A stretch of 36,062 nucleotides of DNA from contig SHUI01000011.1 in NCBI GenBank assembly GCA_009697455.1, positions 1 through 36,062 on the forward strand, written 5' to 3'. Position numbers and translations under genes: made by a program. This stretch comes from Bryobacterales bacterium. GTDB lineage: Bacteria; Acidobacteriota; Terriglobia; Bryobacterales; Bryobacteraceae. Within the stretch, counting starts at the first letter, position 1, and every line of letters begins with the position of its first letter. The notes under the pieces are model-generated. The model made no database searches. It was not told where the DNA came from and saw only the letters and a program-made list of their open reading frames with translations. Shown here piece by piece: positions 1 through 36,062 of the stretch.

Positions 1-451
1 AGAGCGCGACAGCCTGGCCAAGGTTCATGGACAGTTCCTGATCGACGGTTGGAATGCGCAGAAGCCAATGGCAGTGGCTCATGTCGGCGACCGACAGACC
101 GAATCTTTCCGATCCGAACAGGATCGCCACTCGTCCCGCGTGCCTGGTCACCAGAGAAGCCGTCTGATCCAATCTGAGCAGCGGATGGTTCATTTCCCGG
201 TTGCCGAGAGATGTGGTGCCAATCACGAGCGTGCTGTCAGAGACGGCTGCGGCAACGTCCGGGAATTCCCTCGCCGATTGAAGCACCGAAGATGCGCCCA
301 CCGCGGAGCGGGCCTCGCGGAATGCCACGTCGTACGCATCCACCAGCCGCAGATCCTCGCACCCGAAGTTCTTCATGGCGCGCGCCGCCGCGCCGATGTT
401 CAAGGGATTTCTCGGGGAGACCAGAACGACGGAGAGGAAGGGAAGGCTCAC
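1..451 (-). CDS. trmJ: tRNA 2'-O-methyltransferase TrmJ-like (SpoU/TrmH family), C-terminus cut by window edge
   Basis: Reading the minus strand from GTG at 451 gives an uninterrupted 150-codon frame that runs off the window. It opens with LSVVLVSPRNPLNIGAAARA, the SpoU/TrmH N-terminal signature, followed by MKNFGCEDLRLVD. Further on are LFGSERFGLS and the SMNLGQAVAL motif, which form the SAM-binding trefoil knot in this superfamily. The combination 'SPRNPLNIGAAARAMKN' plus 'HCHWLLRIPT' is typical of TrmJ, which methylates position 32 of the tRNA anticodon loop; other SpoU enzymes cannot be fully excluded because the C-terminal extension is missing. GTG is chosen because the nearest upstream ATG (473) is in another frame and closes at once. 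A TTATCT box ends 6 nt before the GTG, a weak match to the -10/start spacing seen elsewhere in the window. It is divergent from the next gene. Confidence 0.88.
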   Translation of the reverse strand, partial: MSLPFLSVVLVSPRNPLNIGAAARAMKNFGCEDLRLVDAYDVAFREARSAVGASSVLQSAREFPDVAAAVSDSTLVIGTTSLGNREMNHPLLRLDQTASLVTRHAGRVAILFGSERFGLSVADMSHCHWLLRIPTVDQELSMNLGQAVAL

Positions 452-500
452 GGATCGAGATAACCGTGATCCATCGTAACATTAGTGCCGTCCCGGGTTT

Positions 501-513
501 TATACTTGTGTCA
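501..513 (+). promoter_or_regulatory. Putative leaderless -10 box for the 514 gene
   Basis: TATACT lies at 501-506 and is followed after 7 nt by GTG at 514. No Shine-Dalgarno sequence precedes that GTG. No convincing -35 hexamer is visible. The spacing matches other TANNNT-start arrangements in this window. Confidence 0.4.
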
Positions 514-1068
514 GTGCCTACTCGACTGCTTTTCGCTCTCCTTCCGGTCCTGCTTCACGCCAGCCTCGACGCGGCTGTCGTTCCCGAAATGTCGCTCGAA
601 GAGTTGACCACTCAGTCCCAAATCATCGTTCACGGGCGCGTGCTGCGTTCGTGGTCCGAATGGGATGCCAAGCATCAGAACATCTGGACGCATCACGAAA
701 TAGAAGTGCTTGACAGACTCAGCGGATCTGTTCAGAAGACCGTGGTTGCGAGTGAGCCCGGCGGTACCGTCGACGGCCTTACAATGCGAATCTCGGGCGA
801 AGTGCCTTATGCGCCGCGCGAGGAAGTGCTGGTCTTCCTGTACCGGACGCCAATTGGTTATCTGCGCGCAACAGGGTACGGCCAGGGCAAGTACACGATT
901 CACGGTGCGCGGATACGCTCCCATTCAGGCGGTGTCGAACTGGCGATTCCGGCCGGCCGAACCCGAACTGGAACTTCGTTGCGCGGACTCGATGGCGTGG
1001 ACTTGGGGGCGTTCAAGCTCCAGGTGCGCTCTGTCCTCGAGCGCCAGAGGGAGAGTGCCGCAAAATGA
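514..1068 (+). CDS. Small secreted protein of unknown function
   Basis: About 184 residues. The N-terminus (RLLFALLPVLLHASLDAAVV) is a Sec-type signal peptide. The mature part contains EMSLEELTTQSQIIVHGRVL and a run of beta-rich sequence with FLYRT and TGYGQGKYTI. This resembles the short secreted domains found ahead of matrixin-like proteases in Acidobacteria, but I do not recognise a named family with certainty. GTG 514 is chosen over GTG 508 because it sits 7 nt after a TATACT box; an upstream open frame to 211 overlaps trmJ and has no signal-like start. The stop overlaps the ATG of the metalloprotease gene (ATGA), so the two are translationally coupled and probably function together outside the cytoplasm. 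Confidence 0.7.
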   Translation: MPTRLLFALLPVLLHASLDAAVVPEMSLEELTTQSQIIVHGRVLRSWSEWDAKHQNIWTHHEIEVLDRLSGSVQKTVVASEPGGTVDGLTMRISGEVPYAPREEVLVFLYRTPIGYLRATGYGQGKYTIHGARIRSHSGGVELAIPAGRTRTGTSLRGLDGVDLGAFKLQVRSVLERQRESAAK

Positions 1069-1841
1069 GATCCCTTTGTCTGATACTGCTGTCCATGGCG
1101 CCCGCCCATGCCTATTTGCGCTCCACGACCCGGGAGGGGAATCCCCTGCGCCGTACGGATTCCGACAACATTCGCTTCCGCGCAAATAGGGGCGTTGCAC
1201 CCGGCGCGCCCGACTCAGATGGGCGTCCAATGATTACGGCCGATAGCGACCCGCTCGCGGCTCTTCAGTCCGCGCTTTCAACCTGGAATGGCGTCGAATC
1301 CTCGGCTGCAAGGTTCGCTCCGCTCCAGGTAACCGACGCCGAAAACAGTTCGAGCGACGGCCAGCCCGTTATCGTCTTTCTCGATACTGCCGAGGCCCGA
1401 AGCATCGTGGGATCGGCCCTCGCCGTCACCAGGACTTTCTTCTTTACCGACGGCCGCATTACCGATTCCGATATTCTGTTCAACCCTCGCATTACCAGCG
1501 GCGGCGCGCGCGCGTCGTTTTCAACCACTCTCGCGGAAGGCACTTTCGACTTGCAGTCCGTCGCCACGCATGAACTTGGCCACGCGCTCGGAGCCGGCCA
1601 CTCGGGCCTTATAGGTGCTACGATGTTCCCTTCCACCCCTAGCGCCGCATCGTTTCAGTCGCAACTGTCGACCGACGACATCGCGTTCGTCACCGACGCG
1701 TATCCCTCGCCCTCGGCGGCGTCGAGTTTTGGAACCATTTCGGGCGTTGTGTCTATGAGCGGGACGGGCCCGCTGGGCGGTGCGCTGGTCGTCGCCGTCG
1801 AAGCGGACTCCGGAGTTACTGTTGGCGCTCTATCGTCGTAA
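1065..1841 (+). CDS. Matrixin-type (M10-like) zinc metalloprotease, N-terminal half of a gene split by a TAA
   Basis: 258 residues to the TAA at 1839-1841. A signal peptide (residues 1-17, ending APAHA) precedes a protease domain with the zinc site HELGHALGAGH (H169, E170, H173, H179) and a Met-turn candidate M187 in GATMFPS. This is the metzincin HExxHxxGxxH pattern. The last ~40 residues (GTISGVV...GGALVVAVEADSG) begin a CarboxypepD_reg-like beta-sandwich. That domain is interrupted by TAA, and the same frame continues as STGTFAIKAPRGRYQIYAEP, the expected second half of the domain. The product as encoded is therefore probably truncated, losing its C-terminal domains, although the catalytic centre is intact. 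Coupled by an ATGA overlap to the upstream secreted protein. Confidence 0.85.
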   Translation: MRSLCLILLSMAPAHAYLRSTTREGNPLRRTDSDNIRFRANRGVAPGAPDSDGRPMITADSDPLAALQSALSTWNGVESSAARFAPLQVTDAENSSSDGQPVIVFLDTAEARSIVGSALAVTRTFFFTDGRITDSDILFNPRITSGGARASFSTTLAEGTFDLQSVATHELGHALGAGHSGLIGATMFPSTPSAASFQSQLSTDDIAFVTDAYPSPSAASSFGTISGVVSMSGTGPLGGALVVAVEADSGVTVGALSS

Positions 1842-2009
1842 TCCACGGGGACGTTCGCAATCAAAGCGCCTCGCGGCCGGTACCAGATCTACGCGGAACC
1901 ACTGGGCGGCGCGGTAACACCTGGCAACTTCAGTCTTAACTCACAGCAAGTCAACACAGAATTCCAGACCACGTTTCTCGGAACGCGCGCATCCCCAACT
2001 CTCCTCGAA

Positions 2010-3122
2010 GTGACCGCCGGGGGAACGGCAAGAGCGGACCTTGCTGTCATACCCGGAATTTCAACGATAGAAGTGGAATTCCTTGGCGCCGCGGCAGCGG
2101 GAGGATCAGGCGATTCCCCCTCCCGATTCTCCAACAGAGCGGCGTTGCGCTCGGGAGAAGCCGCGGATCTGTTGATCATTGGATCGGGGATCGACGACAC
2201 CATCGCCGAGGGCGATATTAAGCTCCTGGGCGGCGGCGTCTCACTTCGTCCGGGATCGTTGCGGATCGAACGAGGCTTTACCATTAACCGAATGAATCCC
2301 CTGCGGATTACGCTGGACATCCGGTCGCGGACGGAACCGGCGCTTTCGAGTATCGTCATTACGAAAGGACCGTCAACGATATCCTGGTCTGGCAGCCTCC
2401 TGGTCACGCCCGCACCCGGTTTCACCGCCGCGGGAGTCGGCAACGTCGCGAGCTATCAGACCGGCGGCGTTTCGCCGGGGGAAATCGTTGCAATATTCGG
2501 ATCGAACATCGGCCCGGTGAAGACCGTACTGAACGGCGGATTCGATGCGTCCAGCGGCCGGCTTCCCGGGGCGCTCGCCGATGTACGAGTGACGTTCGAT
2601 GGAATTGCGGCGCCGGCATTCTTCGTTTCAGCGGGGCAGGTGAATGTCCAAGTCCCCTACGAAGTGGCTGGGCGCGCGACCACGAGGGCCGCGATCCGCT
2701 ACCGCGATCTAAGTACGAGTGTGGTGACGCTTCCCGTGCTTGCGGCGAAACCGGGCATTTTCACGCTGGACGGCACGCGGGCAATCGTTGTGCATCCCGA
2801 CGGCAGCCTCAATGGCGCTTCGAACGCAGTCGCCAAGGGCACTGCGATTCTCCTGTTTGCCACCGGCTCGGGTGTTACAGACCCGCCGGTCGCGACCGGC
2901 AAGGCGGCGTCGTCGACCACGCTTAGCAGCGCGCGCGGCGCCGCGCTGACCATCGGCGGCACCGCGGCTCAAGTCCTGTTTGCCGGGCCCGCGCCCGGTT
3001 TTACGGGTCTCACACAGATAAATGCCATCGTCCCCGCGGGCGCGCCTTCTGGCCCGGCGGTTCCCGTGGTGTTTACGGTCCAAGGCGCGCCGAGCGTCAG
3101 CTCGACCATGTCAATTCGCTAA
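2010..3122 (+). CDS. C-terminal half of the split metalloprotease: IPT-like region and TIGR03437 (Solibacter) C-terminal domain
   Basis: Same frame as the gene at 1065; codons from 1842 onward are open up to 3122. The first GTG that could restart translation is at 2010, with no Shine-Dalgarno, so this half may not be made. The region to about 2430 resembles an immunoglobulin-like IPT segment. From about 2430 the pattern VGNVASYQTGGVSPGEIVAI, then ALADVRVTFDGIAAPAFFVS, AGQVNVQVPYEVAG, KPGIF, and APGFTGLTQINAIVP follows the TIGR03437 C-terminal domain family, common on secreted Solibacter proteins. There is no signal peptide on this half. Taken with the upstream half, an intact ancestor would be about 685 residues. 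The stop is 10 bp from the stop of the convergent hydrolase gene. Confidence 0.75.
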   Translation: MTAGGTARADLAVIPGISTIEVEFLGAAAAGGSGDSPSRFSNRAALRSGEAADLLIIGSGIDDTIAEGDIKLLGGGVSLRPGSLRIERGFTINRMNPLRITLDIRSRTEPALSSIVITKGPSTISWSGSLLVTPAPGFTAAGVGNVASYQTGGVSPGEIVAIFGSNIGPVKTVLNGGFDASSGRLPGALADVRVTFDGIAAPAFFVSAGQVNVQVPYEVAGRATTRAAIRYRDLSTSVVTLPVLAAKPGIFTLDGTRAIVVHPDGSLNGASNAVAKGTAILLFATGSGVTDPPVATGKAASSTTLSSARGAALTIGGTAAQVLFAGPAPGFTGLTQINAIVPAGAPSGPAVPVVFTVQGAPSVSSTMSIR

Positions 3123-3132
3123 CGTTGACGTT

Positions 3133-5106
3133 CTATCTCTCAAGGAACCAGGACTCGTCCAAGTCTTCAAACGTCCGGTAATGGAATCCGGCGATTCCGC
3201 CTTGTACGGTCCCCATCCAGTTGGTGGGATCCGTCCAAGCTACCGGACGCGGCGAAATCGCTCTTATGATATCCTCCAGATCCCACCGCAACGCGAAGCC
3301 CGGAATCAGCGCCGCGTGCAAGTCGCGGTGCAGGGGTTGATCGAGCGCCGACCGCCAACTGTTGGGAGTCCGGTCGAGAGACACTTTCGAAATCCGCGGA
3401 TCGAGCGCTCCTGCGATCAGCGCCCAGACGCCCGCTACCCCGCGGGCTCCCACTCGCACGGAGGCCGCGTTAACGTCCCCACGCGCCACAAGCAAGTCCA
3501 CGCCGCGCATGACATCCGCAGCGCGCATACCAGGCAGATTCCGGCCGATTAACCAGGCACGCGTGTTCGTGAGCCAGTCGCCGGAGAAGCGGAATACGGG
3601 ATTCACCGGCTCTTTCGAGCCGCGCGGAGTGAGCGCCAACGTGACATGGCCATCCGCCGCCAACTTCGCGGCCGTCCCGGCCTTCACGTCGAGTAGAAGC
3701 ATCGCCGGCTTTCGGCCGCGCGCTACAGGAATGTACAACGTTCCTTCAATCTCCAGCCCCGGTTCGGTCTCGAAGGCGATCTGCTGCGTTCTCACCTCGA
3801 CTCCCGCCGTCTCGGAAATCACCTTCGTAACCGGCGGCCTCTGATCGGGTGATGGCGCGATGCGTCTCAGCTCGGCGAGCATTTCCTCCTTCGTACCAGC
3901 CACTCTGCGCTTGTCGAAGACTTCCTTGATTACCTGGAAGATGCCGCGGCCGCCTACTTGCCCGCCCGCTTCGGCGAACAGACGGAAATCCGGCTCAAAG
4001 TCAACCGGCTCTTCCTTCCAATCCGCTTCTTTCGGGTCGCCCTTGCCGTTCTTCAGCCACCGAATCATCCATTCGTAAATAGCCTCCCTCACCTCAACCG
4101 GTGTTCCGTGCCCGCCCGGCCCGATGGCCCATTTGATCTTCTCGCGTGCTCCGTAGATCCCATACCAGTTCCGGGCCTCATGGAAAAAGTGCCGCGCTCC
4201 CTCGATCGGAAAGAAATCCCCGACCGTCGAACTGATCAGCCAGGGTTTGGGAGCGAACAGCTCGGCGTAGTCCGCGAGGTCCAGGCCGGAGGACAGAAAT
4301 CCAGGCCAGGTCTGTTCCGAATCGCCTGTCGGTCCGGCAAACAACAGACGGAAAGTGTTCATGTAACAAGCCGGCGCGGCCACTTTGATTCGAGAATCGA
4401 GAGCCGAAATGTAGGTCGCGACCGTGCCGCCGCCCGAGCACCCGGTGCATCCGATCTTGCCGCCATCCACCTCCGGACGGCTTACAAGGTAGTCGAGCGC
4501 GCGTTTCGCATCCCAGATGCGGTACCGGGCGAAACTTTCGCCAGCGAGCACGGATTGGCCTCCCGCCATGAGGTGCTGTTCCACGCTGCCGCCCGCCAGC
4601 GAACCGCCAATCCGCCGGTCGTAGGCCTGTTGGCGCTCGCCCTGTCCCAGCGGATCGTAGACGAGCACGGCGAATCCCTTGAGCGCCAGATTCGCCGCGG
4701 TGCGCTGTACGGCCGGCTTCCCGTTATCCCAGTGACCCAGCGGAAAAAGAATTCCCGGGTGCTTGCCCCCATCCCTGGGAAGATAAAGATTCGCTGTCAC
4801 GTAGAGTTGCGGGAGGCTCTCGAAGATAACTTTCTCGATCGTGTAGCGTGGCTTCTCCAGCCGCCCCGTGACCTTCGCGTTCAGTGGACCGTTGTAATCG
4901 GGCAGTCCGCCCAGCAGTTCGAGCAATCTGGCGCGTACCGCGGTCTTTCGGGCCTCCGCTTCTTCGACCGTCCGGATCTTCGCCACGGCCGCTTCTCTCG
5001 CATCCAATTGCTTCTGGGCGATACGATCCATCCATTGAACAAAACGATCCTGTCCGGGAAGCGGCGCGGCGACGGTCCAAACGATACAGAGCAACAGTAT
5101 TCGCAT
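3133..5106 (-). CDS. Secreted two-domain alpha/beta hydrolase (acetyl xylan esterase-like)
   Basis: 657 residues with a signal peptide (MRILLLCIVWTVAAPLPGQ). The first domain (about 60-355) has the alpha/beta hydrolase features: GHWDNGK, the oxyanion-side DPLGQGERQ, the nucleophile elbow GCTGCSGGG with S224, acid candidate D297 (STVGDFF) and H333 (GPGGHGTP). It is closest in style to the AXE1/Abhydrolase families found in Planctomycetes and Acidobacteria. The second part (about 420-630) looks like a second, degenerate hydrolase: GARGVAGVWAL aligns with the first elbow but has Ala where Ser is expected. Start ATG 5106 is preceded by TACAAT six nt upstream. Substrate unknown; an esterase acting on polysaccharide side groups is an inference. 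Confidence 0.8.
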   Translation of the reverse strand: MRILLLCIVWTVAAPLPGQDRFVQWMDRIAQKQLDAREAAVAKIRTVEEAEARKTAVRARLLELLGGLPDYNGPLNAKVTGRLEKPRYTIEKVIFESLPQLYVTANLYLPRDGGKHPGILFPLGHWDNGKPAVQRTAANLALKGFAVLVYDPLGQGERQQAYDRRIGGSLAGGSVEQHLMAGGQSVLAGESFARYRIWDAKRALDYLVSRPEVDGGKIGCTGCSGGGTVATYISALDSRIKVAAPACYMNTFRLLFAGPTGDSEQTWPGFLSSGLDLADYAELFAPKPWLISSTVGDFFPIEGARHFFHEARNWYGIYGAREKIKWAIGPGGHGTPVEVREAIYEWMIRWLKNGKGDPKEADWKEEPVDFEPDFRLFAEAGGQVGGRGIFQVIKEVFDKRRVAGTKEEMLAELRRIAPSPDQRPPVTKVISETAGVEVRTQQIAFETEPGLEIEGTLYIPVARGRKPAMLLLDVKAGTAAKLAADGHVTLALTPRGSKEPVNPVFRFSGDWLTNTRAWLIGRNLPGMRAADVMRGVDLLVARGDVNAASVRVGARGVAGVWALIAGALDPRISKVSLDRTPNSWRSALDQPLHRDLHAALIPGFALRWDLEDIIRAISPRPVAWTDPTNWMGTVQGGIAGFHYRTFEDLDESWFLER

Positions 5107-5135
5107 TGGTAGATTGTAGCGGCTAGAATGATGTC
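5101..5135. promoter_or_regulatory. Overlapping divergent leaderless promoters
   Basis: The 29-bp gap between two divergent start codons contains two -10 boxes facing away from each other. On the minus strand TACAAT (5118-5113) is followed by 6 nt and then ATG 5106. On the plus strand TAGAAT (5124-5129) is followed by 6 nt and then ATG 5136. Neither gene has a Shine-Dalgarno sequence, so both mRNAs probably begin at or next to the start codon. The -35 regions would fall inside the opposite gene's start; no strong -35 is visible. Confidence 0.6.
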
Positions 5136-6353
5136 ATGGTGTTGCGCTCCGCGCTGGTGTCGCTCTTCCTGCTTCAGAGCACCGACTTCCAAGCCGAGGG
5201 CATGAAGGCCCTCGAAGCTCAGAAGTATTCGGACGCCGCTGGTTTCTTCGCCAAAGCCGCGGAGGCCGATCCCAAGGATTATGGCGCACACTTCCACCTT
5301 GCGTTATCCCTCAGTCTGCTCAACCGAGACGCTGAGGCGATAATCGAATACCGGAAGGTTCTCGACCTCAAGCCTGGACTCTACGAAGCCGGCCTGAATC
5401 TCGCGATCCTGTTATTGCGCGGGAAGAATGCGGCGGAGGCCGTTCCATTCTTGAATTCCTCCGTCGAGGCAAAGCCGAAGGAATTTCGCCCAAGATTCTA
5501 TCTCGGGGAAGCGCTTTACGCGGCGGGAGACGCGGCGAAGGCGGAGGAGCAATACAAGCTTGCCGCCGATCTCGACCCAAAGTCGGCGGGGGCGCGGTTG
5601 GGCCTTGGCCGGGCGCAAGCGGCGCAGAAGCGCCTCGCGGAAGGCGCGGTTCATTTTCAAAAAGCGGCCGAACTCGATCCTTCGTACAAAGACGCGCTTC
5701 TCGAATTGGCGTCTTTACATGAGAAGAACGGCCAACCGCTCGACGCGATGGCGATCTACCGGCAATTCCCGGATAACCCCGGCGCGCAGGAGCGATTGGG
5801 CGAATTGCTGATTGAATCGAAACAGGAAGGCGATGCCATTCCGGTGTTGGAGAAGGCCGTGGCGCGCGACCCAACACCGGCGAATCGTCTCGCGCTCGCG
5901 ACAGCCTACCGGCTCAACAAGCAGGTGGACAAGGCGATTCCACTTCTCGAGTCCGCGATCGCGGGCGACCCGAATAACTACCAGATTCGCATGCTGCTCG
6001 GCCGCGTGTTGCGGGACGAGAAGAAATACGCCGCCGCCGCGCAACACTTCTACGGAGCGGCGCAAAAGCAGCCGGAATCGAAGGAGGCCTGGAACGAACT
6101 TGCGGGTATGCTGCTGCTTGTGGAAGACTACGAGCGCGCGCTCACCGCGCTCGATCGAGTAAAGGCTCTCGGTGGGGAGACGGCGGCTAATCATTACTTT
6201 CGCGCCATCACACTCGATAAACTGAAGCTTTATAAGCCCGCGCTCGACAGTTACCAGAGCTTCCTTGCGGCGAGTCAGGGGCAGCGCCCGGACGAGGAGT
6301 TCAAGGCCCGGCAGAGGATTCGCATCATACAAAAGGAAATGAGCAAGCGATGA
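5136..6353 (+). CDS. TPR-repeat protein, first gene of the sigma-factor operon
   Basis: 405 residues composed almost entirely of tetratricopeptide repeats. A short hydrophobic N-terminus (MVLRSALVSLFLLQS) suggests export or membrane anchoring. Repeats are easy to see, for example AEADPKDYGAHFHLALSLSL, LDLKPGLYEAGLNLAILLLR, LDPKSAGARLGLGRAQAAQK and IAGDPNNYQIRMLLGRVLRD, at roughly 34-residue spacing. No catalytic domain is visible, so a scaffold role in the periplasm is likely. ATG 5136 lies 6 nt after TAGAAT and lacks a Shine-Dalgarno, consistent with a leaderless transcript. Its stop overlaps the next ATG, starting a chain of five closely packed genes that ends with a sigma/anti-sigma pair. 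Confidence 0.85.
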   Translation: MVLRSALVSLFLLQSTDFQAEGMKALEAQKYSDAAGFFAKAAEADPKDYGAHFHLALSLSLLNRDAEAIIEYRKVLDLKPGLYEAGLNLAILLLRGKNAAEAVPFLNSSVEAKPKEFRPRFYLGEALYAAGDAAKAEEQYKLAADLDPKSAGARLGLGRAQAAQKRLAEGAVHFQKAAELDPSYKDALLELASLHEKNGQPLDAMAIYRQFPDNPGAQERLGELLIESKQEGDAIPVLEKAVARDPTPANRLALATAYRLNKQVDKAIPLLESAIAGDPNNYQIRMLLGRVLRDEKKYAAAAQHFYGAAQKQPESKEAWNELAGMLLLVEDYERALTALDRVKALGGETAANHYFRAITLDKLKLYKPALDSYQSFLAASQGQRPDEEFKARQRIRIIQKEMSKR

Positions 6354-6787
6354 GAACCGCGCTACATTCCGCGATTGCAGTTGCGATATGGCTCGCGGCG
6401 CCGGCGCGCGCGGATCTCGCCGCCGCCAAAGCGGAGCCGAACCTGGAGAAACGCTCGCGGGCCGCGCTCGAGAACGCCAACCAGGCCCTGCGCAAGGCAA
6501 AGGAGATCTACGCCGCCGATACGAAGAAGGCAGCTGTCTTGATCGAGGAAGTAGCGGAGTCGGTCGAAGTTTCAGGCGACGCGCTACGCGCCACGGGCAA
6601 GAATCCGAGCCGCAATCCCAAGCATTTCAAGTACGCGGAAATCGCCACGCGCGACCTGGTGCGCAAGCTTGACCACTTCGCCAGGGATGTGGACGAAGCC
6701 GACCGGGATCTGGTCCAGCAAGCCAAGGCGCGAGTGCAGCACATTCAGGACGAGATCCTTCAGGGCATCATGGGGAAAAAGAAATGA
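6350..6787 (+). CDS. Small secreted helical protein of unknown function
   Basis: 145 residues. A signal peptide ([21 protein letters not shown]) is followed by an almost wholly alpha-helical, charged mature protein rich in Ala, Lys, Glu and Arg (for example [20 protein letters not shown] and the C-terminal [16 protein letters not shown]). No cysteine, metal motif or catalytic residue pattern stands out. ATG 6350 overlaps the TPR gene stop and the stop overlaps the next gene's ATG (both ATGA), so it is translationally coupled on both sides. I do not recognise the family. Position suggests it works with the TPR protein and the next secreted protein in the envelope. Confidence 0.75.
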
Positions 6788-7440
6788 GGTTCAAGTTTAT
6801 CCCGCTCCCGCTGCTTTCAGTACTGTTGTGTGCCGCCGCGCCGGCTTTGGCACAGCGCGATTTTCTTACGGCCGACGAAGCCGATCAGGTGCGTCTGGTT
6901 CAGGACCCGGGCGAGCGGCTCAAGCTCTACACTCATTTTGCAAAACAGCGGATCGACATCGTTAAGAGCCTGTTGTCAAAGGAAAAGGCCGGACGTTCGC
7001 TGCTGGTGCACGATTCGCTTGAAGACTATCAGAAGATCATCGACGCTATCGACACGGTGGCCGACGACGCCCTCAAGCGGAAACTCGGCATTTCCGAGGG
7101 GATCGCGGTTGTGGCCGCGGCGGAAAAGGACATGCTCGCGGCGTTGAAGAAGATCGACGAAGCCCGCCCGAAGGACGTGAGCCGTTACGAATTCGTGCTG
7201 AAGCAGGCGATAGAGACCACCGAAGACAGTCTGGAGCTTTCGCTGTCGGATATTTCGGCGCGTTCGTCCGAGGTTATTGCCAAGAAGGAGAAAGACAAAA
7301 AGGACCTTGAGGAGCTGATGCAACCCAAGGACTTAGAGGAACGGAGGGTCTCCGAAAAGAAGGCAGCCGCAGCCGAGGCTGGGAAGAAGAAAGCGCCCAC
7401 GTTGCGTCGAAAGGGAGAGGTAGTCAAGGAAAAGCCCTGA
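6784..7440 (+). CDS. Secreted coiled-coil-like protein of unknown function
   Basis: 218 residues with a clear signal peptide ([20 protein letters not shown], cleavage after ALA). The mature part is helical, with heptad-like stretches such as [20 protein letters not shown], and a very basic, Lys/Glu-rich tail from about residue 165 to 218. No enzyme motif is visible. It is coupled to the previous gene by ATGA, and only 2 nt separate its TGA from the ATG of the sigma factor gene. A periplasmic partner of the TPR protein or of envelope-stress sensing is inferred from context only. Confidence 0.75.
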
Positions 7441-7442
7441 TT

Positions 7443-8117
7443 ATGGATGAATCCGAAACTCCCGGTTCCGCCGTATCTTTGAAGATGGCTGCTGCCGCGC
7501 AATTGCCGGTAAATGTTGATTCGCCTGTCCGGATACCGGTTCGGAGCAGCGCTGACTCAGGCTTGGCCGATCTGATTCACCGGATTGCGGCCGGCCAACA
7601 GGAGGCGCTAGGGACGCTCTACGATCAGACCAACCACCTGGTCTACAGCGTCGCGCTCAGGATCCTGGGCGATACGGCCGACGCCGAGGAAGCCACGCTC
7701 GACGCTTATTCTCAGGTCTGGAGGACGGCAGCTTCTTATCAGGCGAGCCGCGGCTCCGCCGTCGCCTGGCTAATGACCATTACACGCACGCGTTCCATGG
7801 ATAAGCGCCGTTCGCGTGTGACTCGAAACAACCGCGAAGCGCCGCTCGACGTCAAGACCTATGAATTCCCGTCCGGCGCCGGGGATTACTCGGTGTCGCT
7901 CGACATGGAACGCCGGGTGCAGTCGGCTCTGTCGGCCCTTGCGCCAGAGCAAAAACAGGCAATTGAGATGGCTTATTTTTCCGGATTTAGCCATTCGGAA
8001 CTGGCCCTGAAACTTGGAGCGCCATTGGGTACGGTCAAAACACGCATACGGCTGGGGATGATCAGGCTGAAAGCCCTGCTCGCGCCGCTCGAACCCGGGG
8101 AGAATTGGAGCAGATGA
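7443..8117 (+). CDS. ECF RNA polymerase sigma factor (RpoE-like)
   Basis: 224 residues. After a variable N-terminus of about 35 residues, region 2 is seen as AAGQQEALGTLYDQTNHLVY and VALRILGDTADAEEATLDAY, followed by SQVWRTAASYQ and the region 2.4 stretch SAVAWLMTITRTRSMDKRR. Region 4 is SALAPEQKQAIEMAYFSG with the helix-turn-helix SHSELALKLGAPLGTVKTRI. It directs RNA polymerase to a stress regulon. The next gene is its likely zinc-binding anti-sigma factor: the stop overlaps that gene's ATG. It lies 2 nt after the upstream secreted-protein gene, so it is probably transcribed from the promoter at 5124, though an internal promoter cannot be excluded. Confidence 0.92.
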   Translation: MDESETPGSAVSLKMAAAAQLPVNVDSPVRIPVRSSADSGLADLIHRIAAGQQEALGTLYDQTNHLVYSVALRILGDTADAEEATLDAYSQVWRTAASYQASRGSAVAWLMTITRTRSMDKRRSRVTRNNREAPLDVKTYEFPSGAGDYSVSLDMERRVQSALSALAPEQKQAIEMAYFSGFSHSELALKLGAPLGTVKTRIRLGMIRLKALLAPLEPGENWSR

Positions 8118-8695
8118 TGAGGCACGAAACGGCAACGGACGAGATCATCGAGCGCGCGAGCCTTTATGCGCTTGGTGCCCTCGAAGAGGCCGAGGCGCGC
8201 GAGTTCAGCGAGCACCTGAGCGGGGGGTGTGCCGTATGCTGCGCCGAGGTACGCGCTATGCAGGAGACGGCGGCTCTCATCCCGATGGGCTTCGAGATGG
8301 CACGACCGCGTCCGTCCGTCCGCGAGAAGCTCTTCGAAAGGATAGGCGGGCCCGGCACGCCCCCTTTTAGGGTGGTCCGCGAAGGCGAAGGGGAGTGGCA
8401 GGCCCTTCCTTTTCCGGGCGTGACGATGAAACGCCTGCATCACAACCGGGGCGGCGACATCACGATGCTCATTCGACTGGAACCCGGAGCGAAGTTCCCG
8501 TCCCATCCTCACAAGAACGGTGAGCACTGCTACGTGCTTGAGGGTGACGTTCACTTCGGCGATTTGGCGATGGGCCCGGGCGATTACCAGTGGGCATCCG
8601 GCGACACGGAACACGTGGGGAGCTACAGCGAGAATGGGTGCCTGCTGCTCATGATCGTGAGCGAGGCAAACGCGAAACTCGCCGCACCCCGGTGA
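8114..8695 (+). CDS. ChrR-like anti-sigma factor (zinc-binding N-domain plus cupin)
   Basis: 193 residues. The N-terminal helical region carries the ZAS-type zinc motif H34...C39..C42 (EHLSGGCAVCCAEV), which holds the sigma factor in anti-sigma proteins. The C-terminal half is a cupin: H131, H133, E137 and H138 in PSHPHKNGEHCYVLEGDV, with H167 in GDTEHVGSY as a further metal ligand. The layout matches ChrR of Rhodobacter, which releases sigma-E after singlet oxygen or organic peroxide. Two ATGs are adjacent (8114 and 8117); GGAG at 8107-8110 is better spaced for 8117. It overlaps the sigma factor stop (ATGA). Soluble, cytoplasmic; no membrane segment. Confidence 0.88.
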   Translation: MMRHETATDEIIERASLYALGALEEAEAREFSEHLSGGCAVCCAEVRAMQETAALIPMGFEMARPRPSVREKLFERIGGPGTPPFRVVREGEGEWQALPFPGVTMKRLHHNRGGDITMLIRLEPGAKFPSHPHKNGEHCYVLEGDVHFGDLAMGPGDYQWASGDTEHVGSYSENGCLLLMIVSEANAKLAAPR

Positions 8696-9073
8696 TAAAA
8701 ATGGTGTTGATCGAACTCCGTCCCCATCGCTCAGCCTGATTCGCCCGTTTCCGAAGATCGCAAACACATTCCCAAGGGGCAGAGCAGACCGAGGTAGGGC
8801 GTTCCGGTCTGAGCGCATTTCTTTTCATGGGCCACCACGCGCGGTTAGCCGAACCTTGTGTCAGGCCTAATCCGCTGAACGCCATCGGTACCGGCCCTTG
8901 AGCAGGCCGGCGCCGATCCTACTTTACCTACATCAACCGGACCAGCATTCGTCCCGAGCCTCAGTTGAAGCGTGGAGTTTTTTCTCTATTCACGCTTCAA
9001 GGGCGAGCCGCGGCAGTCAAGCGCGCAATCAGCGCCGGTTTCGACAGTCTCTCGGCACGATCTACGCTTTGCC
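8696..9073. other. Intergenic region without a recognisable gene
   Basis: The 378 bp between the anti-sigma gene and the end of the aldehyde dehydrogenase gene hold no ORF with natural codon use in either direction and no recognisable relic. The one structured element is the inverted repeat at 8965-9000. No clear intrinsic terminator follows either convergent gene. Confidence 0.5.
8965..9000. repeat. Perfect 10-bp inverted repeat with 16-nt loop
   Basis: TTGAAGCGTG (8965-8974) is matched exactly by CACGCTTCAA (8991-9000). The loop holds a T-rich run. No T-tract follows the stem on either strand, so it is not a textbook terminator, but it lies between two convergent operons where a bidirectional terminator or operator would be expected. 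Confidence 0.6.
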
Positions 9074-10501
9074 TTACACAGCGATGTCTAGCGTCTGAAA
9101 CGCACGCGGCCGGAACAGAAACTCCACGATGTTGCCTTCGTGCGGCTGAAGCCAGTCCAGTTTGATCGTGGGGAGCGGACCAATGTTCAAGCGATCGATG
9201 TGCCTGGCGTCGATCAATTGCCGCGTCCACTGCGCGTCGTGGGTGACGGCGCTGCATACCAGCGTCGGACCGATCTTGCCTAGCATCTGCTCCTGCGGGC
9301 ACTCGACCACGCTTACGTAGGGGTACATGAACTCCGTGTTCGCGAGGCCCGCGGCGGGTGAATCGCAGTGAATCACCGTCGGCCGCAGATACCCGCACCG
9401 CTCCCTCTCGACCAGACGGGGACCGAAGGGCGCGGTCATGTGGGTCACGCCGGTTTCGTCGAGTTTACCCGCGATGGAATTCCAGATCGCCTTGGCAGAG
9501 CCCGGTATGGTGAACGCCGCCAAAGCCGCCGTGGGATCTTCCGGCGGTTTCGCTTCGATCGGCCCAAGCCGCTCGGCGAGCGCCTGCGCGATCTCCTTCG
9601 TGTGCCGCGACGCCCACACTCCCGAGCAGTTGATGCATCCCCGGCCGCTGTTCAGATAGACGCTATCGGCCATGATGTCGATGTACTTCTCCCATTGGTC
9701 CACAACGTCGTCTCCGAGCAAAATTTTGCTGAAACCTGGCCCATGGACCTGCACTCTCGGATCGCCCTTGTAGCGTTCGACCGTTGCCGTGCCGCCGAAA
9801 ATCATGCTCCGGCCTGCGCGCCGGACCACTTCCGCGCCCATGTCGCCGCCTCCCGGGTAGATCGCGATCGCTTCCTTCGGAATTCCCGCTTCCGTAAAAG
9901 CTGCCGCCATACGGTAGGGCGTCCAAGGCTCCTGCGGCCCGGGCTTCAGCAGCAACCCGACCTGCATCGGAATCACCGGCAGCCAAAGCGTATGGACTCC
10001 TGGAGAGTTCGAAGGCAGCACAAGTCCCAGAACCGGCGACTGCGTCTGGTAGCTCACGACCACGCCGCGCGATTCCATGCCATAGCCGCGCGTCAGAATG
10101 TCGAGGTTCAGGCCGCGCGTGAGGCAGTCGAGGATCTGGTCCATGTGATGCAGCACGAAGTGATTCTTCTTCATGTTGCCCGCGCACATGTGCTCCGGCA
10201 GTCCGGTACTGGCGGATTGCTGGCGCGCGAAATCCTCCGGCGATTGTTCACCATCGCCCATTCGCAGCGTTCCATTAAGGTAGAGATCGCCGGCCTTCTT
10301 CATGATCTCGATGAGTTCCGGGATCGGGATCTCAGCCAACACGTCGCGCGCGCGGCTTGCCATGCGCATGTCGCGTCCGAGCAAACCGGTGTTCGCCTGG
10401 CTCACCTTCGCGAGCGTTTTCCCGGTGAGAAAGTGGACAACCGAGTCCTGTTCAAGACTCGTGTAGGGTTGGCCCCATCGCAAAATCGGCAGGTTCAGCA
10501 T
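9074..10501 (-). CDS. Aldehyde dehydrogenase-fold acyl reductase (LuxC-like role suspected)
   Basis: 475 residues of the aldehyde dehydrogenase superfamily. The nucleotide-binding half shows PVLGLVLPSNSPGVHTLWLP, LLLKPGPQEPWTPYRMAAAF and MIFGGTATVERYKG. The catalytic cysteine region is NSGRGCINCSGVWA, with C289 as the likely nucleophile and C292 near it. The late ALDH feature EFMYPYVSVVE is also present. It is not a standard ALDH: the N-terminal ~130 residues are unlike the usual substrate domain. It starts 3 nt after the stop of an adenylate-forming enzyme gene. The pair recalls LuxE/LuxC, where an acid is activated and reduced to the aldehyde. Direction of reaction and substrate are inferred, not shown. 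Confidence 0.8.
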   Translation of the reverse strand: MLNLPILRWGQPYTSLEQDSVVHFLTGKTLAKVSQANTGLLGRDMRMASRARDVLAEIPIPELIEIMKKAGDLYLNGTLRMGDGEQSPEDFARQQSASTGLPEHMCAGNMKKNHFVLHHMDQILDCLTRGLNLDILTRGYGMESRGVVVSYQTQSPVLGLVLPSNSPGVHTLWLPVIPMQVGLLLKPGPQEPWTPYRMAAAFTEAGIPKEAIAIYPGGGDMGAEVVRRAGRSMIFGGTATVERYKGDPRVQVHGPGFSKILLGDDVVDQWEKYIDIMADSVYLNSGRGCINCSGVWASRHTKEIAQALAERLGPIEAKPPEDPTAALAAFTIPGSAKAIWNSIAGKLDETGVTHMTAPFGPRLVERERCGYLRPTVIHCDSPAAGLANTEFMYPYVSVVECPQEQMLGKIGPTLVCSAVTHDAQWTRQLIDARHIDRLNIGPLPTIKLDWLQPHEGNIVEFLFRPRAFQTLDIAV

Positions 10502-10504
10502 GAT

Positions 10505-11590
10505 TCAGTAAACTCCCACTGTGGTTGAAGAGGCAAATTGACGGAACGGACGAACCCCGCTAATGCCGTCCCACGCGAACTTTTCGATGGGACGCTCGCG
10601 CTCGCCCTCGTCCCGTTCGAGGAAGCCTGGAATAAAGGTTTCCTGCGTCAACGTGGTAAGGCGGACGCGTCCGGTCTCACCGTAGCCGACCACCTGATCG
10701 CAATTGTCAAACTTGACGACTTCGATGACGGCGCGCGGCTGAGGCGCGTAATAGGCGATCTTGTATCCGTCCTCGGCGGTGACGGGCTTAGAACACGCAA
10801 GGCCCATCAGCGTGTTGCCGTAGGTCGGCGTCAGGTAGACGCCTTCGCCCAGCAGTTCCTCGGTTGCAAAGCGCGTGTATTGCGGTGTGAACTCGGTTCC
10901 GCCGGCGAAGATGCCTGTGATGCCGACTTGGCGGATGCTCGATCCGCGGGCTTCAAGCGCTTCCGCAAGCGCCTCCAGCAACTTCGGAGTAGTGAACATG
11001 CACCGGATCTCGTGTCCCGCGCCAAGCAGCGTTACCGCCTGCTCGATCACGTGAGATTTATACAGTTCCATCTGCTCCATGAGCCCCTGGCGGATGAGTT
11101 TCACCACCCAGCGCGGGTCCAGGTCGACGCAAAAACAAATTCCGCCGCGATGCTGACACAGGTGTTCGACAGCCAGACGCAGGCGGCGCGGTCCGGAGGG
11201 CCCGAGCATCAGCCAGTTCGCGCCCCGTGGAAAATAGCGCTCGGGCAGCGTGTCACTAAACATCTCATAGTCGACGCGGAAATCTTCAAATGCCAGCCGG
11301 CTCTTTGGAATTCCAGTCGTCCCGCCGGTCTCGAATATGAACATCGGCTTCCCGGCAAAGCCTTTCGGCGCCCACTTCCGGACCGGCCCTCCTCGCAGCC
11401 ACTCGTCCTGAAACGGCGGAAACTTCTTCAAATCCTCGAAGCACTGGACCTCCTTCCTTGGATCCCACCCGGCCTTTGCGGCGAACTCCAGCCAGAAGGG
11501 GCAACCCGTCTCCGGATTGAAATGCCATTCGACGATCTGGCGAGTATGGGCATCGAGTTGCACCCTCGCTTCATTTCCGGCCGTTGTCAT
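10505..11590 (-). CDS. Adenylate-forming enzyme (PaaK/LuxE-like acyl activating)
   Basis: 361 residues, shorter than full phenylacetate-CoA ligases (about 430), nearer LuxE acyl-protein synthetases. The AMP-binding P-loop is FETGGTTGIPKS (residues 86-97). The second core motif is LTPTYGNTLMGLA and a third is YGETGRVRLTTLTQE, matching the conserved Asp/Gly-rich motif region of ANL enzymes, though with Glu in place of the usual Asp. ATG 11590 is preceded by GGAG seven nt upstream. It is the first gene of a two-gene operon with the ALDH-fold enzyme. Likely role: activate a carboxylic acid with ATP and hand the acyl group to the partner. No acyl carrier protein gene is beside it. Confidence 0.8.
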   Translation of the reverse strand: MTTAGNEARVQLDAHTRQIVEWHFNPETGCPFWLEFAAKAGWDPRKEVQCFEDLKKFPPFQDEWLRGGPVRKWAPKGFAGKPMFIFETGGTTGIPKSRLAFEDFRVDYEMFSDTLPERYFPRGANWLMLGPSGPRRLRLAVEHLCQHRGGICFCVDLDPRWVVKLIRQGLMEQMELYKSHVIEQAVTLLGAGHEIRCMFTTPKLLEALAEALEARGSSIRQVGITGIFAGGTEFTPQYTRFATEELLGEGVYLTPTYGNTLMGLACSKPVTAEDGYKIAYYAPQPRAVIEVVKFDNCDQVVGYGETGRVRLTTLTQETFIPGFLERDEGERERPIEKFAWDGISGVRPFRQFASSTTVGVY

Positions 11591-11664
11591 TCGTACGCTC
11601 CTGATCGCGGTTCACTTGCAATAGACTAGAGTATCCGACCGCACCGTACTGAGACAACCCTCGC

Positions 11665-12438
11665 ATGCACGATTCGCCATTGAGTCTTTTGTGGTTGTGC
11701 GCCGCCGCCTTCCTGGGCGGGGCGATAAACGCGGTCGCCGGCGGCGGAACTCTTCTCACGTTTCCAGCGCTGCTCGCGATCCTCAACCCGGTTGCGGCCA
11801 ACGCGACCAGCACGCTTGCGCTATTCCCAGGTTCGCTCGCCGGAGCGTGGGGGTACCGGCGGGAGCTTGCGGAAGTCCAGCCGATGCTGGCGCGGCTCTG
11901 GCTTCCGAGCCTCATCGGAGGCGTCATCGGGTCTCTAGCGGTGACGCGCTTTCCGGAAAAGGTCTTCGAGAGCCTCGTTCCATGGCTCCTTCTCGCGGCT
12001 TCGACGCTCATGCTGCTTCAGAAGCCGATTATGCGGTGGATAGGCGCTCACCCGCACGCTGAACCCGCCGCCTCGACCGCCGCCGCTGTTGTGTTTTTTC
12101 AACTGCTGGTTGGAATTTACGGCGGCTACTTCGGAGCGGGCATCGGAATCCTCATGCTCAGTTCATTGAGCCTGATGGGGATCGGAAACGTTCACCGGAT
12201 GAATGCGCTGAAGACCATCCTCGCGGCCACGATGAACGGTGCCACGGTCGCGGTTTTCATGTTCGAGCGCATTATTATATGGAAGTACGCGCTCATAATG
12301 GCGGCCGCTGCCATCGCCGGAGGGTACCTCGGGGCGAGGGGGGCGAGGCGTTTGTCCCAAAAAGTTGTCCGGGGGATTGTTTTGGTGATCGGATTCAGCG
12401 TCTCGGGGTACTACCTTTACCGCAAATTTCTTGGTTGA
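11665..12438 (+). CDS. TauE/SafE family membrane transporter
   Basis: 257 residues, strongly hydrophobic with about eight membrane segments. The N-terminal signature GGAINAVAGGGTLLTFPALL is the family's conserved repeat, followed by NATSTLALFPGSLAGAWGYR. The second repeat is seen as GIYGGYFGAGIGILMLSSLS. The family moves sulfite, sulfoacetate and other organosulfur or carboxylate anions, generally outward. It is divergent from the adenylate-forming enzyme gene, separated by 74 bp, so shared regulation is possible but not shown. No Shine-Dalgarno is evident; TAGAGT near 11625 might serve as a -10 box. Substrate cannot be read from sequence. Confidence 0.88.
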   Translation: MHDSPLSLLWLCAAAFLGGAINAVAGGGTLLTFPALLAILNPVAANATSTLALFPGSLAGAWGYRRELAEVQPMLARLWLPSLIGGVIGSLAVTRFPEKVFESLVPWLLLAASTLMLLQKPIMRWIGAHPHAEPAASTAAAVVFFQLLVGIYGGYFGAGIGILMLSSLSLMGIGNVHRMNALKTILAATMNGATVAVFMFERIIIWKYALIMAAAAIAGGYLGARGARRLSQKVVRGIVLVIGFSVSGYYLYRKFLG

Positions 12439-12627
12439 CCGACCCCGGGAGGACGGCTTACGGGCCTTTGCTTATGGCGATACGGTGCGATTTCAACGCC
12501 GTTGGACGCCGACTTGGCTAGGCGCTTTAGACGAAATCGAGGCAAGACATACCCGTAAAAGATTGATATAACATGGCTTACCACTATCATAGAGCGATTT
12601 GTGTGCGCGAGGCAAACCGGAGCCAAT

Positions 12628-12710
12628 GTACCGGTACTATGGTTCCAAAAAGGGGGATCGCGACAACCGGTACCGCATAGGCTTCCATTTCGGTCTGTTC
12701 TTGTGATACT
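12628..12710 (+). promoter_or_regulatory. Promoter region of the PEP-CTERM gene with two dyads
   Basis: The 297-bp gap from 12439 to 12735 holds no gene. It contains a perfect palindrome GTACCGGTAC (12628-12637) and a second palindrome CGGTACCG (12668-12675), which share the direct repeat ACCGGTAC at 36-bp spacing. Downstream is an extended -10 box, TGTGATACT (12702-12710), with no strong -35. A good Shine-Dalgarno GGAGGT (12721-12726) precedes ATG 12736. The dyads are candidate operators, about 70 and 30 bp upstream of the -10. Confidence 0.45.
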
Positions 12711-12735
12711 CTTGGCTTTCGGAGGTAAGCGTCAC

Positions 12736-13548
12736 ATGACAAAACAACTAAAGATCGGTATTGTTTCTCTCTTTTCCTCGGTGTTGGTGGCAAACCTGAG
12801 CGCCGCGTCGATTGATATCACGAACGCCTCGTTCGAGTTCCTTGGCGACTTGAACAACGCCAACCCTTCCCTGACCTGTGTTTTCCCAGGCGTGTTCCAG
12901 AACAAAGGTTGCCGGACGGACAACATTGTCGGCACTGGTTGGGTGGGTTCATCCAACGGCTCGGGCGACGGGTTTCGGTTCGGTGTTTTGACTCCGTATT
13001 TGGAAGGCGACACTAGACTGACCGGGGCTGTGCCCAAGGCGGCGTACATTGTTGGCGCGCAGGATGGTCTGAACTACGGTTATTCGCGGATCCAGGGTAC
13101 GAACACGCAAGTCGACCTGACCAACACGCTTAGCGCGGCGCTCCAGTTGAACATGTCGTACACGCTGAGAGTTATGGTCGGCGTCCGCAATCAGGCCGCG
13201 TCGGTGCCAATGTTCTCTATCATGCTTGGTACGGCGAACGGGTCCATACTGGCGTCGAGCTCAGCAGGTGGGCCGGTCCTTCCCGACGATAAGGGCACGT
13301 GGAAGGAAGTAACGCTGAATTGGACGCAACTCGCCAGCGACCAGAACGTCGGCAGTAACCTGCGGATTATTTTGCGGAACACAGGACCCAACGCCAACGT
13401 CGAGTTGGGTTTCGACAACGTTAGGCTGGATGGAGTCGAAGCGGCGTCAGCGCCGTCAGCAGTCCCCGAGCCAGCCACGATGTCGCTGCTCGGTGGTTCC
13501 CTGCTTGGACTCTTGGCGTACGGTAGAAAACGGGCGTCAAAAGCGTAG
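12736..13548 (+). CDS. PEP-CTERM sorted exported protein
   Basis: 270 residues. A Sec signal peptide (KIGIVSLFSSVLVANLSAAS) leads into a beta-rich domain beginning IDITNASFEF, with two or three cysteines (C47, C58 region) that may pair. The C-terminus is a PEP-CTERM tripartite signal: VPEPATMSLLGGSLLGLLAY, then a basic tail GRKRASKA. Such proteins are cut and anchored or released by an exosortase, usually linked to exopolysaccharide; no exosortase gene is in the window. The internal part resembles the DUF642/CBM-like 'NASFE' lectin-type folds but I would not name a family. ATG 12736 is fixed by GGAGGT nine nt upstream; a longer GTG frame from 12601 lacks support. A strong terminator follows. 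Confidence 0.85.
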   Translation: MTKQLKIGIVSLFSSVLVANLSAASIDITNASFEFLGDLNNANPSLTCVFPGVFQNKGCRTDNIVGTGWVGSSNGSGDGFRFGVLTPYLEGDTRLTGAVPKAAYIVGAQDGLNYGYSRIQGTNTQVDLTNTLSAALQLNMSYTLRVMVGVRNQAASVPMFSIMLGTANGSILASSSAGGPVLPDDKGTWKEVTLNWTQLASDQNVGSNLRIILRNTGPNANVELGFDNVRLDGVEAASAPSAVPEPATMSLLGGSLLGLLAYGRKRASKA

Positions 13549-13583
13549 GAACTCCGACTCTATACCTCCGTTACTGCATCACC

Positions 13584-13621
13584 GGCCGAAGGGGCGAGGC
13601 TCCTTCGGCCTTTTTCTTTTT
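13584..13621 (+). terminator. Rho-independent terminator after the PEP-CTERM gene
   Basis: A 9-bp perfect stem GGCCGAAGG (13584-13592) / CCTTCGGCC (13602-13610) with a 9-nt loop is followed by a run rich in T (TTTTTCTTTTTT). It lies 35 bp past the stop. This is the strongest intrinsic terminator in the window. Confidence 0.92.
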
Positions 13622-13796
13622 TCCCCTATAAGCTCTCCTCAGCGGCGCCCTGAAGATTCGGGTCGAAGCGAGAAGGCGCGAGCGCCTAGGCTGGAACAGC
13701 CCCATCTCGCACGAAAACGCTCGAAGATCTTGGGATGGGGAAGTCGTTCGGGAAGTCCGGAAATCGGTGGAAAGTGGCAACTTCCGCGGACTCGCT

Positions 13797-13931
13797 TTAC
13801 GACGTCTTTCTCCGTCTGGCAACTTCCGGCTTGAAAGGACTCAGTGCCTTGCAGTTCCTCAACATCGCCGGAATCTGTTTGTATCCGGTGATACGGTGGA
13901 GCCGCTTCCCGGCAGGCAGGAACCGAGACCA
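13797..13931 (-). pseudogene. Possible transposase C-terminal remnant
   Basis: Read on the minus strand, 13931 to the TAA at 13797 gives WSRFLPAGKRLHRITGYKQI, then PAMLRNCKALSPFKP and a basic tail ending RRRKTS. The pattern 'GKRLHRITGYKQIP.ML' is what I would expect at the end of an IS256/Mutator-type transposase. Two in-frame stops lie just upstream, so only the tail survives. The family assignment is from pattern memory and is weak. It lies between the PEP-CTERM terminator and the ABC operon, a stretch with no intact gene. Two copies of TGGCAACTTCCG (13775-13786 and 13817-13828) lie within or beside it. Confidence 0.35.
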
Positions 13932-14042
13932 TCCGTTTCACGTTCATGCATACCCTCTCGAAAGCACTTTGGTGAGCGAGAACTCCGCCTGGAGAGGATG
14001 GAAACCCGGCCCGGCGATCGGCCGCTGCGTCGGGGTGCGGCA

Positions 14043-14488
14043 TCAACCGCACAACTTGCGCAGGAGCGCATCGATCTTCTCCGCCCGCAGTCCATCGCGG
14101 ATGGCCTGCGCAGACGCCTGGGGTCATAGCAACGGAGCACGCCATTCTCCAGAGCCTCAAACCCCATGTTCTTCTTCGACAGTTGCTGCTTGGCGCATTC
14201 ATGCCCGTCGAGGCACAGTGCGGCCACGCCGGCTCAACCTCCAAATGCACTACGATCTTCAGACGGCCCGCCGCGGACAGAGCCAATTGGAGATCAAGCG
14301 AATCAAGGCCAGCCGGGCCGTGTAGACAGCCGCGCACCTGGCCGTTGCCCATGCCTCCGCCGCCGACTACGCGGGTCCGGAGCTTGCTGCCCGCTTTGGG
14401 AACTTGCGCAGCGGAACGCGCGGGGATGGAAGCGGTAAGGGCGGCTCCCAGCGCTCCTACGAATCGCCGTCTCGAGAAGGATGCGACG
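14043..14488 (-). pseudogene. Frameshifted Tat-signal protein gene after the ABC importer operon
   Basis: The minus strand after the permease reads [20 protein letters not shown] followed by ARSAAQ, a twin-arginine signal peptide, then RVVGGGGMGN and LAGLSAAGRLKIVVHLEVEP-like sequence. Natural-looking coding then moves to a second frame (AALCLDGHECAKQQLSKKNM, GFEALENGVLRCYDP) and a third (QAIRDGLRAEKIDALLRKLC, stop at 14043). No usable start codon (ATG, GTG, TTG) lies in frame upstream of the signal. Two frameshifts and a missing start mark it as broken. The encoded family is not recognised. It overlaps the end of the second permease gene by about 30 nt, so it was the fifth gene of that operon. 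Confidence 0.55.
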
Positions 14489-15257
14489 GATAGATTGTAA
14501 ACCGGAACCAGCGCGCGGCGAGCAATACGATCGGGACCGTGATCGCGAGCAAAACTCCCGAAGCCGCCGCCACCAAAGGTGTAATGGCGAACCGTAGATT
14601 CGGCCAGATGACGCGGGGAAGCGTTTCCGAATTTCGCGCCGACAGAAAAAGACTGAGCGTCACCTCGTTGAGCGAAAGCAGAAAGCAGAAGACGCAAGCC
14701 ACGAATACTCCTGGCGAGATGAGCGGCAACGTGATGTGCAGGAAGACGCGCCACGGTCCCGCTCCCAAACCGCGCGCGGCGGCTTCGAGATTCGCATCGA
14801 CACCTTCGAGCGAGGCGCGTAGCGCCAGATAAGCGACCGGCGTCGCGATCACGGAGTGCCCGAGCGCAAGGCCGATGTGCGATCCTTGCAAACCCGTTTC
14901 GCGGAAAAATACGAGCATGCCGAACGCCATCGCCGCCGAAGGCATAAACAGCGGCGCAAGCAGTGCGACCTCAAGCGGAGCGCGCCATCGCATTTGGTAT
15001 CGCACGAACGCAATGGCGGCGGCGAGCGCAGTCGTGCTGGAAACCACAACAGTCATCACCGCGATCAAAAGGCTGTTGATAAGCGCCCGGGTCCACCGGA
15101 CACTCCCGAAGAACTCACGATACCAATCGAGCGTCCAAACTCCCGAGGGCGCTTCGAGGAAGCGTGAAGGCGAAAACGAAACGGCGATCGAGAGCGCGAA
15201 CGGCAGCAGGAGCAGCGTCAGTATCAACCCTGCCAGGACTCTGACGCTTACCGGCAT
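14457..15257 (-). CDS. ABC transporter permease, second (PotC-like)
   Basis: 266 residues with six predicted membrane segments, beginning [20 protein letters not shown]. The cytoplasmic EAA loop that contacts the ATPase is [20 protein letters not shown] followed by PLISPG. The sequence resembles PotC and other type I importer permeases for polyamines, iron(III) or phosphonates. ATG 15257 is chosen although the open frame extends far upstream, because the upstream part is an out-of-frame shadow of the first permease; the chosen start overlaps that gene by 10 nt. Works as a heterodimer with the first permease in the cytoplasmic membrane. Confidence 0.87.
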
Positions 15258-16039
15258 GCCGCGCGGCTCCTGAACCTCGAAGCGCCGTAACCGATCGCGG
15301 CGACGGAAACCATCATGACGGTGTTCAACGCCGCCGCCAGCGCCCAATTGAGGTCGAAATTCGTCTCGCGATCCACCTGCACGGCGACCGTATACTGGCT
15401 GGGGTTCCCGAGTAGATACGGTCCGAGAAACGCTCCGAGACTCCAGAGCAGGACGAGCAGAACCGCCGCCACCACGCCAGGCAGGCTGAGCGGGAAGACC
15501 ACATTCCAAAACGCAGCCGCGGGCCGCGCGCCCAAGCCACGCGCCGTATCGATCAGATGGCGCGGGACGGCTTCGAGCGCGGCCGCGATCGTCATGGCTG
15601 CGTACGGCAACAGCAGGAATGTCTCTCCGGCGACGACCGGCAACAAGCCGCTCGGGCCGAGCATGATCTTCAGTCCAAAGATGAAAACCAGAATATTCGT
15701 CAACTTCGGCATCACGATCAGGACAAGCAACGCCGTCTTGAACCGCGGCGTGGCACGGTAGACGGCATAGGCAAGGATGTATCCAAGCGTCACCGAAACC
15801 GCCGTGACGAGCAGCGCGAGGCCGGCGGTGAACAGCAGCATGCGGACGTAGAACCACTCCGAGAAGATGCGCGCGTAATTTTCGAGCGTCCACGTGCCGG
15901 GGTGATAAAACAGCACGTCATAGGCATGCTCGTCCTTAGGACTGCCCTGCCAGGCGAGACTCAACCGCAAAATCCACAGCAGGGGGCCGAGAACGCCGAT
16001 CGTCCAAAGGAGCGCGGCTGGCGCAAGCAATTTTCTCAT
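15248..16039 (-). CDS. ABC transporter permease, first (PotB-like)
   Basis: 263 residues. It starts [20 protein letters not shown] and has about six membrane segments. A periplasmic loop holds [20 protein letters not shown], a typical 'TLENY' element of PotB-type permeases. The EAA loop is [20 protein letters not shown] followed by LSLPGV. ATG 16039 overlaps the stop of the ATPase gene (ATGA), which decides the start. Pairs with the downstream permease. Confidence 0.88.
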
Positions 16040-16746
16040 GGCGTGAGGCCCAGGAACCCCGCGACGAACGGCGTCGCCGGCCGAAGGCAGATTTCGAGCG
16101 GCGTCGAGCATTGATGGAGGCGCCCGCGCTCCAGGATGGCGATCCGGTCGGCGATGAGCAGCGCCTCTTCCTGATCGTGCGTCACCAGAATCGTGGTGAG
16201 GCCAAGCCGCTTTTGCATGTTCCGCAGTTCCCCGCGCATCTGCTCGCGGATACGCGCGTCCAGATTCGAAAGCGGTTCGTCGAGCAGCAGAAGCGCGGGC
16301 TTGGGCGCGATGGCGCGTGCAAGCGCGAGGCGCTGCTGTTGGCCGCCCGAGAGCGTGCCGGGCGCGCGCTCCTCGATGCCCGCGAGACCCGTGAACGCAA
16401 GCGCCTCGACCGCCCTCGCGCGGCGCTCCGTCTTCGCCATTCCCCTCATCTTCAAACCGAACTCCACGTTCTCCAGCGCCGTCATATGCGGGAACAGCGC
16501 GTAGTCTTGAAACACCATTCCGATGTTGCGCGCCTCTGGCGGCAGCCCGTTCATGTCGCGGCCGCCGATTGAAATAACGCCGGAGTCCGCGCGCACGTAA
16601 CCGCCGATCAGGCGCAGGAGCGTTGACTTGCCGCATCCGGAAGGACCAAGGACCGCGAGCAGTTCTCCTTCGTGAACGTCGAACGAGAGATCCGCAACCG
16701 CGGACACGGCGCCGAAGCGTTTCGTCAGTCCGCGAACCTGGATCAA
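16036..16746 (-). CDS. ABC transporter ATP-binding protein (PotA-like, short form)
   Basis: 236 residues. Walker A is GPSGCGKST (34-42), the Q-loop is VFQDYALFPHMTALENV, the signature is LSGGQQQRLALARAIAPKP, Walker B is ALLLLDEPLSNLD, and the switch His is in TTILVTHDQEEAL. It powers the importer formed with the two permeases and the binding protein. Family members with a C-terminal TOBE domain are usually 330-370 residues; this one stops after the nucleotide-binding domain, so that regulatory part is absent. The start is TTG at 16746, whose codon overlaps the TGA of the binding-protein gene (TTGA). Confidence 0.92.
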   Translation of the reverse strand: MIQVRGLTKRFGAVSAVADLSFDVHEGELLAVLGPSGCGKSTLLRLIGGYVRADSGVISIGGRDMNGLPPEARNIGMVFQDYALFPHMTALENVEFGLKMRGMAKTERRARAVEALAFTGLAGIEERAPGTLSGGQQQRLALARAIAPKPALLLLDEPLSNLDARIREQMRGELRNMQKRLGLTTILVTHDQEEALLIADRIAILERGRLHQCSTPLEICLRPATPFVAGFLGLTP

Positions 16747-17750
16747 ACGAGCACCTCTTTATTCCAGCGCTCGGTCATACTGTTCCAATGTTTCACATAC
16801 GCGTCATAAGGGTAGTAGCGGGCTCGTGCCGAGTACAACCGTTTCCACAAAGGATCGCCCGGCGCGGCTTCGGCGACCGGCGTGGGGAATCCGGCCGCGG
16901 CGTACGCGCGCTGGAACTGGACGCTCGCGAATTGGTTAAGGAACTCGTGCGCGAGCGCGTTGTATCGGGTTCCTTTCGGAACGAGCCAGATGGCCTGAAA
17001 GTGCGCGCGGTCCGGCGTAAGCAATACGTCGATCGGGCGACGGGCCGCGAACATCGGGAATACGTCCACGCTGTGAATGTTGCCGCAACTCACGTTGCCC
17101 TGAAGCAGGTGAAACGCCATACCCGGCGACGTCGGCCACCACTGGCGAATCTTCCGGCGCCGCTCCCGGGCGTACTGAAACACGCTTTCGAAATCCTGCT
17201 CGATCGCTTCGGCGGCGCGTCCCGGCCAACCCATTGCCGCGAACGTGTAGAGCGACATGTAACTCGCCCGATAGAGTCCCGGACTCATGGCCAGAAAATC
17301 CTCCCACCGCTCCGGAACGAATGGCCGCAGATCGGTTCGATAGACGCCGGTGTGCATGGCGTCCGGCCACGTGAGTCCCCACTGTTCCCGCGCGACCCAG
17401 TTGTCGAGAGCCTCGGGCGAGAAGCCGCGCAGGTTGGGAATTTTCCCAAAATCGAGGCGCGCGAAGTGGCCCTGGCGGATGAGCGGGTAGACCTGGAACG
17501 GCGCGACGATCATGACGTCGTATGGCGGCTGATCGGGGGGCGCGACAAGGAGCTTGGGGATTTCCTCGCCCCATCCATTGTCGAACAGGACCGTTGCACC
17601 GGTGGCCTTTTCGAAGAGCGGCTTGAGAAACCGTTCGAAGGTCTGGCCCCACGGCCCCGCCCACGTGAATACCGTCAGTACCGCGCCTTTGCGCCTTTGC
17701 GCGCAAGCGGTCCCGAGCGATGCGAGAAGGAGATGCCGTCTTGAGGTCAG
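16743..17750 (-). CDS. ABC importer substrate-binding protein (PotD/family 1-like)
   Basis: 335 residues from the proposed start. TSRRHLLLASLGTACAQ is an export signal with paired arginines and a weak lipobox (GTAC). The mature domain opens AVLTVFTWAGPWGQTFERFL and continues KATGATVLFDNGWGEEIPKL and YDVMIVAPFQVYPLIRQG, the pattern of extracellular solute-binding proteins for polyamines, iron or phosphonates. Start choice: no ATG, GTG or TTG is in frame near the signal. CTG at 17750 lies 7 nt after TAGAAT and gives a normal signal peptide. The alternative TTG at 17849 would add 33 unlikely residues and touch the vapC relic. Ligand unknown. Operon order is binding protein, ATPase, two permeases. 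Confidence 0.82.
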   Translation of the reverse strand: MTSRRHLLLASLGTACAQRRKGAVLTVFTWAGPWGQTFERFLKPLFEKATGATVLFDNGWGEEIPKLLVAPPDQPPYDVMIVAPFQVYPLIRQGHFARLDFGKIPNLRGFSPEALDNWVAREQWGLTWPDAMHTGVYRTDLRPFVPERWEDFLAMSPGLYRASYMSLYTFAAMGWPGRAAEAIEQDFESVFQYARERRRKIRQWWPTSPGMAFHLLQGNVSCGNIHSVDVFPMFAARRPIDVLLTPDRAHFQAIWLVPKGTRYNALAHEFLNQFASVQFQRAYAAAGFPTPVAEAAPGDPLWKRLYSARARYYPYDAYVKHWNSMTERWNKEVLV

Positions 17751-17763
17751 ATGTACAATTCTA
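17751..17763 (-). promoter_or_regulatory. Putative -10 box of the ABC importer operon
   Basis: On the minus strand TAGAAT occupies 17763-17758 and is followed by 7 nt and then CTG 17750, the spacing used by other leaderless starts in the window. No Shine-Dalgarno is present. Confidence 0.4.
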
Positions 17764-17845
17764 TCCCGGCATTCGGGTGAAGGCGGGTTACGGTGTTCAG
17801 GAACGTTTCGGTAAGGTTCCGGCGGGGAGGAATTTTCGGGAACCG

Positions 17846-18387
17846 TCAAGCGAAAGGGTTTACGACTCGCACTCGTCCATTTCGCTGCCCGTGACTCAAG
17901 TCTTCGGAGTGGACGGTGCCGGTTCCAAGCGCCTCAGCGGCTACGAGGGTCGTCGGTCCCAATAGGAGATCGTGAATCGCTCGGACTTTTCGAATCGAAA
18001 TTCGCACTACCAAAGCCGCCCACTGCTCAATCCACTCGAAGGCTTGCGCGGCGGAGATCGGGTGTGCCGCCTTCCTTACTGCGTCACAAAGAATTCTCGA
18101 ATGACTTGCGCCGAAGTGGCGAAGTCGATCGATTCAACAAGCTCCAGAGCGCGCTTTCTCTTGGGTTCGTCTTTGCCCGCTCCTATCGCCTTCTTGCCGA
18201 GCCACCCTTCGGATCTCGCGCTCAACTACCGCAATCGCACTCGGGCGCGCCCTGCCCGATCCTCGTGCGCGGCGAGACCGGTCAAGTAACCGCGGACCAG
18301 AGCGTTCACCGTGAAGTTGCGTTGGGCGGCGAAGCGGCGAACAGTAGCAAGGATGTTTTCGTCCGAAAAGTAAATGCGTAGCTTTAT
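17846..18387 (-). pseudogene. Decayed VapBC-type toxin-antitoxin locus, antitoxin fused to a headless PIN toxin
   Basis: Minus strand, from 18387: KLRIYFSDENILATVRRFAA then QRNFTVNALVRGYLTGLA, a ribbon-helix-helix antitoxin of VapB style, with ATA where the start ATG is expected. A TAG (18228-18226) ends it, but the same frame continues SARSEGWLGKKAIGAGK and then KRKRALELVESIDFATSAQV, IREFFV, the middle of a VapC PIN domain, to a TAA at 18076. A small indel moves the frame; the rest reads AAHPISAAQAFEWIEQWAAL and ends TVHSEDLSHGQ...VRVVNPFA, the standard VapC tail, stop at 17846. The toxin's first ~20 residues, with the first catalytic Asp, are missing. So start loss, two stops, a deletion and a frameshift: non-functional. 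Confidence 0.72.
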
Positions 18388-18436
18388 GAACGCCCAAATC
18401 GACGATGCGCGGGCAAGTGGCGTTCTCGCTCCGTGC

Positions 18437-18448
18437 TATTCTGAACCC
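18437..18448 (+). promoter_or_regulatory. Putative leaderless -10 box of the amidohydrolase gene
   Basis: TATTCT (18437-18442), preceded by TGC as an extended -10, is followed by 6 nt and then GTG 18449. No Shine-Dalgarno lies in the gap. Confidence 0.45.
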
Positions 18449-20143
18449 GTGAAAACAACGCTCGCGCTCTTCGCCGTTCCTCTATTCGCGGCGGACGCCG
18501 ACCTGATTCTGCATAACGGGAAGATCGTTACTGTCGACGCCGGCTTCACCATCGTCCAAGCCGTCGCGGTGAAGGGTTCGCGGATCGCCGCGGCGGGGAC
18601 AAACGAGGCCGTTCTGAAGGCGGAACGCGGCGCCGCTACGCGAATGATCGACCTCCGCGGAGGTACCGTGCTGCCTGGGTTATTCGACAGTCACGTGCAC
18701 GCGCTTTCCGCGGGGCTCAGCGAGTTTCGAGAACCCCTGCCACCGCTCGATTCCTTCGACGCCGTCCGAAGCTTCATCCGGGCGCGCGCGGAAAAGACTC
18801 CACCCGGCGAGTGGATCGTGGTTCCGCGCACGTTTCCCACGCGCCTGCGGGAAATGCGCATGCCGACGCGCGATGTCCTTGACGTCGCTGAAAAGCATCC
18901 GGTCCTGTTCGACGCAAGCTACGTCGTTGTCGTGAACAGCTTCGCGCTGAAGGCAAGCGGCATCACGCGCGCGACTCCGAACCCGGTGGGAGGCGAGATC
19001 GTGAAAGACGCCGCCGGCGAACCGAACGGGATTCTGAAGAACGGGCAATCGTTGCTGAAAGGTCTGAATCGCGCCGAGAACTTCACGGAAGACGAAAAAC
19101 TGCGCGCGCTTGAGGAAATGCTCAAGCGCTATGTCGAAGCCGGTCTGACGTCGGTTTCCGATCGCGCAGTGGACGCGGAGCAGATCTCGCTTTACCGGAA
19201 ACTCCGCGCTGCAGGGCGATTGCCTGTCCGCGCAACATTGACGTGGCGCGTCGAGGCTTCCCGCCCTGTCGAAACGGTCAACCAGGAGATTCGCGCGGCC
19301 GGATTCAAAACCGGAAGCGGAGACGATTGGCTGCGCTTCGGAGCATTCAAGGTCACGCTTGACGGCGGGATGACGATCGGTACCGCATACCAGCGCGCGC
19401 CTTACGGTGAATTCGGGAAGCAACTCTACGGGACGACGAATCCCGACGACCGCGGGCAACTCTTCATCCCGCCCGCGAAGCTGCTCTCAATCATGGAAAC
19501 GGCGCGCGATCAAGGCTGGCAGTTGACGGCCCATTCCCAGGGCGGTGGCGCGATCGACAATTTTCTGGACGCGATGGAAGCCCTGGACAAACGGCGTTCG
19601 ATCAAGGACTCCCGCTCCCACCTGATGCATGCGAGCTTTCAGAAGCCTGAAGCGATCGCGCGCGCGAAGAAACTTGCGATCGACGTGGATGTGCAGTCTC
19701 CGTGGCTGTACCTCGACGGCGCCGCGCTTGAAAAGGTATTCGGCGAGCAGGGGCTTCGCTACTATTTTCCGCTGCGATCCTATATTGACGCAGGCGTCAT
19801 GGTCGCGGCCGGCAGCGATCACATGATCGGGCACGACCGGAATTCCGCAACGAATCCCTACAATCCGTTTCTGAGTATGTGGATCGCGGTAACGCGCAGC
19901 CGGAAGGGATCGGATCCGATGTGGCCCGTGGAGCGGATCTCGAGGACTGAAGCGCTGAAGATGCATTCCATCTGGGCCGCGCGCATGCAGTTTGCCGAGA
20001 AGGAGAAGGGTTCGATCGAGCCAGGCAAACTGGCGGATCTGGTTGCGATCGACCGCGACTATCTGACTTGCACGGAAAACGAGATCAAGGACATCCGGCC
20101 GGTTCTCGTCATTCTTGACGGCAAGGCTGTTTACACGAGATAG
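18449..20143 (+). CDS. Amidohydrolase family 3 (YtcJ-like) metal-dependent hydrolase
   Basis: 564 residues. A short export-like N-terminus (TTLALFAVPLFAADADLILH) leads to the beta-sandwich start LHNGKIVTVDAGF. Metal and active-site motifs: GLFDSHVHALSAG (H82, H84), LTAHSQGGGAIDNFLDAME, HLMHASF, and AAGSDHMIG near the C-terminus, then GKLADLVAIDRDYL closing the composite sandwich. This is the YtcJ/N-substituted formamide deformylase group of amidohydrolases; substrates range widely and cannot be read here. GTG 18449 is chosen because it lies 6 nt after TATTCT and gives a signal peptide; an ATG frame from 18374 would run through the vapB relic. First of three plus-strand genes with an MFS transporter and a flavin oxidoreductase, suggesting one catabolic route. 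Confidence 0.9.
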   Translation: MKTTLALFAVPLFAADADLILHNGKIVTVDAGFTIVQAVAVKGSRIAAAGTNEAVLKAERGAATRMIDLRGGTVLPGLFDSHVHALSAGLSEFREPLPPLDSFDAVRSFIRARAEKTPPGEWIVVPRTFPTRLREMRMPTRDVLDVAEKHPVLFDASYVVVVNSFALKASGITRATPNPVGGEIVKDAAGEPNGILKNGQSLLKGLNRAENFTEDEKLRALEEMLKRYVEAGLTSVSDRAVDAEQISLYRKLRAAGRLPVRATLTWRVEASRPVETVNQEIRAAGFKTGSGDDWLRFGAFKVTLDGGMTIGTAYQRAPYGEFGKQLYGTTNPDDRGQLFIPPAKLLSIMETARDQGWQLTAHSQGGGAIDNFLDAMEALDKRRSIKDSRSHLMHASFQKPEAIARAKKLAIDVDVQSPWLYLDGAALEKVFGEQGLRYYFPLRSYIDAGVMVAAGSDHMIGHDRNSATNPYNPFLSMWIAVTRSRKGSDPMWPVERISRTEALKMHSIWAARMQFAEKEKGSIEPGKLADLVAIDRDYLTCTENEIKDIRPVLVILDGKAVYTR

Positions 20144-20206
20144 CCGGCGGCCCGTGTGTCTGGCCGTGTGTTATAAGTAATGGTTCCCCGCGTTCCTGAG
20201 GGCCAG

Positions 20207-21490
20207 ATGAATCGAAAAAGCTTCTACGGTTGGTGGATTACCTTCGCCGCATTCTGTACATTCGGCATTGCCGTCGGCATCCCGTATTACAGCATGCCGT
20301 TCTTCTACGACTATTACGAAAAGTCGCCGGCGGCCGGCGGGTTCGGGTGGTCGCGCCCGGACATCACGCTTGGATTCCCCCTTGCCGCTCTCGCGACGCT
20401 GTGGGTGGGGCCGCTGCTCGTGCACCGTTTCAGCCCGCGGAAGATGATCCTGATCGGAACGGCGTGCACGGCCGTGGCGATGGCCGGCTTCGGATTAATG
20501 GGCGGCAGTCTGACGCCTTACTATGGGCTGTGGCTTGTCTATCTTGTGGGCTATATTTTCTCGGGGCCTATCCCGCATCAAGTCATCATTTCGCATTGGT
20601 TCCGGAAGAAGCGCGGCGTGGCGATGGGCGTCGCGTACCTGGGCGTGGGTGTGTTCGCGGCGGCGTCCACGAAATACATCGCAAAGCCGTTGGTTGAACA
20701 GTTTGGATTCCACACGGCGCTGCAGGTGATGGGCGGACTCATGCTGCTCTCGTGGCCCATCGCCATCTGGGTCATGAAGGACAAGCCATCGGAGGTCGGC
20801 CAGTTCCCGGACGGCACGCCCGATTCCGGCGGCTACACGGCTCCTCCTCCACAGAGCTTCCACTACCTGCTGCGGCAAAGCTCGTTCTGGCTGCTGGTGA
20901 TTGGGAGTTTCTGCTCCATCGGCTCCATCGGCTCCATCAATCAGCACATGAAGTTGATCTTCAAGGACCAGGGATTCACGGATCAGAAGGTGCTGAACAG
21001 CGCGTTCGCGGACGCGCTGTTCTGCATCAGCGTTTCAAGCATCGCTGGACGCCTGTTGATTGGCTGGCTCGCGGACAGATTCCCGAAGAAGTACGTCATG
21101 ACGATCACTTACGCTTTGGTCGCCATCACGATTCCGCTGCTGCTTCTCGTGAGACCGCCTGAGACGCCCTATCTATTCGCGATCCTCTTCGGCTTCGGCA
21201 TGGGCGCGGATTACATGCTGATTCCGCTTATGGCCGCGGAGCAGTTCGGCGCGGCCACGCTCGCGCGGGCGATGGCGATAATTCTCCCCACGGACACGAT
21301 CGGCCAGACCTGGTTTCCCTATGGCGTATCCCTGATGAGGCAGCATTTCGGGGACTACAGTGTAGCGCTTGGAGCGGTCTTCGGGCTAGCGGTGGTAGGT
21401 GCTTTGGCGGTGGGATTGCTTCCCAAACATGGCCGGCAGGATGAGACATTTCACGTACAAGACCCTAAGCGAACTACGGCAGGGCGCTAA
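20207..21490 (+). CDS. MFS transporter (oxalate/formate antiporter-like)
   Basis: 427 residues with about 12 membrane segments. It starts MNRKSFYGWWITFAAFCTFG, a common start of OFA-type MFS proteins, and has SRPDITLGFPLAALATLWVG and the inter-half motif SIAGRLLIGWLADRFPKK, typical of the major facilitator signature. Start: ATG 20207 is 5-6 nt after GAGGG; ATG 20180 is an in-frame alternative without a Shine-Dalgarno. TTATAAG at 20171-20177 could be a -10 box giving a leader of about 25 nt. Sits between the amidohydrolase and the flavin oxidoreductase genes, so it may import their substrate. Confidence 0.88.
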   Translation: MNRKSFYGWWITFAAFCTFGIAVGIPYYSMPFFYDYYEKSPAAGGFGWSRPDITLGFPLAALATLWVGPLLVHRFSPRKMILIGTACTAVAMAGFGLMGGSLTPYYGLWLVYLVGYIFSGPIPHQVIISHWFRKKRGVAMGVAYLGVGVFAAASTKYIAKPLVEQFGFHTALQVMGGLMLLSWPIAIWVMKDKPSEVGQFPDGTPDSGGYTAPPPQSFHYLLRQSSFWLLVIGSFCSIGSIGSINQHMKLIFKDQGFTDQKVLNSAFADALFCISVSSIAGRLLIGWLADRFPKKYVMTITYALVAITIPLLLLVRPPETPYLFAILFGFGMGADYMLIPLMAAEQFGAATLARAMAIILPTDTIGQTWFPYGVSLMRQHFGDYSVALGAVFGLAVVGALAVGLLPKHGRQDETFHVQDPKRTTAGR

Positions 21491-22865
21491 GGAACAGGGC
21501 GCAAGCCACGTTCAGTTCGAAGACGATCCGGAACAGGTTAAGGCCCTGCTTGCGCGGAAGGTTCCGGTAGGCGGACTGACCGTTGGCAACTCGCTTGCGA
21601 TTCATCCGATGGAGGGTTGCGACTCGACGCCCGACGGGAGGCCGGACGAACTCACGTGGAGGCGTTACGAACGATTCGCCCGCGGCGGCGCAAAGCTGAT
21701 TTGGTTCGAGGCGACTGCGGTCCGCGAAGACTGCCGCGCGAATCCCCGCCAGTTGTGGATCAGGCCGGACAACGTATCGGACTTCGCGCGCCTGGTGGAC
21801 CGCATTCTCGAAGTGCATCGCGAGCGGTTCGGCACGGTGGACGACCTGCTGATGCCGTGCCAGTTGACGCACTCCGGCCGCTACAGCGTACCTCGAAAGA
21901 TCATCGCGTACCACAATCCTCACATCGATAAGAAGAGCGGGACGCCGCCCGACTGGCCCGTGATCTCTGATAGCGAAATCGAGCGTCTGGAAGACGATTT
22001 CGCGGCGGCCGCGAAACTGGCGGTGGCGGCCGGGTTCCGCGCGCTCGACGTGAAGGTGACGCACGGCTACCTGATGTCCGAACTGCTGGGCGCGAAGACG
22101 CGCGAGGGGCGCTACGGCGGACCGCTCGAGAACCGCGTGCGGATGACGCGAAATGTTCTGGGGAAAATTAGAGCCGCCGTGGGAAGCGGCATCACCATCG
22201 CGATGCGCCTCGGGTGCTTCGACGGCGTGCCGTATTTCCGCGATCCGTCGACAGGCCTCGGCGTGCCATGCGATTTCGAGACTCCGTATCCATACGGTTT
22301 TGGCGTGGATGCGGCGAATCCCCTGGAGCCCGATTTACACGAGGTCAAGCAGGCCATTCAGTGGTTCAGGGAGTGGGGCGTCGAAGTGTTGAACGTATCG
22401 ATGGCCTGTCCTTATTACAATCCGCACATTGGGCGTCCATTCGAAAAACCGGATGATGGAAACTATGAGCAACCGGAGCATCCGCTCGACGGCGTGGATC
22501 GTCATTTCCGGGTTGCGGGCGAGTTACAGAGAACCTTTCCGGACTTGCCGATGGTGGGGACCGGTTACAGTTGGCTCCAGAAGTACGCGCTGAACGCCGG
22601 GGCGAAGAATATCGCGGACGGTAATATAAGCTTCGTGGGTGTGGGGAGAAACGCGCTTGCATATCCTGATTTCGCCGTGGACGCTCTCGCGGCGGGAGAA
22701 CTGGACGAGCGCCGCGTATGCAAGACGCTGACGTATTGTACATTCCTGATGCGGCAGAAGAATCATCCCTTGGGTCAGTTTCCGACGGGGTGTCCGCCAT
22801 TCGATAAGGAAGGCTACGGGGAGATCATGAAGATCGCGCGGGCGGTGCAGCGGGGGCGGGCCTAA
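21441..22865 (+). CDS. NADH:flavin oxidoreductase, Old Yellow Enzyme family
   Basis: 474 residues forming an FMN-binding TIM barrel. Visible motifs: NSLAIHPMEGCDSTPDGRPD near the N-terminus, LMPCQLTHSGRYS, FDVKVTHGYL-like sequence (LDVKVTHGYLMSELLGAKTR), EGRYGGPLENRVRM, the family's 'R.D.YGG..ENR' type motif, and a late FVGVGRNALAYPDFAVDAL, which contacts the FMN phosphate. The C-terminus holds CKTLTYCTFLMR and TGCPPFDKEGYG; the cysteines are not in the C-x2-C-x3-C spacing of iron-sulfur members. ATG 21441 is preferred over ATG 21429 on spacing after GGCAGG; it overlaps the MFS gene by 50 nt. The stop TAA overlaps the stop of the convergent ABC gene. Confidence 0.87.
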   Translation: MRHFTYKTLSELRQGAKEQGASHVQFEDDPEQVKALLARKVPVGGLTVGNSLAIHPMEGCDSTPDGRPDELTWRRYERFARGGAKLIWFEATAVREDCRANPRQLWIRPDNVSDFARLVDRILEVHRERFGTVDDLLMPCQLTHSGRYSVPRKIIAYHNPHIDKKSGTPPDWPVISDSEIERLEDDFAAAAKLAVAAGFRALDVKVTHGYLMSELLGAKTREGRYGGPLENRVRMTRNVLGKIRAAVGSGITIAMRLGCFDGVPYFRDPSTGLGVPCDFETPYPYGFGVDAANPLEPDLHEVKQAIQWFREWGVEVLNVSMACPYYNPHIGRPFEKPDDGNYEQPEHPLDGVDRHFRVAGELQRTFPDLPMVGTGYSWLQKYALNAGAKNIADGNISFVGVGRNALAYPDFAVDALAAGELDERRVCKTLTYCTFLMRQKNHPLGQFPTGCPPFDKEGYGEIMKIARAVQRGRA

Positions 22866-23545
22866 CTCACGATGCGCCCATCGCGCATGTTCACGATCCG
22901 GTGCGCGTAGGCCGCAGCCTCCGGGTTGTGAGTGATCATGAGGATCGTCTGCCCCATGCGCTCGTTCAAGTCGCGAAGCAGAGCGAGGACTGTCTGAGAG
23001 TTCTGGCTGTCGAGGTTGCCAGTGGGTTCGTCGGCCAGCAGGATCGCCGGATGGTTGACGATGCCGCGGGCGATCGCCACACGCTGCTGCTCGCCACCGG
23101 AAAGCTCGCTCGGCTTATGTTTGAGCCTCTCCGAAATACCCAGGAGTTCGAGCACTTCACGAAACCTGTCGCTTTCGCCGTCCCGGTTTCCGCCGATGTG
23201 ACGCGCGAGCGCGATGTTGTCGCCCGCCGTGAGTATCGGTAACAGGTTGAACTTCTGAAACACGAAACCGACCGTCGTCTTGCGCAATCGCGTGCGCCCC
23301 GCGTCACCAAGCGCGGTGAGATCTTGGTTCGCGACCCGCACGGCTCCCGCCGTCGGAGGCGTCAATCCGCCGATGATGTGGAACAAGGTCGACTTTCCCG
23401 ATCCCGACGGGCCCACGATGGCCAGAAATTCCCCGGGTTCCACGTCGAGGTCGATTCCGCGCAATGCTTCGACGTCCACCTTACCGACGCGGAAGACTTT
23501 TCGCAGGCCTTGGATCTCGATGATGGAACCAGAACTTTTACTCAT
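22862..23545 (-). CDS. ABC transporter ATPase, LolD/MacB type
   Basis: 227 residues. Walker A GPSGSGKST (45-53), the LolD-type Q-loop VGFVFQKFNLLPILTAGDNI, signature LSGGEQQRVAIARGIVNHPA and Walker B ILLADEPTGNLD. The length and motifs fit ATPases of type VII (LolCDE/MacB) systems, which extract lipoproteins or drive substrates across the periplasm rather than import. Start ATG 23545 overlaps the permease gene by 8 nt. Third gene of an operon with a lipoprotein and a permease. Confidence 0.93.
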   Translation of the reverse strand: MSKSSGSIIEIQGLRKVFRVGKVDVEALRGIDLDVEPGEFLAIVGPSGSGKSTLFHIIGGLTPPTAGAVRVANQDLTALGDAGRTRLRKTTVGFVFQKFNLLPILTAGDNIALARHIGGNRDGESDRFREVLELLGISERLKHKPSELSGGEQQRVAIARGIVNHPAILLADEPTGNLDSQNSQTVLALLRDLNERMGQTILMITHNPEAAAYAHRIVNMRDGRIVS

Positions 23546-24632
23546 AGGCCAGCGCCTCGATCGGATCTTGACGCGCCGCGCTAAAAGCCGGATAGAGCGC
23601 GCCGAGGACTGCGCCGGTCATTGCGATGAAACCGGCGATCGGCCACCACTCGGGGACGATCGCTTGCGTAAGCGAGGCCGGTATCAGCTTCATCATCAGC
23701 CATCGCGAACCATAGCTAAGCCCGATGCCAGCGAACGATCCCGCCAGGGAGAGAAGTAGCGCTTCAATGAGGATTATCAGGAGTACGTAGCTTTGCGAGG
23801 CTCCGAGCGATTTCAGAATTCCGATTTCGCGCGTGCGCTGCAAGACCGCCGTGTACATGGAGAGAAACACAACGGCGAAGCCGATAATCACCGAGACCAC
23901 CGTCATTACTTGAATAAAAGTTCTGAGCTCCGGCAGGTTGTTCACTGAAATGAGCGACGTGAACTCTTCCATGGAGTAGATTGGATAGCCTTCGAGTTGA
24001 GCGCGGAGCGAGGCGATGACCGTCTCCACGTTGGCGGGGCTGTCAACCTTGAGGAAGATCTGGCTGAGCTTGCCGCTATTGCCAGTGAGGTCCTGAAGCG
24101 TGGCGAGCGGCAAGACGATACGAGCGAGTTTTCCGGGCTCAGCCACGCCGCACACCCGCCACTTGCGGTTTAGCATTTCGATCGTACCGCCGGCCTTCAC
24201 GCCTCGTTGGCGGGCGTAAAACTCGTCAAGAATCACGTCTTCGGGGCCCTGAAACGGCCCTCCGCCGATGAACTTGAAGCCTCCGCTCATCTTGTTGAAC
24301 TCATCGAGGTCGACCCCTGTCACCATCGTGACGGCGGCGACGGGATGCACCATGGTTCCCGTGGCGAGCGTTACGTGAGGCTCCGCGCGCAGCTTGTCGA
24401 GGAGCTTCTGACTCATGGGAGCGGTACTAAGACTGATGAGCGACGTGCCGGGAGGGCGTACAGCAATATCAGCTCCCACTCCGCGGGCCCTGCGCGCCGA
24501 ATCGGCGAGCATTCCCTGGCTCAGACCCACCAGCGTAAGCATCAACGTGACGGGAATTCCGATCAGGAACACACTTAGCCCGGTGCGAAGCGGGCGATGC
24601 TTCAAATTCTCGAAGACAAGTTTTAGAATCAC
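23538..24632 (-). CDS. FtsX-like ABC permease (LolC/E or MacB type)
   Basis: 364 residues. One N-terminal membrane segment (about 17-39) is followed by a large periplasmic domain and three C-terminal segments, the FtsX/MacB layout. The conserved cytoplasmic motif is LQRTREIGILKSLGASQSYV, which docks on the ATPase; the tail ends ARQDPIEALAYE, also typical. Works with the adjacent ATPase. The short length, with a single permease gene, suggests a homodimer. ATG 24632 overlaps the lipoprotein gene stop (ATGA). Confidence 0.9.
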   Translation of the reverse strand: MILKLVFENLKHRPLRTGLSVFLIGIPVTLMLTLVGLSQGMLADSARRARGVGADIAVRPPGTSLISLSTAPMSQKLLDKLRAEPHVTLATGTMVHPVAAVTMVTGVDLDEFNKMSGGFKFIGGGPFQGPEDVILDEFYARQRGVKAGGTIEMLNRKWRVCGVAEPGKLARIVLPLATLQDLTGNSGKLSQIFLKVDSPANVETVIASLRAQLEGYPIYSMEEFTSLISVNNLPELRTFIQVMTVVSVIIGFAVVFLSMYTAVLQRTREIGILKSLGASQSYVLLIILIEALLLSLAGSFAGIGLSYGSRWLMMKLIPASLTQAIVPEWWPIAGFIAMTGAVLGALYPAFSAARQDPIEALAYE

Positions 24633-25597
24633 TTCTTCTTGCGGTCCCTCGCCGGCGCGAGCGCTGGATGCGCCGCACCCGCCACACCGGCTGGAGTGGT
24701 ATCGGGCGAGGGTCCCGGCAGTGGCCCGAGGACCTGCAACTCCGTGTTCTCCGGACGCTCGAGGACGAACTTTTCATCCGTCACGAGACCTTCCTTGTTG
24801 ATATCCATCTTCGTGATCGAGATTACAACGCCGTACTCGTCGGTTGGCCGGTTGATTTCAATATGCGAAGGAAACGGGACGCCATCGAAGCTCTTCCATT
24901 CGCTGTACCGGGCGTCGGTGAGGATTGCTCCAGCCGCGCTGAACACCTTCTGCCGGATGATACGCAACGTGAAGCGGTCGAACCAGACATTGCGTCGAAA
25001 ATACAGTTGGCCGTCGGGGGCGCGGTTGACGACGTAGAGTACGTAGTCGGCATTCTCCTCGTCCGTGAAATTTTCGACAATCGTCAAGTCGCGATCGGAA
25101 TCGACCGGCTGCACGATCAACGCTTCGAGAAAGTGCTGCGGACGCAGGTTCTCCATCTTGTTCGGAGAAGGGGCGGCGATTTCGTTCCGGCCCTGGACGA
25201 AGCGGTTCTTCCCCGGGATGTAGAGTTTGAACTCGGAGCCGTCGGAGACCATATCGAAGGCCTTGTTGCGCACGACGGGATAGAGTCCGATCAAACGAAT
25301 GAAGTTGGGTTTCCGGAAGAGAATGTAGGCCCGGACATCTTTGTATTCCGTGATGTGGCCGGAATCGACGCTGCCGAGAGCGGGGACCATATCGACGGTG
25401 GCGCTAAAGCTGTTCACCGCCCCGTAGATTGATGCGATGCGGTCAATCAGGGTTTTCTTGTCGGTGGTAATCAGCTTCTGGGAGGGATTGCTGCGTTTAT
25501 GGCTGATCTGGCGGCGGCGCACGAGACAGGAGGCGCAGACCGTCACTAGAAAGACGGCGAGCGCGAGACGCCCTGTCAAACGAACCCTCAATGGCAT
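24629..25597 (-). CDS. LolB/DUF4292-like outer-membrane lipoprotein
   Basis: 322 residues. The signal LALAVFLVTVCASC ends in a lipobox-like CASC with lipidated C24. The mature region shows the LolA/LolB-type half-barrel: VNSFSATVDMVPALGS, AYILFRKPNFIRLIGLYPVV, FDMVSDGSEFKLYIPGKN and YSEWKSFDGVPFPSHIEI. This matches the outer-membrane lipoprotein sorting superfamily (DUF4292 style). The C-terminal 35 residues are Pro/Ala-rich and end in Lys. ATG 25597 lies 6 nt after TACAAT. It begins an operon with a LolCDE-like permease and ATPase, so lipoprotein or hydrophobic-cargo handling is likely. Confidence 0.8.
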   Translation of the reverse strand: MPLRVRLTGRLALAVFLVTVCASCLVRRRQISHKRSNPSQKLITTDKKTLIDRIASIYGAVNSFSATVDMVPALGSVDSGHITEYKDVRAYILFRKPNFIRLIGLYPVVRNKAFDMVSDGSEFKLYIPGKNRFVQGRNEIAAPSPNKMENLRPQHFLEALIVQPVDSDRDLTIVENFTDEENADYVLYVVNRAPDGQLYFRRNVWFDRFTLRIIRQKVFSAAGAILTDARYSEWKSFDGVPFPSHIEINRPTDEYGVVISITKMDINKEGLVTDEKFVLERPENTELQVLGPLPGPSPDTTPAGVAGAAHPALAPARDRKKK

Positions 25598-25634
25598 TAC
25601 TTCATTGTAGGCAAGGCGACGGTTGCGCTGTCAA
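25598..25634 (-). promoter_or_regulatory. Promoter of the lipoprotein-permease-ATPase operon
   Basis: On the minus strand a consensus -35 TTGACA (25634-25629) is followed by a 19-nt spacer, the -10 box TACAAT (25609-25604), 6 nt, and ATG 25597. The spacer is slightly long. No Shine-Dalgarno is present, so a leaderless mRNA is expected. This is the best -35/-10 pair among the leaderless candidates. Confidence 0.6.
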
Positions 25635-25670
25635 TGTTTTGGCGTGTTATATTGAGGTTGTACGTCCTGT

Positions 25671-25746
25671 GGGCCTGTGGCGCAGTTGGGAGCGCGCTTC
25701 CATGGCATGGAAGAGGTCGACGGTTCGAACCCGTCCAGGTCCACCA
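25671..25746 (+). tRNA. tRNA-Ala (anticodon GGC)
   Basis: 76 nt folding as a full cloverleaf with encoded CCA. Acceptor stem GGGCCTG pairs with CAGGTCC (one G-U). D arm GCGC/GCGC, anticodon stem CTTCC/GGAAG around the loop ATGGCAT giving anticodon GGC, and T arm GACGG/CCGTC around TTCGAAC. Reads alanine codons GCC (and GCU). TATATT at about 25649-25654 may be its -10 box. Confidence 0.97.
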
Positions 25747-25908
25747 AATTCCTCAAACACTTACGCGCCTCGGCCCGTCAAACTCCTTGCCCGTGGAGTC
25801 CAACTGGAGTCCAAACCCCATTTGATGCATGGGCAGTCATGGGCACCGTGTGGATTTCGGTGCTGCCCATGACGAGGCGTTCAGCGTCAACGTCATCGAA
25901 GGAATGGG

Positions 25909-25927
25909 CGGTGTGGGCACCGTTTTT
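25909..25927 (+). terminator. Weak terminator-like hairpin
   Basis: CGGTG (25909-25913) and CACCG (25918-25922) form a 5-bp stem with loop TGGG, followed directly by TTTTT. The stem is short, and it lies about 160 nt after the tRNA. Confidence 0.35.
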
Positions 25928-26173
25928 CATGCTTGTCGTTTGCTGGAGACGACAACAAATAGTTTCCATATAAGGACGTTATAGGGACGTTGCCCAGTCC
26001 GCCCACGCCAGCCGCAACTCCTTCTTGGCGAATCACTTTACTGTTGACGACTGAATTCCGTTCCTGCGGCGAACCGGAGCCGCCACGGGAAGTGGATCGA
26101 GATCCACGCGAAGCAGCGACCGAACGCGCCCGCTGAGGTCTCCACCTGACAGTTAGCCGCCGCCCGCAAGGGC

Positions 26174-26204
26174 AATATTCCCACCTAAGATTAGGTGCAA
26201 TATT
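26174..26204 (+). promoter_or_regulatory. Dyad-symmetric candidate operator upstream of the receptor-like gene
   Basis: CACCTAA (26182-26188), GA, TTAGGTG (26191-26197) is a perfect 7-bp dyad. It is flanked almost symmetrically by AATATT at 26174-26179 and 26199-26204. The AT-rich element stands out from GC-rich surroundings and lies 91 nt before the start codon. It could be an operator or an mRNA hairpin. Confidence 0.5.
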
Positions 26205-26269
26205 GGAACCCGAATAGCGAACCGATAGAGAAGTCAGGAGATCACACCGGGCCACAAAAACGGAGGACG

Positions 26270-26297
26270 AAGAGGAACTTATGAAGAGGAACTTATG
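26270..26297 (+). repeat. Perfect 14-bp tandem duplication of a ribosome-binding site and start codon
   Basis: AAGAGGAACTTATG occurs at 26270-26283 and again at 26284-26297. Each copy holds GAGG and an ATG with proper spacing. The copies are out of frame with each other. The first ATG (26281) encodes only six codons and stops at TGA 26299-26301, overlapping the second ATG (26295), which starts the long gene. Confidence 0.9.
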
Positions 26298-27587
26298 TTG
26301 ACGCAAGTAAGCATTTCGCGAAAGATGATTCTGATCGCATTGACGTTCTCGTTGCCAATCGCGGTGCTGACATATCTCATGGTTGTTAGCATTGACTCGA
26401 ATGTCGAGTTCGCCGTCAAAGAGACGAAAGGGAACACCGTCCAACGGGGATTGGCCGAACTGTTGCGGAAGGTACAAGAGCATCGTCTTGCACGGTTGGG
26501 TTGTCAGAACGGGCAGGAATGTGAGGGACGGTTGTCCGTGCTCCAGGCGGAGGTAGGCCAAGCGTTCCAACAGACACAGGCGGCGTTGGATCAGGTCGGC
26601 GCCCCGCTGCAGTTCACGACGGCTGGACTGGGGGCCAGAGGCCGCCAGCATCTGTCGTTGGAAACAATGCGGCGCGAGTGGAGCGAACTGACCGGCAAGC
26701 TTCCCGACGCCGACCTGGCGGCGAAGCACGATCACTTGGCCTCGGATATTCGGGGCATGATCACACACGCGGGCGACACTTCGAACCTGATTCTGGATCC
26801 GGATCTGGACAGCTACTACCTGATGGATGTAACCCTGCTGGCGCTGCCCCAGGCGCAGGAGCGGTTGGCGCGGGTCGGTGTGTTGGGGAGCGCGATAATC
26901 CGCGGCGGGAAGCTGACACGGGACGACCAGATCCAACTCGCAGTGCAGGCGTCTATGATGCAGGAAGCGGATCTGGACCGGATTGTAGCGAGTACGGGCA
27001 CCAGCCTCACCGAAGACCCCAACTTCTATGGCGTCCGGGCGAGATTGCAGGAGCGGATTCCGCCCGCGCTGAAGCGCTACCAGGCGGCCGCCTCGACGTT
27101 CATTGGCATGAGCCGGCGGCTGGCGAGCGCCGAACGGCCTGAAGTCACCGAGAAGGAGTACCTGCAGGCGGAGGACGAGGCGCACCGCGCGAGCTTCGAG
27201 TTCTGGAGCGTGGCCGTGGATGAACTGGATGGCCTGCTGGGAGCGCGCATCGCGAGCTACCAGGACAACCGCAACTGGAGCCTTGGCTTAGCCAGCCTGT
27301 CCGTGCTGGTGGCATGCTTGTTGGCGTTCTTCCTGGCGCGAAGCATTGTGGTGCCGCTGCGGGACGTCATGGGATCGCTGGGACCTGGCGCGACGCTGCT
27401 TGGTGTGTGCGTGGAGAGGATCGCCGAGGCCAGCAAGAACCACTTCTCTAATCCCGAAGAAGCCACGCTGATCTGCGAGGAGCTCGATGCTCACGCCGAT
27501 GGAATGCGTCAGAGCGTGCTCGCTCTAGCCCTGCAGGTGGAGGGCGCGCAGAGGGCCGAATCCGTCGCTGTGGAGCACAATGCCTAG
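26295..27587 (+). CDS. Membrane receptor-like protein with periplasmic sensor domain but no signalling domain
   Basis: 430 residues. Membrane segment at about 10-32, then a ~290-residue extracytoplasmic domain, then a second segment around 328-348 (LSVLVACLLAFFLARSIVVP). The sensor part contains ILDPDLDSYYLMDVTLLALP, a motif seen in methyl-accepting chemotaxis proteins and histidine kinases with long helical sensor domains. The second segment leads into ARSIVVPLRDVMG, a HAMP-like entry, but only about 80 residues follow, with no methyl-accepting, kinase or cyclase domain. The frame is open to its stop, so this is not an obvious frameshift. ATG 26295 lies in the second copy of a duplicated ribosome-binding site. 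The next gene overlaps by 8 nt and may supply a partner. Confidence 0.7.
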   Translation: MLTQVSISRKMILIALTFSLPIAVLTYLMVVSIDSNVEFAVKETKGNTVQRGLAELLRKVQEHRLARLGCQNGQECEGRLSVLQAEVGQAFQQTQAALDQVGAPLQFTTAGLGARGRQHLSLETMRREWSELTGKLPDADLAAKHDHLASDIRGMITHAGDTSNLILDPDLDSYYLMDVTLLALPQAQERLARVGVLGSAIIRGGKLTRDDQIQLAVQASMMQEADLDRIVASTGTSLTEDPNFYGVRARLQERIPPALKRYQAAASTFIGMSRRLASAERPEVTEKEYLQAEDEAHRASFEFWSVAVDELDGLLGARIASYQDNRNWSLGLASLSVLVACLLAFFLARSIVVPLRDVMGSLGPGATLLGVCVERIAEASKNHFSNPEEATLICEELDAHADGMRQSVLALALQVEGAQRAESVAVEHNA

Positions 27588-27813
27588 TCCCCTATTTACG
27601 AGGCTTCTGGCGGTCACCCGTCCCTACATGGACGAGAAGAAGGCGGCTGAGGTGATCGAGAGGCAGATAGCCAAGATCGGGGCGACAGCCGACACACTCG
27701 CCGCGACGCATCTGGGAGGGCTCAGGGATAGAATCAGCTCTGTGCTGGGGTTGTACGTTTCGGATGCCGGCAAACGCGAGGAAATGGTCGTCAAACTCAA
27801 AGCGTTCGCCTGA
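27580..27813 (+). CDS. Small soluble protein coupled to the receptor-like gene
   Basis: 77 residues, no membrane segment or signal. Helical and amphipathic: MDEKKAAEVIERQIAKIGAT, then DRISSVLGLYVSDAGKREEM. No known motif recognised. The ATG lies inside the end of the receptor-like gene (8-nt overlap), so the two are translationally coupled and probably act together, for instance as a cytosolic partner of the membrane protein's short tail. Confidence 0.6.
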   Translation: MPSPLFTRLLAVTRPYMDEKKAAEVIERQIAKIGATADTLAATHLGGLRDRISSVLGLYVSDAGKREEMVVKLKAFA

Positions 27814-28326
27814 GGCGGCACACCACGGATTGCCTGGCCGCTTCCTTCGGAGCCAGGCTCTGAATGGAACCGCTTACGGCGGCTGGCGCCGGAGGCGATG
27901 CAGTGCTCTTTCATGCGGCAGCCGGCGATGTCGTTGCCAGGGACGATATTGCGGCGCCCTGGCGCGGGACGCTCCGTGCCAGGGCCAGGTAGATTCCGCT
28001 GCGCGGCATGCCGGTTCGCCGGGAAGCGTGGCAGCAGCCGAGGCGCGCGGCCTCTTCGTTGCAGCGGCGCGGTTGTCCACGACGGTGCAGTTGCCGTTGC
28101 TCAGTCTGCGCCCATTTCGGACCCGAGTATCCTGCCTATTTGTGCCAGCAGTCTTGCCAACTCATCGAATCTGGTGTCGTGGACCCGAGCAGTTCGAAAC
28201 CTCGCCGTTGCCCATGCATCATGGATCAAATGTAATTCAGACTCCGGGCGGGCCCGTCACGCCGTGATAGAAGACCTTGATGCGCCGAATTCGCGCATCT
28301 TTCGACCGCGCGTTCCTCGCCGCGCG
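27814..28326. other. Intergenic region with at most one short ORF
   Basis: 513 bp between the 77-residue gene and the stop of the TolC-family gene. Longer frames on the plus strand have unnatural composition (Arg/Pro/Ser/Cys-rich) and are judged spurious. The only stretch with protein-like sequence is the 42-codon minus-strand ORF at 28101-28229. No clear terminator is visible. Confidence 0.4.
28101..28229 (-). CDS. Possible small ORF or gene remnant (42 codons)
   Basis: From TTG 28229 the minus strand encodes IHDAWATARFRTARVHDTRF followed by DELARLLAQIGRILGSEMGA and a stop. It is amphipathic and helical with natural composition, unlike the other frames here. The open frame extends slightly upstream without a better start. 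It is downstream of the TolC-family gene on the same strand. Could be a small protein or the tail of a lost gene; family not recognised. Confidence 0.3.
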   Translation of the reverse strand: MIHDAWATARFRTARVHDTRFDELARLLAQIGRILGSEMGAD

Positions 28327-30282
28327 CTACTTCGGATCCGTCGCCGGCAATGGGCTAGGCGGCCTCGCGACCGAACCCTTAAACGCCTCGTCCACCGTTA
28401 CGCTCGAGTGCGGCAGCGTCTGTCCCGTTGCCCGGTCGAATTCGACCCGCGCCTTGCTGTAGTTGCTGAGCGCCGCCACTTCCGCCGATTGCGCCTGCGC
28501 CAAGTCCCGCTGCACCAGAATCACATTGAAGATCGTCGACGCCCCGAGCGCGTACTTCTTCTGCTCGGCGTCCAAGGTCTGCTCCTGAAGCACCCGCGCC
28601 TTGGTCGCAGCCTGGTACCGTGCCCGCGCCTGCTGCAACCCGATGAGCGCATTCTGAACATCCACGCGAATCTGGTTTTCGAGCTGCTGCAAACCAATCT
28701 CCTGCTGCCGCACCGCAAGTTGATCGCGAATCATGTCGGATTGCGCCGCGCGGTTCCGTAAGGGAATATTGAGGGTAAAGCCCGCGCTGTAATCCGGAAA
28801 ATTGCGCGCGAACAATTGGGTGAGCACCGTGCCGTAGCCGCCGACGAAAAACGCCGTGGGGGCCCGCGGCACGGGCGGAAAGCCGGGAGCCGCGCCAGGA
28901 AGCGGCAGAGGATTCACCTCGCCGGCCAAACCGTTGTTCGCCATATTTATGAAGCCATCAACGGTGGGCAGGAGCTGACTCTTCGAACCTCTCAAGCCGA
29001 TCTTCGTGTTCTCGACCTGGATGCGCCGCTGCGCGATTTCGGGACGCGCGGAGAGCGCCGTGGTCACGATATCCTGAACCGGTTCGATTGCCTCTTTCTC
29101 GGGCATGTTGATGCGGTCCGTAGGCACCACGCGCGCGCTGGCTATCGCCGGGCTCGCGACGCCGGTCCGGCTCAGAGCGCTTTTGAGAATAGTCTCCTGC
29201 TGCAGAACCTGCGTTTCGGATATGGTCAAATCCTGCTGGGCCCGCGCGACTTCGGCCTCCGCGCGAACGATCTCGATGGGCGCGAGCGTGCCGATTTCAA
29301 CCTGCTTCTTGTTGTCCTCGTAGAGCTTCTGATTCAGCTCCAGAGCCTGTCTCCTCACTTTGACGTCTTCGCCGAAGCTCACCAGATCCCAGTAGAGGTT
29401 GGTGATTGCCGACACCGTCGTGATGACCTGCTGCTTAAAGACCAGATCCGAGATTTCCCGCTGGTTCCGGGCGACGACGATATTGCGGTTATTGACCGCG
29501 CGGCCAAAGCCCTGCAAAAGCTTCTGCGTAATATTCAGACTGGCGCTGCCGCTGTTGGATGGATTGAAGTCGGCGCGCAGGCTGTTGGAATGCGCACGGG
29601 AATTGGCGTATCCAAAGTTAATGCTTGTTCCCGTCAGGAACGACTGGCCGATATTGAAATTCGCCAGGTCGTTGCGGTTGATGAATGCGTTGGTGCCAGT
29701 GACGAAGGCGGCCGTCTGAGGCACCGAAGTATGTGCCCAACTGAGACGGCCGGTGAGCACGGGGTCAAGGTTCGGGATCGTTGACCCTGTCTGGCTGATG
29801 ACGGTGCCCGTGGTTGCGCCCGCCTGCTGACCGGCCGTTTGGGTGATGCCCGTGGCTTGACCGGTTTGCCCCGCGGCGCCTCCAGGACCCGCCGTAACGC
29901 CGGTCGGAACGCCGCGCAGCAGGCCGCCGGCTTTGGCGCGCAGGATGTCGGCGTCGGCGATCTGCGGGCCGTAGCGCTGGAGCTCGATATCGAGGTTATT
30001 CTCAAGCGCCAGCGCAAGAGCGTCCTGCAGGGAGAGGTACAGCCGTCCGGCGCGGAGCAGCGAATCGATACGATTCGAATTGGCGAGGTTGACCGGCGGG
30101 ACCGTGACTTCGCGATAGTTCATGGTGAAGCGGTCGAATCGGCCCGTGGAACGTTGCTCCATCGTGTGGGCGTTGGCCCTCGAAGGAGGCGGTGGGACGG
30201 GAGTCTGCGCGCCGGCGTTCGGAATGACCGTCAGGAACACACACAACACAGCCAAGGGGACGCGAGTCAAGTTTTTCCTCAA
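28327..30282 (-). CDS. TolC-family outer-membrane efflux protein
   Basis: 651 residues. Signal peptide (PLAVLCVFLTVIPNAGA) then a Pro-rich linker. TolC-type helical hairpins are seen as LSLQDALALALENNLDIELQ near the start and, in the second repeat, QNALIGLQQARARYQAATKA and VLQEQTLDAEQKKYALGAST. Other family features are SFGEDVKVRRQALELNQKLY and LRSALSRTGV-like sequence. It is longer than E. coli TolC, mainly by a Gly/Thr/Gln-rich insert at about 115-175 and a Pro-rich loop (NPLPLPGAAPGFPPVPRAP). It forms the outer-membrane channel of efflux or secretion systems; no inner-membrane pump or adaptor lies beside it. Start TTG 30282, with AAGG 6 nt upstream; TTG 30270 is an alternative. Confidence 0.9.
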   Translation of the reverse strand: MRKNLTRVPLAVLCVFLTVIPNAGAQTPVPPPPSRANAHTMEQRSTGRFDRFTMNYREVTVPPVNLANSNRIDSLLRAGRLYLSLQDALALALENNLDIELQRYGPQIADADILRAKAGGLLRGVPTGVTAGPGGAAGQTGQATGITQTAGQQAGATTGTVISQTGSTIPNLDPVLTGRLSWAHTSVPQTAAFVTGTNAFINRNDLANFNIGQSFLTGTSINFGYANSRAHSNSLRADFNPSNSGSASLNITQKLLQGFGRAVNNRNIVVARNQREISDLVFKQQVITTVSAITNLYWDLVSFGEDVKVRRQALELNQKLYEDNKKQVEIGTLAPIEIVRAEAEVARAQQDLTISETQVLQQETILKSALSRTGVASPAIASARVVPTDRINMPEKEAIEPVQDIVTTALSARPEIAQRRIQVENTKIGLRGSKSQLLPTVDGFINMANNGLAGEVNPLPLPGAAPGFPPVPRAPTAFFVGGYGTVLTQLFARNFPDYSAGFTLNIPLRNRAAQSDMIRDQLAVRQQEIGLQQLENQIRVDVQNALIGLQQARARYQAATKARVLQEQTLDAEQKKYALGASTIFNVILVQRDLAQAQSAEVAALSNYSKARVEFDRATGQTLPHSSVTVDEAFKGSVARPPSPLPATDPK

Positions 30283-30292
30283 TCTGAACCTT

Positions 30293-30311
30293 ATTCTATC
30301 AATGGTATAGT
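30293..30311. promoter_or_regulatory. Divergent -10 boxes between the TolC-family gene and pyrE
   Basis: On the minus strand TAGAAT (30298-30293) lies 10 nt before TTG 30282. On the plus strand TATAGT (30306-30311) lies 8 nt before GTG 30320. The whole intergenic gap is 37 bp, so the two promoters overlap and the leaders are very short or absent. Confidence 0.5.
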
Positions 30312-30319
30312 AGGCGTTT

Positions 30320-30925
30320 GTGACGCCGCAAGCAGATACTGAAACCGGATCCGTTCTGGAGACCTTCCGCGCGACCGGCGCCTACCTCAGCGGGCATTTC
30401 CGGCTCACCAGCGGGCTTCACAGTCCGGAATACCTTCAATGCGCGTTGGTCCTGCAGCATCCGGAGCAAGCGGCACTGCTTGGCCTGCAACTGGCGCGGG
30501 AACTCGACCGGCTGCTTCTCCAGGGAAAAGTTCACGCGGTGGCGTCTCCGGCGGTGGGCGGACTCATCATTGGACACGAAGTGGCTCGCGCTCTGGGGGC
30601 GCGTTTTGTCTTTACGGAACGGGACTCCTCCGGTAAGATGACGTTGCGGCGGGGGTTCGCCGTTACTCCTGGGGAGACCGTAGTTGTAGTCGAGGACGTG
30701 ATCACGACTGGCGGCAGCACGAAGGAGGTCGTGGACCTCCTCACCACGGCCGGGGCGACGGTGTCCGCGGCGGCGTCGATTATCGACAGGAGTGGCGGGG
30801 CGGCCAGGGTCGGCGTCCCGCGGGTGGCGCTCGCGACGCTGCAAGTGGTGGCGTATCCCCCCGAGAGTTGCCCTCTTTGCGCCCAAGGAATCCCGGTCAC
30901 GAAGCCCGGATCCAGGCCCGCATAG
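30320..30925 (+). CDS. pyrE: Orotate phosphoribosyltransferase
   Basis: 201 residues. Converts orotate and PRPP to orotidine monophosphate in pyrimidine synthesis; cytoplasmic. The PRPP-binding motif VVVVEDVITTGGST (121-134) is exact for the type I phosphoribosyltransferases, and HFRLTSGLHSPEYLQCAL is the orotate-side N-terminal motif. RDSSGKMTLRRGF holds the flexible-loop basic residues. The C-terminus has PESCPLCAQGIP, an extra Cys pair common in some bacterial homologues. GTG 30320 follows TATAGT by 8 nt and there is no Shine-Dalgarno. truA follows after 17 nt. Confidence 0.92.
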   Translation: MTPQADTETGSVLETFRATGAYLSGHFRLTSGLHSPEYLQCALVLQHPEQAALLGLQLARELDRLLLQGKVHAVASPAVGGLIIGHEVARALGARFVFTERDSSGKMTLRRGFAVTPGETVVVVEDVITTGGSTKEVVDLLTTAGATVSAAASIIDRSGGAARVGVPRVALATLQVVAYPPESCPLCAQGIPVTKPGSRPA

Positions 30926-30942
30926 TGGAGGGGTCCCCTGGA

Positions 30943-31695
30943 ATGCGCCGGATTCGAGTCTCCGTCGCATACGACGGAACCGATTTCCATGGGTGGCAAG
31001 TGCAGCCGGGTCTTCCCACTGTTCAGGGTGCGCTCGAAGCCATCGTGGGGGAGATCGAAGGGAAACCGGTTTCAGTAGCCGGCTCCGGACGCACCGATGC
31101 CGGAGTTCATGCGCTCGCGCAGGTGGCTGCGTTTTCGATCGGCAATCCGATCCCGGCGGCTAATCTCAAAAAGGCGATTAACCGGTTGCTCCCGGCCTCA
31201 ATTCGAGTGACCTCCGCGGCGGAGGCCCAAGCGGAATTCCATCCGCGCTATGACGCCGTCGCGAAGACCTACGAGTACCGGATCTTTCGCGGGGAGGTCT
31301 GTTCACCCTTCGAGCGCCGCTATGTTCATCACTATCCGTTCCGGCTGGATGTGGAGCCGATGCGCTTGTTCGCTCCAATTCTCGAAGGCGAGCACGACTT
31401 TGGGGCGTTTGCCGCCGCGGACGATTCGGATAAGGAAGGGAGGTCGAAGGTAAGAACGATCTTCTCCTCTCAACTGGAGGCCGCCCCGGACCGTCTTGTA
31501 TACCGCGTGCGGGGCAGTGGTTTTCTGAAGCACATGGTCCGGAATATCGTGGGAACACTGATCGAGGCGGGGAAGGGGAATCTAGGCCAAGAGGGCCTGC
31601 TCGCGCTCCTGGATCCCGGTTCGGAGAAGAAAGCGGGGCCGTCCGCGCCTGCCTGCGGATTGTTCCTGATCGGCGTTGAGTATGATGAGCATTGA
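30943..31695 (+). CDS. truA: tRNA pseudouridine synthase A
   Basis: 250 residues. Forms pseudouridine at positions 38-40 of tRNA anticodon stems. Catalytic motif [16 protein letters not shown] with D52; also [13 protein letters not shown] at the start, [17 protein letters not shown] and [20 protein letters not shown] near the end, all standard for TruA. ATG 30943 gives the family's usual N-terminus; GGAGGGG lies a little further upstream than ideal. The open frame extends to 30868 inside pyrE but without family similarity. It overlaps or abuts the mutase gene start. Confidence 0.94.
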
Positions 31696-31697
31696 GC

Positions 31698-33275
31698 ATG
31701 ATTGAAGCCGCAATGACGAAGACTACCACCAGCGGCGTTCCCGTGAAGCCCGTCTACGACGAAAACGATCGCGGCGATCCGCTTGAGGCCTGCGGCGAGT
31801 TCCCCTACACGCGCGGCATCCATCGCGGCATGTACAAAAGCCGGCTATGGACCATGCGTCAATTCTCGGGTTTTGCCACGCCGGAGGAAACAAACCGGCG
31901 TTACCACTATCTGCTGGCGCAAGGGCAAACGGGGCTTTCGGTAGCGTTCGATCTTCCGACGCTCATGGGGTACGACGCGGACAGCCCGATGTCCGAAGGC
32001 GAGGTCGGGAAATGCGGCGCGGCGATCAGCTCGCTCGAAGATATGGAAATTCTCCTCCACGGAATTCCGCTTGGCGGAGTGAGTATCTCGATGACGATCA
32101 ACTCGCCGGCTTCGGTGCTTTGGGCCATGTATCTGGCGGTCGCGGAGCAGCAGGGCGTGGATTGGCGGGATCTGTCCGGCACGCTGCAAAACGACATCCT
32201 GAAGGAATACATCGCGCAGAAAGAGTACATCTATCCGCCGCGCCCGTCGATGCGGCTGGTCACCGATACCATCGAGTTTGCCGCGCGCCACACGCCGAAG
32301 TTCAATCCGGTTTCGATCAGCGGCTACCACATTCGCGAGGCCGGATCGACCGCGGTGCAGGAAATCGCCTTCACTCTGCGCGACGGCGTTGAGTATGTGG
32401 AATGGGCGCTTCGGCGGGGGCTGGCGGTTGACGAATTTGCGCCGAGGCTGAGCTTTTTCTTCAACGCGCATAATGACTTCTTCGAAGAGATCGCCAAGTT
32501 TCGCGCGGCGCGCAGGCTGTGGGCGCAGCTGATGCGGGACAGGTTCGGCGCGAAGGACGAGCGCAGCCTGAAGCTGCGGTTTCACGCGCAGACTGCGGGG
32601 TGTTCGCTGACGTGGCAGCAGCCTTACAACAACGTGGCGCGAACGTCCTTGCAGGCGATGGCGGCGGTGTTGGGCGGATGCCAGTCCCTGCACACGAATT
32701 CGCTCGACGAAGCCTACGCCCTGCCGGGAGAGCACGCGGTCACGATCGCCCTTCGCACGCAGCAGGTGCTGGCGTATGAGTCTGGCGTGACGGCCGTGCC
32801 CGACCCCTTCGGTGGTAGTTACTTTCTGGAGCGGATGACGGCGGACTCGGAAGACGCCGCGCGTGATTACATCCGTCGAATCGACGACATGGGCGGCATG
32901 ATTCCGGCGATCGAGGCGTCGTTTCCACAGCGCGAGATCGCGGCCGCGAGTTACGCCTATCAGCAGGAGATCGAGAGCGGCGAAAAGGTTATCGTAGGCG
33001 TGAACGCTTACCGTTCGGAGGATCCGCCGATCGAGATCTTGCAGATCGACCGGAGCGCCGGCGAGCATCAGGTCAGGAAATTGGCGGCGCTCCGGGCGCG
33101 CCGTGACGGTCCGCGGGTGGAGCGGGCGCTGAGCGCGCTGAAGCGAGGCGCCGAAGGCGCCGAAAACACGATGCCGCTGATTCTGGACGCGGTGCGAGCC
33201 TACGCGACGGTAGGCGAGATCTGCGATGCCCTGCGGCAAGTCTTTGGATCCTACACGGAGGCTGCCCTTGTGTAA
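31698..33275 (+). CDS. B12-dependent acyl-CoA mutase large subunit (methylmalonyl-CoA mutase type)
   Basis: 525 residues, the length of stand-alone large subunits of two-gene mutases. Rearranges acyl-CoA carbon skeletons by adenosylcobalamin radicals. Motifs: [99 protein letters not shown] and [17 protein letters not shown]56 stands where methylmalonyl-CoA mutases usually have Tyr in RQYAGF, while the PSMR Arg is kept, so substrate is not certain. ATG 31698 is used; TTG 31692 overlaps the truA stop. The B12-binding subunit is the next gene; no meaB chaperone gene is seen before the window ends. Confidence 0.9.
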
Positions 33276-33283
33276 CGTAGGAC

Positions 33284-33370
33284 AAGCCCAGGGGCCTGGC
33301 GAGGAGTGGCGCTCCTGGGTCTTGGTGGGGCAGTCGCTTCCGACTGCCTGCCGCGCGGAGCGCGGCTCCG
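33284..33370 (+). repeat. Cluster of hairpins between the two mutase genes
   Basis: Two perfect stems follow each other: GGCAGTCG/CGACTGCC (33329-33336 with 33341-33348, loop CTTC) and GCCGCGC/GCGCGGC (33350-33356 with 33360-33366, loop GGA). A weaker one, AGGAG/CTCCT, lies just before at about 33302-33316. No T-run follows, so this is not a terminator. The form resembles extragenic palindromic repeats. Confidence 0.6.
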
Positions 33371-33377
33371 GCGCCCG

Positions 33378-33776
33378 ATGACTATGCAACGACCAATCCG
33401 AGTATTAGTAGCAAAACCCGGTCTTGACGGCCACGATCGCGGCGCAAAAGTGATCGCGCGCGCTCTCCGCGACGCAGGCATGGAGGTCATTTACACAGGC
33501 CTCAGACAGACTCCTGAGATGATCGTCAACGCCGCGCTGCAGGAAGACGTGCAGGTAATTGGCCTCTCAATCCTTTCGGGCGCGCACAACGCAATCGTGC
33601 CGCGCGTAATGGCGCTGCTGCGCGAGAAAGAGATGACGGACGTCAAGGTAGTCGTCGGCGGAATTATTCCGGACGAGGACGCGGAAGCGCTGAAGCGCGA
33701 CGGCGTGGCGGCCGTATTTCAACCAGGCGCGGCGCTTGAAGACATCGTGCGGTTCGTACGTGGAGCAGTTGGATAG
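33378..33776 (+). CDS. B12-binding small subunit of the acyl-CoA mutase
   Basis: 132 residues. The cobalamin-binding DxHxxG motif is [12 protein letters not shown] (D17, H19, G22); H19 is the lower ligand to cobalt. The other nucleotide-tail contacts are GLSILSGAH and [11 protein letters not shown]. Length and motifs match the small (B12) subunit of two-gene mutases. ATG 33378 (or 33384) is chosen; the frame runs open from GTG 33306 through the hairpins but that part is not protein-like. It sits 102 nt after the large subunit. A diverged broken copy of its last two-thirds lies at 35788. Confidence 0.93.
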
Positions 33777-33968
33777 CGGAGATTTGGCGGAGACTTGCAG
33801 CCGAGAGCCTGAGCCACGCGTCGTTTCGGCGAAGCCGATGCCGAGCACTCTCCGAAGAAAATGGGTTCGTGGACGTCGCACTTGGATGAAAGACGGGAAG
33901 TCCTTCCCCGCCAAAGTCAGCACGATAACGGCTCATTGAGAGTACGCTGAATTAAGGACAATCTGTCG

Positions 33969-35774
33969 ATGGCCATCGTCGTTCCCCAATCGGTCCTGGA
34001 ACTTCTCGAACGTATCGAGAGCGGTATTCAGCCGCTCAAAGCCTTCGAACTGGGCACTTCGCTAGGCGGGAAGCACCTTGCTGATGGCCTCTCGGAGGAT
34101 GAGAGAAAGGGGGCGTGGAGTGAAGTAGCGGCGTTCAACTTCATGTCGATGGGCTGGGAGGAAAGGAGTGTTTGGGGAACGCACTTCGGCCCCGTCTTTC
34201 AGCAGATCAGGAACGATGGTACTTCGCTAGAAACTCCAAGCATCACGGACATTGACGGCGAAAGTTTGGACTATTGGAAGGAACGCTCAAAGCAAACGCC
34301 CCATCCAGTCTTGAAATCCCGCTATGCCGATTTGGTGTGGGATCTTCATTCCGTGGTCACGAAGCAGAATCCCGAGATCGAGTTCGCTCAGCGTGCTATT
34401 GACGGTTACCTGGAGAGTGTGAACAGCAATCTCTACGTCGACCCAGCGATTGGTATCCGGCAGGGCCAACGAGCCATTGAACTCGCCCTTCGAATAGACG
34501 GCAGGAAGAGGATCGAAGAATCTAGCGGTGCACTTTTTGCCTTGCACGCTCAACTGACCCAAGCCCAAGTTGGCGGTGCCTTGGTCTTTCTCTTTGATGC
34601 GCTGTACACGAACAAAAGGGTCCCGTTGTCGGAGGAGCAGCAGAAGAACATCATCGATCTTCTGGAAGTAGATCTGGCTCGATGCACCAAGATGGAGGAC
34701 GGAGAGCGGTTCTCCCCTTGGGATGCAAAAGCGGCGGGAGAGCGCCTAGTCTCGCATTACAAACGGATCGGCCGCCAAGATGAAGTGGAACGAGTGGTCC
34801 GGCGCTACGGCGGCGCATTCGAGGCGATTAGCCAAGAAGCCGATGGGCTGCGTGGCATGACTTGGCTCCGTTCGACCGCTGAAGACTATCGGCGACAGGG
34901 GATGGCCCGAGATGCCGAACGGGTGCAGATCGCAGGCACAGAGAAAGGCAAGCAGGCCTCCGGTGAAATGAAGGAGCTTGCCTTTAGCGCTTCGATTGAT
35001 CGTAGTGAACTTGAAGCCTACTTCGATGCGATAACACAAGGGCCTCCAAGAGACGTACTTCGTCTAATCGCAGCCCATTTTATTCCCAAAACAAGCGATG
35101 CTGAGGAAGCGCTCAATATTCTTGAAAAGAAGCATCCCCTCATCGCGCTAATTGGAGTCGAGAAAATCAGCGAAGGGCATATCTCTGGACAAGCGGGGCC
35201 AATCGCCGAGGATCGAAACGGGCGACTCTATTTCAAGTTGGGAGAAAGCATCTCCTTTCGCGCCCCATTACTCCGTGGTAGTCTCGCGAAGACTTTCGAG
35301 AAGCATCATCTGACTGCGGAGTTGATTCTAGCGCACCTGTATGAGTCCCCCTTCTTCGATGACGATAAGCGGGATCTCATAAAGCACGGCCTCGAGGCCT
35401 ATTGCAGAAAGGACCACATCACCGCAATCAGCGTGCTGGTGCCACAGATCGAGCAGGGGTTGCGAGTGCTTCTGGGATTACTTGGCATGGCGATAAACGA
35501 GCCGAAGAAGGACGGAACCATGCAGCTCAAGAACTTAAATAGAATTTTGCACGAAAGTCCAGTAATCGGAGTGCTCGGAGAAGACACCACGAACTATTTC
35601 ATCGTGCTGCTGGCCGATTCGAGAGGATGGAATCTGAGAAATCGTCTCTGCCATGGACTGCTTGGTGCTGAGGATTTTCGGCAGGAAATTTCCGATAGAG
35701 TTCTCCACTGCCTCTTGGTGCTGGGCCTCCGCCGGAAGCCGACCCCATCTTCTGAACAGTCTCCAGCCGAATGA
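33969..35774 (+). CDS. DUF4209-type protein with a HEPN-like RNxxxHG motif
   Basis: 601 residues, cytoplasmic, no membrane segment. Mostly helical. The C-terminal region holds WNLRNRLCHGLLG: R557, N558 and H562 form the RNxxxHG motif that defines the DUF4209 family, and which corresponds to the Rx4-6H catalytic motif of HEPN ribonucleases. Just ahead is ISVLVPQIEQGLRVLLGLLG, a helix typical of these domains. The N-terminal 400 residues are not recognised. ATG 33969 follows AAGGA by nine nt. Codon use is visibly less G/C-rich than in neighbouring genes (many AAA, AAT, GAA, TTT), suggesting recent transfer. It stands alone between an intact B12-subunit gene and a broken copy of it. An RNase of defence or stress type is plausible; function is not shown. 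Confidence 0.75.
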   Translation: MAIVVPQSVLELLERIESGIQPLKAFELGTSLGGKHLADGLSEDERKGAWSEVAAFNFMSMGWEERSVWGTHFGPVFQQIRNDGTSLETPSITDIDGESLDYWKERSKQTPHPVLKSRYADLVWDLHSVVTKQNPEIEFAQRAIDGYLESVNSNLYVDPAIGIRQGQRAIELALRIDGRKRIEESSGALFALHAQLTQAQVGGALVFLFDALYTNKRVPLSEEQQKNIIDLLEVDLARCTKMEDGERFSPWDAKAAGERLVSHYKRIGRQDEVERVVRRYGGAFEAISQEADGLRGMTWLRSTAEDYRRQGMARDAERVQIAGTEKGKQASGEMKELAFSASIDRSELEAYFDAITQGPPRDVLRLIAAHFIPKTSDAEEALNILEKKHPLIALIGVEKISEGHISGQAGPIAEDRNGRLYFKLGESISFRAPLLRGSLAKTFEKHHLTAELILAHLYESPFFDDDKRDLIKHGLEAYCRKDHITAISVLVPQIEQGLRVLLGLLGMAINEPKKDGTMQLKNLNRILHESPVIGVLGEDTTNYFIVLLADSRGWNLRNRLCHGLLGAEDFRQEISDRVLHCLLVLGLRRKPTPSSEQSPAE

Positions 35775-35787
35775 AGTCGATTCGACG

Positions 35788-36062
35788 CCCTGAGACAAAC
35801 GCCGGAGGTAACTGTGAACACGGCGTTGCAGTAAGACGTGCAGGTCATCGGCCTGTCAATCCTGCCGGGCCCGCACAACGCGATCGCTCCGCGCATAATG
35901 GCGCTGCTGCGCGAGAAAGAAATGACGGACCTAAAGGTAGTCGTAGGCGGAATCATCCCGGACGAAGACGCGGAAGCGCTGAAGCGCGACGGCGTGGTGG
36001 CGGTAATTCAAACGGGGCGCGGCCCTCGAAGAAATCGTCCAGTTCGTCCGTTCGGCGGCCGG
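35788..36062 (+). pseudogene. Degenerate partial second copy of the B12-binding subunit gene
   Basis: Starting 14 nt after the DUF4209 gene stop, the sequence aligns with 33499-33776. It reads LRQTPE, TALQ, stop, [62 protein letters not shown] at 35832-35834 replaces GAA of the intact gene by one base change. An extra G in the run at 36014-36017 shifts the frame before ALEEIVQFVRSAA. The first ~40 codons, including the DxHxxG motif, are absent. Many differences from the intact gene are synonymous, so it diverged under selection before it broke. It is cut by the window edge. Confidence 0.9.

Follow-up and report, generated by a model that had tools for sequence, protein, structure and literature searches.

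The cytoplasmic hairpin of MCPs (MCPsignal, PF00015) ends in a conserved tip, through which the receptors assemble into trimers and bind CheA/CheW. The length of this hairpin varies by paired heptads, but to our knowledge the CheA-contacting tip is retained in all described chemoreceptor hairpins. For the described MCP classes, passages of one paper give 12 to 32 paired heptads (PMC6628036). Receptors without an effector are also on record: Tll0287-like/DUF3365 (sCache_heme) receptors consist of the sensor, transmembrane helices, and HAMP, and a HAMP-only Tll0287 receptor is already in print, in passages that name no small partner protein (PMC12889525). The initial annotation of the locus described here, which proposed a receptor without an output domain paired with a small soluble protein, knew of no described arrangement of this kind; our literature search, conducted mostly outside subscription journals, likewise found no description of a tip-less or output-less receptor with a small partner.

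The locus lies in a window of 36,062 nucleotides (the whole stretch of DNA that was analysed) from a Bryobacterales bacterium. Its receptor shares the TM1-sensor-TM2 layout with MCPs of the HAMP-less kind (e.g., L003/L004), but it has neither a MCPsignal match nor the tip, and its remaining hairpin stub comprises about 5 paired heptads versus 12 to 32 in MCPs. We regard the arrangement as belonging to the MCP kind, with a partner family that is new; it may, without proof so far, represent a new signalling class.

Layout of the receptor and its partner gene

The two overlapping open reading frames are indeed on the same strand at 26295-27587 and 27580-27813, with an overlap of 8 nt, as originally placed. 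Their features are as follows:

26295..27587, + strand: tip-less receptor gene, 430 aa, with TM1, an all-helical extracytoplasmic sensor, TM2, and a short cytoplasmic hairpin stub
26313..26387, + strand: receptor TM1, residues ~7-31 (hydropathy; model helix 7-69)
26388..27275, + strand: extracytoplasmic sensor, residues 32-327, modelled with a fold similar to the NasR NIT domain
26763..26828, + strand: best-conserved stretch of the sensor, THAGDTSNLILDPDLDSYYLMD, residues 157-178 (mean pairwise identity 83%)
27276..27341, + strand: receptor TM2, residues ~328-349, with no HAMP behind it (hydropathy, Pfam, model)
27342..27437, + strand: N-arm of the stub, residues 350-381, matching the start of the MCP N-arm (residues 350-379, 64% identity)
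27438..27452, + strand: variable loop in place of ~196 MCP hairpin residues including the tip (crossover, model)
27453..27548, + strand: C-arm of the stub, residues 387-418, matching the C-terminal end of MCP signalling domains
27580..27813, + strand: gene of the small partner, 77 aa, predicted to form four helices (mean pLDDT 85), overlapping the receptor stop by 8 nt

Hydropathy bears out the two membrane segments, at residues ~7-34 and ~327-359, and leaves only about 80 cytoplasmic residues after TM2. An AlphaFold2 model, built from an 11-row alignment and with a pLDDT of about 60-72 in the tail, has a single unbroken helix from residue 286 to residue 381, which runs through TM2 into the tail, then a short turn and a second helix at residues 387-416. 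This continuity, together with the lack of any Pfam HAMP match at E<=1 in the window receptor and the 10 other members scanned, led us to reject the HAMP-like entry that had been proposed behind TM2. The rest of the original description, a receptor lacking output with a separate partner, holds up: there is no known output domain, the pair is stable, and the small family also occurs beside other output-less receptors. The window receptor matched no Pfam family at E<=1, and MCPsignal is absent from the families matched at this threshold by any of the 11 members.

Origin of the cytoplasmic tail

The closest long homologues of the receptor (G001, 38% identity; G030, 37% identity) run on into a full MCP domain, and in both of them MCPsignal is present and HAMP is absent. 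Their sensors are 37-38% identical to that of the window receptor, and both ends of the MCP hairpin are recognisable in its tail. Across the order, a profile of the tail gave nine strong and two intermediate matches; a further 19 of 19 loci examined (L048-L066, with a place in G080 outside this set) lie in MCP genes, although two of these, L049 and L053, are broken or partial frames. The non-member matches fall at the C-terminal end of the MCP genes.

Columns 1-34 of the tail correspond to the beginning of the MCP N-arm, 117 residues ahead of the tip motif, and columns 35-70 to the final part of the C-arm, with column 1 at +79; the best crossover between the arms falls at columns 32-36, which form the variable loop. 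The registers are largely constant: on the N-side 16 matches are at -117 and 5 elsewhere, and on the C-side 19 are at +79 and 2 elsewhere. In an averaged test on the 23 of 37 MCP frames that have a canonical tip, the register score of each arm was reached by 0 of 100 column shuffles. Individual N-arm matches are weak (i-Evalues of 0.002 to 26), and the N-arm assignment therefore rests on the constant register and the averaged shuffle test. The two registers differ by 196 residues, or 28 heptads, a multiple of seven on which we place no reliance. Because the registers, the crossover, the shuffles, and the model agree, we take the tail to be the base of an MCP hairpin from which the rest has been removed. 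The base of both arms of the antiparallel hairpin is present (register shuffles; model helices 286-381 and 387-416), the conserved tip (QTNILALNAAVEAARAGE type, CheA/CheW) is absent, and the base of the N-arm passes directly into that of the C-arm. About 34 residues per arm remain and ~196 residues are gone.

On the sensor tree, one change is enough to account for all 13 tip-less rows (support 70/90), which makes it likely, as far as the sequences tell, that the tip was lost once. The initial annotation held that homologues continuing into a methyl-accepting domain would mark the receptor as a truncation. Such homologues exist, at 37-38% identity, and the protein is a truncation in that sense; however, since the short form, with a conserved tail of its own, recurs in 11 genomes, they show its ancestry, with internal loss, and not a recent accident. 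Judged from these comparisons, the short receptor is an old and stable shortening rather than a product of decay.

Conservation of the gene pair

In 61 related genomes, the receptor query matched 14 and the small protein 2. The two genes are adjacent in G053, a member of the same order but of a different family, where the identity is 80% for the receptor and 65% for the small protein; Nei-Gojobori dN/dS values are 0.35 (receptor), 0.31 (receptor tail), and 0.38 (small gene). When the 257 genomes of the order were searched with a profile built from two small-protein rows, 10 of them matched, and in nine of these 10 a receptor of 402-448 aa with a likewise shortened tail lies immediately upstream of the small gene. 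When the tail was used to scan a collection of 84,980 species genomes, 10 loci came up, of which eight belong to the genomes above and two (L033 and L036) were new; the small gene is directly downstream in all 10. Conservation of the pair, the check originally suggested, thus extends to 11 genomes including that of the window, with gaps between receptor and small gene of -8 to +26 nt. Every genome of the order with a strong tail match (E<=1e-30; 9/9) has the small family (Fisher p 6e-14 over 257 genomes, with kinship not corrected). Because the pair recurs in G053 at these dN/dS values and in nine further genomes, chance pairing is excluded, and the association of receptor and small gene is well supported.

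Conservation is higher in the tail than in the sensor. Mean pairwise identity, calculated from 10 of the 11 rows (L036, a partial frame, was left out), is 60% for the tail, 37% for residues 31-325, 19% for the loop residues 380-387, and 21% for the last 12 residues; across residues 351 to 417, all 11 rows agree at 20 tail positions, H400 and R405 among them, and the conserved face of the tail has the pattern ICEEL..HA..R..V. Two genomes, G147 and G152, have diverged tip-less receptors (L069 5682-6875 and L070 5470-6690) and no small-family match. No third gene conserved around the tip-less pair was seen in an inspection by eye of heuristic ORFs. The L036 receptor is split by an in-frame stop at 9128-9130 into ORFs 8870-9127 and 9131-10279, either by error or by decay. 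In G226 (L030 1798-3297), the tip-less receptor is preceded, at a distance of about 48 nt and on the same strand, by a gene for a 500-aa protein with an MCP domain.

Sensor fold

The receptor model aligned best with NasR (4akk_A), with a Z score of 19.9 and an rmsd of 3.8 over 268 residues; the next row scored 14.4. The same comparison in Foldseek gave only E 0.029, and helical bundles score high by chance. The sensor resembles the NIT domain of NasR (PDB 4akk) in predicted fold but not in sequence-profile match: a Pfam scan of all 11 members, the window receptor included, gave no NIT row (PF08376) at E<=1, and a sequence-profile search also returned nothing. On the strength of the model, we read the sensor as having a NIT-like fold. 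Nitrate as its ligand would be a guess; the NIT domain of PA4520 did not bind nitrate according to a passage of PMC6381276, and PMC7496416, searched for nitrate-site residues, yielded no passage on them.

The small partner protein

Searches with the small protein gave only weak unrelated rows in Pfam, NCBIfam, and PDB sequences, and no match to a catalytic or DNA-binding family. Its model has no Foldseek match at E<=0.001, although this absence does not prove a new fold, and its best VIA hit (3ddh_A, Z 6.1, rmsd 3.5 over 70) is within helical-bundle noise. Going by the lack of Pfam, NCBIfam, and PDB relatives, the small protein is a new family. Mean pairwise identity among its members is 35%, below the 60% of the tail, and we saw no case in which receptor and small protein are naturally fused. 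CheW and CheV are likewise separate small cytoplasmic receptor partners, but the analogy is functional only: CheW has a beta fold, whereas the small protein has four predicted helices, and no CheW profile matched it or the 11 members at E<=1.

The small family beside other output-less receptors

With a 12-row small-protein profile, a search of the order returned all ten earlier places plus four more (one each in G224, G065, and G073, and an additional copy in G076), the latter at E of 1.4e-7, 1.2e-4, 0.004, and 0.005. All four distant small genes are directly behind a gene for a receptor of 281-282 aa, which comprises a 4HB-like sensor, TM2, and HAMP and then stops; the two genes have a 4-nt start/stop overlap in every case. 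It is this position behind an output-less receptor that supports the four weak matches. An alignment of the two small subfamilies spans 71 columns with a probability of 95.6% (E 1.1e-8), and 50 column shuffles gave 1.0% or less. The four loci (L092-L095, in G224, G065, G073, and G076) are three-gene units of a periplasmic-binding-protein-like gene, the 4HB-HAMP receptor, and the small protein, with Pfam assignments made for the genes of L093.

In G150 (L068 1076-2451), the small gene lies upstream of a receptor with a Tll0287 sensor and a CxxCH haem motif but without an output domain, the short tail of which weakly resembles the MCP C-arm; this locus thus has a small partner of the sort that the published Tll0287 passages do not name. 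The Tll0287 pair was found only in G150 among the 257 genomes of the order. Taken together, searching the order for the small protein alone led to 14 places, each of them next to an output-less receptor, and these receptors are of three kinds: tip-less MCP, Tll0287, and 4HB-HAMP stopping after HAMP.

The family was also searched for outside the order. It was found in 1 of 396 genomes of the phylum, which is the window's own, and in 1 of 4 and 1 of 95 genomes of the families of Baikal-deep-G175 and F1-120-MAGs040, in each case the centre genome itself. No related place was found in viral contigs and none in plasmids at E<=0.1; at E<=10, plasmids contained two weak places, one within an EAL gene and one among other annotated genes. 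These searches used differing queries (10-row, 11-row, and single), so remote members may have been missed. The window receptor matched 14 plasmid records, none of which covers 80% of it. The HAMP-only receptor matched six plasmid records, mostly MCPs; one of the others (H14) is a larger hypothetical gene, and another (H16) is a 302-aa DUF3365 gene annotated on a Rippkaea plasmid. No annotated small-family gene was recognised among the neighbours of H14 and H16 in the annotation table.

Possible role of the pair

The reading that we favour, with reserve but as a probable one, is that the small protein docks on the stub of the MCP-derived receptor and serves as a dedicated output or coupling subunit that replaces CheW/CheA. 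The MCP-derived hairpin has been cut to the membrane-proximal base of both arms, with loss of most of the bundle and of the CheA/CheW-binding tip. The receptor presumably is still a dimer, in which TM2 would pass a conformational change to a short stub of four helices; the small protein, co-translated and itself made of four helices in its 77 residues, would dock on this stub and read it, and, once docked, would carry or gate the output in place of CheW/CheA. The analysis shows the MCP ancestry, the shortening, the conservation of stub and pair, their strict adjacency, and the recurrence of the small family beside two other kinds of output-less receptor. In this scheme we infer the binding and docking, the dimerisation, the ligand, the signal-dependence, the output, and the next step of the small protein. 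Retention of the base, loss of the tip, and a dedicated small protein suggest that TM2 and a short coiled-coil stub may suffice as the whole cytoplasmic half if a partner reads the stub.

Against docking stand the diverged tip-less receptors of G147 and G152, for which no small-family match was found, the lower conservation of the small protein compared with the tail, and the lack of any natural fusion among the cases seen. Moreover, the small protein may only stabilise or inhibit, since it matches neither a catalytic nor a DNA-binding family and its fold matches nothing clearly. As an accessory subunit (a folding factor, a coiled-coil stabiliser, or an inhibitor), it would leave the output to another, unlinked protein. 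We consider this unlikely, though worth serious attention: a small, all-helical, co-translated protein with no recognisable effector feature would suit such a role, and so would the lack of a conserved third gene near the pair, but it is hard to see why one family would then serve receptors with three different stubs, the HAMP-only kind included.

Alternatively, the tip-less receptor could tune ordinary chemosensory arrays, for example through mixed dimers with full MCPs or CheR/CheB sequestration. Its descent from MCPs, the retained hairpin base, and the MCP gene upstream of it in G226 are in line with such a role, as is the number of receptors in G086, where MCPsignal and CheW have 22 and 17 matches. 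However, the other carriers in the order have far fewer MCPsignal/CheW matches: G000 0/0 (74% complete), G053 1/2 (93% complete), G075 1/3 (99% complete), G076 2/3, G137 1/0, G150 2/3, G225 1/3, G226 2/4, and G246 5/7. Ordinary MCPs thus number 0-2 in 8 of these 10 carriers, and the genomes of L033 and L036 (G653 and G654) have 2 and 1 MCPsignal matches; the counts cover these 12 genomes, with G224, G065, and G073 outside. An array role is disfavoured because most carriers have almost no ordinary chemoreceptors. Furthermore, the tip is gone, an F-x-x-F-like C-terminus is present in 0 of 11 tip-less receptors versus 13 of 23 full MCPs (as a sign on CheR/CheB methylation, its absence in these sequences is suggestive only), and the Tll0287 and HAMP-only contexts would be left unexplained. 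We therefore hold array tuning to be improbable.

Finally, the remnant of a decaying receptor, followed by an ORF that is there by chance, would fit the full MCP domain of the closest long homologues and the internal stop in the L036 frame, but we reject it as next to impossible given a conserved pair with the same short form in 11 genomes, a tail more conserved than the sensor, dN/dS below 0.4 in both genes, and the single change on the sensor tree.

The other contexts raise a broader and more tentative possibility, which we hold to be somewhat less likely than not: a new signalling class in which receptors whose cytoplasmic part stops at the MCP-hairpin base or at HAMP share the small four-helix family as their plug-in output subunit. 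Were this true, unrelated sensors (NIT-like, haem-Cache, and 4HB with a periplasmic binding protein) would feed one kind of pathway, common to them and without a kinase, a cyclase, or a chemotaxis array. Because the small family recurs with HAMP-only receptors, a general question becomes testable, namely what annotated output-less receptors talk to.

Surroundings of the pair in the window

Promoter and terminator scans near the pair gave nothing above shuffles. A tRNA-Ala gene (GGC) at 25671-25746 lies between a LolA-like gene and the pair. The start of the receptor gene is crossed by a repeat:

26270..26297, + strand: 14-bp tandem repeat, AAGAGGAACTTATG, across the receptor start, within the region 26270-26301

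The first ATG, at 26281, opens a 6-codon ORF that runs over the receptor start, and translational control of the receptor by this upstream ORF is possible.

Follow-up and report, generated by a model that had tools for sequence, protein, structure and literature searches.

A DUF4209 (HEPN) gene of the candidate defence family PDC-S39 between an intact and a decayed B12-binding gene in a Bryobacterales genome bin

The domain DUF4209 was placed among the HEPN domains in 2013 by Anantharaman et al. (PMC3710099), who predicted an RNase, noted links to restriction-modification (R-M) operons and recorded TPR fusions for the family. The same paper described the HEPN motifs Ex3[KR] and R-x4-H. Proteins of this type also appear, at near full length, in PADLOC-DB v2 as PDC-S39, a single-gene phage defence candidate. 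PDCs are 'guilt-by-embedding' candidates (PMC12988326, PMC10855318, PMC11878078) described in general as unvalidated (PMC12988326, PMC10855318), and Pseudomonas aeruginosa PAO1 is listed with a PDC-S39 (PMC11878078). No report of an experimental test of PDC-S39 was found in the literature searched, preprints and subscription papers lying outside that search. Among other HEPN proteins, RnlA (RNase LS) and AbiV are anti-phage RNases, of which the former has an antitoxin partner and the latter appears in the PDB as a member of a two-component system, while Csm6/Csx1 are the ancillary HEPN RNases of CRISPR systems.

The window, that is, the whole stretch of 36,062 nucleotides that was analysed, is an entire contig of a 4.49-Mb genome bin that is 74% complete. 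An uninterrupted ORF of 601 codons with an ATG start was present at exactly the positions given in the preliminary description, and a chance ORF is not a plausible reading because relatives aligned with the 601-residue protein almost end to end (28-44% identity; 44% for the closest relative in the same organism family). The features of the gene and its surroundings, all on the plus strand, were as follows.

33381-33776, plus strand: methylmalonyl-CoA mutase B12-binding gene, intact, bordering the locus on the left (Pfam B12-binding, 1.8e-27).
33777-33968, plus strand: leader of the DUF4209 gene, in which AAGGAC, resembling a Shine-Dalgarno sequence, lies 9 nt upstream of the ATG.
33969-35774, plus strand: DUF4209/PDC-S39-type gene, 601 aa (ORF, Pfam, PADLOC, near full-length relatives).
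34182-34517, plus strand: Pfam DUF7380, residues 72-183 (E 2.5e-9).
34257-34967, plus strand: antiparallel helical-hairpin alpha-solenoid, residues ~97-333 (AlphaFold2 model).
35448-35717, plus strand: DUF4209, the HEPN domain core, residues 494-583 (Pfam, model, structure alignment).
35451-35465, plus strand: E495-x3-R499, the acidic Ex3[KR] motif of HEPN, in helix 483-504 (E in 47 and R in 44 of 48 relatives).
35637-35657, plus strand: R557-N-R-L-C-H562-G, the R-x4-H catalytic signature of HEPN, conserved in relatives.
35781-36062, plus strand: decayed partial B12-binding copy at the right edge of the locus, to the contig end (in-frame TAA, frameshift).

Matches to Pfam DUF4209 (PF13910; residues 494-583, E 8.6e-15, 55 bits against a curated cut-off of 22.3) and to DUF7380 were shared with 46 and 43, respectively, of the 48 relatives. 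The two models of PDC-S39 matched residues 66-571 of 601 (E 3.8e-35 and 1.1e-30), with 69-581 of 615 profile positions covered; an NCBIfam search of the protein gave no match. Thus, the gene had been offered as the best candidate for an undescribed system, but PADLOC already lists PDC-S39 and the HEPN prediction with its R-M links dates from 2013, so that it is a further member of a known candidate defence family. No real difference from PDC-S39, itself an unvalidated candidate, was found. With the C6orf70/DUF4209 family of Anantharaman et al. the protein shares the DUF4209 domain, R-x4-H and TPR-like helical repeats, the R-M operon links being a further likeness found in some members. The eukaryotic C6orf70 proteins differ in having a transmembrane segment and an ER location (PMC3710099), whereas the window protein models as soluble and carries DUF7380, a contrast drawn from the published description, with the eukaryotic sequences outside the present alignment.

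Because its helical arm filled the match lists of the whole protein, the C-terminal part was folded separately. The AlphaFold model of residues 412-601 (pLDDT 95.7) was compared with PDB chains by VIA-align, and the top 20 matches, with modest Z values from 7.8 to 5.0, were all HEPN-type, i.e., HEPN entries or those listed as HEPN by Anantharaman et al. The best was AF0298 (Z 7.8, rmsd 3.1 over 113 aligned residues), and others included E. italicus Csm6 (Z 7.3), the HEPN-MNT toxin (7.2), sacsin (6.9), RnlA (6.7) and AbiV (5.5), as well as the MtlR-type YggD entry 3c8g, which is classed under HEPN in PMC3710099. The first unrelated fold appeared at Z 4.5. A non-HEPN fold had been named beforehand as grounds for abandoning the assignment; what was found is that HEPN entries precede any unrelated fold. 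Foldseek with the same residues returned no significant E-value, though HEPN entries were among its rows, and a sequence-profile search found no relatives with a solved structure. On the strength of the model, the HEPN assignment is considered secure, because the separation from unrelated folds is clean and the motif is conserved.

The reading of RNRLCHG as the HEPN ribonuclease signature held, the motif lying at residues 557-563 and being near-invariant among the 48 aligned relatives (R557 in 46, N558 in 44, H562 in 45 and G563 in 47). In the model R-x4-H occupies helix 556-561 and the following loop, with the polar N558 directly after R557. The near-invariant C-terminal residues, E495, R499, R557, N558, H562 and G563, are those described for HEPN (PMC3710099). 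By analogy with the HEPN relatives RnlA, AbiV, PrrC and Csm6, the window protein would be expected to cleave RNA independently of metal. Three relatives (L042, 10001-11734; L054, 5241-6995; L055, 4182-5987) have lost R-x4-H and therefore catalysis would not be universal in the family; they form one branch of the tree and keep the remainder of the protein, which suggests a non-catalytic offshoot. Related genes were noted upstream in all three loci.

What is shared with RnlA and AbiV is thus the HEPN fold, while no partner was found for the window gene and its N-terminal arm is, as far as compared, unlike theirs. The fold is likewise shared with Csm6/Csx1, but no CARF-type nucleotide-binding domain was seen in the window protein, which has an alpha-solenoid arm instead, and no CRISPR locus was seen. 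In the whole-protein AlphaFold2 model (mean pLDDT 93.6), residues 2-336 gave helical-repeat and TPR-like matches, the best at Z 10.7 to a designed repeat protein; such matches indicate a common arrangement rather than a function. With the whole protein, Foldseek found nothing at E<=0.001 in the PDB or among viral models. The N-terminal part had been called unassigned, which was only partly right, for DUF7380 (72-183), PDC-S39 (66-571) and the alpha-solenoid were all found there. The arm is presumed to be a sensor or partner-binding part. In a Mesorhizobium plasmid (L009, 9989-11781), the annotation divides the homologue into two abutting ORFs, the first of 1275 nt and the second the DUF4209 ORF, with a 4-nt overlap; this arrangement could be either a frameshift or a genuine split between arm and HEPN domain.

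From these features and those of related loci described below, it seems fairly probable that the window gene, a member of the DUF4209 (C6orf70-type) HEPN family that corresponds to PDC-S39, encodes an anti-phage effector that works as a single-gene system and spreads horizontally. This defence reading is supported, not proven. The protein would be made at a low level and kept inactive until the DUF7380 and alpha-solenoid arm sensed either something made by the phage or the breakdown of a host defence nearby. Recognition would release or pair the C-terminal HEPN domain, with putative activation as a dimer, and cellular or phage RNA would then be cleaved without metal via R557 and H562, helped by E495 and N558. 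Such cleavage would stop the infection, probably by abortive infection, and so protect against phage. More tentatively, the protein may be a self-contained sensor-effector, in which direct recognition of a conserved phage protein by the DUF7380/solenoid arm activates the fused HEPN RNase. If so, detection of infection and arrest of translation would be combined in one polypeptide, and phages themselves would keep the gene lodged between tail genes for use against their competitors. The evidence turns PDC-S39 from a label in a database into a defined protein open to testing, with a solved-type HEPN fold, named catalytic residues and a named arm, with the further assets that there is no partner gene to co-express and that a phage tail module carries a copy.

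A link to defence was supported by the neighbourhoods of relatives, for which a survey had been proposed. Proteins encoded within two gene positions of relatives (235 proteins) matched 139 and 212 PADLOC families as opposed to 30 for the 122 proteins of genes lying beyond 7 kb. At E<1e-60, distinct proteins with PADLOC matches numbered at least 16 of 235 near and 1 of 122 distal (Fisher p ~0.007), the enrichment counts being lower bounds and the loci partly related (L035, L036 and L039 are close relatives). Families represented among near neighbours included IetS, pAgo, BrxL, AbiEii, SNF2 helicase and type I R-M. IetS adjoins the relative in L043, an SNF2 helicase gene overlaps the DUF4209-family gene in L041, HsdS lies near the relative in L034, type I restriction subunits occur in L087, with related ones in L080 as well as L085, and in L007 the relative is followed by a caspase-domain gene. 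In a Geothrix bin (L059, 5377-12987), the end of HsdS overlaps the DUF4209 start by 4 nt and a Schlafen/AlbA-HATPase gene follows with overlapping ends, an array that is apparently an extended type I R-M operon. Seven of ten large neighbours scanned singly were looked at, with a mixed outcome; since five had no PADLOC match, the enrichment is real but far from universal. A neighbour in L036 considered as an Argonaute had no PDB match, and the pAgo matches were not traced to named genes.

The same neighbourhoods bear on whether the protein is instead a stress- or damage-triggered RNase, i.e., a mobile, toxin-like dormancy effector in the manner of RnlA or HEPN-MNT that is not specifically anti-phage. 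The toxin-antitoxin toxins HEPN-MNT and RnlA are among its nearest HEPN folds, and plasmid copies occur near toxin-antitoxin genes, but no antitoxin-like partner recurs beside relatives (none within 4 kb), the genes nearby belong to R-M, Argonaute, BREX and IetAS systems and not to stress responses, and one relative (L088) sits inside a phage tail module. This explanation is therefore judged unlikely.

Somewhat less likely again is a defence accessory that depends, as a PrrC-like second line, on a restriction system or helicase encoded elsewhere and does not stand alone. The tight packing with HsdS in L059, the HsdS of L034, the type I restriction subunits of three loci (L080, L085 and L087), the overlapping helicase in L041 and the R-M operons reported for the family (PMC3710099) would all suit such dependence; most loci, however, the window included, have no such neighbouring partner, and the type I R-M links concentrate in a divergent branch (L080, L085, L087; L085 and L087 in the tree). 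Within 4 kb, no family of ORFs of at least 50 aa was found repeatedly next to unrelated relatives; this agrees with a single-gene system and bears out the preliminary description, in which the gene stood alone without a partner. In the window itself, no other defence gene was found beside the DUF4209 gene, which adjoins a metabolic gene on its left and is followed on its right by the decayed B12-binding copy, inside which the contig ends.

Returning to the mobile anti-phage effector, the distribution of the gene is the patchy one of an accessory gene rather than a housekeeping gene, because it is rare in the phylum, absent from same-genus genomes and spread over phyla that are mixed on the tree. 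Thus, the gene was present in 4 of 101 genomes of close-to-moderate relatives and was not found in either of the two same-genus genomes, and DUF7380 was detected in 4 of 396 genomes of the phylum (~1%); the housekeeping distribution named beforehand as contrary evidence was not what these counts gave. Relatives were found in Pseudomonadota, Planctomycetota, Acidobacteriota, Bacillota, Actinomycetota, Nitrospirota, Bacteroidales bins and one archaeal bin. Phylum labels on the tree changed 13 times against a minimum of 8, i.e., they were clustered but mixed, with the proviso that some of the contigs are bins whose taxon may be misassigned. There are HEPN proteins that bind RNA but do not cut it (PMC3710099), and a eukaryotic branch of the family is ancient; both facts might suggest a housekeeping RNA-processing or RNA-binding protein, but carriage by only ~1% of phylum genomes, absence from both same-genus genomes and an intact, nearly invariant active site make this very improbable.

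Signs of mobility were also noted at individual loci. Plasmid-borne relatives lie near integrases, IS elements and toxin-antitoxin genes, and three of the 29 loci scanned (L014, L017 and L037) have a tRNA no more than 500 nt from the gene. A relative on an IMG/VR phage contig (L088, 7932-9803) is 37% identical to the window protein, and the two form a group with L014 that has 98% support. The L088 gene lies in reverse orientation between a tape-measure-family match and a weak phage-tail-protein match, the placement and direction expected of extra cargo in a phage. No record in the INPHARED phage collection encodes a relative at E 1e-5.

The gene had been described as foreign in composition. 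The lower GC is real, the DUF4209 gene at 54.1% being the lowest of the 17 window genes compared (56.8-62.4% in the other 16; 60.5% for the window), but its GC3 of 60.0%, although low, falls inside the range of the other window genes and is not the lowest. Composition alone would thus be weak evidence of foreign origin, and genome comparisons do better. In the leader (33777-33968) no sigma-70-like promoter was recognised, and an Rfam search of the locus gave no match.

The site itself was informative in this respect. The DUF4209 gene lies directly between the intact B12-binding gene, orthologues of which are 85-98% identical in five other Bryobacterales-family genomes, and its decayed partial copy. 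The latter begins at about codon 38, is 84-85% identical to 33500-33761 and has 80% protein identity to the B12-binding gene, with one TAA. In a genome of the same genus (G002, site L102), ~270 nt with no relation to the window separate the B12 gene from a 68-nt remnant that is 93% identical to the decayed copy and has the same shifted bases; a search of this site for a decayed DUF4209 gene found no trace. More distant genomes yielded no second B12-binding copy. Because G002 retains a remnant of the same decayed copy, the duplication predates the divergence of the two species. What lies between the copies is different in each, namely a 2.0-kb stretch with the DUF4209 gene in the window as opposed to ~270 nt in G002, and the two-genome comparison would fit either gain or loss of the gene. 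With an ancient partial duplication flanking unlike DNA in two congeneric species, this may be a small hotspot of exchange. Elsewhere in the window, positions 12601-13548 encode an HpiC1-like domain protein with a PEP-CTERM sorting signal.
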